From Solirubrobacterales bacterium (lineage in GTDB: Bacteria; Actinomycetota; Thermoleophilia; Solirubrobacterales; Solirubrobacteraceae), in contig JAFAZV010000082.1 in the NCBI GenBank assembly GCA_019239445.1, positions 1 to 47,975 on the forward strand: a DNA stretch of 47,975 nt, read 5' to 3'. Below, one piece after another: positions 1 through 47,975 of the stretch. The notes under the pieces are model-generated. The model ran no database searches. It saw only the letters and a list, made by a program, of their open reading frames with translations, and was not told the origin of the DNA. Made by a program: the position numbers and the translations under genes. The stretch's first letter is position 1, and every line of letters starts with the position of its first letter.

Positions 1-207
1 GCCGCCGATGACGATGTCCTCGTAGGGACGGAGCTCGTGCTCGGCGCCCAGCTCTGCCAGCGGTAAGCCTTCGTGGCCGCTGATGCCCAGGCGCATGAGT
101 TCGAGCCCGGCGGCTGCCGTTGTTGCTACGGCGCCGCCCACGCCGACAACGGCGAGTCCGAGGCGAGCAGCCCGGGGCGAAGCGGAATGGGTACTGGAAT
201 CGGACAC
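1..207 (-). CDS. Inositol-3-phosphate synthase-like protein, N-terminal part (runs off the window)
   Basis: The GTG start at 207 follows a clear AGGAGG ribosome site at about 215-220, so this is a real 5' end; only the first 69 codons are in the window. The protein opens with a short polar leader, then a Rossmann-type glycine-rich strand (LGLAVVGVGGAVATT), then AGLELMRLGISG and ends in YEDIVIGG. This order matches the bacterial inositol-3-phosphate synthase family, which converts glucose 6-phosphate to inositol phosphate with NAD. The family call rests on the N-terminus only; another NAD-binding family is possible. The ORF track omitted it because it has no stop in the window. Confidence 0.6.
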   Translation of the reverse strand, partial: MSDSSTHSASPRAARLGLAVVGVGGAVATTAAAGLELMRLGISGHEGLPLAELGAEHELRPYEDIVIGG

Positions 208-265
208 GGCGGATCCTCCTCGGGAGCCGGCGCCAACCTCGGCGGGATTCAGTTGCTACACACGG

Positions 266-295
266 AGTATAGATAAATCTGCGTACTGCGTTGAA
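266..295 (-). promoter_or_regulatory. Predicted sigma-70-type promoter for the inositol-phosphate-synthase-like gene
   Basis: Read on the minus strand, TTCAAC and TATACT are separated by 18 bases in an AT-rich island that stands out against the GC-rich surroundings. The -10 box lies about 58 bases upstream of the GTG start at 207, leaving a short leader with the AGGAGG site. The rest of 208-418 shows no gene. Confidence 0.5.
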
Positions 296-418
296 TAAGC
301 CGGGCGGGACCGGATTTGCCGGTCCGGCCTGTCGGCGGGGCGCTTAGGGGCGGCCGACCGCCGGTCTGGTCAGCCTGCTCGGCCGCACGCGTTGGAACGT
401 CGAGGTCCCGGGGGCGCG

Positions 419-832
419 TCAGCTGCGAGGCGAAGGGGCGGCGGCATACTCGTCGTCGCTCACGTGCTCGCCCCAGTGCGCGGCGGCGTGCTCGTCGTCC
501 ACCTCGTTCAGAGCCAGGTGGACCATCAAGCGGTTGGCAGTGGCGCCGTGCCAGTGTTCCTCGCCGGGCTCGAAGAACACGCGGTCGCCGGGCCGGATGA
601 GCTCGATCGAGCCGCCACGGCGCTGACAGAGCCCGATGCCCTCGGTGACGTAGATCGTCTGGCCGAGCGGATGGGTGTGCCACGCGGTTCGTGCGCCGGG
701 CGTGAAGTGCACCAGGTTGGCCTGGACGCGCGCCGGCGCTTGCGGGACCGCTACGGCATCGATGTAGACCTCACCGGTGAACCAATCGGCCGGTCCCTTG
801 GCGGTGTCGGTGCTGCTGCGGGTTATCTGCAT
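419..832 (-). CDS. Small cupin-domain protein
   Basis: A 137-residue single-domain cupin. The start at 832 (MQITRSS) is preferred over the longer ORF because it has a GGAGA site eight bases upstream and avoids an arginine-rich non-conserved extension. The metal-binding signature is visible as AWHTHPLGQTIYV in the first cupin motif and EEHWHGATANR in the second. Family members often bind a divalent metal, and some resemble carboxymuconolactone-decarboxylase-associated cupins; the substrate cannot be told from sequence. It is divergent from the isochorismatase-family gene at 936, with about 100 bases between the starts, so the two may share a control region. Confidence 0.8.
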   Translation of the reverse strand: MQITRSSTDTAKGPADWFTGEVYIDAVAVPQAPARVQANLVHFTPGARTAWHTHPLGQTIYVTEGIGLCQRRGGSIELIRPGDRVFFEPGEEHWHGATANRLMVHLALNEVDDEHAAAHWGEHVSDDEYAAAPSPRS

Positions 833-935
833 GGTGTGTCTCCGTTCAAGCGGCGGTGCGGGGCTGGTAGCTGTTCCGGCGGGCGCCACGGGCTGTCGCG
901 CGTGCCGCCGGCGCCGCCGGGGTATCGCTCGTGGC

Positions 936-1502
936 ATGTCGGCGGACAAGACGGCGTTGATCGTGATCGACATGCTCAACACCTATGAGCATGAGGACGG
1001 AGAGCCGCTCAAGGCATCGGCGCGCCGCGCGGTGCCGGCGATCGCGTCGCTGCTGGAGAAGGCGCGCGAGCAAGAGGCGTTGATCGTCTATGTCAACGAC
1101 AACCACGGTGATTGGAGCGCCGGTCACAGCGAGCTGATAGAGCAGACGCGGGACGCCGCCGGGCCTGAGCTGGTGGACGACATCGCGCCTCCGAATGATG
1201 TTCCCTTCCTGCTCAAGGCGCGTCATTCGATCTTCTACGAGACGCCGATCGAGTACCTGCTCAACCAACAGGGCGTCCGGCGGATCGTGCTGACTGGTCA
1301 GGTGACCGAGCAGTGCATCCTCTACTCGGCGCTCGACGCTTATATCCGCCACTTCGACGTGGCGGTCGTCCGGGATGCGGTGGCGCATATCGACGAGCGG
1401 CTGGCCGACGCGGCGCTGAAGATGATGCAGCGGAACATGGGCGCCGAGATCGTCGATACGCGATCATGCGACTTCCGGCATCCCAGGCTCGGGAGCGTTT
1501 GA
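936..1502 (+). CDS. Isochorismatase-family cysteine hydrolase
   Basis: A 188-residue protein with the full family layout. TALIVIDMLN carries the catalytic Asp, LLKARHSIF the catalytic Lys, and TGQVTEQCIL the nucleophilic Cys preceded by the usual cis-peptide region. Family members hydrolyse isochorismate, nicotinamide or other small amides; the specific substrate is not identifiable here. The ATG at 936 was chosen because the ORF upstream of it is an arginine-rich non-homologous extension overlapping the divergent cupin gene. It ends two bases before the convergent membrane-protein gene. Confidence 0.88.
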   Translation: MSADKTALIVIDMLNTYEHEDGEPLKASARRAVPAIASLLEKAREQEALIVYVNDNHGDWSAGHSELIEQTRDAAGPELVDDIAPPNDVPFLLKARHSIFYETPIEYLLNQQGVRRIVLTGQVTEQCILYSALDAYIRHFDVAVVRDAVAHIDERLADAALKMMQRNMGAEIVDTRSCDFRHPRLGSV

Positions 1503-1504
1503 GG

Positions 1505-1876
1505 CTACCCCTTGTCGTCTCGGCGCTGTCGTTCCTCCTGCTCGGGGGTGATGACACCTGACGCCAGTCTCCATTCGCGTACGGACGGCTTGTTGTCTTC
1601 GTCCGGCCAGACGCCGTGCTCGTCGAAGTACCTGCGTGCTTCCTCCTCGCGTTCACGCTCGCGGTCGCCGCTGACGCCGAGCCGGAACAGGAAGTTGATC
1701 AGCAGCACCGAGAGCCCGCCGCCGACGGCCATCGCGAAGCCTTCGACCCCGAACCCTCCCAGGTTGATGATGATCATGACGATCCCGGCGAGGACCATGA
1801 CGGCGCCAATGCCGTAGCGCACGACGAGCGTCCCGAGCGGAGGACGCGAGGGCGCAGGTCCCGGCGTGTCCGCCAT
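1505..1876 (-). CDS. Small two-helix membrane protein of unknown function
   Basis: A 123-residue protein. After a short proline-containing N-terminus there are two hydrophobic segments, at about residues 22-40 and 46-66, followed by a highly charged tail rich in Arg and Glu (GDREREREEEARRYFDEHG) that should lie in the cytoplasm. The tail ends in a polar helix and VITPEQEE. No catalytic motif is visible. Third codon positions are strongly G/C, which supports coding. It faces the isochorismatase-family gene. Confidence 0.7.
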   Translation of the reverse strand: MADTPGPAPSRPPLGTLVVRYGIGAVMVLAGIVMIIINLGGFGVEGFAMAVGGGLSVLLINFLFRLGVSGDREREREEEARRYFDEHGVWPDEDNKPSVREWRLASGVITPEQEERQRRDDKG

Positions 1877-1953
1877 GTCGAGCGGCTACCCCCGGCGTCT
1901 CGACGAAAAACGGTGCCTACACCGGAGGGTCGATGGGGTCGAAGAACCCCGCG

Positions 1954-2733
1954 TCAGGCCGGCTTGCGGGCGCGCACCGCGCATGTCGTGACAGTACGTA
2001 CGCGGCTTGCGCTGTCCTCGAGCAGGCTCCGCGCCGCGTCGATCTCTTGGTCCGATGCGCCGAGAGGCAGCATCCGGGGGCGGAGTCGCTCGAGCGTCAG
2101 CGACAGCAGGCGCGAGGTCAACGAGCCGCCGGGCTCACGGTGCGCGAGGTAGTCGGCTTGAACGTCGCCGGCGCCCACCGCCAGCAGGTCGTCGCATAGG
2201 CGGGCGCCGTAGCGTGGATCCCAGCCGCCGGCGATGAGTGCGTCGAGGAAACTCGACCAGGTTCGCTCCCAGGCAGGAGTGCGGGGGACCACGTCGACGG
2301 TCGTGAAGTCCGGATCGATGGCCGCGAACCATCCACCCGGGCGCACGGCGCTCATCAACCTTTCCAGCGCCTGCAGCCGAGCCGGCAGATGCATCAGCAG
2401 CAGCCGGGCGTGCACGAGGTCGAACGTCTCGGGACCGAGGCCGTCGGTCAGGAGGTCGTGGCGGCGGACCTCGACGTGGTCGCTCGCGAGCCGGTCCAGG
2501 AGGTTGGTATCGATATCCAGTGCGAGCACACGGCCGGCCGGACCGACACGCTCGGCCAGCATCCGCGTGACCGAGCCTCCGCCTGCACCGACGTCGAGGC
2601 ACCGCCACCCGTCCGCCACTCCGATCGCATCCAGCTGCCGGATGGTGAGCGGGTCGTGCTTCTCCTGGAGGAGCTCGAGCCGCGCACGCTCGAGCTCAGC
2701 CGCGTCCTGCTGCGAGAGAAGATATTCAGTCAA
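1954..2733 (-). CDS. Class I SAM-dependent methyltransferase
   Basis: A 259-residue protein. Motif I is LDVGAGGGSVTRML (about residues 46-59), the acidic residue ending strand 2 is in LALDID, and FDLVHARLLLMHL gives the motif IV/post-motif region. The N-terminal helix up to GVADGWRCLDVG fits small actinobacterial methyltransferases acting on unknown metabolites. The start is TTG at 2733 with no obvious ribosome site, but the residues from there on fit the family, so the true start is near. Its 5' end faces the 408-base region that carries the GTGGTC cluster, so that region may serve both divergent genes. Confidence 0.82.
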   Translation of the reverse strand: MTEYLLSQQDAAELERARLELLQEKHDPLTIRQLDAIGVADGWRCLDVGAGGGSVTRMLAERVGPAGRVLALDIDTNLLDRLASDHVEVRRHDLLTDGLGPETFDLVHARLLLMHLPARLQALERLMSAVRPGGWFAAIDPDFTTVDVVPRTPAWERTWSSFLDALIAGGWDPRYGARLCDDLLAVGAGDVQADYLAHREPGGSLTSRLLSLTLERLRPRMLPLGASDQEIDAARSLLEDSASRVRTVTTCAVRARKPA

Positions 2734-2891
2734 GGCCGCTCGAGCGGATTCTGCACGTTGTGTACGGGCTCGATCAAGTTGAGCGCGGCGGCGCCGGCGG
2801 ACGACGGCGGGGGCCGCGGGGCCGCGGGGCGCATGGCAGCGTGGGCCAGGCCTCTAACGACGCGTCTCGGCCGTCCGAGAGGACCAAAAGT

Positions 2892-2985
2892 GACCACACC
2901 CGGAGGGCGATGGGCAAGTGGTCGCGATCGTGGTCCTCTATGGGCAGGATCTGCGACCACTCGTCTTTTGGCGTGCAAGGTGGTC
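2892..2985. promoter_or_regulatory. Cluster of five GTGGTC/GACCAC hexamers upstream of a universal stress gene
   Basis: GACCAC occurs at 2892-2897 and 2955-2960, and GTGGTC at 2918-2923, 2930-2935 and 2980-2985, giving five copies in 94 bases. Two copies form a 9-base inverted repeat (AGTGGTCGC at 2917-2925 and GCGACCACT at 2953-2961). The cluster lies about 160-250 bases upstream of the USP start at 3142 and 160-260 bases upstream of the divergent methyltransferase. The same hexamer recurs before the second USP gene. An operator array for an unidentified regulator is the inference. Confidence 0.4.
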
Positions 2986-3141
2986 GAATTTTCGCTGCTG
3001 TCCGCCACGTCGGCGCCCGTCCGAGGTGCGTGAGCCGAACCCTGAAGCGGCCGGTAGATCAGCGCGAGATCGTGCGGCTTGCCCGCGATGTTCAGCCGCA
3101 GCGGGAGCCGTACCGTCGCTGTGACCGGATAGGAGACTTCA
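2986..3141. other. Intergenic leader with a possible gene remnant on the minus strand
   Basis: No complete gene fits here. On the minus strand, roughly 3020-3125 reads without stops as a segment with strongly GC-biased third positions (for example LRLNIAGKPHDLALIYRPL), which looks like former coding sequence but has no start, ribosome site or recognised family. On the plus strand the region ends in an AGGAGA site just before the USP start. Confidence 0.25.
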
Positions 3142-4059
3142 ATGTTCGAGCACATCATCGTCGGGTGCGACGGCAGCGCCGGTGCCCGGGATGCGGTTGC
3201 CCTAGGGGCGAGGATCGCCTCGGTTCTCGGCAGCCGGCTCTCTCTGGTCGGCGTTTTTCCGAGCTCGCTGTTCCCGATTCCGGACAAGACCGACCGCAAG
3301 ACGCTGCGCGCCGAAGCGTTGGGGACGCTGCGGCGCGAGCGCGACCTCCTCGCGCCGGACGCATTGATCGACGCAATCGCAGATTTCTCGGTGCCCCACG
3401 CACTGCGTCATTGCGCGGAGCGGTGGCATGCCGGCCTCGTCATCGTCGGTTCGAGCCAATCAGCTCCGCTCGGCCACGTGGCAATCGGGCGTTTCTCGCG
3501 GCAGCTTCTCTACGACGCCCCCTTCTCGCTGGCGGTTGCCTCTCGAGGCTTGCACGAGCGAGACACGGCGTTGCGTGCGCTCGGTGTTGGCTGGGATGGC
3601 GGCGCGGAGGCGGATGCGGCGCTCGCGGCGGCGACCGAGCTGGCGCGAGCGGCGAACGCGCAGCTGCTTGTCCGGCGTGTCGTCGAGGACCGCGTTCCGC
3701 GCCTGAGCATGGAGGAGTGGATGGCGCGCCTGGATCAGAGCCACGAGGAGATGTGGGAAAGCGCGCGGGAGCCCGCGCTGGCTGAAGCAGAGGCGGCGGC
3801 CTCGCGACTGGAGGTGCAGGCGAAGGTTTCCGCTACGGTCGGCGATCCCGGTTACGAAATGCGCGCGCTGTCCGAGGCCGTCGACCTCATCGTGATCGGA
3901 TCGCGACGCTGGGGCCCTGCGGCGCGGCTCGTGAGCGGGGGAGTGGGAGAGACGCTGGTCAGGGACGCGAGCTCCTCGATTCTGATCGTGCCGCGGCCGA
4001 CGGAGGTGCACGAGCGCGGCGTCGCGACGACAACAACCGCGGCATCGGCACGAGGCTGA
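3142..4059 (+). CDS. Universal stress protein with two tandem USP domains
   Basis: A 305-residue protein with two USP folds. Domain 1 starts HIIVGCDGSAGARDAV and ends near LAVASRG (about residues 1-137). Domain 2 starts ALGVGWDGGAEADAAL and ends in VIGSRRWGPAARLVSGGVGETLV and ILIVPRP (about 148-290). The second domain keeps most of the ATP-binding loop, with GG where GS is usual; the first domain has lost most of its glycines (GSSQSAPLGHVAIGRF). Mycobacterial relatives bind ATP and slow growth under stress. The start has an AGGAGA site. It heads a block with PfkB, CBS and a second USP gene. Confidence 0.9.
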   Translation: MFEHIIVGCDGSAGARDAVALGARIASVLGSRLSLVGVFPSSLFPIPDKTDRKTLRAEALGTLRRERDLLAPDALIDAIADFSVPHALRHCAERWHAGLVIVGSSQSAPLGHVAIGRFSRQLLYDAPFSLAVASRGLHERDTALRALGVGWDGGAEADAALAAATELARAANAQLLVRRVVEDRVPRLSMEEWMARLDQSHEEMWESAREPALAEAEAAASRLEVQAKVSATVGDPGYEMRALSEAVDLIVIGSRRWGPAARLVSGGVGETLVRDASSSILIVPRPTEVHERGVATTTTAASARG

Positions 4060-4071
4060 GGGATCGCCTCT

Positions 4072-5127
4072 TCAGTTCGCGCCCGTCACGAATGCCGAGG
4101 TTGCTGCCTCCCGGCGAGAGAACATCTCGAGGCCGATCGACACCGGCCTGCGGCTGACTAGAACGTGGGAGGTGAGACGCTCAATCTCCTCGCGGGTTCC
4201 AGTGCCTAGTCCGCGTCGTGTGGCGTTCAGCGCACCGGCCGCCATCCCGAGCCGAAGGGCGTCGATTGTGCTCTTGCCGGTTGCAAGCCCAACGCCGATC
4301 GCGGCGAACATCGAGTCTCCGGTCCCGTGGTGGTCGACTGCCTCGAAAGCCGGTCCCGCCAATTCGGTGTAGACATGTTCCGCGCCTCCGTCGATCAGCA
4401 CGGCGGGCTCGGAAGCACGCGAGATGAGCACCTGCTGCGCGCCGGCCTCACGGAGCCGTAGCGCTGTCTGCACGATCTCCCCCCTCGAGAAGCCGGCCGC
4501 CAACTGGTCGCCAACCAACTCGTCGGCACTGAGGCGGAGCAGGTCGATCCCGCCCTCGAGAGCGGCCCAGAGCGGCGGGCCGGTGAGGTCGGCGATCACG
4601 AGCTTTCCATTTGTCCGCAGGTCGCTCGCCAGCCGCCGGTAGGCCGATGCCTCCACGAACCCGATTGGCTGACAGCCGGTCAGCAGTGTGACGTCTGCTT
4701 CCAAGCCGGCAGCAAGCGCGATGCCGTAGAGCTCGTCTGCGGCATGTCGACTCAGCGGCCGGCCGTCGACGTTGACAACCTCGACGCGCTCGCCGCTGCG
4801 CCTGTCATGTATGTAGACCCCATTGGCGCTCTGTCCATCGGCGACGCGGAGGCCGAGCGCCTCGGACTCGAGCAGTGCCTTCAGCACCGTTCCGGCCTCA
4901 CCCCCCAGCGAGCAGCACATGGCCACCTGAGCGCCGAGCGTGACAGCGAGCCGCGCGACCCAGAAGCCTTGGCCTCCCGGGTGCAGATGCACTTCGGGCT
5001 GCCCGGATCCGGGTTCGATCGTGATCGTGAGCAGCGGCGAGGGAGCAAATACGGCGAGACGTCCGCGCCGCTCTTGGTTGGCGCGTTGCGTGCGAACCAC
5101 GTTGCGGAGGGGTCGCCGGGCGTTCAT
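4072..5127 (-). CDS. PfkB-family carbohydrate kinase
   Basis: A 351-residue sugar or sugar-phosphate kinase. The C-terminal PfkB signature is VDHHGTGDSMFAAI, with the catalytic Asp in GTGD. The N-terminal substrate motif reads HPGGQGFWVARL, where typical 1-phosphofructokinase-like members have an Asn in the GGKGxNVAR pattern; the Trp here is shared with the broken paralogue next door, so it marks a subfamily rather than an error. The start at 5127 (MNARRPLRN) has a purine-rich GAGAAGAG just upstream; the 534-residue ORF extension is non-homologous and is rejected. It is convergent with the USP gene. The substrate is unknown. Confidence 0.85.
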   Translation of the reverse strand: MNARRPLRNVVRTQRANQERRGRLAVFAPSPLLTITIEPGSGQPEVHLHPGGQGFWVARLAVTLGAQVAMCCSLGGEAGTVLKALLESEALGLRVADGQSANGVYIHDRRSGERVEVVNVDGRPLSRHAADELYGIALAAGLEADVTLLTGCQPIGFVEASAYRRLASDLRTNGKLVIADLTGPPLWAALEGGIDLLRLSADELVGDQLAAGFSRGEIVQTALRLREAGAQQVLISRASEPAVLIDGGAEHVYTELAGPAFEAVDHHGTGDSMFAAIGVGLATGKSTIDALRLGMAAGALNATRRGLGTGTREEIERLTSHVLVSRRPVSIGLEMFSRREAATSAFVTGAN

Positions 5128-5289
5128 CGCTCTTCTCACATCGCTTCTGCCACGATCTTCTGGATTGGCATGGACCATCATGCGCCCACGGGTGGCCCAG
5201 GCGCATCCTGAAATATCCGTCGCGGGTTGCGGGCGATCACGGACGAGAACAAGGCAGTCTCGCCTGGGCGTTCGGTTCACCTGCCAACG

Positions 5290-5448
5290 ATGAGAAGCGT
5301 CGCCGTCGATCTCCACTGCCACATCCTTCCTGGCCTCGACGATGGCGCGCGTGACCTCGACGACGCGCTGGCGATGACGAGGCAAGCTGAAAGAGACGGA
5401 GTCGCGGCTGCCGCACGCGCATCCTCCCAGGCGGTGAGGTGTCCGTGA
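5290..5448 (+). pseudogene. Truncated start of a CpsB/YwqE-type PHP-domain tyrosine phosphatase
   Basis: The 52-residue reading frame begins MRSVAVDLHCHILPGLDDGA and continues as DLDDALAMTRQAERDGVA. This is the N-terminal signature of CpsB/CapC/YwqE metal-dependent protein-tyrosine phosphatases, where the HCH motif binds metal. The full proteins are about 250 residues and continue with a T-x-A-T-P-H motif; here the homology stops after ERDGVA, is followed by an unrelated tail (AAARASSQAVRCP) and a stop. It is therefore a 5' fragment left by a deletion or rearrangement, abutting the broken PfkB copy. Confidence 0.6.
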
Positions 5449-5843
5449 CCACTTTGATCGACCTCGCCGACGGCGATCTGGCTGCGCTCTCGCTTGGGGG
5501 AGGTGGCCGCTGGATCCTGCTCGAGCCGGCTGGCGACGACGACGCGCCGGCCCAGGCGGCGGTCGACGACATAGCTGCCGCTCGAGCCACCGGTTCGCGC
5601 GACGCGTCGCGATCCCGGCAGCGCGGCCAGGAGCGGCTCCAGCACGGCTCCGGTCTCGCCGCCGAGCAAGCAGCACAGAATCGGCTCGGCGCCCATCTCA
5701 GCGGCCATCCGCGCCACCCACACGCCCTGCCCCGCGGCATGCACGTGTACGTCGTCGTCCCGGCCTCGCGCCTCGATGGTCACGCTCAGAAGCGGGTCGG
5801 GTCCGAAGATAGCCAGCGGCGGCGGTTCCTGGGATGAGCTCAA
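5449..5843 (-). pseudogene. Truncated second PfkB-family kinase (paralogue remnant)
   Basis: The minus-strand ORF from 5843 reads PPLAIFGPDPLLSVTIEA, then HAAGQGVWVARMAAEMGAE and CCLLGGETGAVLEPLL. It aligns from end to end with the N-terminus of the intact PfkB gene just downstream (LAVFAPSPLLTITIEP, HPGGQGFWVARLAVTLGAQ, CCSLGGEAGTVLKALL). Similarity is clear for about 105 residues, to about base 5529, then fades; the ATP-binding half and the catalytic GTGD motif are absent. The ORF formally continues to 5277 but that part is not kinase-like and overlaps the PHP fragment. The start is TTG without a good ribosome site. Confidence 0.65.
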
Positions 5844-5995
5844 TCACTGCACGGTTCACCATCCCGCCGGAACTTCGCACCGGGAACGGCGTGCAGACGC
5901 CGCTGCGGTAAAGCCGCGACAACGCTTCCGTCCCGCTCGGATGACGAAGGGTCGACGCGAGACTAGGGTCGGCAGCGTTCCCAAGGAGGTCGGCC

Positions 5996-6454
5996 ATGCC
6001 CCCCACAGCCATCCAGCCGTTCCACGGCAGTTATCTGATGCCGGCATTCGAGCACGCCACCGTTGCGGATGCAATGCACCCCGGGATCCTGTCGTGTCAG
6101 GCCGATGCGTCCCTGACCGATGTGGCTCGGATGATGGCCGCCAACCATGTCCACTGTGTGGCAGTGATGACAACCACGCACGAAGACGGTGGGGCGGCGA
6201 TCGTGTGGGGGATCATCTCCGACCTCGACCTGTTGCGGGCCGGCGTCGTCCGGGGCCGCGACGACTGCGCGGGATCGCTTGCGCAGCAGCCGGTTATCAG
6301 CGTTTCGCCGAGCCTGCCGCTCCGGCAGGCCGGGGAGCTGATGCTCACGCACCACGCGAGCCATCTCGTAGTCGTCGCTCCGGATTCTCAGCGTCCGCTC
6401 GGGATCCTCTCGAGCCTGGATCTCGCCGGCGTGCTCGCTTGGGGGGAGGCGTGA
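5996..6454 (+). CDS. Tandem CBS-domain protein
   Basis: A 152-residue protein made almost entirely of two CBS motifs: VADAMHPGILSCQADASL to WGIISDLDLLRAG, and QQPVISVSPSLPLRQAGELM to PLGILSSLDLAGVLA. Such stand-alone pairs bind adenosine nucleotides and act as energy sensors; mycobacterial Hrp1 is a relative of the same architecture. The start has a textbook AAGGAGG site seven to nine bases upstream. It precedes a small membrane protein on the same strand by about 40 bases, so the two are probably cotranscribed. Confidence 0.85.
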   Translation: MPPTAIQPFHGSYLMPAFEHATVADAMHPGILSCQADASLTDVARMMAANHVHCVAVMTTTHEDGGAAIVWGIISDLDLLRAGVVRGRDDCAGSLAQQPVISVSPSLPLRQAGELMLTHHASHLVVVAPDSQRPLGILSSLDLAGVLAWGEA

Positions 6455-6495
6455 GGATGCGCGGCAAATCAACGCCTATCGGACAGGAGACGGAA

Positions 6496-6774
6496 ATGGC
6501 AGCCGGTTCTTTGAATGCACAAACCCGCCGACATGTCTTCCGCGGCTTCGACAGTTCGATCGAGCGGCTGCTCGGCGCGGATATGAGATTGATCTACGGG
6601 ATGGCGGCGCCGATCCTCATGATCATCGGGCTGATCGTGGTGCTCGGCTTGTCGCCCGCGCCCTGGCTGGTCGCGGCGATCCTCGTGATCGAGATCGGCG
6701 GCCTTGGCGTCGTGGTCGCCGGCTTGCTCGAGATGCTGAACGACGAAGACGAGGACGAGCCGGGTGCGGCTTAG
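6496..6774 (+). CDS. Small two-helix membrane protein
   Basis: The ATG at 6496 is chosen because AGGAGA lies six bases upstream; an in-frame ATG at 6457 would add 13 residues. The 92-residue product has a soluble start (LNAQTRRHVFRGFDSSIERLLG), two hydrophobic helices (about residues 35-55 and 58-76) and an acidic tail NDEDEDEPGAA. No known enzymatic motif is seen. It follows the CBS gene and sits among stress genes, so a membrane partner in the same response is possible. Confidence 0.65.
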   Translation: MAAGSLNAQTRRHVFRGFDSSIERLLGADMRLIYGMAAPILMIIGLIVVLGLSPAPWLVAAILVIEIGGLGVVVAGLLEMLNDEDEDEPGAA

Positions 6775-6800
6775 AAGCTTTCAGCTGGCGACGCCGAGGT

Positions 6801-7085
6801 TCACCTGGTGCTTTCGGAGCGGGAGCCTCGGCTTCGGCGCGGTCCCACGCAGGTCCCTGCGGTCATCTCGCGGGGGCCGTAGAGAGGCGCGGAGGCATCG
6901 CGGCTGATGTGGGAATCGAGCGCCTCGCGCAGGCGCTGGTTCTCCTCGCGCAGTCGAGCGTTTTCGACCTGCAGGCGCTGGACCTCGTCGCGAAGCTGCG
7001 GGTTCTCCGCGTACGAGCCGGGAGGCGAGTCCACGACGGTGCCGAGCATGTCGGTCAGGTTTGCGCGATGGCGGCGGCGCGGCAT
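6801..7085 (-). CDS. Small coiled-coil (leucine-zipper-like) protein, uncertain
   Basis: A 94-residue frame from an ATG at 7085. Residues about 27-57 form a heptad pattern (LRDEVQRLQVENARLREENQRL would be one continuous helix; seen as LRDEVQRLQ, VENARLREE, NQRLREAL), which is unlikely to arise by chance and supports real coding. The N-terminus is basic (MPRRRHR). No ribosome site is evident and the last third is low complexity (RRSRGSRSES), so the exact ends are uncertain. It is divergent from the second USP gene, and the interval between them holds two GTGGTC-type hexamers. Confidence 0.42.
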   Translation of the reverse strand: MPRRRHRANLTDMLGTVVDSPPGSYAENPQLRDEVQRLQVENARLREENQRLREALDSHISRDASAPLYGPREMTAGTCVGPRRSRGSRSESTR

Positions 7086-7142
7086 CCGAAAGCGTCGGCG
7101 TCTCGGCCCCGGAGAACTACGGACGCGGCTAGAGCCGGACCG

Positions 7143-7175
7143 GTGGTCGACCGCAAATCTCTGTGGCGGGACCAC
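7143..7175. promoter_or_regulatory. Pair of GTGGTC/GACCAC hexamers upstream of the second universal stress gene
   Basis: GTGGTC at 7143-7148 and GACCAC at 7170-7175 lie 65-97 bases before the GTG start of the second USP gene. They repeat the hexamer that is clustered five times before the first USP gene, in a comparable position and as an inverted pair. The second copy sits in GGACCACGATGTGGCC, a near-palindrome. Confidence 0.35.
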
Positions 7176-7239
7176 GATGTGGCCGAGGCGAAGGTTGCCT
7201 ACGTTCGAGCCAAAACGAGCCGACTCGAGGAGGTCGCCA

Positions 7240-8133
7240 GTGTTTTGGAACGTCTTGGTTGGTGTCGACGGCCGCCAGGGTGGTCGCGACGCCATCGCCC
7301 TCGCCCGGCAGCTCGCGGCGCCTCAGTCGACTCTCACGCTTGGCCACGTCTACGGCGCCGACTGGTTCATGGGTCGCGGCGCGGGGTTGGCGGTCGCCTA
7401 TGAACGCGAGGCAACCGAGCAACTGCTGCGCAGCGAGAGAACGCTCGCAGAGGTGGATGCCGAGCTTGACTGGGCGGCATTCGCGCCGCCCGCTCGCGGC
7501 CTGCACGAGCTAGCCGAGGAGCGAAAAGCCGATCTCCTCGTGGTCGGCTCGTCGCGTCACGCGCTGCTGGGACGAGTTCTCCTCGGCGACGACGCGCGCG
7601 CGGCGCTCGACGGTGCGCCGTGCGCGATCGCGATTGCGCCGCGGGGCTATCTCCAGAGCCAGCACGTGCTGACCAAAGTCGGCGTCGGCTATGACGGCTC
7701 GCCGGAGAGCAAGCACGCGCTCGCCGCCGCTCATGAGCTCGCGCAGCAGCACGCGGCGCAGATCTCCGCATTGCATGTCGTCTCGCTTCAGGACATTCGC
7801 GAGGAGCAGCCGATTCCGGCTGATTGGCCGGCGACCGCCGAAGAGCTCGTCGAGCGTGCGCGCGAAGACCTTGGACGTCTTGACGGCGTAGAGGCACGGG
7901 CGGTCTACGGCGGCCCCCGCGAGGAGCTCTCCCGGTTCAGCGATCGCGTCGATCTTCTGATCGTCGGTTCCCGCGGGTACGGGCCGGTGGGTCGGCTCAT
8001 GCACGGGAGCGTCTCTCGTTATCTCGTCGGCCACGTCGCGTGCCCGCTGCTCGTTCTGCCGCGGGGGGCGGGACGCGGGGTCGATGCTCATGCCGGACAC
8101 GCGGCCGGGACGCGCGTTGGCGCAGACGTCTGA
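7240..8133 (+). CDS. Universal stress protein with two tandem USP domains (second copy)
   Basis: A 297-residue protein. The GTG start at 7240 follows AGGAGG by seven bases and begins directly with the USP strand WNVLVGVDGRQGGRDAI; the 408-residue ORF extension is arginine-rich and rejected. Domain 1 ends in LLVVGSSRHALLGRVLLGDDARAAL, domain 2 starts VGVGYDGSPESKHAL and ends in VGSRGYGPVGRLMHGSVSRYLV with an intact ATP-binding loop (G-x2-G-x9-G-S). As in the first USP protein, the second domain is the better preserved nucleotide site. The downstream flavoprotein gene overlaps or abuts its end, suggesting cotranscription. Confidence 0.9.
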   Translation: MFWNVLVGVDGRQGGRDAIALARQLAAPQSTLTLGHVYGADWFMGRGAGLAVAYEREATEQLLRSERTLAEVDAELDWAAFAPPARGLHELAEERKADLLVVGSSRHALLGRVLLGDDARAALDGAPCAIAIAPRGYLQSQHVLTKVGVGYDGSPESKHALAAAHELAQQHAAQISALHVVSLQDIREEQPIPADWPATAEELVERAREDLGRLDGVEARAVYGGPREELSRFSDRVDLLIVGSRGYGPVGRLMHGSVSRYLVGHVACPLLVLPRGAGRGVDAHAGHAAGTRVGADV

Positions 8134-9547
8134 GGTGTCGGCAAGGGACGAGCGGCGGCGAGTCCTCATCGCCGGTGGCGGCGTGGCCGCCCTCGAGACG
8201 TTGCTCGCGCTCCGCGAGCTAGCGGGACGGCGGGTTCGGCTAATGCTGCTCTCTCCGGAGCGTGAGTTCCTCCTGCGAGCGGTAACGGTCGCGGAAGCGT
8301 TCGAACGCGCGGAAGCCCGCTCCTACGATCTAGAAGACATCGTCGGCGGCGACGAGCACGGCCAGCTGGTGCGTGATTCGCTCCGGGGAGTCGATCCGAG
8401 CGCCCGCATCGCGATCACATCGACGGGCGGGCGAATCGGCTATGACGTGCTGGTGGTGGCGATCGGTGCGATCACGCGCCGGCCGCTGGCCGGCACGCTG
8501 ACGTTTTGCGGGCGGGACGACGTTCCGGCGCTGCGTCGGCTGCTGGATGATCTCGCTGCGGGCATCGCTCGGTCAGTTGCGTTCGCGCTGCCATCCGAGC
8601 GGATGTGGCCGTTGCCGGCTTACGAGCTCGCGCTGATGACTGCGGCCTACGTGCGAGAGCAAGGCGCGACCGCCGAAGTGTGGCTGCTGACACCCGAAGA
8701 GGAGCCGCTCGAGCTCTTCGGTCCGTCCGCGTCACGCGCGATCGAGGCGATGCTGAAGGAGCACGGAGTGCGCCTGCGAACCTCCTCGGCGCCGGCGCGC
8801 GTCCGCGGTCGCGCCCTGGCGCTGGCGGGAGGCGGCGAACTCTATGTCGATCGCGTGGTCACGCTGCCTCAGCTGGAGGCGCCACGCCTACCGGGGCTGC
8901 CGCATGACGCCCATGGGTTCGTGCCGGTCGACGCGCACGGGCGGGTGCGCGGACTCGACGGCGTCTATGCCGCGGGCGACGTGACCGCCTTCCCGCTCAA
9001 GCAAGGTGGCCTCGCGGCCCAGCAGGCGGACTGCGTCGCCGAGGCGATTGCCGCCGACCTTGGCGCTCCAGTGACGCCGTCTCCCTTCAAGCCCGTGCTG
9101 CGTGGGCTGCTCATGACCGGTGGCGCGCCGCTGTACCTGCGGGCCGAGCCTCAACGCCTGCCGCGCCGAACCACCGTCGCGAACGAGGCGATCCCGCTTC
9201 ACCGGAGCGTCCGCGAGCCCTCGGCGGCCAGCGACCAGCCGCTGTGGTGGCCGCCGGCGAAGCTCGCCGGCCGCTACCTGGCGCCGTTCCTGGCCACCGC
9301 GCGCCCGCAGCCGCTGAGCTCACAGCTGCTCGCCGACCGCGTGGCGGTGCCGGGCCGCTCGGCCTCGGAGTCCGAGTTTGCTGACGCGCTCGAGCTCGCG
9401 TTGCTGCTCGCGGACTGTGACGCGCGGTGGGGGGATTACGCTGCGGCGCTGGACGCGCTGGACGCCGCCGAGGCGCTTCAAGGTGCGCTGCCACCTAGTT
9501 ACGAGGCCAAGCGGCGCGACTGGCTTGCTGCGGAACGAGCTCCGTAG
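8084..9547 (+). CDS. FAD-dependent pyridine-nucleotide oxidoreductase (NDH-2/SQR-like fold)
   Basis: A 487-residue flavoprotein. The N-terminal FAD site is RRVLIAGGGVAALETLLAL, the mid-strand VLVVAIGA is the second FAD contact, and GVYAAGDVTAFPLKQGG is the C-terminal FAD motif with its Asp. The arrangement resembles type II NADH dehydrogenases and sulfide:quinone reductases, but no redox-active Cys pair is evident, so the acceptor is unknown. The start could be ATG 8084, overlapping the USP gene by 50 bases, or GTG 8135, two bases after its stop; the FAD motif begins shortly after either. Residues about 435-487 form an additional helical tail with repeated LDALDAAEAL-type sequence. Confidence 0.8.
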   Translation: MLMPDTRPGRALAQTSEVSARDERRRVLIAGGGVAALETLLALRELAGRRVRLMLLSPEREFLLRAVTVAEAFERAEARSYDLEDIVGGDEHGQLVRDSLRGVDPSARIAITSTGGRIGYDVLVVAIGAITRRPLAGTLTFCGRDDVPALRRLLDDLAAGIARSVAFALPSERMWPLPAYELALMTAAYVREQGATAEVWLLTPEEEPLELFGPSASRAIEAMLKEHGVRLRTSSAPARVRGRALALAGGGELYVDRVVTLPQLEAPRLPGLPHDAHGFVPVDAHGRVRGLDGVYAAGDVTAFPLKQGGLAAQQADCVAEAIAADLGAPVTPSPFKPVLRGLLMTGGAPLYLRAEPQRLPRRTTVANEAIPLHRSVREPSAASDQPLWWPPAKLAGRYLAPFLATARPQPLSSQLLADRVAVPGRSASESEFADALELALLLADCDARWGDYAAALDALDAAEALQGALPPSYEAKRRDWLAAERAP

Positions 9548-9551
9548 GTGA

Positions 9552-10694
9552 TCAGGGCGACGCTTCGCGAACCTGGCGGCTGAGGAGCGAGGCGCCGGCC
9601 GCGCTTGCGCCCAGGCTGATCAGCGCGGCCGCGATGATCGCGCCGGCCTGGGCGGAGGAGAGGAGGCCCTCGCTCAGGCCGAGCGTCACGACCGCCGACG
9701 GTACCCCCAGCTGAGCGCTGGCCAGAAGACCCGCTCCTGGAGACTGCCTCGCCGCGATCGCGACAAGGAGATGAACGACGAGAGTCAGCGACGCAAGTGC
9801 GAGGGCGAGGGCAACCATGCTCGGGTGGGTGAAAACGCCGCGGAGGTCGAGCCGGGCGCCGAGGACGACGAAGAACAGCGGGACGAAGAAGCCGCCGGCC
9901 ATCCCCAGCACCTCAGTCGAGAGCCGCTTCGGGCCGCCGATCGCGGCGACCATCAGGCCGGCGCCGAAGCCTGCGATCAGCACGCTGGCGCCCGTGCGGC
10001 GCGCGATCCACGCAAGTCCGAAGAGCACGATCAGGGCCAGGCGTAGATCGATCGCCCAGCCCCGCTGCTTGCCCGTCCGCCGCAGTCGCCGGACAGCGTC
10101 GGCGTCTCGGGTTCGGCGAGCGGCCACGTAGACGGCCAGGAGGGCGACGGCGACGAGCGCGCTGCCCGCCAGCGCCTCGCCGGCCTTGACGGGACGCAAC
10201 ACGAACGGGATAGCAACCGTTGCCGCTATGTCCGCCACGGTCACCTGGGCGACCACGCTGAGGACCTCTTGGCCGCGGAGGCGGCGCTCCTGGACGATCG
10301 GGAGGACGACGGCGGCGGATCCGGAGGCGATCAGCAGCGCGTAGATCGCCGGATGTCCGACGCCGTGGATCTGCGCGACGAGGAACCCGGCGCCAATCGC
10401 AAGCCCGGCGACTGCGAGCGCGCAAGACGCACCATGCGGCAACGCCGTGCGCACGCTCGCGTCGCGCAGGGGGACGTTCATGCCGGCGCTCAGCATCAGC
10501 ATTGCGAACCCGACGTCGCTGAAGAACGACAGCGTCGGGTTCGCGGTGTGGATCAGATTGAAACCGGTGCGGCCGATGACGATGCCGGCGAGGATCTCGC
10601 CCACCACCGCCGGCACGGCGCCACTCCCAAACGACGACAGCAGCGGCCCAGCGAGGCCACAGATGCCGATCAGCGCGAGCGTGCCGAAACTCAT
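9552..10694 (-). CDS. Cation:proton antiporter (CPA2/KefB-like membrane domain)
   Basis: A 380-residue integral membrane protein with about eleven to twelve hydrophobic segments. The N-terminus has PAVVGEILAGIVIGRTG, the conserved CPA2 segment, and further along GFGAGLMVAAIGG and FFVPLFFVVLGARLDLRGV match the family core. No TrkA-N (nucleotide-binding) domain follows, so this is the membrane unit only. Family members exchange Na+ or K+ for protons. It is convergent with the flavoprotein gene (four bases apart) and 64 bases downstream of the aldehyde dehydrogenase on the same strand. Confidence 0.85.
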   Translation of the reverse strand: MSFGTLALIGICGLAGPLLSSFGSGAVPAVVGEILAGIVIGRTGFNLIHTANPTLSFFSDVGFAMLMLSAGMNVPLRDASVRTALPHGASCALAVAGLAIGAGFLVAQIHGVGHPAIYALLIASGSAAVVLPIVQERRLRGQEVLSVVAQVTVADIAATVAIPFVLRPVKAGEALAGSALVAVALLAVYVAARRTRDADAVRRLRRTGKQRGWAIDLRLALIVLFGLAWIARRTGASVLIAGFGAGLMVAAIGGPKRLSTEVLGMAGGFFVPLFFVVLGARLDLRGVFTHPSMVALALALASLTLVVHLLVAIAARQSPGAGLLASAQLGVPSAVVTLGLSEGLLSSAQAGAIIAAALISLGASAAGASLLSRQVREASP

Positions 10695-10758
10695 GGCACG
10701 TCCCGAACGCGTCGAGTCCTAGCGCATCGTCAGCGTGGCCACATGACTTCGCGCCGAG

Positions 10759-12129
10759 TCAGCCGCCTACTCGGATCATCTTCTTGTTCACGAACTCGTC
10801 CGCGCCGAAGCGCCCCAGCTCCCGCCCGAAGCCTGAGCGCTTGACGCCACCGAATGGCAGCTCGGCGCCCTCGGCTCCGACGGCATTGATGAACACCATG
10901 CCGGCCTCGATGCGATCAGCGACGCGGAGCGCCTGCTCGCGATCGTTCGTCATCACGTAGGAGCCCAGGCCGAAAGGCGTGTCGTTGGCGAGCTCGATCG
11001 CCTCGTCCTCCGAACCGACCCGATACACCGAGGCAACCGGGCCGAAGAACTCCTCGCGGTACGCGTCGTTGTCGGGGCTGATCCCGGTCAACACCGTGGT
11101 GGCGAAGAAATTGCCCTCACGTTCGCCGCCGGCGATCAGCTCGGCGCCCTGATCGATGGCGCGCCGCACCTGATCGGCGAGGCGCTCGGTGGCCGTCGAG
11201 GACGAGAGGGGGCCGATCGTCGTGTCGGGCGAGCTTGGGTCGCTCGGCTTCACTGCAGTCAGCGCGGCGGTGAACTTCTCCAGGAACGGCTGGTAGAGCT
11301 CATCGAGGACGATGAAGCGCTTTGCGGCGTTGCAAGCTTGGCCGGTGTTCTCGAGCCGGGCGCCGACGGCGGCCTCGACGGCAGCATCGAGGTCGTCCGT
11401 GCCGAGCAGGATGAACGGATCCGAGCCACCTAGCTCGAGCACTACTTTCTTCAGGTTTCGACCGGCGACCTCAGCTACCGCCGCGCCGGCGCGCTCTGAG
11501 CCGGTGAGCGACACGGCACGGACGCGCGGATCGGCGATCACGGTCTCGATCTGCTCGTTGGTGGCATAGATGTTGATGTAGGCGTCGGGGGGGAATCCGG
11601 CTTCGTGGAAGATCTGCTCCATCGCTTCGGCCGATTCGGGGCACTGCGGCGCGTGCTTGAGCAGGATCGTGTTGCCGATCACCAGGTTGGGGCCGGCGAA
11701 GCGAGCGACCTGGTAATAGGGGTAGTTCCACGGCATGATCCCGAGCAGGACGCCGAGGGAGCTACGGCGGATGAAGGCTGAGCCTTCGCCGTCGAGGAGC
11801 TCGATCGGCTCATCGGCGAGGAGCTCTTCGCCCCGCTCCGCGTAGAAGTCGTAGATCGCCACGCAGAAGTCGACTTCGCCGAGGGCCTGTTCGATCGGCT
11901 TGCCCATCTCCCGCACGATGATCTCGGCCAGGCGCTGGCGCTGCTCGTTGTACAGCTCGCCGACGCGGTGGATCAGCTGGGCTCGCTCTTTGACCGTCGT
12001 CGTCGCATTCAGCTCGCGATGGGCGGCATCGGCGCGGGCGATGGCGTCTTTCAGCTCGTCGTCGCCGATCGTGGGGTAGGTCTTGACTGTCTCGCCGGTG
12101 GCTGGGTTGATGACTGCGTAGTCGCTCAC
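10759..12129 (-). CDS. NAD(P)-dependent aldehyde dehydrogenase, succinate-semialdehyde type
   Basis: A 456-residue enzyme when started at GTG 12129 (VSDYAVINPATGE), the usual family length; the ORF track extension to 12186 adds a non-conserved leader. The oxyanion Asn is in MPWNYPYYQ, the general-base Glu in VVLELGGSDPF, and the nucleophile in NTGQACNAAKRF. ALDHs of this subgroup oxidise succinate semialdehyde or similar small aldehydes. It lies back to back with a DivIVA-like gene and close to the alcohol dehydrogenase set at 13.5-16.4 kb, so it could take aldehyde from that set, though the substrate is not proven. Confidence 0.9.
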   Translation of the reverse strand: MSDYAVINPATGETVKTYPTIGDDELKDAIARADAAHRELNATTTVKERAQLIHRVGELYNEQRQRLAEIIVREMGKPIEQALGEVDFCVAIYDFYAERGEELLADEPIELLDGEGSAFIRRSSLGVLLGIMPWNYPYYQVARFAGPNLVIGNTILLKHAPQCPESAEAMEQIFHEAGFPPDAYINIYATNEQIETVIADPRVRAVSLTGSERAGAAVAEVAGRNLKKVVLELGGSDPFILLGTDDLDAAVEAAVGARLENTGQACNAAKRFIVLDELYQPFLEKFTAALTAVKPSDPSSPDTTIGPLSSSTATERLADQVRRAIDQGAELIAGGEREGNFFATTVLTGISPDNDAYREEFFGPVASVYRVGSEDEAIELANDTPFGLGSYVMTNDREQALRVADRIEAGMVFINAVGAEGAELPFGGVKRSGFGRELGRFGADEFVNKKMIRVGG

Positions 12130-12227
12130 CTGAAATCTCGCTCCCTTGTCGAGGCTTACAGACGTTTGCTGGGGAAGATTGCACATCGGTAAAGGACTCG
12201 CCGCGGACCCGGCGAACGCTCACGCGT

Positions 12228-12914
12228 ATGTCCCGGGACGGCGAAGGCGAGACTCGTTCGGTCTACGTGGTCCAGCGTCACTTCCGCCGTGTGCGGCGCG
12301 GCTATGACCCCGACGAGGTCGACCGCCACCTGCAGCTCGTGAGCGAGTGGTTCCGCGAGAGCCGCGCCGGCGAGCGGGCGCGCAAGCTCGAGGCGCAGCT
12401 TCAGGCGCGCGAACGCGCGGTGGCCGAAAAGGAGGACCGAGCCGAGCAGCTTCTGCAGACCAGTCGCTTGGAGGCCGACGCGATCTTGGAAGGGGCGCGG
12501 CTGCGCGCTCGGGCCGACACCGCTGCCGCTGAGCGAGCGGCCCAAGACGCCGACTCGGCGCTCGAGGCGCAGAAGGCCGAGATCGCGCGTGAAGGGCGGG
12601 CGGCGGCCGCCCAGGTGCTCGCCGAAGCCGAGCGCAAGGCGCAGCAGATCGTCGCCGCGGCCGAAGCTCACGCGGAGCGCGTGACCGGGGAGAGCGAGGA
12701 GCGCCGCGAGCAGGAGCTCGCGAGCGCCAGGACCGCGGCCGAGCATCTGCTGGCGGCGATGCGCGCGGAGGCGGCCGAGGAGGTACGCGCTCTGCGGACG
12801 CAGGCCGAGCTGGAGGTGAGGTCCTACGTGGAGCGCCGGCACCGCGAGGTGGACCGCTTGGTCGATGCGGCGCGCCGTGAGCGTCAGCGTGTCAGCGGTG
12901 ACTCCGACGAATGA
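12228..12914 (+). CDS. DivIVA-like coiled-coil protein
   Basis: A 228-residue protein. Residues about 13-40 carry the DivIVA N-terminal signature (HFRRVRRGYDPDEVDRHL), and the rest is a long uninterrupted helix rich in Ala, Glu and Arg with heptad spacing, with no hydrophobic segment. DivIVA/Wag31 proteins recognise curved membrane and organise cell poles or septa; this is an accessory paralogue rather than clearly the essential one, because the usual neighbours (ftsZ, sepF, yggT) are absent. A second DivIVA-like gene lies at 39097. The ribosome site is weak. Confidence 0.75.
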   Translation: MSRDGEGETRSVYVVQRHFRRVRRGYDPDEVDRHLQLVSEWFRESRAGERARKLEAQLQARERAVAEKEDRAEQLLQTSRLEADAILEGARLRARADTAAAERAAQDADSALEAQKAEIAREGRAAAAQVLAEAERKAQQIVAAAEAHAERVTGESEERREQELASARTAAEHLLAAMRAEAAEEVRALRTQAELEVRSYVERRHREVDRLVDAARRERQRVSGDSDE

Positions 12915-13033
12915 GTCACCTGGGCGTACGCTCACTCGGCAGACTGGCGCAGTACGAACTCTGACGTTGATCGCGAAGCACACCTCGGGCAAGATCTCGA
13001 CCTTCACGCGGGTGGGCGCTAGGCTGCCGACAG

Positions 13034-13447
13034 ATGCGCTTCGTCCACACGTGCGTCCGGGTCCGGGATCCCGAGGCATCGACCCGCTTCTACGGTCTGC
13101 TCGGCTTCGAACCCCGCGGGCGGCTCAACTTCGAGACGGCGTACAACCTGTACATGGGCCTGCCGGGCGACGGCGACACCTTGGAGCTGACGGTCAACCA
13201 TGACCGTAAGAAGCCGTATGAGCTAGGCGAGGGCTACAACCACATGGCACTCGTCGAGGACGACCTCGACGCACTGCTGGGGACGCTCGAGCGGGAGGGA
13301 GTCAAGCCTGAGAAGCCGCCTTACTCGCCCGGCGGGCGCGAGGACGTGGGACGGATCTGTTTTGTGGCGGATCCCGACGGTTACCGGATCGAGCTCATCG
13401 ACCGCGCCTTCCCGACGCCGCAGGATCCAGCTCCGACCGCAGGATGA
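13034..13447 (+). CDS. Glyoxalase/VOC-superfamily metalloprotein (GloA-like)
   Basis: A 137-residue protein of the length and pattern of lactoylglutathione lyase. Candidate metal ligands are His in MRFVHTCVRV, Glu in DTLELTVNHD, His in GYNHMALVED and Glu in GYRIELIDRA, the four positions used by GloA. Actinobacteria generally lack glutathione, so the true co-substrate may differ (for example mycothiol) or the enzyme may act on another electrophile. It precedes the amidohydrolase gene by about 90 bases on the same strand. Confidence 0.85.
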   Translation: MRFVHTCVRVRDPEASTRFYGLLGFEPRGRLNFETAYNLYMGLPGDGDTLELTVNHDRKKPYELGEGYNHMALVEDDLDALLGTLEREGVKPEKPPYSPGGREDVGRICFVADPDGYRIELIDRAFPTPQDPAPTAG

Positions 13448-13536
13448 CGGAGTGTACGCGCCTTTTCCGCGTGACCCGGATGCGCGGGCGCGCGCTGCTG
13501 TTTGTTGCTGTCACACCTCGAGAGGGGAGCATCTAG

Positions 13537-14589
13537 ATGTATGAGAAGGATGGAGAGAGCTACTTCGTCGTAGATAGTCACCTGCACTTCTGGGACGCGA
13601 GCCCGGAGAACTGGGTTCAGGGGCAGGAGCAATACGCCAAGGGTTGGATCGAGTGCTTCCACGCTTACCAGGGACTCGGTCCGGCGGAAACCCACTGGCC
13701 GATCGAGAAGTTCCAGCGCTACAGCGAGGAGGACTTCGTTCGCGACGTGTTCGAGGAGGGACACGTCGACTTCGGCATCTTCCAGTCCACCTACCTGAAG
13801 GCGTGGTACCGCGAGGGGTTCAACACGGCGGAGAAGAACGCGACGCTGGTGGAGAAGCACCCGGACAAGCTGATGCTCAATGGCCGCTTCGATCCGCGCG
13901 AGGGCGAGGCTGGATTGCGCCAGCTCGAGGAGGACGCCAAGCGCTACAACCTCAAGGGCGTCAAGGTCTACACGGCGGAGTGGTACAACGGCTCGCGGGG
14001 CTGGACGCTCAAGGATCCCGAGGCGCATCGCTTCCTCGAGAAGTGCCAAGAGCTTGGGATCAAGAATGTCCACGCCCACAAGGGTCCAACGATCTGGCCG
14101 CTCGACAAGGACGCCTTCGATGTCAAGGACATCGACGTGGCTGCCACGAGCTTCCCTGAGCTCAACTTCATCATTGAGCACGTCGGCCTGCCGCGGATCG
14201 AGGACTTCTGCTTCATGGCCACCCAGGAGCCGAACGTCTACGCGGGTCTGGCCGTCGTGATCGGCGCTCTGATGCACGCGCGGCCGCGCTTCTTCAACAA
14301 GGTCATGGGCGAGCTGCTGTTCTGGGTCGGCGAGGACAAGATGCTGTTCTCGAGCGACTACGCGATCTGGGAGCCGAAGTGGCAGGTCGAGGGCTTCGTC
14401 GACTGGAACTTCCCCCAGGAGTCGGACTACTCCGACTATCCCGAGGTCACCACGGCGACGAAGAAGAAGATCATGGGTCTCAACGCCGCCAAGCTCTACG
14501 ACATCGAGGTGCCGCAGGAGCTGCGCCTGCCGGACGAGGCCGGGGAACCGGCGGCGCGGGACGCCGCGGTGGCTGTCGAGTCGGCATGA
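13537..14589 (+). CDS. Amidohydrolase-superfamily protein, propane-monooxygenase-cluster type
   Basis: A 350-residue TIM-barrel amidohydrolase of the amidohydrolase-2 type. VVDSHLHFWDA gives the HxH metal motif after strand 1, VHAHKG and FIIEHVGLP supply later His positions, and MLFSSDYAIW the conserved Asp. Sequence and neighbours resemble the amidohydrolase found in actinobacterial propane/acetone monooxygenase operons, followed by a DUF59 protein and an alcohol dehydrogenase exactly as here. Its function in those operons is unproven. The start has a GAGGGGAG site; the stop overlaps the next start (ATGA), indicating translational coupling. Confidence 0.82.
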   Translation: MYEKDGESYFVVDSHLHFWDASPENWVQGQEQYAKGWIECFHAYQGLGPAETHWPIEKFQRYSEEDFVRDVFEEGHVDFGIFQSTYLKAWYREGFNTAEKNATLVEKHPDKLMLNGRFDPREGEAGLRQLEEDAKRYNLKGVKVYTAEWYNGSRGWTLKDPEAHRFLEKCQELGIKNVHAHKGPTIWPLDKDAFDVKDIDVAATSFPELNFIIEHVGLPRIEDFCFMATQEPNVYAGLAVVIGALMHARPRFFNKVMGELLFWVGEDKMLFSSDYAIWEPKWQVEGFVDWNFPQESDYSDYPEVTTATKKKIMGLNAAKLYDIEVPQELRLPDEAGEPAARDAAVAVESA

Positions 14590-15341
14590 GCGCCGGCCTG
14601 GCTCGTGTGGCCGGCGCCGACCTTGGCGGGAAGGGCCAGCTCAGCGCGACCCATGTCCTCGACGCGCTCGCCGAGGTTCATGACCCAGAGCTGGATGAGC
14701 CGATAACCGCCCTCGGTTTCGTCGCCTCGTGCGAGGTGACGGCCGAGGGTGCGGTCGCCGTGTCGCTGCGACTGCCTACGCCGCAATGCGCGCCCAACTT
14801 TGCCTTCCTGATGGCAGCCGACGCGCGCGCCGCCGTGAGTCGGCTGCCCGAGGTTCGCGCAGTGTCGATCCGGCTCGAGGACCACTACACCGGCACGGAG
14901 ATCAACGCCGCGCTGCAGCGTGGCGCCGGTTTCTCAGGCGCTTTTCCGGGCGAGACCGACGACGACGGGCTCGACTCGCTACGCGAGCTGTTCCTGCGTA
15001 AGGCGCTGGTGGCGCGTCAGTCGCGGCTGTGCGAGTCGCTGCTCGCGGCCGGCGCGAGCGCCGACGAGGTGACCGGCCGGCGCGTGGCGGATCTCCCCGA
15101 CGTGCCCGACGTCCGGCGCTGCCTCGAGCTGCGGCGGACGCTCGGGCTTCCGGCCGACGGGGACGCGCCGGCGTTCATGCTTCCGGACGGATCGGTTCTG
15201 GGGCCTGAGGATCTGAAGCGATGGCTGCGCACGGCGCGGCTCGTGCGGATGAGCCTCGAGGTTAACGGCGGCATCTGCCGGTCACTGCTGAAAGTCCGCC
15301 ACGGAGTGGTGATCGAGGATCCTGAGGAGGTTGTGAGATGA
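14586..15341 (+). CDS. DUF59/MIP18-type iron-sulfur assembly-like protein
   Basis: A 251-residue protein. Residues about 20-110 form a DUF59 domain: VLDALAEVHDPELDEPITALGFV is split here as LAEVHDPELDEP and ITALGFV, followed by LRLPTPQCAPNFAFLMAAD with a single conserved-type Cys. The C-terminal half is helical without a known motif. DUF59 proteins help assemble or mature iron centres, and the operon homologues are thought to serve diiron monooxygenases. It overlaps both neighbours by four bases (ATGA at each junction), so the three genes form one translational unit. Confidence 0.8.
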   Translation: MSAGLARVAGADLGGKGQLSATHVLDALAEVHDPELDEPITALGFVASCEVTAEGAVAVSLRLPTPQCAPNFAFLMAADARAAVSRLPEVRAVSIRLEDHYTGTEINAALQRGAGFSGAFPGETDDDGLDSLRELFLRKALVARQSRLCESLLAAGASADEVTGRRVADLPDVPDVRRCLELRRTLGLPADGDAPAFMLPDGSVLGPEDLKRWLRTARLVRMSLEVNGGICRSLLKVRHGVVIEDPEEVVR

Positions 15342-16369
15342 GGGCCGCCAGGCTGCACAGCTACCACGAGGCGCTGAAGCTCGATGAGATCGACGAGCCG
15401 AAGCCGCTCGAGCCCTTGGACGTCGTGGTGCGGATCGGAGCCGCGGGACTCTGCCGGACCGACCTGCACATCCAGGAGGGGCAGTGGGCCGAGAAGTCGG
15501 GCGTGGAGCTGCCGTACACCCCTGGGCACGAGAACGCGGGATGGGTGCACGAGGTTGGCTCAGCGGTAACCAACGTGGAGCCCGGCGACACGGTGATCGT
15601 GCATCCGTACATCTCGTGCGGTCTCTGCGGGCCGTGCCGGCGCGGCGACGACATGCACTGCCTGACCGGCTCGTTTCCGGGAATCGATCGTGACGGCGGG
15701 TTCGCCGACTTCCTGCTCACGTCGGCGCGGTCGGTGGTCAAGCTCGATCCTGTCCTTCAGCCTCAGGACATCGCCGCGCTGGCGGACGCGGGGCTGACCG
15801 CGATCCATGCCGTCAAGAAGGCGATCCCGGTCCTCAGCGCCGGCACTCACGCCGTGGTGATCGGTGCCGGGGGGCTCGGTCACATCGGCATTCAGTGCCT
15901 CAAGGCAATGACTCCCACCAACGTGATCGTCATCGACCCGTCCGAGCCTGCGCTCGCCCTGGCCAAGGAGCTGGGCGCCGATGACGTCGTTCAGGTCGAC
16001 GGGCGGCACGTGGACACGGTCAAGGAGATGACCGATGGTCTCGGCGCCGAGGCGATCATCGACTTCGTCGGTGAGAAAGGAGCGATCGAGGACGGGATCG
16101 CGATGGTTCGCGACGGCGGCTTCTACTACGTCATCGGCTACGGCGAGAACATCAACATTCCGACGATCGACGTGATCTCGCGCGAGATCTCGTTCATCGG
16201 AAACCTCGTCGGCACCTACACGGACCTCGAGGAGCTGATGACGCTGACGGCCCAGGGGAAGGTAAGCTTGCACACGAGCACGTACCCGCTCGACGCGATC
16301 AACGACGCCATGGCGGACCTCGACGGCGGCCGGCTCCAGGGGCGCGGGATCTTGATCCCCGCGACCTAG
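15338..16369 (+). CDS. Zinc-dependent NAD alcohol dehydrogenase
   Basis: A 343-residue medium-chain dehydrogenase. The catalytic zinc site includes Cys in AAGLCRTDLHI and His-Glu in PGHENAGWVHEVG. The structural zinc site is intact as CGLCGPCRRGDDMHC. The NAD fold has GAGGLGHIGIQCLKA, with an acidic residue at the end of strand 2 (VIDPSEP) favouring NAD over NADP. In related operons this enzyme oxidises secondary alcohols such as 2-propanol. It is the last gene of the coupled trio and is followed by a strong hairpin. Confidence 0.92.
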   Translation: MRAARLHSYHEALKLDEIDEPKPLEPLDVVVRIGAAGLCRTDLHIQEGQWAEKSGVELPYTPGHENAGWVHEVGSAVTNVEPGDTVIVHPYISCGLCGPCRRGDDMHCLTGSFPGIDRDGGFADFLLTSARSVVKLDPVLQPQDIAALADAGLTAIHAVKKAIPVLSAGTHAVVIGAGGLGHIGIQCLKAMTPTNVIVIDPSEPALALAKELGADDVVQVDGRHVDTVKEMTDGLGAEAIIDFVGEKGAIEDGIAMVRDGGFYYVIGYGENINIPTIDVISREISFIGNLVGTYTDLEELMTLTAQGKVSLHTSTYPLDAINDAMADLDGGRLQGRGILIPAT

Positions 16370-16374
16370 CGCGA

Positions 16375-16410
16375 CCCGCTGCCGCGTCGCGCCGGCGCGC
16401 GGCAAGCGGG
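16375..16410 (+). terminator. GC-rich hairpin after the alcohol dehydrogenase operon
   Basis: CCCGCTGCCGCG at 16375-16386 pairs with CGCGGC-A-AGCGGG at 16398-16410, a 12-pair stem with a one-base bulge and an 11-base loop, starting five bases after the stop. No T-run follows (AAAAATT instead), as is common for terminators in high-GC actinobacteria. Confidence 0.55.
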
Positions 16411-16560
16411 AAAAATTCACAGTTATCGGTTGACCGGGTACGGGATGCTCTGCGTAGCGCCGATGCGCGCGCGGGCCGCGAGTCAACCGCTTCGATACCT
16501 GAGGACTTCGGGCCTGCGCGCGCGGCGGCGCACCTGTCACGTGGAACTTTGGAGTGGGAC

Positions 16561-16809
16561 GTGATCGACGCCGATCCGAGACTGCAGCAGGGCGCATACA
16601 TCACCGACGGCACAGACCTCTACGAGGTCCTCGGCAGCCGGCGCGGACCCGGTACGCTCGGCGTCTCGACGGTCCGGATCCTGGTCGAGAACTGCCGCAA
16701 CCTGCGAGGGCGCGAATTGCTGCCCGACAAGGTCCGGCGGGGATTCGAGCTTGTCAAGGGCGCGCCTCTGGCCGTGTGTCCCGACCTGGTCGAGGAGATC
16801 GTTTGGTGA
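16561..16809 (+). CDS. Small conserved-looking hypothetical protein
   Basis: An 82-residue frame started at GTG 16561, with GGAG seven bases upstream; the TTG start in the ORF track overlaps that site. The product (VIDADPRLQQGAYITDG, then VSTVRILVENCRN) has alternating beta-like strands, no signal peptide and no membrane segment. Third positions are mostly G/C, supporting coding. I do not recognise the family. It stands alone between the hairpin and the nitroreductase gene. Confidence 0.55.
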   Translation: MIDADPRLQQGAYITDGTDLYEVLGSRRGPGTLGVSTVRILVENCRNLRGRELLPDKVRRGFELVKGAPLAVCPDLVEEIVW

Positions 16810-16886
16810 AGCCGCCGCACGCCGGCGGCGGGGAATAATGATCAGCCGACGAGTTCCCTTCTCTAAAGAAAGGATGCAGGCTGAGC

Positions 16887-17402
16887 ATGGAGACCTGGGA
16901 TGCCATCACCTCGCGTCGGAACGTCCGTCAATTCGCCGACCGCGCGATCGGCGAAGAGCTGCTCGACCAGATCCTCGAGGCAGGCCGGCGAGCCCCCTCG
17001 TCGCGCAACTGGCAGCCGTGGGACTTCGTCGTCGTCAGCGACCGCGAGCAGTTGCGGGAGTTGTCGAAGGTGTGGCGCGGAGGCGGTCACGTGGCTGACT
17101 CGGCGGCCACCGTCGCGCTCGTGGTGGAGAAGCGCGACGAGCAGCGCCGGCGGGAGACAGCGCAATTCGACCTTGGTCAGGCGACTATGGCGATGATGAT
17201 CGCGGCGGCCGACCACGGCATCGGCAGCGGACACTCGGCGGTCGAGGACCAGGCGAAAGCGCGCGAAGTGCTCGGCCTCCCGGAGGACCGCGAGGTCGCC
17301 TACCTGCTCGACCTCGGCTATCCCGCCGACCGCCCGCTGAAGCCGATCAAGCGGCCTGACCGCCGTGCGTTCGACGAGGTGGTTCACAAGGGGCACTGGT
17401 AG
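16887..17402 (+). CDS. Nitroreductase-family flavoprotein
   Basis: A 171-residue protein with the FMN-binding opening ITSRRNVRQFADRAI and the helix LEAGRRAPSSRNWQPWDFVVV, both diagnostic of the family. The C-terminal half carries LGLPEDREVAYLLDLGYP, the usual second FMN-contact region. Such enzymes reduce nitro or quinone compounds with NAD(P)H; some family members act in redox stress. The length is at the short end of the family. The start has a purine-rich leader but no perfect ribosome site. Confidence 0.88.
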   Translation: METWDAITSRRNVRQFADRAIGEELLDQILEAGRRAPSSRNWQPWDFVVVSDREQLRELSKVWRGGGHVADSAATVALVVEKRDEQRRRETAQFDLGQATMAMMIAAADHGIGSGHSAVEDQAKAREVLGLPEDREVAYLLDLGYPADRPLKPIKRPDRRAFDEVVHKGHW

Positions 17403-17576
17403 TACGGCGCGGATTTGGCGCGGCGCCGGATCTCGGGCGGCGCGCCACGAGCAGACATCGTCGAGCCGCCTGAGAACTCGTCGCTGCGCGGGTGATGAGG
17501 TTCTTGCGCTGAGCGGCTCGCGGGGTGCGGTGAGCGCGCGAGCCTAGTTCGGCCCAATGGTCGGGTGATCGGCTCC

Positions 17577-17706
17577 GCGATCGCCATGACGTTCGTGAGC
17601 GCGCCCGAAACTCGGCGCTCACGAACCGAACGGTACGTCGATGTTTTCGCCGTGGTGCTCGTCAGCGGCTGAGATCGTCGTCGCTCACGAACGTTACGGC
17701 GATCGC
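17577..17706. repeat. Large imperfect inverted repeat in a convergent intergenic gap
   Basis: The 25-base left arm at 17577-17601 (starting GCGATCGCCATGACGTTCG) is matched at 23 of 25 positions by the reverse complement at 17682-17706. A third copy of the core CGCTCACGAAC sits in the 80-base centre at 17616-17626. The element lies in the 350-base gap between the convergent nitroreductase and glyoxalase genes (17403-17752), which holds no gene. It could be a two-sided terminator, an operator, or a small mobile-element relic. Confidence 0.7.
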
Positions 17707-17752
17707 CGCCGATCTCGCGTGCGGCGTCCTGTCGAACGTGCGTCGTCGCGGA

Positions 17753-18532
17753 TCAGCCGCCCGACGCAGGCTGCATGATCGTGAACGCCGCACCCTGGGG
17801 GTCGGTCATCGCTGCAAAGCGGCCGATCGGCATGTCCACGGGTTCAGCCACGATCGTCGCTCCGAGCTCGCGCGCCTTGGCGACCGTGGCGTTGCAGTCC
17901 TTGACCGCAAAGCACACGCTCCAGTGAGGCGGGACCTCGGGTGGGAAGAAGTCGTCCGTCATCTGCATCATCCCGCCAACCCGCTTGCCCGCCAGCTCCC
18001 ACATCGTGTAGCTCGCAGGCCCGCCTTCGAACGGTGGCGGCGCCGGCGTCCAGCCGAACACGGTGGAATAAAACGCCTTGTCCGTCTGCGGATCGCGTGT
18101 GCGGATCTCGTTCCACACGAGCGAGTTCGGTTCGTTGACGACATCGGCGCCGGTGAACGCCTTCGGCTGCCAGACGCCGAACACCGCGCCCGTCGGGTCG
18201 GCGAACAACGCCATCCGGCCCAGGTCCATCACGTCCATCGCCTCGACCAGCACCGTCCCGCCGGACGCCTTGACCTTCTGCGCCGTCTCCTCGGCGTCGG
18301 CGACGCTGACGTACGTCCCCCACGCCGTCGGCTGGCCCTCCTGCATGTGACCCATCAGGCCGGCGACGTTCTTGCCCTCCTGCTGAAACATCCGATAGCC
18401 GCCGGTCTCCTCGACCGGTCCGGTCTCGGTTGCGTCCCAGTTCATCAGCTGGCGATAGAACGCCGCCGAGGCGTCGGTGTCAGGCGATGACAGTTCGACC
18501 CAAGATGGGGTTCCAGGTGCGTACTCGGGCAT
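17753..18532 (-). CDS. Two-domain glyoxalase/VOC-superfamily protein
   Basis: A 259-residue protein of two VOC units. The first runs from PSWVELSSPDTDASAAFYRQL to FADPTGAVFGVWQ and the second from NEIRTRDPQTDKAFYSTVFGW to MTDPQGAAFTIMQ. The paired motifs (SPDTDAS..FY, DP-GA-F) are typical of actinobacterial VOC proteins of unknown substrate, often annotated as hydroxylase-like. Several of the classical GloA metal ligands are not conserved. The start at 18532 (MPEYAPGTPSW) has a GAGAGGAGAG site; the longer ORF start is rejected. Confidence 0.85.
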   Translation of the reverse strand: MPEYAPGTPSWVELSSPDTDASAAFYRQLMNWDATETGPVEETGGYRMFQQEGKNVAGLMGHMQEGQPTAWGTYVSVADAEETAQKVKASGGTVLVEAMDVMDLGRMALFADPTGAVFGVWQPKAFTGADVVNEPNSLVWNEIRTRDPQTDKAFYSTVFGWTPAPPPFEGGPASYTMWELAGKRVGGMMQMTDDFFPPEVPPHWSVCFAVKDCNATVAKARELGATIVAEPVDMPIGRFAAMTDPQGAAFTIMQPASGG

Positions 18533-18651
18533 GACTCTCCTCTCGCGGCCCCAGGGTGAACGTCGCGAACGTACCACCAGTCGCCGAGCGCCCGCAACCT
18601 CGACGCGAAGGGGCCGCCCGCAGGGCGCCTGGGCCGTCCGGAAGTCGCCGA

Positions 18652-19332
18652 TCAGGCGACGGCAAACTCGTGCACGACGTACGGGGTGTGTACGAGAAAC
18701 GCGTCCGGATCCTCGTTGGCGTCGCGCAGAACGGCGCTCATCGCCTCTTGCACCTCGTCCATCACGCCGGCGCGCTCGATGATCGGCGCCGTCGCCACCG
18801 CCCTCGGGTCCAGCCGGGCGCGCGCGAGATAGGCCTCGGGCGAGCTGCCGCGGATTGCGAGGGTGCTCGCCTGCGTCGAGCGTAGTTCCAGGCCTGCTGC
18901 GCGCGCCACGGGCGCGAGCGCATCGGGGTCATACCAGGGAAAGCGGTTTGCCGGCGGCCCGGGCGCCACGCGGGGCACCTCGCGTAGACCGGCCACAGGA
19001 TCCGAAACGAAGATCACGCCGAACACCGAGATCACGACGTCGGCCGCAGCCTCGCGGAGCGGCAGATGAAGCAGGTTGCCATCAAGAAAGTCGACCTCCA
19101 GGCGCTGCTCGCGTGCACGCTGGCGGGCGACCTCGATCAGCCGGCCCGCGCCGTCGATCCCGATCACCCGCGCCCCGCGCTCGGCGGCGAGCAGCGCGGC
19201 GTTTCCGGTGCCGCAGGCCAGGTCGATCACACCCTCGCCCGGCGAAAGTCGCGCCATGTCGACGACCAGCTCGGCTACGGGTTCAAGTTCGACCGCTGTC
19301 TGCTCGTATTCGCCGACGCCCCAGTCGAGCAT
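18652..19332 (-). CDS. SAM-dependent methyltransferase, apparently with an internal deletion
   Basis: The start is taken at ATG 19332 (MLDWGVGEYEQTA), where homology to the UbiE/COQ5-like family begins; the TTG start in the track would overlap the divergent gene. Motif I is VIDLACGTGNAALLAAERGA, the strand-2 acid is in VIGIDGAG, and motif IV is ADVVISVFGVIFV. After LREVPRVAPGP, where the family normally has a glycine-rich loop, a strand and a helix of roughly 30 residues, the sequence jumps to PPANRFPWYDPDALAPVARAAG. This looks like an in-frame deletion, so activity is doubtful although the frame is open to the end (226 residues). Confidence 0.68.
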   Translation of the reverse strand: MLDWGVGEYEQTAVELEPVAELVVDMARLSPGEGVIDLACGTGNAALLAAERGARVIGIDGAGRLIEVARQRAREQRLEVDFLDGNLLHLPLREAAADVVISVFGVIFVSDPVAGLREVPRVAPGPPANRFPWYDPDALAPVARAAGLELRSTQASTLAIRGSSPEAYLARARLDPRAVATAPIIERAGVMDEVQEAMSAVLRDANEDPDAFLVHTPYVVHEFAVA

Positions 19333-19409
19333 GGGGCAGGTCAGCGCGCACGGCGCAGCAGCCGGCGTCCTGTCGTTACGCCGCGACGCCAGCGGGTAGG
19401 GGGCCGACA

Positions 19410-20141
19410 GTGGCAAATCCGACCATCAGCCGCCGCGAAAGCCCGGTCACGCCGCAGGGTGAAGGCCGCTCGTTGTGGCGCAAGACGCTCGAGGCCGGCG
19501 CCGCGGTCCTGCAGGACACGCCGCCGCTGAAGGACTTCGACATCTACGTCGTCGGCCTGCACTGCGCCAAGCACGAGGCCGACATGCAGATGGAGGCGCA
19601 CCATTTCTGCCGGCAGGTCAACCAGGACTTCCTACAGTGCGTCCTGTTCGACGGCAACGCGAAGGATGCCAACCTGATCGGCATCGAGTACATCGTCTCC
19701 GAGCGAGTGTTCGATGGCCTGCCGGAGGCGGAGAAGCCCTACTGGCATCCCCACAACTACGAAGTCCTATCGGGCCAGCTATGCGCCCCGGGACTGCCGG
19801 ACGTGGCCGAGCGGGCGTTCCTCAAGGAGCTGATGAATAGCTACGGCAAGACCTGGCATACGTGGCACACGGGTCGCCACGACGGCGAGCCGGGAGACAC
19901 GCTGCCACTGGGCGACCCGAAGCTCATGTGGTCGTTCAACCGGGACGGCGAAGCCGACGAGCGGCTGAAGACCAACTTCCAGCAGCATATGGGCATCGAT
20001 GAGGCGGACAAGCGCGCGCAGCGCCAGCAGTTCGTCGGGCTTGCGCATCCGCAACGCGGCGTGAACGAGATGGCGGATGAGTTCACCGGGACCACTCCGA
20101 TCCCCGGAGTCGTCGACGCTCAGAGCCGAGGCTCGATGTAG
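19410..20141 (+). CDS. DUF1264 protein, oil-body-associated-protein (OBAP)-like
   Basis: A 243-residue protein started at GTG 19410, behind GGTAGGGGG. The conserved DUF1264 features are all present: LHCAKHEADMQMEAHHFC near residue 55, QCVLFDGN, GIEYIVSERVFDGLP, KPYWHPHNYEVLSGQL and YGKTWHTWHTG. The plant relatives (OBAP) are found on lipid bodies; bacterial members have no assigned role. The His/Cys-rich motifs suggest metal binding. It is followed nine bases later by a cupin gene on the same strand, and the genome also encodes WS/DGAT at 43199, so a link with storage lipid is possible but inferred. Confidence 0.82.
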   Translation: MANPTISRRESPVTPQGEGRSLWRKTLEAGAAVLQDTPPLKDFDIYVVGLHCAKHEADMQMEAHHFCRQVNQDFLQCVLFDGNAKDANLIGIEYIVSERVFDGLPEAEKPYWHPHNYEVLSGQLCAPGLPDVAERAFLKELMNSYGKTWHTWHTGRHDGEPGDTLPLGDPKLMWSFNRDGEADERLKTNFQQHMGIDEADKRAQRQQFVGLAHPQRGVNEMADEFTGTTPIPGVVDAQSRGSM

Positions 20142-20150
20142 GTTGCGCAG

Positions 20151-20534
20151 ATGAGCTACTCCAAGACGAACCTACTCGAGGTTGAGGACTCAGCCGCCAA
20201 GCACGGAATCTCGGAGCACCAGGAGGCACGCTTTCCGCGTCGCGAACTGGGCGCCGAGCAGACCGGGTTCAACTACCTGAAGGTCAAGCCGGGTCAACGT
20301 GAGCCGTTTGCTCACCGCCACAAGCAGGCCGAGGAGATCTACGTCGTCATGGGCGGCTCCGGGCGCCTCAAGCTCGACGACGAGCTCGTCGACCTGGCCC
20401 CACTCGACGCCGTGCGCGTAAGCCCAGGAACCGCGCGCGGTCTGGAAGCCGGGGCCGAGGGCTTGGAGGTGCTCATCTTCGGGCCGCATGTCGAGGGCGA
20501 CGGTGAGGTCGTCTCCGATTTTTGGAGCGACTGA
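20151..20534 (+). CDS. Cupin-domain protein
   Basis: A 127-residue single cupin. KPGQREPFAHRHKQAEEIYVVMGG is seen as PFAHRHKQAEEIYVV in motif 1, with two His and a Glu, and LAPLDAVRVSPGTARGLEAG is the second motif, where the usual His is replaced, so the metal site may be incomplete. It starts nine bases after the DUF1264 stop and is probably cotranscribed with it. The role is unknown. Confidence 0.8.
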   Translation: MSYSKTNLLEVEDSAAKHGISEHQEARFPRRELGAEQTGFNYLKVKPGQREPFAHRHKQAEEIYVVMGGSGRLKLDDELVDLAPLDAVRVSPGTARGLEAGAEGLEVLIFGPHVEGDGEVVSDFWSD

Positions 20535-20582
20535 CCGGCCTCCCGAAGGCCGCGCGCGTGAACGGACCCCATCCGCCGGCTT

Positions 20583-21452
20583 TCAATGTTCGCTGCGTCC
20601 CACGACCAGGGCGCCGAGGGTGACGAGAGCAACGCCGACCAGCGCGACCGGACTCGGACGCTCGTCGCGAAACAACACCCCAAGGGCGATCGCCACCACC
20701 GGGACCAGGTAGATCGCCACTGCGCCACGGGTGGCGCCGGCGCGGCCGACGAGGGTCGTGAAGCTGACATAGCCCGCTCCGGTACAGATCACGCCGAGCG
20801 GCAGGATCGCGGCGATGCTTCCGACCGTGGGCGTGCTCTGCGCCAGCGCGACGACGCCGGGCACGAGCAGTAGGACGAAAGCCACGAGTTGCGCCCGCCC
20901 GATGACCGCCAGCGCCCCGTAGCGTTGCTGCAGCGGCACCGCGAGGTTCGTGGCCAGCGCGTAGCAGGCCACGGCGACGAGGATCAGGACCGTTCCCCCG
21001 ACGCTCGCAGACTTCGCGCCCTTGGTTGACGCCGAGACGACGAGTAGAACGCCTACGAACCCCACCGCGAGGCCGCCGGCCGCGGCCTGCCGAGGACGGC
21101 GCCGAAGCAGAACGGCGGCCATCGCCGCGACCATCAACGGCTGCGAGCCGGTGATCATGCCCGCCACCGATGAGCTCACGTGCCGCTGGGCAATCGGATA
21201 GAGAACCAGAGGCAGCGCCAGCCAGGAGACGCCGAGCAGCGCCAGGCGCGGACGATCAGAAGCCGCAAAGCGGGCTCGGCGCGCGGCGGGCAGGGTCATG
21301 ACGAAGACAAGCCCGAGGCTCACGCGCACGAACGTCACCGCCAGCGGCCGGAAGCCTTCCAGCGCGAACGCGATGAGCAGAAACGACGAGCCCCACATCA
21401 GCGCCGTTGCACTGAGCAGCAACCACTCCGTCGCGCCGAACGCCGAGCGCAT
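20583..21452 (-). CDS. EamA-family drug/metabolite transporter
   Basis: A 289-residue membrane protein with ten hydrophobic helices and the two EamA halves. The first starts WLLLSATALMWGSSFLLIAFAL and ends in VLLVVSAS (about residues 10-135), the second runs from GTVLILVAVACYALATNLAV to LVTLGALVVGRS. The WGSSF motif in helix 1 is diagnostic. The ATG at 21452 is preferred to the TTG at 21503 because GAAGG precedes it and helix 1 then follows directly. Exporter of amino acids or metabolites is the family role; the substrate is unknown. Confidence 0.85.
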   Translation of the reverse strand: MRSAFGATEWLLLSATALMWGSSFLLIAFALEGFRPLAVTFVRVSLGLVFVMTLPAARRARFAASDRPRLALLGVSWLALPLVLYPIAQRHVSSSVAGMITGSQPLMVAAMAAVLLRRRPRQAAAGGLAVGFVGVLLVVSASTKGAKSASVGGTVLILVAVACYALATNLAVPLQQRYGALAVIGRAQLVAFVLLLVPGVVALAQSTPTVGSIAAILPLGVICTGAGYVSFTTLVGRAGATRGAVAIYLVPVVAIALGVLFRDERPSPVALVGVALVTLGALVVGRSEH

Positions 21453-21522
21453 CGTGCCTTCGGCGGTGCTGATCAGGCGCTCTTCAGCGGCCACCGGCGT
21501 CAAGATGCATTACTGATCGCGC

Positions 21523-22578
21523 TCAAAGCTCGATGATGGCGCGACCGAGAATTTGTCCCTGCTCCAACGCATCTCGGGCCTCGTCGATCTGCTCTAGAGA
21601 ATATCGGTTGGTCACCAGCTTCCCCAACGGGAACTTATCTTCACGCATCCACTCCAGGAAAAGCGGGAAATCGGTATCGGGTTCTGTCGCGCCGAGGCTC
21701 CCGCAATAGTGGCGCTGGTGAAGCAGAATTGTGTTCAAGTCGACCGAGACGTCGGTGAAGGGAATCCCGACGAGCACCGCCATGCCACCTTGGTTATCAG
21801 CCCGTGGCCCCCCTTCCTTGACTGCGGCCAGAATCTGGAGAGCCGTCACCGGCGCGCCGACCGCGTCCAGGGCATAGTCAACTCCGCCAGGGTTGATCTC
21901 CCAAATCGCAGCTACAGCGTCGGTACTCGACGCATTGACGCCATGGGTAGCACCGAACTCCTTGGCGAACTGCAACTTGCGGTCGTCCAGGTCAATCGCG
22001 ACAATCGGATCTGCGCCGGCAATAGCGGCGGCTCCCACCGCCGACAATCCGACGCCTCCAACTCCGAACACAGCCACCGACTGGCGAGACTCGACTTTCG
22101 CGGTATGCAGCACCGCGCCAGCTCCTGTCAACACGGCGCATCCAATGAGGCAGCTGATGTCCACAGGGTCCGATGGTGACATGGGGACGACCTTCTCCGC
22201 GAATGTCACCATGAGCTCGCTCCAGGTATACACGTCGCCGTCAGCGATGAGGGGCTGACCTCGGAAGGTGGCGCCTGTGGGCCTCGAAACAGGTAAACCG
22301 CTTATCGGGCTCCGGGGAACCCATGTCGTGATGACGTGATCGCCTTCTTTTACGTGGGTGACGTCCTTTCCTACCTGCGTGACGACGCCGCTACCCTCAT
22401 GTCCGAGGCCCATCGGCCGGGGCAGCTCGGCGCTTCGCAACTGGTGTAACTGGGAGTAGCAGACACCACTCGCGAAGTTGCGGACCGTGACCTGGTTTGG
22501 AGCAGGATCCGGTAGGTCAATTTCGTCAACCACCAACGGCCCTCCAGGCTCTACCTGTAAGGCGGCCTTGCTCTTCAT
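21523..22578 (-). CDS. Zinc-dependent alcohol dehydrogenase (class III/NDMA-like subgroup)
   Basis: A 351-residue medium-chain dehydrogenase. The catalytic zinc ligands are Cys in ASGVCYSQLHQ, His-Glu in GLGHEGSG and Cys in LIGCAVLTG. The usual four-Cys structural-zinc lobe is replaced by TTWVPRSPISGLPVS, so that site is lost. The coenzyme fold is VFGVGGVGLSAVGAAAIAG with an acidic strand-2 end (VAIDLDDR), favouring NAD. An AAGGAGA site lies eight bases before the ATG. Its codons are visibly less GC-biased than its neighbours (runs such as gaatttgtccctgc), so it may have been acquired recently. Confidence 0.85.
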   Translation of the reverse strand: MKSKAALQVEPGGPLVVDEIDLPDPAPNQVTVRNFASGVCYSQLHQLRSAELPRPMGLGHEGSGVVTQVGKDVTHVKEGDHVITTWVPRSPISGLPVSRPTGATFRGQPLIADGDVYTWSELMVTFAEKVVPMSPSDPVDISCLIGCAVLTGAGAVLHTAKVESRQSVAVFGVGGVGLSAVGAAAIAGADPIVAIDLDDRKLQFAKEFGATHGVNASSTDAVAAIWEINPGGVDYALDAVGAPVTALQILAAVKEGGPRADNQGGMAVLVGIPFTDVSVDLNTILLHQRHYCGSLGATEPDTDFPLFLEWMREDKFPLGKLVTNRYSLEQIDEARDALEQGQILGRAIIEL

Positions 22579-22841
22579 GACCGTCTCCTTCGATCGATCA
22601 AGCTTGTCGGAGATTCTATGGTGGGCGATCGCGCGGGGCCGGTCCGATGTTTAGCTGAAAGCGCGGGCTGGAGGAAGGGATCAATGCGGCGGCGTTAGCG
22701 TCGAACCCCGACGCCGACGGTTCGCGGGATTGCTCCGTTGGGCGCGGTTGTCGCTGGAGGATGGCTGTGGCAGACTCCGACTTCACCGGGCGCTGGACGA
22801 AGACCCGGCTGACCGTCTTCCGATCGCGGGGAGGAACGACC

Positions 22842-24695
22842 GTGTTTGATGCTGATCCGTCGTTTCGCCCAGTGCACCGACGCGACGGTTACCTCGCGCT
22901 CGAAGATATGGGTCTACTCGGTGACGGCACGACGTCGGCGCTGGTCGGCCTTGACGGCAGCGTCCAGTGGCTGTGCCTTCCACGCTTTGACTCCGAGCCG
23001 TTGTTCTGCGGCCTACTCGACCATGCCAGAGGTGGCTGTTTTACTGTCGGTCCCGATGATGTGGTCGAGGCTCGCCAGCGCTACGAGCCCGATACCGCCG
23101 TCCTAATCACCGAGCTGCGGAGTCCCACTGGCTTGGTGGCTGTCACGGACGCGTTGGCGCTGCGTCCCGGAACCGATTTGAGCGACGATGCGCCGGCCGG
23201 CCGACGAGAGCTGATCCGCTCGGCGGTCGTCCTCGATGGCTCCGTCCGGCTTCGGGTCGAGCTCGAGCCTCGCGGGGGCGGGTTGGCGCACCGCGCTGCG
23301 GGCGGCTTGTCCGTGGAAGCAATGGGTCGGCAGGATCTCGACCTGCACGTTCGTTGCAACCGGCCGCTAGAGGCGTTGCGCAGCGTCCACGAATTGCATG
23401 CCGGCGATCGCCTCGCCGTGGTGCTGTCATGGGGGGGAGCTCACCGCCGTCATCGGTTCGACGAGGAGGAGTTGCTGGCGGCCACCGGCCGCGCGTGGCG
23501 GCATTGGATGGAGGGGTTTCACTACGACGGGCCCGAGGCGGCGTTGGTTCGCCGCGCCGCGCTCACGCTCAAGTTGTGCGATCACTGGAGCAATGGGGCG
23601 CTGGTCGCGGCGCCGACCGCGTCGCTCCCAGCACCGATTGGGGGGGTGCGGAACTGGGACTACCGCTACACCTGGATCCGCGATGCCTCCTTCTCGGTGT
23701 ACGCGCTGCGTCGGATCGGGTTCGAGGAGGAGGCCGGAGCCTTCCTCGGCTGGGTGCTGGATACGTTCGAGCACGGCAGCGTGCCGAAGATCATGTACGA
23801 CCTCGGAGGCGACTCTGTGCCCGATGAGCGTGTTGACCTCGAGCTTGAGGGCTACCGTCGCTCAGCCCCGGTGCGCTGGGGCAACGGCGCGGCCGATCAG
23901 CGACAGCACGACGTGTATGGCGAGATACTGGACTGCGCCTACCAGTGGGTCCGCGGAGGCGGTCGTATCGACGAGCACCTTTGGACCCGGTTGGCATCCT
24001 TGGCCGACCTGGCGGTGGATGCGTGGCGCCTTCCCGATCAGGGCATCTGGGAGGTACGTAGCGAGGGCCGGGTGTTCACCTACTCGGCGGGGCTGTGCCA
24101 GGTGGCGCTGGACCGCGCCACGCGTCTCGCGGAGCTGCTGAACCTGCCAGGAGCTGTTTCGAAGTGGCGGCGAGCTGCCGAGGAGCTACGCGACACGGTG
24201 CTGGAGCGATCCTGGGACGAGGGCGCTCAGACGATCAGCGAGCACCTCGACGGCGGAGGCGGACTTGACGCCAGCCTGCTGGCGCTACCCCTGCGCCGGG
24301 TAGTGCCCGCCGAGCATCCCCGGATGGTGGCTACCACGGCGGCGGTGGCCGAGCGGCTGTCCGCCGGCGACGGGCTGCTGTACCGCTACCTGCACGAGGA
24401 CTCGCCCGACGGGATACCGGGCGAGGAGGGCGCTTTCGTGCTCTGCAGCTTCTGGCTGGTCGAGAACCTGGCCAGGCAGGGCCAACTGGACAGGGCCGTG
24501 GAGCTCTATGCCTCATTGTGCGCGCGCGCGAGCACGCTCGGGCTGCTGCCTGAGCAGATCAACCCCTCTTCGGGTGAGTTCTCAGGAAACTTTCCCCAAG
24601 CCTTCAGTCACATCGGGGTGATCGCCGCAGGCGTCACGCTTGCCAGGGCACTCGCTGCTTCGCGAGCCCCCGGCACCGCGCCCACGGGCCTGTGA
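22842..24695 (+). CDS. Glycoside hydrolase family 15 enzyme (glucoamylase or trehalase)
   Basis: A 617-residue enzyme started at GTG 22842, which has an ideal GGGGAGG site seven bases upstream; the track's ATG at 22761 directly abuts a GGAGG and is less likely. The N-terminal beta domain begins GYLALEDMGLLGDGTTSALV, and the (alpha/alpha)6 barrel has NWDYRYTWIRDASF, IWEVRSEGRVFTYS with the likely acid Glu, and LLPEQINPSSGEFSGNFPQA with the base Glu. The region usually reading HSKxMxWVALDRA is YSAGLCQVALDRA here. The family releases glucose from starch, isomaltose or trehalose. There is no signal peptide, so it acts inside the cell. The zwf-like gene starts one base after its stop. Confidence 0.9.
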   Translation: MFDADPSFRPVHRRDGYLALEDMGLLGDGTTSALVGLDGSVQWLCLPRFDSEPLFCGLLDHARGGCFTVGPDDVVEARQRYEPDTAVLITELRSPTGLVAVTDALALRPGTDLSDDAPAGRRELIRSAVVLDGSVRLRVELEPRGGGLAHRAAGGLSVEAMGRQDLDLHVRCNRPLEALRSVHELHAGDRLAVVLSWGGAHRRHRFDEEELLAATGRAWRHWMEGFHYDGPEAALVRRAALTLKLCDHWSNGALVAAPTASLPAPIGGVRNWDYRYTWIRDASFSVYALRRIGFEEEAGAFLGWVLDTFEHGSVPKIMYDLGGDSVPDERVDLELEGYRRSAPVRWGNGAADQRQHDVYGEILDCAYQWVRGGGRIDEHLWTRLASLADLAVDAWRLPDQGIWEVRSEGRVFTYSAGLCQVALDRATRLAELLNLPGAVSKWRRAAEELRDTVLERSWDEGAQTISEHLDGGGGLDASLLALPLRRVVPAEHPRMVATTAAVAERLSAGDGLLYRYLHEDSPDGIPGEEGAFVLCSFWLVENLARQGQLDRAVELYASLCARASTLGLLPEQINPSSGEFSGNFPQAFSHIGVIAAGVTLARALAASRAPGTAPTGL

Positions 24696-24696
24696 C

Positions 24697-26061
24697 GTGA
24701 TCGACCGGCTCGTCGTATTCGGCGGCACGGGCGACCTCACGGGCCGCTACCTGCTCCCAGGGCTGGCCGCTCTCCGGGCTCGCGGGCACCTCTCTGACGG
24801 CTTCGAGCTCGTGGGCGCCAGCCGCGAGGACTGGAACGACGAGCAGTTCCGAAGCTGGGCCACCGACTGGCTAGAGCGCGAGGCCGCCGGCGTGGACGCC
24901 AACACGACAAGCACGCTGGTTAGATCCTCGCGTTACCAGCGGCTCGATCTCGGCGATCCGGCCCGTGTCACGGCGTGCTTGGCCGGTGAGGGACCGGTCG
25001 CTGTCTACCTCGCGCTACCCCCGGCTGTCTTTCCGATTGCGGTCTCGGCGCTACATCAGGCGGGGCTTCCAGCGGAGAGCCAGGTGATTCTCGAGAAACC
25101 GTTTGGAGAGGACCTCGAGAGCGCGCGGGCGCTGAACCGACTCCTGGCGCAGCTGGCGGACGAACGCCATGTGTTTCGCGTCGACCACTTCCTGGCCATG
25201 ACCACCGTGCAGAACGTGCTCGGAACACGGCTGGCCAACCGCGTGCTCGAGCCGATCTGGAACAGCGCCCACATCGATGAGGTCGAGATCATCTGGGAGG
25301 AGTCGCTCGCCCTCGAGGGAAGAGCCGGCTACTACGACCACGTGGGGGCGCTCAAGGACATGTTGCAGAACCATCTCTTGCAGGTGCTCTGCCTGGTGGC
25401 GATGGAGCCGCCGATCACCCTCGGGGAACGAGATCTGCGCGACCGCAAGGTCGACGTCCTGCGATCGGTGCGCCCACTCGAGGACGATGATGTGGCCACC
25501 CGCACCCGCCGCGCTCGATATCGGGCGGGACGAGCTGGTGATCGAGACATCCCGGCCTACGCCGAGGAAGACGGGGTAACGCCTGAGCACCGGACCGAGA
25601 CCTTCGCCGAGGTGGCGCTGGAGCTCGACAGCTGGCGCTGGCCGGACACCACCTTCCGGCTGCGCACGGGCAAGGCGATGCGCCAGGATCGCAAGGAAGT
25701 AGTGGTGCACTTCCGGCCCGTCCCGCACCTTCCCTTCGAACATCCAGCGGGGCCCCTCTCCAACCGGCTGCGCTTCAAGCTGGAACCGGAGGGCCTCACC
25801 CTCGAGCTGACCGGTAGCGGCCCCAGCGTGTCATCGACGCTCGTGCCGCTGACCCTGGACGCCGAGATGGTGCCGCCCGAGCTACCCGCCTACGGGCGGA
25901 TCCTGCTCGACGTGCTAACCGGCAACAGCGCCCTGTCGATCCGCGCGGACGAAGCCGAGGAGGCGTGGCGAGTCCTCACGCCTGTCGTGGATGGGTGGTC
26001 GCGCGACCTCGCGCCGCTGCAAGAGTACGACGCTGGTTCAGATGGTCCGTCGCGACGCTGA
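24697..26061 (+). CDS. Glucose-6-phosphate dehydrogenase homologue with altered active-site lysines
   Basis: A 454-residue protein of the Zwf family, started at GTG 24697, one base after the GH15 stop. The coenzyme loop is VVFGGTGDLTGRYLLP, and ILEKPFGEDL, YYDHVGALKDMLQNHLLQ and the C-terminal beta sheet are all present. Two classical substrate-site lysines are missing: the GDLAKRK motif reads GDLTGRY, and RIDHYLGK reads RVDHFLAM (about residues 161-168). In studied G6PDHs these lysines contact the substrate, the latter its phosphate. The protein may be a divergent G6PDH of an actinobacterial subgroup or may use another sugar. Coupling with GH15 points to glucose-derived substrate. Confidence 0.85.
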   Translation: MIDRLVVFGGTGDLTGRYLLPGLAALRARGHLSDGFELVGASREDWNDEQFRSWATDWLEREAAGVDANTTSTLVRSSRYQRLDLGDPARVTACLAGEGPVAVYLALPPAVFPIAVSALHQAGLPAESQVILEKPFGEDLESARALNRLLAQLADERHVFRVDHFLAMTTVQNVLGTRLANRVLEPIWNSAHIDEVEIIWEESLALEGRAGYYDHVGALKDMLQNHLLQVLCLVAMEPPITLGERDLRDRKVDVLRSVRPLEDDDVATRTRRARYRAGRAGDRDIPAYAEEDGVTPEHRTETFAEVALELDSWRWPDTTFRLRTGKAMRQDRKEVVVHFRPVPHLPFEHPAGPLSNRLRFKLEPEGLTLELTGSGPSVSSTLVPLTLDAEMVPPELPAYGRILLDVLTGNSALSIRADEAEEAWRVLTPVVDGWSRDLAPLQEYDAGSDGPSRR

Positions 26062-26132
26062 ACCTCAGGCTTGAACTCCGCATGAGCCCCGCTAGCACCC
26101 GCGTCTTACCGCCTCGAGCCAACCACGGGTTG

Positions 26133-27170
26133 TCAGCCTCCAGGCTGGACCTTCGGTGAGCGCGACCAGCGCGCCTCGACCAGCTCGCCAGCATTGACTG
26201 GCGAGAGCGGAGGCTGCCAGGTGAGGACACGTACTACCTCTTCGGCAGCGAATCGTCTCACCGTGCCGATCGCTTCTTCTGAGTAATAGGCGGCGTGTGG
26301 CGTGATGACCACGTTGTCCAAGCCGAAGAGCGGATTATCGGGCCGCCAGTCCCTGACCTTGGCCGGCTCCTCCTCGATGTCGTCGAGGCCGGCACCAGCG
26401 ATCCAGCCCTCGCTGAGCGCCCGGTAAAGGGCACGATCATCGATTATCGGTCCGCGAGCGGTGTTGATCAGGGTCGCGGTCGGCTTCATGCGTCGCAGCT
26501 GGGCCTCGTCGAACAGGTGGTGCGTCTGGGATGTGAGTGGAGCTTGGATCACCAGGCAGTCGGACTCGGTGACCAACTCGTCGAACGACACGCCCTTTAC
26601 GCCGGCGGCGGTTATCTCCTTGGCCGACAGGTACGGATCGTGGGCGGTGATCAGCATGCCGAACCCGGCGGCGCGGGCGGCAATCGCTCTGGCGATGGCG
26701 CCGAATGACAGCAGCCCGAGGACGCTCCCGCGCAGGCGGTGCATCGGAGCTCCGGATTGCCACTGCCAGGTGCCGCCTCGGGTCGCCCGGTCGTAGACGT
26801 TGATCTTGCGGGCTACCGCCAGCAGCAGAGCCATCGCATGATCGGCGACTTCGTTCTCGCACCAGTCGTTGGGAACGTTGGTCACCAGCACGTTGTGCCT
26901 GGTGGCGGCGTCGACGTCGACAATGTCGACGCCGGTTCCGTAGCGCGCGATCACGCGACAGTCGGGCAGCTCGGCGATCACGCGGGCGCTGATCGTCGCG
27001 TACTGGGCCACCACAGCGGCGGCATCGTGCGCAACCTCGATCACCTCCTCCTCGGTCTTGCACTGCGCGGCGATCAGCTCAAAGCCCGCCTTCTCGATGA
27101 TCGCGCGCTCGATGTCGACGTCGCCGTAGTCGTAGTCGGCGATGACGACCTTTTCACGTGTTTTCGCCAT
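26133..27170 (-). CDS. D-2-hydroxyacid dehydrogenase, CtBP-like
   Basis: A 345-residue protein when started at ATG 27170, behind CCGGAGAG; the track extension is rejected. The NAD loop reads LGLLSFGAIARAIA (Ser where the second Gly is usual). The catalytic triad is Arg in NTARGPIIDD, Glu in AGAGLDDIEEEP and His in VVITPHAAYYSEE. Substrate-side residues include YGTGVDIVDVDAA. The family interconverts 2-keto and D-2-hydroxy acids such as glycerate or phosphoglycerate. It follows the IlvD/EDD gene by 14 bases in the same run, so it may act on the product or side product of sugar-acid breakdown. Confidence 0.88.
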   Translation of the reverse strand: MAKTREKVVIADYDYGDVDIERAIIEKAGFELIAAQCKTEEEVIEVAHDAAAVVAQYATISARVIAELPDCRVIARYGTGVDIVDVDAATRHNVLVTNVPNDWCENEVADHAMALLLAVARKINVYDRATRGGTWQWQSGAPMHRLRGSVLGLLSFGAIARAIAARAAGFGMLITAHDPYLSAKEITAAGVKGVSFDELVTESDCLVIQAPLTSQTHHLFDEAQLRRMKPTATLINTARGPIIDDRALYRALSEGWIAGAGLDDIEEEPAKVRDWRPDNPLFGLDNVVITPHAAYYSEEAIGTVRRFAAEEVVRVLTWQPPLSPVNAGELVEARWSRSPKVQPGG

Positions 27171-27184
27171 CGAGCTCTCCGGTT

Positions 27185-28993
27185 TCAATACGCGCGACTC
27201 GTCGGTAGGTGGCCAGGCGCGGCGACGCCGTTGCCGAACAGCGCGGCGCCGTGCGAGGCGCTGCTCGCGACCTGGGAGTAAAGCGAGAGGATGCCTCGGC
27301 TGTGGCGAGAGGGCCGCGGTGACCACTGAGTTCGGCGCCGGCCGAGGGTCTCGGTCACCTCGTCTTCTGACCGCGGTTGGCCGCCGATGCCGACGATGGC
27401 GAGGCGCCGCTCTGGCACGTTCAGCTCAATCAGGTCATTCTCCTCGACCAGCGCGATCGGACCGCCGTCGAGTGCTTCGGGCGTGACGTGCCCGATGCAC
27501 GGGCCCTGCATCGCGCCGGAGTAGCGGCCGTCCGTAACGAGTGCGGTCGTGCTGTTCAGCACCGGATCGGATGACAGGATCGCGGCGGCGAAGTACATCT
27601 CGGGCATCCCGTGGGCGCGAGGTCCTTCATAGCGGATGACGAGTACGTCGCCGGGGATGATCTTCCGCTTGACCAGGGCATCGATCGCGTCGGGCTCGTC
27701 CTCGAAGACCCTCGCGGGACCGATATGCACGTGCATCTCCTTCGGCACCGCGAAGATCTTCACCATCGCGCCGTCAGGAGCGATGTTGCCCCGCAGGATG
27801 GCGATGCCGCCATCTGCACCGAACGGATCGCGGCGAGGGCGGATGATCTCATCCCTGTCGATTCGGAAGTTCTTCAGGTAGCCGAGCCGTTCGCGCATGA
27901 AGAACTTGCTGTGCTCGATCTCCTCGAGGTTCTCACCCAGAGTCTTGCCGGTGACGGTGAGGCAGTCCAAGTGCAGCATGTCGCGCAGCTCCAGCATCAC
28001 CGCGGGGACGCCGCCGGCGTACCAGAAGTACTCGACTGGATAGCGGCCGGTCGACTTCACATTGGCGAGGACCGGGACCTGCCGATGGATGCGATCGAAG
28101 TCGTCGATCGTGACCTTGACGCCGGCCTCCTGAGCGATCACCGGCACGTGGAGCAGGGCGTTCGTCGAGCCGCCGATCGCCGCGTGGATGACGATCGCGT
28201 TCTCGAACGCCTCGCGGGTCAGGATCCGGCGTGGCGTGAGCTCCTCGGCGAGTAGGCGCAGGACCTGCTTGCCCGCGGCCCGAGCGTAACGCAGCAGCTT
28301 CGTCAGCGGCTGGGGCACGAGCGCCGAGCCAGGAAGGGCGAGACCGAGGGCCTCGGCCAGGACCTGCCCGGTGGCGGCGCTGCCCATGAACTGGCACGCC
28401 CCGCAGGTGGGGCACGCTCCGCGCTGGGCCAGCTCGAGCTCGTCCTGCGTCAACTCACCGCGTTTGAATGCCGCCCCCATCGACCACAGCTTGTTGGACG
28501 TGACGTAGTCCGGAGCATTCAGCTGGGTCCCGCCGGGGACGTGCACCGCGGGCAGATCGCAGCGCGCGATCGCCAGCAGATGCGCCGGGACAGACTTATC
28601 GTTGCCGGAGATCAGCACCATCGCATCGTGTGGATGGCCGAGCGCGTGGATCTCGACCATCGCCGCCATGATGTCCCGGGAGATCAGGGAGTAGCTCATT
28701 CCATCGGTCGCCTGGACGACGCCGTCGCAGATGTCGGAGACCACGAAGTCCGCCGGCTTGCCGCCCACCTCGAACACGCCATTGGAGACCTCCTCGATCA
28801 GGTCGCGGAAGTGAAACGTGCCGGGGTGACCCATCCCGTACGCGCTTTCCACCAACACCTGCGGCTTCCGAAGGTCATCCTCGGTCCAGTTCATGCCCAG
28901 CCGCAGCGCGTCCCCCTGGAAGTTGACCTCGCGCAGGCGCTGGCTGCGAAGCCGCTTGCGGTCGATCGGAGCATGTGTCGGTTCAGTTGCCAT
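27185..28993 (-). CDS. IlvD/EDD-family dehydratase (sugar-acid or dihydroxy-acid dehydratase)
   Basis: A 602-residue enzyme started at ATG 28993 with GGGAGGATC upstream. It has the family cluster motifs SDICDGVVQATDGM and CPTCGACQFMGSAATG, the IHAAIGGSTNALLHV segment and MQGPCIGHVTPEA near the C-terminus. The first cysteine position that binds the cluster in typical members is absent: the region reads AYGMGHPGTFHFRDL. Length and motifs fit sugar-acid dehydratases as well as dihydroxy-acid dehydratase, and no ilvB/N/C neighbours are present. The neighbourhood of GH15 and a Zwf-like gene favours a sugar acid (inference). The C-terminus ends in a low-similarity tail. Confidence 0.85.
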   Translation of the reverse strand: MATEPTHAPIDRKRLRSQRLREVNFQGDALRLGMNWTEDDLRKPQVLVESAYGMGHPGTFHFRDLIEEVSNGVFEVGGKPADFVVSDICDGVVQATDGMSYSLISRDIMAAMVEIHALGHPHDAMVLISGNDKSVPAHLLAIARCDLPAVHVPGGTQLNAPDYVTSNKLWSMGAAFKRGELTQDELELAQRGACPTCGACQFMGSAATGQVLAEALGLALPGSALVPQPLTKLLRYARAAGKQVLRLLAEELTPRRILTREAFENAIVIHAAIGGSTNALLHVPVIAQEAGVKVTIDDFDRIHRQVPVLANVKSTGRYPVEYFWYAGGVPAVMLELRDMLHLDCLTVTGKTLGENLEEIEHSKFFMRERLGYLKNFRIDRDEIIRPRRDPFGADGGIAILRGNIAPDGAMVKIFAVPKEMHVHIGPARVFEDEPDAIDALVKRKIIPGDVLVIRYEGPRAHGMPEMYFAAAILSSDPVLNSTTALVTDGRYSGAMQGPCIGHVTPEALDGGPIALVEENDLIELNVPERRLAIVGIGGQPRSEDEVTETLGRRRTQWSPRPSRHSRGILSLYSQVASSASHGAALFGNGVAAPGHLPTSRAY

Positions 28994-29019
28994 CCGCGTG
29001 ATCCTCCCTGCGCTGTCAG

Positions 29020-30048
29020 TTAGGCGGTTTCTCCGGTTCCGATCGGCTCTTTCCCCTGAGTCTCGACCCACTGGTTGAGCCGCTGCCACCAGTCATAAAG
29101 CCACTCGGTCTGCCGCTCGGGATCCTTCGGACGCTCCGGGGCCGGCGCCAGCCACATGCGAGTGTGCAGCGTCCGGCCGATCGGCGGGTGGCGCCACATC
29201 TCGCGCGGGAACGCCGCGAGGCCGAGACCAGTGTGAGCGGCGAAGATCACGTCGGTCTCGCCGCTGCCGCGGAAGGCGGCGATCGCCCCCGCCGGGTGCG
29301 GCGGCATCATGTGCGACATCGATTCGCCCGCAGCCGCCTCGCGCCGCCGGCCCTTGCGACGGAGCCGACTCAGCGCCTCTCGCCGGCGCTTCGGCGTGAA
29401 GTTTCCGCCCTCGGGGAACAGGACCAATACGCCGCGCGCGCCCATCTGCGCCGTCACCTTGCGGATTTCGGCCTCGGAGCGCTCGCCGTCGGACGTGTCG
29501 AGAATCGCGTGCGGGAGCCGGTGGCCGATCAGATCGACGCATGGATCGAGAGTCAGCGCCTGCTTGAAGACAATGCTAGGCCGCCGGTCGTACCGCCACA
29601 GCAGCTCGTCGATGAGCAGCAGGGTGTCGGCCGGACCAGCGTGCCGGCTCAGGAAAAGCAGCGGCCGCTCGGCGGCCAGTGCGCGCGCAGCCTCGGCCGT
29701 GGCACCTGGCGCCACCCGGATGTCGAGCAACTCGACCACACGCTGGGCTAGTCCGTGAACGAACCACCGCAGCAACCGGTAGTGCAGGCGCTTGATCCGA
29801 GGCGTGTGCATCGCCGCGCCGAACCCGCTGAGCAACCACAAGCCGGCGCACGCGATGAGCACGCCGAGCTCATAAGCGAAGTACGAGGTGGCCAAGCGCG
29901 CGGCGATCAGCGGCTGCGGCCGGCGGATGACGGCGGCCGCTGCGGCGGCCAGCGCCAGGAGGAGCGGACTCAGCAGGAGCCACAACGCGGACACGACAAC
30001 CCACGCCGTGACCGTGAGCGGGCGCCGAATCGGCGCGGGAGGGATCAT
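29020..30048 (-). CDS. 1-acyl-sn-glycerol-3-phosphate acyltransferase-like membrane protein
   Basis: A 342-residue protein. The first 85 residues hold two hydrophobic helices (WVVVSALWLLLSPLLLAL and YELGVLIACAGLWLLSG), then the PlsC-type domain has SRHAGPADTLLL as the catalytic HxxxxD motif, LVLFPEGGNFT as the substrate-phosphate (EGT-like) motif, and SHMMPPHPAG. The C-terminal tail contains EWLYDWWQRLNQW. It transfers acyl chains to lysophosphatidate or a related alcohol. Its ATG overlaps the stop of the patatin gene (ATGA), so the two are translated together, pairing an acyl hydrolase with an acyltransferase. Confidence 0.85.
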   Translation of the reverse strand: MIPPAPIRRPLTVTAWVVVSALWLLLSPLLLALAAAAAAVIRRPQPLIAARLATSYFAYELGVLIACAGLWLLSGFGAAMHTPRIKRLHYRLLRWFVHGLAQRVVELLDIRVAPGATAEAARALAAERPLLFLSRHAGPADTLLLIDELLWRYDRRPSIVFKQALTLDPCVDLIGHRLPHAILDTSDGERSEAEIRKVTAQMGARGVLVLFPEGGNFTPKRRREALSRLRRKGRRREAAAGESMSHMMPPHPAGAIAAFRGSGETDVIFAAHTGLGLAAFPREMWRHPPIGRTLHTRMWLAPAPERPKDPERQTEWLYDWWQRLNQWVETQGKEPIGTGETA

Positions 30049-30896
30049 CGCGCCTCCAGATATTGCCGCGAAGCGTCGTAGGCGGCGTCGATCTGGCTTT
30101 GCACCGTGCGCGCGACGCGCCGGCGACGGAGCTGTCCCGAGATGTCGTTGTAGGCAGGCGCGGCCGAACCTCCGGTCGGGAGGACGTGCAATTCGACGCC
30201 CTCCGGCAGGGACTGCAGATCGTGAGCGAAACGATGACGCCGCGCGACTTCGAATGCCACCAGGCCGACCTCCCACGGCCAGCGCGGAGGTTGCAGCGGC
30301 TTCTCGAGTCGGCCTACCTGGAGCACGTAGATGACCGACGCGCCGAGAACGACCGCACGCGCGACCGGAATCGAATTCACGATCCCGCCGTCGATGAAGT
30401 GCTCATCGCCCACTTCGACTGGCGGCAGAATGCCCGGCACCGCGCAGGACGCGAGCACGACGTCCGCCAGCACGCCGCTGTCGAACCAGTGCTCGGCGGC
30501 GCGCTCGATCGAGGCGGCGACGCACTGGAACGGGATCTCGAGATCCTCGACCCGCTCCACGGGTAGTGCGCGCGCGAGTCGTGCCCGGGCCGCCTCGAGC
30601 GACTCCAGGTGGGTGCCGGTGCGTGCGAGCGTCCCCAGCTTGCGCAGCACTCCGGCCGCCGTCACCTCCGAGAGATCGGACTCCTGCCAGAGCTCGGTCA
30701 GCCGCTCGACGCCGAGCAGAGTCGGCTCGGCGGCGTACAGAGCTCCATTTATCGCGCCGACGGACGTGCCGAGAATCATGTCGGGCCGGATAGCACAGTG
30801 CGCCAACGCACGCAGCATGCCGACCTCGTGCGCACCGAGAACCCCGCCGCCTCCCAGCACGAACGCGACCCGGCCGGAACCATCCGTGTCTCGCAT
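30045..30896 (-). CDS. Patatin-like phospholipase
   Basis: A 283-residue soluble hydrolase. The oxyanion loop is FVLGGGGVLGAHEVGML, the nucleophile elbow is ILGTSVGAINGAL (G-x-S-x-G), and the dyad Asp is in FIDGGIVNSIPV. These three elements define the patatin family, which cleaves acyl chains from phospholipids or acylglycerols. It is the first gene of a same-strand run (patatin, acyltransferase, dehydratase, hydroxyacid dehydrogenase). The start ATG is 10-15 bases from a weak purine stretch. Confidence 0.9.
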   Translation of the reverse strand: MRDTDGSGRVAFVLGGGGVLGAHEVGMLRALAHCAIRPDMILGTSVGAINGALYAAEPTLLGVERLTELWQESDLSEVTAAGVLRKLGTLARTGTHLESLEAARARLARALPVERVEDLEIPFQCVAASIERAAEHWFDSGVLADVVLASCAVPGILPPVEVGDEHFIDGGIVNSIPVARAVVLGASVIYVLQVGRLEKPLQPPRWPWEVGLVAFEVARRHRFAHDLQSLPEGVELHVLPTGGSAAPAYNDISGQLRRRRVARTVQSQIDAAYDASRQYLEAR

Positions 30897-30969
30897 GTCA
30901 GGCTGCTACCCGGTCCAGCCCAGGCGCCTTATCGCAGCTTGGTGTAGCCGCGCGTCGAAGCAGTCGGGG

Positions 30970-31614
30970 TCAGACCGCCGTGACGGCCTCGCGGATCGGC
31001 GTCCGACCGCTGATGAGGTCAAACGCCTTGCCGATCGTGTTCGGTGCGTGCAGCACCGCCACGAGCGTCCGCGCCACGTCCGCGCGCGGGATCGACCCGC
31101 GTTCGAGCTGCGCCGCGAGCGCGACTTTCTCCGTCGGCGGGTCGTCAGTCAGGCCGCCCGGACGAACGATCGTGTAATCGAGGCCGCTCGCCTCGAGCGC
31201 CTCGTCGGCCTGCGTCTTGGCCTCGAGATAGGCACCGAAGACACCGCCGCCAAAGTCGACGCCTGGGCGGGCGCCCATCGCGCTGATCATCACGTAACGC
31301 CGCACCCCCGCCTGACGGCAGGCGTCAATCAAGCGCACCGCGCCATCCCGATCCATCGTCACTTTGCGCGCGGCGCCGCTACCCGGGCCGGCGCCCGCGG
31401 CGAATACCGCCGCTGTCGCCCCGCGAAGGTGGTCTGCCAGGCGCGGATCGTCCTGCTCGAGATCGCTGATCACGGGACGGACTCCGATCGCCTCAAGATC
31501 CGGGGCGTGGTTTGCGTTGCGGATCAGTCCACGCACCTGCGAGCCATCCTGGGCAAGCAGCTGCCCGAGCGCTAGCCCAATCTTGCCGTGTGCACCAGCG
31601 ATAGCGACGATCAT
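30970..31614 (-). CDS. NAD(P)-binding atypical SDR, NmrA/HSCARG-like
   Basis: A 214-residue single Rossmann domain with the opening VAIAGAHGKIGLALGQLL (GxxGxxG type) and RGLIRNANHAPDL. YVMISAMGA is the position of the atypical active-site serine, and YLEAKTQADEALEASGLDYTIVRPGGL is the typical mid-C-terminal pattern, seen here as YLEAKTQADEALEASGLDY and IVRPGGL. Such proteins bind NAD(P) and act as reductases or sensors. The product is near family length. It reads away from the P-type ATPase cassette. Confidence 0.85.
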   Translation of the reverse strand: MIVAIAGAHGKIGLALGQLLAQDGSQVRGLIRNANHAPDLEAIGVRPVISDLEQDDPRLADHLRGATAAVFAAGAGPGSGAARKVTMDRDGAVRLIDACRQAGVRRYVMISAMGARPGVDFGGGVFGAYLEAKTQADEALEASGLDYTIVRPGGLTDDPPTEKVALAAQLERGSIPRADVARTLVAVLHAPNTIGKAFDLISGRTPIREAVTAV

Positions 31615-31911
31615 CTGCAGCTAGCTTACGACGTGTCGGCCGCGCGGCAGCGACCGCCGCCTCCGCGGAACCATTACCGGCGAGCGTCGGCGATCACACG
31701 CGGAGAGCGCGCCGAGCGCGGGCTCACGCCCCAAAGCGTAAACAGCAGCCGCCGCACGCCTCCGGTACAACGTGGTAGGAAGTTCATCGCAATTTCAGTT
31801 TCGTGGCCGGGCCGGCGGGAACTGTTTCCAGTCTGAGAAGTGCCTGTAAACGAGTTGTGACCGATCGTCGTTAGGCCCGGCTCGCCGGGTTGTTCGGATA
31901 AGGAGGATGCA
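31615..31911 (+). other. Leader region upstream of the tandem P-type ATPase cassette
   Basis: No gene is visible in these 297 bases between divergent genes. It is more AT-rich around 31790-31860 than its surroundings (gttcatcgcaatttcagttt), where a promoter is likely but no confident -35/-10 pair can be named. A perfect CCCGGC-TC-GCCGGG hairpin at 31876-31889 stands about 22 bases upstream of the GTG start and just before the AAGGAGG site. Confidence 0.35.
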
Positions 31912-32256
31912 GTGGGTGTAGACGACTACATGGACCGTGAGGCTGGCGTGGTCGCGGCGGCTACTGCCGCCGCGGTGTCCCCTCAGGCGCGGGAGCTGTT
32001 CCGCCGCGCCGCGGTATACGGGATTGCCGGAGTGCTGAAGGCCGGGGACGTGGCCGTCGCCGCCGCCCGAGGCGCCGTGCGCGGAGCCAGAGACGGAGTC
32101 GCGGCGGCCTCGAATGGTGCCGGTGAGCAGCCGCAGCCAGCCGCCCCAAGCGCGCCACTCGGCACCTCGGCTCGCGGCGGGCGCCGGCAGCCCTCCAGCT
32201 CAGGGACGCAGCGCCGAGCTCGGGAGCCGCAGGGCTCGACCGGCGACGACAGCTGA
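31912..32256 (+). CDS. Small Ala-rich protein preceding the tandem P-type ATPase
   Basis: A 114-residue protein started at GTG 31912, with AAGGAGG six to eight bases upstream. Residues 1-65 form an amphipathic, Ala-rich helical region (VVAAATAAAVSPQARELFRR, then AGVLKAGDVAVAAARGAVRG); the rest is a disordered Pro/Ser/Arg tail. There is no signal peptide or enzymatic motif. It ends eight bases before the ATPase start, so it is almost certainly cotranscribed. I do not recognise the family; a partner or regulator of the ATPase is inferred from position only. Confidence 0.65.
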   Translation: MGVDDYMDREAGVVAAATAAAVSPQARELFRRAAVYGIAGVLKAGDVAVAAARGAVRGARDGVAAASNGAGEQPQPAAPSAPLGTSARGGRRQPSSSGTQRRAREPQGSTGDDS

Positions 32257-32264
32257 CCTGACGC

Positions 32265-35200
32265 TTGAGCGTCTTCTCGCCTGCGCGCGACGCTCCGCGG
32301 ATCGTCCACTCACTGCCGGGCCGGATCCGAGTCCACGTGCCTCGCTGGCGCGGCGCGGATTTGACCGCCCTGGAGCGGCGGCTCACCTCCGTCACGGGCG
32401 TCCGGCGCGCGCGGGCGAGCGCCCAGACGCAGAACGTTCTGGTCGAATTTGATCCGGATCTCATCGACTCCGATTCGATCCTTGTGGCGATGCGGAAGCT
32501 GCAGCCTGCCGCGCGCGGGGCTCGGCGCGGCGAAGGGTTCAGGCGTCGCCGGGCCGAGGATTCGAGCGGGACCGGTGCCGCGCGCGGAGAATCGGGGACG
32601 GGAAGCGATCAGGCGCCGAGCCCACGCGAGCACCGCGAGCCACACCGGCGCGCTCGCATCGCGGTGCGCGGCATCGATCGCGATCCCGAGCTTGCGCGGC
32701 GCGTGGTCGAGCGCCTTGGTCGCCTGCCGGGCATCTCGCAGGTGAGCGCCAGCCAGCTCACAGGGCGCGTCCTCGTCGAGTACTCCGAGCATCTCCTCGA
32801 CGTCGAAGACCTCCTCGGCCAGGTCTCGAACCTCGAGCTTCCGGAACTCCCGGGGGAGGACACGCCCTCGCACCCGCTTGACCCGGCGCCGCTGATTCAG
32901 AGCACGGCGAGGGTCGTTGGGTCCGCCCTCGGGCTCGGGCTCATTGCCTTGCGCCGGGCAACGTCCGGAACTGACGCGCCCGCTGGGAGCGGTCCCGGCG
33001 CTGGAGTTGCCGGTGCCATCGGGATCATCGAGGGGCTTCCGCCGGTCGAGCGCCGGCTGGAGGATCTGCTCGGGCGCAATGGGGCCCAGCTCGCGCTGAG
33101 CGGCATGACGATTGTCGGCCTGAGCTTCGCCGGGAGCCCGCTCGGTCTCGCGGTCGCAGGCGCCGGCGCACTACGACTGATGACCACCGTCCGTGCCCGA
33201 CGCAACACGTGGCGCCGCTATGAGGAGCGCGTGAGTGGAGCCGAAACGGCCGTTCCGGGCTGCCAGGTCGAAATCGAGCCGGGGGAACGACTGCCGCTTG
33301 CGGGCACTGTGCTGAGCGGCTTCGGGACCGCGATCTCAGCGAGCGGAGAAGTTGTGCAGGCGGCACCGGGCGAACGCCTCGACGCCGGAACGCGACTCTC
33401 GGGTGGTCCGGTGACCGTCGTACTCGAGGCCGAGCCGGCGTTCACACCGGCCCGGCGGCCGACGCCACCGACGCCCACGGTCTACGACCGCTACCTCTCG
33501 GCGCTGCCGCCGATCTCGCTCGCCTACGCCGCGCTGAGCGCCCTGTTGACGAGATCGCCGGCGCGGGCGCTCACCGCGCTGCTGCTGGTGAACCCGAGGG
33601 CGGCGATCATCGGCGCCGAGAGCGCCGACAACGGCGCCGCGGCTCGCGTGCTTCGCCAGGGCGCGACGGTGGTGGGCTCGCGCGAGCGGCGCGCCATCAC
33701 GCGGCCCGATGCTCTGCTCCTCGATTCCCCGCGGGTCGTCGCGAACGGGCTGAGCGTGCATGGGGTAAGCGCCGGCCACCTTGATTACAACGAGGCAGCA
33801 GTCCTGGCGCTCGCCGCTGGGGTGTCTGCGGCGGCCGGATCGCCGTGGGGCCCAATCTTCGAGCGAGAAGACGCCGCCGAGGCGGTTGATGGGACGTTCG
33901 ACGGACGCGGCGCGAGCGCCGAGATCAAAGGCGAGCGCTGGCTGCTGACGCCGGCCCGCCAGCGCCGCGACCCCGCCGAGCGCGCCGCGTGTCATGTGCT
34001 CGAGCTTCGACCGGCGCGTGCGCGGAGCGCCGTCGGGCGGATAGCGCTTGCGCTCGCGCCGGCGCCTGGACTGGATCAGCTGCTCGACACCTGTCGAAGA
34101 CTCGAGGTGCCGGTGGAAGTCCTCGGAGGTGCCGCTCCGGGAGCCGCAGCGCTGCTCAGCGCGCACGACATCCGCGCGATACCCGGCGACGCCCTCGAGC
34201 GGCTGCGCGAGCTGCAGCGCCAGGGCGCGATCGTGTTCATCGTCTCTGATGCCTCTCATGCGGCCGAGGAGTTTGCGGAGTGCGATTTGGCGATCGGTTT
34301 AAGTTCGGGTCGGAGCGGCGCGTTTGCCGCCCGCGCAGACCTGCTCGCGGCCGATCTCTCGAGCGTGGCGGCGATCGTCGAAGCCGGAGCGCGCCGGGAC
34401 CTGGCCGTACGCGACGGCGTCGTCGCCTCGGCGCTGTCGAACCTTGCCGGCGCCGCCTGGGGCCTGGGCGGCCAGCCCCGCTTCGAGCGCGGCTCGCAGG
34501 CGACCTACGTCGCCGCGCTCGCCGCGATCGGCGACGCTTACGTGCGCCTGCGTGGCGGCCGGCGCACCCGGTCCGTAACCGAGCGGCTGTTTGATCCCGA
34601 GCCTGAACGGTTCGGGCGGTTGTCGGTCTCGGAAGCGCTCTCCACGCTCTCCAGTGGCAGGGCTGGTCTCAGCACGGAGGAGGCTGAGCTGAGGCACACG
34701 CCCGATCCCGCGCAGCGCCAGCGGGGCGCCTTGCGCGGTGCGATTCTCGATCAGCTCAGCTCGCCCCTGACCGCGGTTCTCGCTGCGGGCGCGGGCATAT
34801 CGCTGGCCCTCGGGGCGGGAGCGGACACGGCGATGATCGCGGCGGTGATCGGCGTCAACACCCTTGTGGGAGCCTGGCAGGAGCGGCAAGCGGGTCGGGC
34901 CGCGGAGGCGCTGGAGCAAATGAGCGCCCGCACGGCGAACGTGCTGCGCGACGGCCAGGTCGTCACGCTCGACGCGTCTGAATTGGTCCCAGGTGACGTG
35001 ATCACGCTCGCCGCCGGCGATCGCGTGGCGGCCGACGCGCGGCTGATCGAGGCGGAGGAGCTCGAGGTTGACGAGGCGGCGCTGACCGGTGAGTCGATGC
35101 CGGTGGCCAAGTCCGCCGACGGCGGAACGGACGCGACCCGGATCGTCCTTGAAGGCAGCGACGTGACGGTCGGAACCGCGCGCGCAGCCGTGATTGCGGT

Positions 35201-37127
35201 CGGGCGCGGTACGCGCATTGGTGCCACCGCGGCCGCGGTCGCGCTCGAGGAGACAAGGGCGAGCCCGCTCGGCCAAAAGCTTGGGCGGATGTTCGCGCAA
35301 GGGATCCCGGTGATCATCGCCGGCGGACTGCTGGTCACTGCCGCTGGTGTCCTGTGGGGCCGGCCTCTGGTGCCGCAGCTCGCGCTCGGGGCGAGCACGG
35401 CGATCGGCGCGGTGCCGGAGGGCCTGCCGCTGCTCGCCGGTGTCGCGCAAGCAGCGATTGCGCGGCGGCTCGCCTCCAGGAACGCGCTAGTGCGACGGCT
35501 CTCCGCCGTCGAAGCCCTAGGCCGGGTCGACGTCGCCTGCAGCGATAAAACCGGCACCCTGACAGAAGGAAAGCCGGCGCTGACCTACGTTGGCGATGCA
35601 ACCGGCGATGGCCGGCGCCCCGAGCGCTTGAGCGAGCCCCTGCGCTTCGTCCTCGAAGCCGCCGCGCTGGCCAGCCCTCCGGCCGACGCGCCCAGCCTGG
35701 ACTCGCATCCGACCGACGTCGCCGTCGTCGAGGGCGCACGTCTCGCCGGCCTCGATGTGATCGACGCGCCGCCGCGCGACGAGGAGGCGCCGTTTGAGCC
35801 CTCGCGTGGCTTCCATGCCACGCTGACCCGCGGGCAGCTGTTCATCAAGGGCGCGCCCGAGGTGCTCGTGGGGCGCTGTAACCGCATTCGCCGCGAGAAT
35901 CGCGACGAGGAGCTCACCCACGGCGACCGACAGGCCTTGCTCGATACGGCTGAGACCTTGTCGGCGCGCGGACTGAGGATTCTCATGGTGGCGGCCGGCG
36001 CGGGGGATGAGGACGCGGTCGACGATCCACGCGGGCTCACGGCGCTGGGCTTCGTGGGCATCAGCGATCCGCTGCGGCCGGGGGTTCTCGCGGCCGTCAG
36101 CCGGTGCGAGGCGGCCGGCGTGCGCGTGGTGATGCTCACCGGCGATCACCCGGCCACGGCCAGCGCGATCGCGCGAGAGGCCGGCCTCTCGCGCAACGGC
36201 CTCGATCTGCTGACTGGAGACGAGCTCGCGACGCTCGACAATTCGGAGCTCGAACGGCGCCTCGATACCGCACGCGTGGTCGCGCGCATCACCCCGCTCG
36301 ACAAGCTGCGCATCGTCGAGGCCTTGCAGCGCCGCGGCCACGTCGTCGCGATGACCGGAGACGGGGTCAACGACGCTCCCGCCCTTCGGCTGGCAGACGT
36401 CGGCGTGGCGATGGGCCGCAGCGGAACCGACGTGGCGCGGGAGGCGGCTGACGTCGTCCTCGCCGACGACGATTTCGCCACCCTGGTCGAGACGCTGGTC
36501 GAAGGGCGAGGCTTCTGGCACAACATCCGCCGCGCGCTGGGGCTCCTGTTGGGCGGCAACGCAGGCGAACTAGGCCTGATGATCGCGGCGGGCGTGAGCG
36601 GCCTCGCCGCCCCGCTCACAACTCGGCAGGTGCTGGCCGTCAACCTGGTGACGGACGTGCTGCCGGCGCTGTCGGTCGCGGTCCAGCAGCCGGAGCACCG
36701 GAACCTCGCAGCACTGGCGCGCGAGGGAACCGAGGCTCTCGACGCGCCGCTTCGGCGCGGCATCCTCAACCGCGCGGTGGCAACCGCGCTCCCGAGCTTC
36801 GGCGCCTATGCCCTGTCCGCACGCGGTGCCGCGCCCGCGCGCCAGCGAGCGGTCGCGTTCACCAGCATCGTCTCGACGCAGCTTGCGCAGACGCTCGATC
36901 TCGGCTACGCCGAAGGTCGCCTCAGCCCGGAAGTGCTGAGCGCCGTCGGCGGCTCAGCAGCGTTCGTCGGCGCCGCGCTGACCGTCCCGCCGGTGCAGAG
37001 CTTCCTTGGGCTCGCGCCGCCCACGCCGTTCGGCCTGGTGCTGTGCGCCGCCGCCGCACTAGCGTCGGTCGCGATCAGTCGCGCCCTCGGCGCGGGAAAC
37101 GGGAAGTATCGGACCACAGCGACATAA
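32265..37127 (+). CDS. Giant tandem P-type ATPase: degenerate first ATPase unit fused to an active second unit (CtpI-like)
   Basis: A 1620-residue protein. Residues about 12-78 and 128-187 are HMA-like ferredoxin folds, the first opening with HSLPGRIRVHVPRW; neither has a CxxC metal motif. Residues about 205-770 mimic a P-type ATPase but lack its chemistry: the phosphorylation site reads RPDALLLDSPRVV and the GDGxND loop is IVSDASHAAEEFAECDLAIG. Residues about 775-1620 are a complete pump: LTGESMPVA near 940, VPEGLP near 1050, CSDKTGTLTEG near 1092, FIKGAPEV near 1193, MTGDGVNDAPAL near 1363, NLVTDVLPA near 1460. PEGLP and NLVTD resemble Ca/Mg-type pumps more than CPC metal pumps. M. tuberculosis CtpI has similar size. 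The start is TTG without a strong ribosome site. Confidence 0.88.
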   Translation: MSVFSPARDAPRIVHSLPGRIRVHVPRWRGADLTALERRLTSVTGVRRARASAQTQNVLVEFDPDLIDSDSILVAMRKLQPAARGARRGEGFRRRRAEDSSGTGAARGESGTGSDQAPSPREHREPHRRARIAVRGIDRDPELARRVVERLGRLPGISQVSASQLTGRVLVEYSEHLLDVEDLLGQVSNLELPELPGEDTPSHPLDPAPLIQSTARVVGSALGLGLIALRRATSGTDAPAGSGPGAGVAGAIGIIEGLPPVERRLEDLLGRNGAQLALSGMTIVGLSFAGSPLGLAVAGAGALRLMTTVRARRNTWRRYEERVSGAETAVPGCQVEIEPGERLPLAGTVLSGFGTAISASGEVVQAAPGERLDAGTRLSGGPVTVVLEAEPAFTPARRPTPPTPTVYDRYLSALPPISLAYAALSALLTRSPARALTALLLVNPRAAIIGAESADNGAAARVLRQGATVVGSRERRAITRPDALLLDSPRVVANGLSVHGVSAGHLDYNEAAVLALAAGVSAAAGSPWGPIFEREDAAEAVDGTFDGRGASAEIKGERWLLTPARQRRDPAERAACHVLELRPARARSAVGRIALALAPAPGLDQLLDTCRRLEVPVEVLGGAAPGAAALLSAHDIRAIPGDALERLRELQRQGAIVFIVSDASHAAEEFAECDLAIGLSSGRSGAFAARADLLAADLSSVAAIVEAGARRDLAVRDGVVASALSNLAGAAWGLGGQPRFERGSQATYVAALAAIGDAYVRLRGGRRTRSVTERLFDPEPERFGRLSVSEALSTLSSGRAGLSTEEAELRHTPDPAQRQRGALRGAILDQLSSPLTAVLAAGAGISLALGAGADTAMIAAVIGVNTLVGAWQERQAGRAAEALEQMSARTANVLRDGQVVTLDASELVPGDVITLAAGDRVAADARLIEAEELEVDEAALTGESMPVAKSADGGTDATRIVLEGSDVTVGTARAAVIAVGRGTRIGATAAAVALEETRASPLGQKLGRMFAQGIPVIIAGGLLVTAAGVLWGRPLVPQLALGASTAIGAVPEGLPLLAGVAQAAIARRLASRNALVRRLSAVEALGRVDVACSDKTGTLTEGKPALTYVGDATGDGRRPERLSEPLRFVLEAAALASPPADAPSLDSHPTDVAVVEGARLAGLDVIDAPPRDEEAPFEPSRGFHATLTRGQLFIKGAPEVLVGRCNRIRRENRDEELTHGDRQALLDTAETLSARGLRILMVAAGAGDEDAVDDPRGLTALGFVGISDPLRPGVLAAVSRCEAAGVRVVMLTGDHPATASAIAREAGLSRNGLDLLTGDELATLDNSELERRLDTARVVARITPLDKLRIVEALQRRGHVVAMTGDGVNDAPALRLADVGVAMGRSGTDVAREAADVVLADDDFATLVETLVEGRGFWHNIRRALGLLLGGNAGELGLMIAAGVSGLAAPLTTRQVLAVNLVTDVLPALSVAVQQPEHRNLAALAREGTEALDAPLRRGILNRAVATALPSFGAYALSARGAAPARQRAVAFTSIVSTQLAQTLDLGYAEGRLSPEVLSAVGGSAAFVGAALTVPPVQSFLGLAPPTPFGLVLCAAAALASVAISRALGAGNGKYRTTAT

Positions 37128-37136
37128 GGAGCAGCA

Positions 37137-37424
37137 ATGGCAGCAGATTCAGTTCACACCGTCGCGTCCGCCGGCCAGTCCGCCGGCCGGGCGATGGGCG
37201 ACGCGCTCAACGACGCCGGAAGCCTGGTCGCAAAGGCGGCGGCTCGCACGCGTGAGGAGGCTGAGGACATCTGGGCCGAAGCCAAGGACGTCGCGGGTAA
37301 GGACTCCGGGCAGGACGCGGCGGTGTACGTCGCGCTGGGCGCGACGGCGGCGACGGGCGTCGTCGGCTTACCGATGGCCGCCGCGCTTGGGGCCGGTTAT
37401 GCGATCCTGCGGCGCCGTCGCTGA
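37137..37424 (+). CDS. Small membrane-anchored protein following the P-type ATPase
   Basis: A 95-residue protein starting nine bases after the ATPase stop, with AAGGAGC upstream of the ATG. It has a helical, charged first half (LVAKAAARTREEAEDIWAEA) and a hydrophobic hairpin at about residues 64-90 (YVALGATAATGVVGLPMAAALGAGYAIL split across two strands), ending in RRRR. It resembles in layout the YtxH-type or phasin-like small helical proteins but shows no diagnostic motif. Together with the 114-residue protein it brackets the ATPase. Confidence 0.7.
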   Translation: MAADSVHTVASAGQSAGRAMGDALNDAGSLVAKAAARTREEAEDIWAEAKDVAGKDSGQDAAVYVALGATAATGVVGLPMAAALGAGYAILRRRR

Positions 37425-37436
37425 CGTCTTTGCGCA

Positions 37437-38084
37437 TCAGTCAGAGGCTCGGGGCTCCTCGACGCAGTCGGCGTTGACATAGCCCGAGCGGAACGGCCTC
37501 GGCTCACCGGTCTGTTCGTCGTAGGTGTGGCGCCAGACACAGCCGGTGTCGTTTGCCAGCAGATGCACGGAGACGGAGGTTTCCGGCGAGGTCGTGCGTA
37601 CGCGGTGGACGTCGTCGCGCGGCGGTAGCAGCGCGTAGAAGTCACCGGGTTCGAGCGGCCGCCGGCGCAAGACCTCGAGGCCGCCGGTGACCGGCCGGTA
37701 GAACTCCTCATCCTGGTTTCCCCGGTATACGCCGACAAGTCCCCAAGCCAGGTGATCGTGCACCGGCGTCATCGCGCCGCTCGGCACGACGAGGCTGAAC
37801 AGCGATAACGACCGGTCGGCGGCGCGGAACGCGAGCCACTGCCCGATGCCGCCGCCCATGCCGCTCGCGCTCGAGGGCGCCTGGTGCTCGGAAGGGAGCC
37901 AATCCGGATCCGCGAGCAGCTCGGCGAACACGGGGCTGACGAGCTCGCAGGCCTGGCGGGGCGATTCTGCAGCGCGAATGCGCTCGCGCACGGCCGCGAC
38001 GAAGCTGCGCACGCGAGGCGTGTCCAACGCATATTGATCCTCGGCAAGTGGTGGCAGGCTCTGGTGCTCGTCGAAGTCACACAT
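37437..38084 (-). CDS. Cysteine-dioxygenase-like thiol dioxygenase (cupin fold)
   Basis: A 215-residue cupin of the type I cysteine dioxygenase superfamily. MTPVHDHLAWGLVGVYRG supplies the first two His ligands (HxH) in their usual setting and DVHRVRTT the third. The facial triad of three His and no Glu is the mark of thiol dioxygenases, which oxidise cysteine or 3-mercaptopropionate. The Cys-Tyr crosslink of mammalian CDO cannot be confirmed. Length fits. The start has AGGAG ten bases upstream, and the gene is convergent with the ATPase cassette (12 bases apart). Confidence 0.82.
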   Translation of the reverse strand: MCDFDEHQSLPPLAEDQYALDTPRVRSFVAAVRERIRAAESPRQACELVSPVFAELLADPDWLPSEHQAPSSASGMGGGIGQWLAFRAADRSLSLFSLVVPSGAMTPVHDHLAWGLVGVYRGNQDEEFYRPVTGGLEVLRRRPLEPGDFYALLPPRDDVHRVRTTSPETSVSVHLLANDTGCVWRHTYDEQTGEPRPFRSGYVNADCVEEPRASD

Positions 38085-38238
38085 CGCAGGTCGTTCTCCT
38101 CAGCTCGCTGGCCGTTGCCTTTGGACCGTCGCCCACGCCAGAAGTGGCTGTTAGCTTATGCGCGCAGCGGCGGCCTGGAAGACGTTAGCTGCTGACCATG
38201 GAGGCGCCGGCGCCGTTCAATCGTGCGAGGACAGCGGA

Positions 38239-39051
38239 ATGTTTGACTGGTTGCATGCGCTCATGGGGCATCGGCGAGTTGTCGTGCCCGCCCTCGTGGT
38301 CTCAGGCGTCGTGCTGGTGCTCGCCGGGTGCGGCGCGAGCAGTCACGTCTCGAGCTCGGCCTCGGCGTCGGCCGGCGCTGGGTCGGCGGCGGCCGGCGGC
38401 GGCGCTTCGGCCAGCTCGGCCAGCTCGGCCAGCTCCGGAAGCGCTCAGTCGGACTCACCGCGCAGAGCACGGCCGCAGGCGATTGAGCCGGTCGCCGGCG
38501 ACCAGGGCGTGGCCGTCCAGCCAAACGCGCCGGTCGGGGACGTGAACGCGCACGCGCCGTCGCTCGAGCAGATCAGGTCCGAGCTGCGATTGGAGCTGGT
38601 CGCGGTGCGAACGACGAACGCGCGCTATATCAACCCGCTGCAGTACGTCAGCGTCTGGGGCCGGACCGACCAGGGCATCGACGCGACGATGCCGGTCGGG
38701 GCGCCGATTCTGGCGCCGTGCCGGGTCAAGATCCTTGGCGTGCTCCCGGACTGGTACGCCGGGCAGCCGCTCGTTTACTACGAGTTGCTCGAGGGTCCAG
38801 ACGCGGGAAAGATGCAGTACGTCTCCGAGCAGATCACCGGCATCGCACCCGTGGGGAGCGTGGTCCAGCAGGGTCAGCCGATCGCCCGTTATGCGGCGTC
38901 CGGGACCGCCATCGAGTTCGGGTGGGCGACGCTGTCGGGCGTGACGCTGGCGAAGGCTACGACTGGATACACCGAGGGTCAGGCCACTCCCGCGGGTCTT
39001 GCGGTCCGGGCGTGGCTGAACAGCCTCGGCGCGAACGCCGGCAACGGATGA
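38239..39051 (+). CDS. Lipoprotein with an M23/LytM-like domain lacking catalytic histidines
   Basis: A 270-residue protein. The ATG at 38239 opens a signal peptide (RRVVVPALVVSGVVLVLAGC) with lipobox LAGC, so Cys is lipidated and the protein is exported. A Ser/Ala/Gly linker follows, with three copies of the nine-base unit GGCCAGCTC. The C-terminal domain at about residues 125-255 has the M23 peptidase pattern TDQGIDATMPVGAPILAP and VGSVVQQGQPIARYA, but the metal ligands are replaced (TDQGID for HxGxD, IEFGW for HxHFE). It therefore probably binds rather than cleaves the wall. Confidence 0.7.
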   Translation: MFDWLHALMGHRRVVVPALVVSGVVLVLAGCGASSHVSSSASASAGAGSAAAGGGASASSASSASSGSAQSDSPRRARPQAIEPVAGDQGVAVQPNAPVGDVNAHAPSLEQIRSELRLELVAVRTTNARYINPLQYVSVWGRTDQGIDATMPVGAPILAPCRVKILGVLPDWYAGQPLVYYELLEGPDAGKMQYVSEQITGIAPVGSVVQQGQPIARYAASGTAIEFGWATLSGVTLAKATTGYTEGQATPAGLAVRAWLNSLGANAGNG

Positions 39052-39096
39052 TGGTTCGACGCTGACGACGACGCCGGCCGCGGACGCGGCTGGCGC

Positions 39097-39678
39097 CTAC
39101 TGGGAGGGTGCGTCGAGGAGCGGCCGCGAACCGTCGTCGGCGAGCGCGCTCAGCGCCGCCGCCGTCCGACGCACGTCGTCGATCAGACGCTGGCGGGCCT
39201 GCGAGAGGGACATCATTTCCGCCTCCAAGGCCTGTACCTGGAGCTTCGCCTCCTCGCTGAGTGCGGCTGCGTAGGAGGCGGCATCCGCGATAACCGTGTT
39301 GGCGTGCGTCTGGGCGAGCCGCATCGTGTGCTGGGCCTCGTCGTGCGCGGCGACCAGGATCGAGGACGTCTGCTCACCGATGCGATCGATTTCGACCGCG
39401 ACCTCATCCCGCGCGGAGGCCTGCGCCCGTGCGCCGGCAAGCTGCCGCTTGAGGTCGGCAAGCTCCGCCTCGAGGTCGGCCACGTGGGCGTCGACGGAAT
39501 CGCAGTCGTAGCCCTGCCGGTTGATCGGAAACCTCGGCAGGACCCGGTTGCCGTTGGGCCTCGGGTCGTCTTCGGCTGGCCGCGCGCGGCGATGGCCGAG
39601 CATCGAGAACTGCGTGCCGGGCGAGCGCCGCTTGGGATGCCGATCGACGGTAGGACGGCCTGGTTCGAAGCTTTCCAC
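39097..39678 (-). CDS. DivIVA-like coiled-coil protein (second copy)
   Basis: A 193-residue protein started at GTG 39678, chosen because AAGGAG lies eight bases upstream. After a basic, proline-containing N-terminus, RFPINRQGYDCDSVDAHVADLEAEL matches the DivIVA signature (split here as FPINRQGYDCDSVDAHV and ADLEAEL), and the remainder is a long Ala/Glu coiled coil containing MMSLSQARQRLIDDV. No membrane segment. Like the first copy at 12228 it is probably an accessory polar or septal scaffold. Confidence 0.72.
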   Translation of the reverse strand: MESFEPGRPTVDRHPKRRSPGTQFSMLGHRRARPAEDDPRPNGNRVLPRFPINRQGYDCDSVDAHVADLEAELADLKRQLAGARAQASARDEVAVEIDRIGEQTSSILVAAHDEAQHTMRLAQTHANTVIADAASYAAALSEEAKLQVQALEAEMMSLSQARQRLIDDVRRTAAALSALADDGSRPLLDAPSQ

Positions 39679-39839
39679 TCGTTCCACTCCTTGCGCCAGT
39701 TGCGAACGAACCACGAACTGTTCGGCGGCTTGGGGCGAAACCCTGGGGCGCCGTCCGGGTGCCAGGGATCGTGCAGGTCGGACGTCCGCAGGTCCTCGTC
39801 GGCGTGCGCGTCACGCCGCCGGCGTGCGGCGGCGCCGAC

Positions 39840-40079
39840 TCAGATGGCTGGCGGGTTCGGGTTTGGTGGAAGCGGCGCCGGGCCGGGCGTGGGCGTCGGA
39901 GGCGCCGGGTCGGGGCCTGGCGCGGGTGGCGCCGGGCTCGGCGGCGCGGGCGGCGGAGTGCCTGGCCCGGGCGGAGGCCCAGGGATCGAGCCGATGGACA
40001 TGAGGGCGGGCTTCCCTGCGCTGAAGACGTCAAACCCGCCGGTCAGCAGAACGCAAACCAGCCGGTCAGCAGAACGCAA
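39840..40079 (-). CDS. Proline-rich ORF of doubtful status
   Basis: A 79-residue minus-strand frame that starts with TTG inside the 23-base tandem repeat and runs into an uninterrupted Pro/Ala/Gly segment (PPAPPSPAPPAPGPDP). Such tails are common at the C-termini of exported actinobacterial proteins, but no upstream domain, ribosome site or signal peptide is visible, and proline runs are expected in any GC-rich frame. It could be the tail of a decayed gene. The rest of 39679-40176 shows no gene. Confidence 0.28.
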   Translation of the reverse strand: MRSADRLVCVLLTGGFDVFSAGKPALMSIGSIPGPPPGPGTPPPAPPSPAPPAPGPDPAPPTPTPGPAPLPPNPNPPAI

Positions 40080-40082
40080 ACC
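40038..40082. repeat. Two tandem copies of a 23-base unit
   Basis: GCCGGTCAGCAGAACGCAAACC is repeated exactly with a period of 23 (40038-40059 and 40061-40082), separated by a single base. A degenerate third half-copy precedes it. It lies inside the non-coding or proline-rich stretch. Confidence 0.85.
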
Positions 40083-40125
40083 CGTCGGCCAATGGCGAGC
40101 TGCGCGCTCACGAGCTCGGGCGCAA

Positions 40126-40152
40126 CCCGGCAGCCGTCCCTGGCTCGCCGGG
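40126..40152 (-). terminator. Hairpin terminator downstream of the secreted-protein gene
   Basis: On the minus strand CCCGGC-G-AGCC pairs with GGCT-GCCGGG around a 6-base loop, a 10-pair stem with one bulged G. It lies 25-50 bases beyond the stop of the gene ending at 40177. There is no T-run, as usual for GC-rich actinobacteria. Confidence 0.5.
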
Positions 40153-40176
40153 CTAGCGCTCGAGAAGAATCGACTG

Positions 40177-40785
40177 CTACTTCAGCGTCGGCTTGACCGT
40201 GGCCGTGCCGAGCGTGGCGCCGGCCGAGACCACGTGCTTACCCGCGAGCTGGTTGACCAGCCCCGCCGTCGCCGCGGTGATCTTCACCGTACCGGTGGCG
40301 GTGCCGTTGCTGAGGCTCACGTTGGTGATCCGCGCGACGCGAACCGTCGCGAACCGAGTGACAGAAATGCACCGCAGACGCAGGTGACGCGCACCGTAAC
40401 GGTGACAGACCTTGATCGTGCGCCCCCGCACGAGCGCCAAGAGTGAAACACCGCTGCGGTCAGAAACGATTGTCGGCCGGCGGACGTTGACGGTCCGCGT
40501 GCCGTTTGACAGTGAAAGCCCGCCCGAGTGACGAATCACGCCGCGCAGAGTATTCGTGTTGAGGAATCCGCCCGTGATGGGGAACGTGAAAGTCGTTCCC
40601 GACGCGGTGGCCGGTGCCAGCGGCGTAGCCGTGATGTGGTTGTCACTGAGCACTTTCGCGGCCGCGGCCGAGACACTGATCTGGGTCGTTCCACCCGTCA
40701 CCTTCGACGTCGCCGCGCTGGCAACACCGGGCACGGCAAGAGCCATCGCTGTGATTACAGCGACGATCGTTCGGGTGCGAGTCAT
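40177..40785 (-). CDS. Secreted beta-rich protein of unknown function
   Basis: A 202-residue protein. The ATG at 40785 has a strong AAAGGGAGG site and opens a classical signal peptide (TIVAVITAMALAVPGVASAA) with an AxA-type cleavage near residue 26. The mature part is strand-rich with repeated Val/Thr/Ser and HxxA-type loops (SGTTFTFPITGGFLNTN, SLSNGTATGTVKIT). The two phrases LSLSNGTRTVNV and VSLSNGTATGTV suggest an internal repeat of a beta domain. Similar secreted proteins occur in Thermoleophilia genomes, but I cannot name the family. A hairpin terminator follows. Confidence 0.75.
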   Translation of the reverse strand: MTRTRTIVAVITAMALAVPGVASAATSKVTGGTTQISVSAAAAKVLSDNHITATPLAPATASGTTFTFPITGGFLNTNTLRGVIRHSGGLSLSNGTRTVNVRRPTIVSDRSGVSLLALVRGRTIKVCHRYGARHLRLRCISVTRFATVRVARITNVSLSNGTATGTVKITAATAGLVNQLAGKHVVSAGATLGTATVKPTLK

Positions 40786-40879
40786 AAGCCTCCCTTTTCC
40801 CGAGGTTGGATTGTCGAGGGCACAGAACACGGCGTAGGTACAGGAGTTGCGGCGCGTGAGGCGGGCAAGCCAGGCCGCC

Positions 40880-40949
40880 GCCGGCGTTCGACGACCGTGC
40901 GCGCTCGTGGTGGCGCCGGCGCTCGACGACCGTGGGCGCGCGCCGTGGC
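40880..40949. repeat. Tandem 35-base repeat upstream of a signal-peptide gene
   Basis: Two adjoining 35-base units (40880-40914 and 40915-40949) share about 30 of 35 bases, including GCCGGCG(T/C)TCGACGACCGTG. They lie in the divergent gap between the secreted-protein gene and the hypothetical gene at 41001, where they could act as an operator. Confidence 0.7.
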
Positions 40950-41000
40950 ACTCGCGTGCAACGTGCGCCGCTGCTGCCCGCCCAACTAGCATCGACGCAG

Positions 41001-41633
41001 ATGGCGGACTGGGTGACGATCTCCTCCCTCGCCACCGCTGGTGGAACGCTCGTGCTGGCGGTGGCGACATTCAGCTCGGTGAGGTCGGCTAACCGTTCGG
41101 CGCGCGTGGCGGAGCGCTCGTTGCTGGCTGGACTGCGGCCCCTCTTGATTCCGTCGCGCGAGGACGATCCCGTCGAGCGCGTGGGCTTCGGCGACGGGGA
41201 GATACTGACCGTGCCGGGCCACGGCGGCGCAATTCGCTACGCGCAGGGCAACGTCTACGTCGCCATCGCGGTTCGCAACGGCGGAAACGGACTGGCCGTG
41301 ATCCATGGCTGGCGTGCCCAGACGGTGCCGGGTTCAAGTAACGAACGCCCCGACTTGGGCGATTTCCGCCGGCAGCAGCGTGACCTGTACATCCCGGCCG
41401 GAGACTCGGGCTTCTGGCAAGGAGCGATTCGCGACCGGGGGGACCGCGACTACGACGCGTTGCGCGTGGCGGCCGGCAAGGGCGAGCGCATCTTCGTGGA
41501 CCTCCTCTACGGCGACCACGAAGGTGGCCAGCGCACGATCACGCGCTTCAGCGTCTCGCCCTGGCCAGATGTGGAAGGCGAACGCGCCGAAGTCCTGCGG
41601 TACTGGAACGTCGACCGCGAGGATCCGCGCTGA
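41001..41633 (+). CDS. Hypothetical protein with one N-terminal membrane helix
   Basis: A 210-residue protein from ATG 41001. The N-terminus (DWVTISSLATAGGTLVLAVATFSSV) is a likely signal anchor, followed by a basic SANRSARVAERSLLAGLRP stretch. The soluble part is beta-rich (VYVAIAVRNGGNGLAVIHGW, then WPDVEGERAEVLRYW). This layout resembles a class of small actinobacterial membrane-anchored proteins of unknown function. No catalytic motif is seen. Coding is supported by biased third positions; the ribosome site is weak. Confidence 0.7.
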   Translation: MADWVTISSLATAGGTLVLAVATFSSVRSANRSARVAERSLLAGLRPLLIPSREDDPVERVGFGDGEILTVPGHGGAIRYAQGNVYVAIAVRNGGNGLAVIHGWRAQTVPGSSNERPDLGDFRRQQRDLYIPAGDSGFWQGAIRDRGDRDYDALRVAAGKGERIFVDLLYGDHEGGQRTITRFSVSPWPDVEGERAEVLRYWNVDREDPR

Positions 41634-41685
41634 TCGTTCACGCTGTTGCACCGTCGGCCCCGGTCGGGCGGGTAACCTCAGGGCG

Positions 41686-42144
41686 GTGTCGTATACGACC
41701 GCGCAGGCGCGAGAGCGCATCCTTCGTGAGTTGGGACTGGCTGCAAGCCAGATCGGGCTAGCGCTCGACTACCTGAGTGAGGCGTACGAGCAGGTGGACG
41801 CGAACCTCGCCGACCAGCTCGAAGAGACGCTGTTCGCTCCAGTGCAGGCCGCCTACGCCCGCGCCCGGCGAACCGCCACCGAGTTCGTTTCGCGCCACGC
41901 GCTGGCCGAGCGGGACGGGAGCCTGCCCGCTGCACCCTCGCGCCCGCATGGCCCGGCGGCGCTGATCGAAGCCGCCAGTCACGCGGTCGAACGGGCCGAT
42001 CAATGGATCGGTGAGCTGCAGGATTCCATGCTCCCGGTCGAGGTCGGCGACGAGGCGCTGCGAGCCGGCCTCGCCGACACACGCTCGCTGCTGAGCGCTT
42101 TGCCGACGCGTGCGCGCGAGCTTGTGCGAATCCTCGGGCGCTGA
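41686..42144 (+). CDS. Hypothetical helical protein
   Basis: A 152-residue protein started at GTG 41686. It is all-helical by composition, with long stretches such as ILRELGLAASQIGLALDYL and ADQWIGELQDSMLPVEVGDEAL, and an Arg-rich end (PTRARELVRILGR). No membrane segment or known motif. It may be a small cytoplasmic helical-bundle protein. The upstream 127 codons of the track ORF are another frame of the preceding gene and are excluded. Confidence 0.65.
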   Translation: MSYTTAQARERILRELGLAASQIGLALDYLSEAYEQVDANLADQLEETLFAPVQAAYARARRTATEFVSRHALAERDGSLPAAPSRPHGPAALIEAASHAVERADQWIGELQDSMLPVEVGDEALRAGLADTRSLLSALPTRARELVRILGR

Positions 42145-42201
42145 ATCCGTCGCTGTCGCTCGAGGCCCGCTTCGCCCCAAGCCGCTCGCGCGCTCGCGCG
42201 G

Positions 42202-43086
42202 TCAGGCTCTCAAGACGCTGAGCGCCGCGACGCCCAGGATCACGGTGCAGACGCCGGCCAGCTGGATCCGGGTGAGACGTTCGCCGAACAACCAATACGC
42301 CCCGATCGCGGCCAGCGAAGCGAACTGGGAGGACACGACGGCGGTGATCGCGATCCCGTGCCTGGAGCCCAGGATGAAGGAAAAGAAGCCCACAACCTCG
42401 CCCACCGCTGCCGCCAGCACGAGCGGGACGGCGCGTCTGGGCAGCCGGAGCTTGCCCGCGAGGCCGAGTGGCAGCGCGAGCGCGACCGTCCCCACGAGAC
42501 GCGCGGCCAGGACCACCCACGCGGACGGCACCTCGGCGCCGGCGCGGGCAGTCGCGTAGAGGCTGGCCCCGAACGACAATGCGGCGATCAGCGCCAGGGC
42601 CGCCGCGCGTGTGTGGCGTAGGCGGCCGGCGACGTCGCGTGTGCGGCCGGCAGCGTCGCTCGCGAGGTCAGCCTCGGCGGTCGGCAGCGAAGACAGGACG
42701 ACCCCGAGGACGATTACGGCGAGTGTCACGCCGACCGCCGGTTGGAGCGTCTCACCCGCCAGCAGCGCAATCACCGCCGCAATAGCGCCCTCGGTCGAGG
42801 TCAGCGGCACGACCAGGGAAACCTGGCCGATGCGCAGCGCAGCGTAGGTGAGGATCAGGCCGGCGACATTGCCTGCGCCGGCGAGGGCGAGCCATCCAGC
42901 CGCGGAGCCGGTCACGCGCGACGGGACGCCGTGGACGAGCGCGATCGGCGCAGTCAGCACCAGGCCGATTGCCATCACCCACGCAACCACGCAGACGGGT
43001 TCCATCATCCGGCTCGAGCGCGACGAGCAGAGCATCGATATGGCCCAGGCTGTGGCGGCGCCGAGGCCGCCGAGCACCGCGATCAC
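42202..43086 (-). CDS. EamA-family drug/metabolite transporter (second copy)
   Basis: A 294-residue membrane protein with ten hydrophobic helices in two EamA halves. Notable pieces are GLGAATAWAISMLCSSRSSR in helix 1, VSLVVPLTSTEGAIAAVIALL in the first half and EVVGFFSFILGSRHGIAI in the second. The first helix lacks the WGSSF-type motif seen in the other EamA gene at 20583, so the two are only distant relatives. GTG is the start. The exported substrate is unknown. Confidence 0.82.
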   Translation of the reverse strand: MIAVLGGLGAATAWAISMLCSSRSSRMMEPVCVVAWVMAIGLVLTAPIALVHGVPSRVTGSAAGWLALAGAGNVAGLILTYAALRIGQVSLVVPLTSTEGAIAAVIALLAGETLQPAVGVTLAVIVLGVVLSSLPTAEADLASDAAGRTRDVAGRLRHTRAAALALIAALSFGASLYATARAGAEVPSAWVVLAARLVGTVALALPLGLAGKLRLPRRAVPLVLAAAVGEVVGFFSFILGSRHGIAITAVVSSQFASLAAIGAYWLFGERLTRIQLAGVCTVILGVAALSVLRA

Positions 43087-43198
43087 GACGACGCCGCCGG
43101 GAGCTTGCGGCGCGGACGGCGCCTGGCTTCGCGCCGGGTTGGGCTCATGCCGGCTTTCCGATTCGCGGCACTAGACTGCTCCGTGTGGAGAGGGACCC

Positions 43199-44725
43199 TT
43201 GCGCCAGCTGACCAGCCTCGACGCGCAGTTCCTTGCCCTCGAGAGCTCCCGTCAGGCGGGCCACGTCGGCGCCGTCGCCGTGCTGGACCCAAGCACGCGT
43301 CCCAATGGACGGCTCGAGCTGGCCGATATCCACAACATGATCGCCGAGCGGCTGCCCCTGCTGCCGCCGTTCCGCTGGCGCCTCAAGCAGGTTCCGCTCG
43401 GGCTCGACTACCCGTACTGGATCGACGATCCCGACTTCGATCTCGAGTATCACGTGCGCGAACTGGCGCTAGCGCCGCCGCCGACGGACGAGAAGCTGGC
43501 CGAGCAGGTGGCGCGGATCTTCTCGCGCCCGCTCGATCGCACTCGTCCCCTGTGGGAGGTCTACGTCATCCATGGCCTGGCCGACGGGCACGTGGCCGTG
43601 ATGACCAAGATCCATCACGCCGTGATCGACGGGATGTCGGGAGCGGAGATCATGGGCGTGCTGCTCGATCTCTCGCCCGAAGGTTGGGAGCTCCCGCCCG
43701 AGCCACCGGAGACGATGGGCCTTCCGGAGCGCGATCCCGGTGAGGCCGAGATGCTCGTGCGCGGGGTGCTCGGGGCGCCGCGCTACGGCCTGCGCGTGGC
43801 TCGCGCGCTGCCCTCGACGCTGCCGAACATCGAGGATGTCGCCGTGTTCGCGCAGCTGCCGGGAGTGAAGACGCTCGGGCGCACGTCGGCCCGGCTGGCG
43901 CGGCTGCTGCGCGGCGGTGAGCCGCGCGTGCTCGAGCACACCGATCTCACGCCTCCGCGCACGTCGTTCAACGGCCGTGTGTCCCCGCACCGGCGCTTCG
44001 CCTTCGGAGCGCTCGGGCTGAGCGAGGTCAAGGCGGTCAAGAATGCGCACGGCTGCACGGTCAACGACGTCGTCTTGTCGGTCTGCGCCGGCGCGCTCAG
44101 GCGCTGGCTGATCGAACACGACGATCTGCCCGACGCACCGCTCGTCGCGCAGGTACCCGTGTCGGTGCGGAGCGAGGAACAGGCCGGCACCTATGGCAAT
44201 CGAATCGGCATGTTGAGCGTGCCGCTGTTCACGAACGTGGATGATCCAGTCGAGCGCCTGCGGCGCACGCACGAGGCGATGCTGCTGGTCAAGGAGCGCC
44301 ACAAGGCAATGCCGGCCGACCTGCTCCAGGACGCAACCCAGTTCATCCCGCCGGCGGTGTTCGCGCGGGCCTCGCGGATCACGTTCTCGCTCGCCGCCGC
44401 GCGCAAGCCGATCTGGAACCTCGTCGTCTCCAACGTTCCTGGGCCGCAGCTCCCGCTCTACATGGCGGGCGCCCGGCTGGTGGCGAACTACCCGGTATCG
44501 GTGATCACCGACGGCATGGGGCTCAACATCACGGTCATGAGCTACGAGGGCCACCTCGATTTCGGGATCGTGGCCGACCGTGAACAGATGCGCGATGTGT
44601 GGAAGCTGATCGGCTGGCTCGGCGAGAGCCTGGAGGAGCTGTTGCCGGTCGACGAGGTTCCCGCGGCTCCGGCGGAGGCCCGCGCCGCCGCCGCACACGA
44701 CACCGAGGACGCGGCCGCTACCTGA
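43199..44725 (+). CDS. WS/DGAT wax ester synthase / acyl-CoA:diacylglycerol acyltransferase
   Basis: A 508-residue enzyme started at TTG 43199 with GGAGAGGG upstream. It shows the family opening LTSLDAQFLALES, the catalytic motif KIHHAVIDGMSGAEI (HHxxxDG) at about residue 140, and the conserved VNDVVLSVCAGALRRWL and PIWNLVVSNVPGPQLPLYMAGA segments. It makes triacylglycerol or wax esters from acyl-CoA at the inner membrane surface. Its stop overlaps the stop of the convergent cupredoxin gene by eight bases. Relevant to the OBAP-like gene at 19410 and the patatin/acyltransferase pair at 29-31 kb. Confidence 0.95.
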   Translation: MRQLTSLDAQFLALESSRQAGHVGAVAVLDPSTRPNGRLELADIHNMIAERLPLLPPFRWRLKQVPLGLDYPYWIDDPDFDLEYHVRELALAPPPTDEKLAEQVARIFSRPLDRTRPLWEVYVIHGLADGHVAVMTKIHHAVIDGMSGAEIMGVLLDLSPEGWELPPEPPETMGLPERDPGEAEMLVRGVLGAPRYGLRVARALPSTLPNIEDVAVFAQLPGVKTLGRTSARLARLLRGGEPRVLEHTDLTPPRTSFNGRVSPHRRFAFGALGLSEVKAVKNAHGCTVNDVVLSVCAGALRRWLIEHDDLPDAPLVAQVPVSVRSEEQAGTYGNRIGMLSVPLFTNVDDPVERLRRTHEAMLLVKERHKAMPADLLQDATQFIPPAVFARASRITFSLAAARKPIWNLVVSNVPGPQLPLYMAGARLVANYPVSVITDGMGLNITVMSYEGHLDFGIVADREQMRDVWKLIGWLGESLEELLPVDEVPAAPAEARAAAAHDTEDAAAT

Positions 44726-46295
44726 TCACCCGGAACACGCCTCGCATGAAGGGGTGGATCCGGCAGAAGTAGGTGTAGGTGCCCGGCTTCAGGCTCGTCG
44801 GCGTGCTCCAGCTCAGTTTGCCCACGGCGGGCGTGTCGGGCCCGAGCTGACCGGAGTCGTAGTTCCCGGCGCCGTTGGCGAGCGGATACGAGATGCCGGT
44901 GTCCAGGCCGCACGGGTACTGGCACGCCGTGACGCTGTGGAAGATCGAGTGGATGTAGTCGAGGAACGTCGCTGGTGCCGGCTGCCCCGGCAGCGGGAAC
45001 CCCAACTTGCCGTCTGCGAGCGAATCGTCGTTGACGAACGTCAGGGATTGGCCGCGCCGGATCGTCGGCGTGCAGCGATCGCTGCCGGTCGAGGCGAAGT
45101 CGCCGGGGGTGTAGCGGAACCCCCCGATCACGACCTTGTGGGTGAAGCAGGTGCGGAACTTGCTCAGCTTCACGTTCAGCTGCTGGGAGCCACCATGGTG
45201 GTTGTTCTCGGCCAGGTGACCGTGGGTGACGTGGTCCTTCTGGTCGAGGCGATGGCTGAATGGATCCGTGCCGCTCTGATCGTCCCACGCCTCCCAAGCG
45301 ACCATGATCCCCATCGACTCATACCAGGAGGCGCGCTTGGTCTCGTACGTGGCGCTGATTCGCAGCGTGTCGCCGGCATTCAGATGGGGGCGCCAGTCCG
45401 GCGCCGTTGCGCCCATCGCCATGTCCCACGAGATCGGCCCGCGGGGATCGAAGTAGTGCGCAAAGGAGCGGAACAGGCGGACCGAGTTGGCAACGGGTCC
45501 GCGGATCGCGCCGCCACGCGGCGTGGCACCGGGACGGATCAGGTCGAGCTCGTCGTAGAGCCCGCCGGGATGCACGTGCCCTGCGGTCCCCACCAACGTG
45601 CCGGGGTGGTCGACCGTGAACTGGTTCAGCGGCGGGCCGCCGTGGTAGGGGTTCTTCGCCATGTCCGGGTAGGTGAACTTGCCGTTCTGGCCGCTGTAGC
45701 GGTGGACGTCGAAGACCGGGTAGATGTGGTGCGATTGGACGTCCATCCAGATCGGGTGGACGGGCTTGATCCTCGCGGCGTCGGGGGAAGAGGCGGGGAC
45801 GAAGTCGATGTCATAGGTGATGTAGACCCGCGCCGGCTGCGATGTCAGGTCGTGGATCATGTAGTTGAGGACCCAGAAGTCGTTCTTGCCGATCGGATAG
45901 CCGTAGCCGCGCGGCATCTCGTAGACCGTCTTCTCCTCGCCGGCCGCCATGAACGGGTAGAAGCTCCGCGTGTAGCCGTTGCCCTCGCCGGCGCCGGCCT
46001 GCCCGTTGCTCAGCCACACGCCGTGGTGGAGGTGGACCACGTCGACCCGGGGGATCGAGCCGCAGCACTTGCCGTTCGGCAGTGCGTAGTGGAGGTTCGG
46101 CGCCATCCGGACCATGAACCCGTCCTGATGCGGCTTGGGCACCTGGTTGGTGTCGAGCAGGATCAGGTTCGCGCCTGGCGTGATGTTGTACGGGCCGGCG
46201 TGGAAGTGCAGATGCTGGACGCTGCCGGCGGCACTCGCGAGCGACGGGATCGCCAGGGCGATTAGGACCACGGCACCGACGACGACTCGTTTCAA
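44718..46295 (-). CDS. Large secreted copper-binding protein with a C-terminal plastocyanin-like domain
   Basis: A 525-residue protein started at TTG 46295, which sits four to eight bases after a GGAGG site; the longer frame in the track is rejected. The signal peptide is VVVGAVVLIALAIPSLASAA. A large His-rich middle region has VDVVHLHHGVWLSNGQ and AGHVHPGGLYDELDLI. The C-terminal 110 residues are plastocyanin-like: IFHSVTACQYPC supplies the first His and TYFCRIHPFMRGVFRV the Cys, His and Met of a type 1 copper site. Compared with small plastocyanins there is an insertion of about 30 residues before the first His. Electron carrier or copper scavenger outside the cell. Confidence 0.8.
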   Translation of the reverse strand: MKRVVVGAVVLIALAIPSLASAAGSVQHLHFHAGPYNITPGANLILLDTNQVPKPHQDGFMVRMAPNLHYALPNGKCCGSIPRVDVVHLHHGVWLSNGQAGAGEGNGYTRSFYPFMAAGEEKTVYEMPRGYGYPIGKNDFWVLNYMIHDLTSQPARVYITYDIDFVPASSPDAARIKPVHPIWMDVQSHHIYPVFDVHRYSGQNGKFTYPDMAKNPYHGGPPLNQFTVDHPGTLVGTAGHVHPGGLYDELDLIRPGATPRGGAIRGPVANSVRLFRSFAHYFDPRGPISWDMAMGATAPDWRPHLNAGDTLRISATYETKRASWYESMGIMVAWEAWDDQSGTDPFSHRLDQKDHVTHGHLAENNHHGGSQQLNVKLSKFRTCFTHKVVIGGFRYTPGDFASTGSDRCTPTIRRGQSLTFVNDDSLADGKLGFPLPGQPAPATFLDYIHSIFHSVTACQYPCGLDTGISYPLANGAGNYDSGQLGPDTPAVGKLSWSTPTSLKPGTYTYFCRIHPFMRGVFRVIR

Positions 46296-46396
46296 CTGTT
46301 CCTCCAGCAGCGTAGGAAGCGCCTCCGGCGGGGATTGAAGCACGTTTGCCCGCGGCCCGGCGGAGGTGAGCGAGGATGAGGTTTGCGTAGGTCTTC

Positions 46397-46430
46397 GGAT
46401 CTCGCTGTGCGTATACCGCGAGTGAGATCC
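46397..46430 (-). terminator. Inverted repeat between the zinc-ribbon and cupredoxin genes
   Basis: GGATCTCGCT at 46397-46406 and AGTGAGATCC at 46421-46430 pair at nine of ten positions around a 14-base loop. It lies 45-78 bases beyond the zinc-ribbon stop and about 100 bases before the cupredoxin start, so it may terminate the first gene or regulate the second. Confidence 0.4.
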
Positions 46431-46474
46431 AAACACCCCTCGGGGGAAGCGTGGCCTCCCGGCTCTTCGAGCGG

Positions 46475-46723
46475 TTACCAGGCCTGGGTGTCGCCGCAGA
46501 GCGGGCAGCCGACCGAGGTCGAGACCGGCGCCTCGAACACGAAGCCGCAGCCGCAGGTGTAGAGCGCCTGGTCCTGCGGCGAGCCGAGCTCGCGCCGGCG
46601 GCCGTGGGGATGCTTCGCGGCCGGCGCCTGGGCCGGAGCGGTGGACCCCGGCAGCGCGCGCCCTGGGTGCTGCCGCGGCCGGCGGCCGGTCCGCATCTCC
46701 GCTGGTTTCGTTTTGAGCCTCAC
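46475..46723 (-). CDS. Small zinc-ribbon protein
   Basis: An 82-residue protein from GTG 46723, with AGAGGT upstream. The first 50 residues are basic and proline-rich, likely disordered. The C-terminal 28 residues form a zinc ribbon: YTCGCGFVFEAPV and SVGCPLCGDTQAW, giving CxC and CxxC pairs that resemble rubredoxin-like or rubrerythrin-tail ribbons. A role in metal or nucleic-acid binding is possible. Confidence 0.7.
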   Translation of the reverse strand: MRLKTKPAEMRTGRRPRQHPGRALPGSTAPAQAPAAKHPHGRRRELGSPQDQALYTCGCGFVFEAPVSTSVGCPLCGDTQAW

Positions 46724-46892
46724 GTCGCTTACCTCTAACGCCCGTTCTAGGGAGTGGTTTCGCGCGCGCGGCGCTCACTCCTGGCTCCTAACCTGACGCT
46801 AATCCCCGGCGCTTCCTTCCGCACCGATGAGCCCGCGCTCAGCGGGGAGCTGCGCGGAACGGCGGTGAGCCTGTGGGAAAATCGGAAAAGAC

Positions 46893-47297
46893 ATGGACCC
46901 AAGTCGCAAGCGTGTGATCCGCCTCGTCGTCGCCCTGACGGCGGCGCTTCTGCTGGCCTCGGCGCTCGTGTGGACGAGTTTCAGCGCCGGGCGGGACGAG
47001 GTCACGGCGTCACAGCTGCTGGCGCGGGCGCACCCAGGCCAGTCCTACATCCTCGCCGGAACCGTGCTCGACGGCTCGGTGCGCCATCAAGGCGAGGCCC
47101 TGCTGTTCCGGGTCCGCGACCCCAAGCTCAAGGTCTCCGTCCCGGTGCGCTACACAGGTGTGGTGCCAGATCCGTTTCGCGCCGGGCGCGGGGTCCTGGT
47201 GACCGTCCATCAACAGGCGAGCGGCTTAATCGGTGAGCAGGACTCGCTGACGACGAAGTGCCCGTCGAAGTATCAAGCCGCGAGCTCGTCCTACTAG
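46893..47297 (+). CDS. ccmE: Cytochrome c maturation heme chaperone CcmE, Cys-type
   Basis: A 134-residue protein. Residues about 8-28 are the single membrane helix, followed outside the membrane by an OB-fold core: SYILAGTVLDGSV, LLFRVRDPKLKVSVPVRYTGVVPDPF (split here) and GRGVLVTVHQQ. The usual heme-attaching His motif (H-x3-Y) is replaced by CPSKY at about 123-127, the C-x3-Y variant reported in some archaea and sulfate reducers. It hands heme to CcmF for attachment to apocytochrome c. The ccmF start follows the stop with no gap. Confidence 0.88.
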   Translation: MDPSRKRVIRLVVALTAALLLASALVWTSFSAGRDEVTASQLLARAHPGQSYILAGTVLDGSVRHQGEALLFRVRDPKLKVSVPVRYTGVVPDPFRAGRGVLVTVHQQASGLIGEQDSLTTKCPSKYQAASSSY

Positions 47298-47975
47298 ATG
47301 GCGCTGGTCGGTAGAGCACTGCTGATCCTGGGGCTGCTGGTGGCCTTGTACGGGATCGGCGCGTCGCTGTACGGCGCGCGGGCGCGCCGGCCGGAATGGG
47401 TCGACTCGGGACGACGGGCCGTGTACGCGCTGGCGGGCGTGACGGTGCTCGCCTTCGCGATCCTGGAGGCGGCGTTCCTGCGCTCTGACTTCTCGTTCAA
47501 CTTGGTCGCCGGCCACTCGTCGACGACTACGCCGGCGTTCTACAAGGCCACCGCCGCCTGGTCCTCCCAGGAGGGGAGCCTGCTCCTGTGGGTGTTCCTC
47601 CTCTCGCTGTGGTCGAGCTTGATCCTGTTCCTGACTCGAAATCGCGTACGCGAGATCGCGCCCTACGCCACCGCGGTGCTGCTCGGCTTCGGCGCGTTCT
47701 TCACCGCCCTGATGGTGTTCCTCGCCAACCCGTTCGCGACCAGCGCCAATCCGCCGGTCCAGGGTGCCGGCCTGGATCCGCTGCTACTTCACCCGAGCAT
47801 GATGTTCCACCCCCCGATGCTCTACTCGGGCTACACGCTGCTGACGGTGCCATTCGCGTTCGCGCTCGGCGCGCTCGTGAGTGGACGGCTCGGCTCGGAA
47901 TGGATCTCCGTCACCCGGCGCTTCGCGCTCGCGGCGTGGCTGTTCCTGGGGATCGGGATCCTGCTCGGCGCGCGC
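47298..47975 (+). CDS. ccmF: Cytochrome c heme lyase subunit CcmF, N-terminal part (runs off the window)
   Basis: 226 codons are open to the end of the window, starting at ATG directly after the ccmE stop. The first helices are ALLILGLLVALYGIGASLYG and LAGVTVLAFAILEAAFL, and the conserved periplasmic features are WSSQEGSLLLWVF and LLLHPSMMFHPPMLYSGY. These are CcmF hallmarks. With CcmE it makes the core of System I c-type cytochrome maturation. The ORF track does not list it because no stop is present. Confidence 0.92.
   Translation, partial: MALVGRALLILGLLVALYGIGASLYGARARRPEWVDSGRRAVYALAGVTVLAFAILEAAFLRSDFSFNLVAGHSSTTTPAFYKATAAWSSQEGSLLLWVFLLSLWSSLILFLTRNRVREIAPYATAVLLGFGAFFTALMVFLANPFATSANPPVQGAGLDPLLLHPSMMFHPPMLYSGYTLLTVPFAFALGALVSGRLGSEWISVTRRFALAAWLFLGIGILLGAR

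What the first reader, a model, noticed from the sequence alone, without database searches (positions are those of the whole stretch)
46893..47975. Cytochrome c maturation by System I with a Cys-type CcmE in an apparent actinobacterium
Most actinobacteria with known systems use System II (ResB/CcsA). This window has ccmE-ccmF, and CcmE ends in CPSKY rather than the His-x3-Tyr motif. The Cys-x3-Tyr variant is described mainly from archaea and sulfate reducers, so its presence here is of evolutionary interest.
Basis: partly seen in the sequence, partly recalled or inferred. Interest (0 to 1): 0.58.

Follow-up and report, generated by a model that had tools for sequence, protein, structure and literature searches.

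The report
Cysteine-type heme chaperone in Solirubrobacterales
This soil actinobacterium attaches heme to its cytochromes with the multi-gene 'System I' machinery, whose heme carrier CcmE uses a cysteine instead of a histidine; this is a known variant (System I*) that turns out to be common in this part of the Actinobacteria, so the finding is real but not exotic.

Summary
Window 46893-47297 encodes a CcmE (PF03100, 50.6 bits) with TKCPSKY in place of HxxxY. It is followed directly by the first 226 codons of ccmF, cut by the contig end at 47975. The organism is a Solirubrobacterales MAG (Thermoleophilia). The same bin holds ccmA-ccmB-ccmC-ccmD-hemA-hemC and a ccmG-ccmH pair on other contigs, and no ResB. 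Two closed Conexibacter genomes show the same layout, so the system is complete and not accompanied by System II. What does not hold is the rarity: CcmE is found in 257 of 300 Thermoleophilia genomes and 187 of 397 genomes across Actinomycetota. The Cys type is the rule in Thermoleophilia; His-type CcmE forms a separate clade in other actinobacterial families. A 2011 review already names this variant System I*, including CPSKF forms and co-occurring CcmH. New here are the taxonomic extent and the finding that in Solirubrobacterales the motif's last residue (the proposed heme ligand) toggles between Phe and Tyr: CPSKF in 53 sampled genomes, with five changes forced by supported branches. The bin is mixed: it also contains a second ccmE-ccmF at 77% nucleotide identity.

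The parts
46893..47297 (+). ccmE, periplasmic heme chaperone, 134 aa, hydrophobic N-terminal stretch (presumed membrane anchor), C-terminal CPSKY motif
   Evidence: PF03100 50.6 bits; 23 close relatives with the same motif; PDB CcmE chains matched (8ce8_E 1.1e-4; 2kct_A only 0.04)
47259..47261 (+). Cys123 codon, presumed covalent heme attachment residue, at the position of E. coli His130
   Evidence: profile alignment to the E. coli HDENY motif; function inferred from D. desulfuricans and M. acetivorans work (PMC3601427, PMC9084895)
47271..47273 (+). Tyr127 codon, at the position of the proposed axial heme ligand; Phe in most sampled Solirubrobacterales
47298..47975 (+). ccmF, N-terminal 226 codons (cut by the contig end); His at the E. 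coli H173 position present (SMMFHPPML)
   Evidence: PF01578 53.8 bits, TIGR00353 E 9.9e-46, alignment to E. coli CcmF

Best explanation
The window end holds the start of a ccmE-ccmF-ccmI-like operon of a complete cytochrome c maturation System I of the Cys-CcmE type (System I*). CcmABCD, encoded elsewhere beside the heme biosynthesis genes hemA-hemC, exports heme and loads it onto Cys123 of CcmE. Holo-CcmE passes heme to CcmF, whose WWD-type heme-handling segment and four heme-ligand histidines are conserved in relatives. CcmF attaches it to apocytochromes kept reduced by a thioredoxin-like CcmG and a short, NrfF-like CcmH. Shown by sequence: the genes, motifs and synteny, and the absence of ResB. 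[quoted passage not shown] This is the ordinary cytochrome c maturation route of Thermoleophilia, not an isolated acquisition.
For: CcmE and CcmF by Pfam and NCBIfam. Own bin: ccmA, ccmB (PF03379), ccmC (PF01578), a CcmD-like 74-aa ORF overlapping the end of ccmC and hemA/hemC on C132; ccmG-ccmH on C445; a full ccmF on C379. ResB absent. Conexibacter DBS9H8 and S30A1 (closed) have ccmE-ccmF-ccmI-like, ccmG-ccmH and ccmABCD-hemA-hemC. CcmF H173, H261, H303, H491 and a WGGYWxWD segment are conserved in relatives. CXXC is present in CcmG and CcmH. Cytochrome c domain matches exist as substrates. Class-wide CcmE 257/300 and CcmH 243/300.
Against: The bin is contaminated (6.94%) and holds a second ccmE-ccmF at 77% nucleotide identity, so contigs C132 and C445 cannot be assigned with certainty to the window's organism. 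The CcmD-like ORF matches no CcmD model and rests on position, length and phmmer similarity. CcmI-like is an inference from position and a weak TIGR03142 hit in one relative. I found no biochemistry for any actinobacterial CcmE in the papers searched.
Confidence: 0.92

Rival explanations
1. The ccmEF locus is a horizontally acquired, degenerate or orphan remnant in a lineage that really uses System II.
For: The contig ends inside ccmF; one family of the class (f9) does use ResB; the CcmE tree places families f6 and f8 apart from the other Thermoleophilia, so some transfer within the class is possible.
Against: No ResB in the bin; a complete ccm set in the bin and in two closed relatives; CcmE of the order Solirubrobacterales groups together with related families of the class; 86% of the class has CcmE.
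Confidence: 0.03
2. This is the minimal System I* of archaea and Desulfovibrio, working without CcmH and CcmG.
For: Same CPSKY motif; the 14 Desulfovibrio-type control genomes with CPSKY have no CcmH.
Against: The own bin and both closed relatives have CcmH and CcmG homologues; in Actinomycetota, 28 of 32 CPSKF-type rows and 22 of 56 C...Y rows are in CcmH-positive genomes.
Confidence: 0.05

Closest known systems
System I* (Cys-CcmE variant Ccm system, Allen 2006 / Goddard 2010, reviewed in PMC3601427)
   Different: Here CcmH and CcmG homologues are present, ccmABCD is split from ccmEF and linked to hemA-hemC, and the host is an actinobacterium. The review already says about a third of Cys-CcmE bacteria have CcmH.
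Canonical System I (E. coli ccmABCDEFGH)
   Same: All components have counterparts; CcmF histidines and CXXC motifs of CcmG and CcmH conserved
   Different: Cys instead of His in CcmE, short CcmH without the C-terminal CcmI-type half, dispersed gene clusters
Archaeal CcmABCEF (Methanosarcina acetivorans, PMC9084895)
   Different: The archaeal system lacks CcmD, CcmH and CcmI and in M. acetivorans has a split CcmF; here CcmF is one protein and CcmD-like, G and H proteins are present

Membership tests
System I (Ccm) | CcmE and CcmF homologues | tested here: met
   PF03100 50.6 bits; PF01578 and TIGR00353; full CcmF with CcmF_C in the second locus L087
System I (Ccm) | CcmABC heme exporter | tested here: met
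   L088: CcmA TIGR01189 119 bits (below its 131.6 cut-off), CcmB PF03379 81 bits, CcmC PF01578 84.6 bits; same cluster in closed relatives
System I (Ccm) | CcmD small membrane protein | tested here: inconclusive
   74-aa ORF overlapping the end of ccmC, conserved in both closed relatives (phmmer 4e-17, 2.7e-22), but no CcmD model match
[quoted passage not shown]
   CPSKY in the E. coli HDENY columns
System I* (Cys-CcmE) | No CcmH (original 2006 definition; no longer held as characteristic in the 2011 review) | tested here: not met
   CcmH PF03918 76 bits in the own bin and present in closed relatives
System I* (Cys-CcmE) | Covalent heme bound to the Cys of CcmE | not testable with these tools
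   needs heme staining and Cys mutants
System II (ResB/CcsA) | ResB homologue | tested here: not met
   0 matches in the own genome; weak ResB hits elsewhere in the class mostly lie in ccmF beside ccmE

The most novel reading that the evidence does not exclude
In Solirubrobacterales the position of the heme-ligating tyrosine of CcmE has toggled repeatedly between Tyr and Phe while the attaching Cys stayed fixed. The lineage would then be a natural experiment on whether the tyrosine ligand matters, with Phe seen mostly in genomes that also have CcmH, so CcmH might relieve the need for the ligand.
Probability: 0.2. Interest if true: 0.45.

Novelty: new member of a known kind. Interest (0 to 1): 0.3.

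Why it matters
Reviews list System I for Gram-negative bacteria, archaea and plant mitochondria and System II for Gram-positive bacteria (PMC3601427, PMC3884852). The survey shows that both Cys- and His-type System I are widespread in Actinomycetota and that Cys-type System I is the normal route in Thermoleophilia. Conexibacter strains with closed genomes therefore offer a bacterial model in which a Cys-CcmE occurs together with CcmH and CcmG, unlike Desulfovibrio and archaea, and sister lineages carry a natural Tyr-to-Phe change at the proposed heme ligand.

Tried and rejected
Tested the original rule 'Cys-CcmE means no CcmH': it holds in the 14 Desulfovibrio-type control genomes but fails in Thermoleophilia, Hydrogenedentota and Gemmatimonadota, and the 2011 review had already dropped it. 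Tested whether Phe at the last motif position depends on CcmH: all 11 CcmH-less actinobacterial families sampled have CPSKY, but the phylogenetically independent pairs are too few to test it, so this is not claimed. Considered that the second CcmE in the bin (C379) might be a paralogue: at 77% nucleotide identity, with its own ccmF and ccmI-like gene, it is better read as a second species in the bin. Weak ResB hits of 18-24 bits across the class were set aside because most lie in the ccmF frame beside ccmE. In-frame TGA codons flagged in eight actinobacterial CcmH matches looked like possible selenocysteine; reading them showed intact CXXC and the TGA at the ordinary end of the gene, so rejected. 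The 2006 and 2010 primary papers on the variant were not held in the library; their content is taken from PMC3601427 and PMC9084895.

Full report
What is there. The window is contig C169 of a 4.32-Mb, 462-contig bin (92.5% complete, 6.9% contaminated) and ends at base 47975 inside ccmF. ORF 46893-47297 is CcmE (PF03100, 50.6 bits) ending in TKCPSKYQAASSSY; Cys123 and Tyr127 lie in the columns of the His and Tyr of the E. coli HDENY motif. The ORF from 47298 to the contig end is the N-terminal 226 residues of CcmF.

Which organism. The 23 best relatives of the CcmE (63-84% identity) are all titled Solirubrobacterales, Solirubrobacteraceae, Conexibacter or unclassified Actinobacteria/Actinomycetes, and all 23 carry CPSKY.

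Is the system complete. The bin has ccmA, ccmB, ccmC, a CcmD-like ORF, hemA and hemC in one row on C132 (L088), ccmG and ccmH side by side on C445 (L089), and a second ccmE-ccmF-ccmI-like operon on C379 (L087) that is 77% identical in DNA to the window's. The second copy most likely comes from another species in the bin, so the assignment of C132 and C445 to the window's organism is inferred. Two closed Conexibacter genomes remove most of that doubt: both have ccmG-ccmH about 7-9 kb upstream of ccmE-ccmF-ccmI-like, and ccmABCD-hemA-hemC elsewhere. CcmF has the histidines that correspond to E. coli H173, H261, H303 and H491 and the WGGYWxWD segment (only the first falls in the window part). ResB is absent from the bin and, by matching sizes and CcmH E-values, from the two closed genomes. 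Five cytochrome c domain matches show that substrates exist.

How common. Among 300 Thermoleophilia genomes at least 80% complete, 257 have CcmE and 243 CcmH. Strong ResB matches are confined to family f9 (17 genomes, none among the CcmE-positive ones) and four other genomes. Across 397 Actinomycetota genomes, 187 have CcmE (135 of 241 genera) and 127 have CcmH. Of about 130 actinobacterial CcmE read, 36 are His-type, 32 C...F-type and 56 C...Y-type, with a few tandem CP(D/S)KL paralogues in family f8. Apart from one row in G567 that falls beside the E. coli protein and is probably contamination, the actinobacterial His-type sequences form one supported group (99% SH-aLRT). The premise that actinobacteria normally use System II is thus not a good description of the phylum.

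CcmH. Cys-CcmE was first described together with the absence of CcmH. The 14 Desulfovibrio-type control genomes in my set indeed have none, whereas Cys-CcmE genomes of Thermoleophilia, Hydrogenedentota and Gemmatimonadota have it. The FEBS Journal review of 2011 (PMC3601427) already states that about a third of Cys-CcmE bacteria contain CcmH, that Chloroflexi and Firmicutes have the variant, that 25 of 36 have CPSKY and that four have Phe instead of Tyr. I therefore do not claim the co-occurrence or the Phe form as new.

Tyr and Phe. In families f1-f4 (the window's order) I read 53 CPSKF and 9 CPSKY, plus the 23 CPSKY relatives of the window. On a tree built without the motif columns, five changes are needed and all five are forced by supported branches. 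With the other Thermoleophilia families as outgroup, the simplest history is one change to Phe at the base of the order and four returns to Tyr, one of them in the window's lineage. [quoted passage not shown] The tree rests on only 128 columns, and the direction of change is not proven.

Mechanism. By homology (inferred): CcmABCD exports heme and attaches it to Cys123 of CcmE; CcmE hands it to CcmF, which joins it to CXXCH motifs reduced by CcmG/CcmH. The clustering of ccmABCD with hemA-hemC suggests joint expression of heme synthesis and export; this was not tested.

Verdict. Real, well supported, and a new taxonomic placement of a known variant (System I*). Interest is moderate to low. The useful leftovers are a Cys-CcmE system with CcmH in actinobacteria that have isolates, and the natural Tyr/Phe toggling at the ligand position.

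Noticed in passing
L090, L091, L094, L098, L100 (family f8 of Thermoleophilia): Tandem CcmE pair: one CPSKY copy and one paralogue with CPDKL or CPSKL that forms its own clade (99% SH-aLRT); families f55 and f71 have a similar second copy with CPDNY or CPENY.
   Followed up: partly
window 46475-46723 (-): Small zinc-ribbon-like ORF (CGCGF...CPLCG) divergent from ccmE; found near ccmE in 15 of 23 close relatives, weak zinc-ribbon Pfam hits only.
   Followed up: partly
window 44718-46342 (-): Probably secreted protein with a cupredoxin-like C-terminus (YFCRIHPFMRGVF, possible type 1 copper site) beside ccmE; homologue in L011 (61% over 541 aa), Pfam hit only at E 0.06.
   Followed up: partly
L089:1854-2333, L018:998-1471, L022:3039-3548: CcmH of the window's bin and of both Conexibacter relatives has CPSCH or CVSCH, a CXXCH that mimics a heme c attachment motif; other Thermoleophilia sampled have CPTCN, CVVCR, CPTCK and similar.
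   Followed up: no
L087 (G000:C379) versus window 47024-47975: The bin contains a second ccmE-ccmF operon at 77% nucleotide identity, so two related species are probably mixed in this MAG.
   Followed up: partly
L088, L257, L258: ccmABCD is directly followed by hemA and hemC, linking heme export genes with heme biosynthesis genes.
   Followed up: partly
L039, L031 (public MAG records): A MAG titled Acetobacteraceae (L039) holds a CcmE nearly identical to that of actinobacterial family f6, and one titled Bifidobacterium breve (L031) holds a Thermoleophilia-like CcmE: probable misbinning or mislabelling.
   Followed up: no
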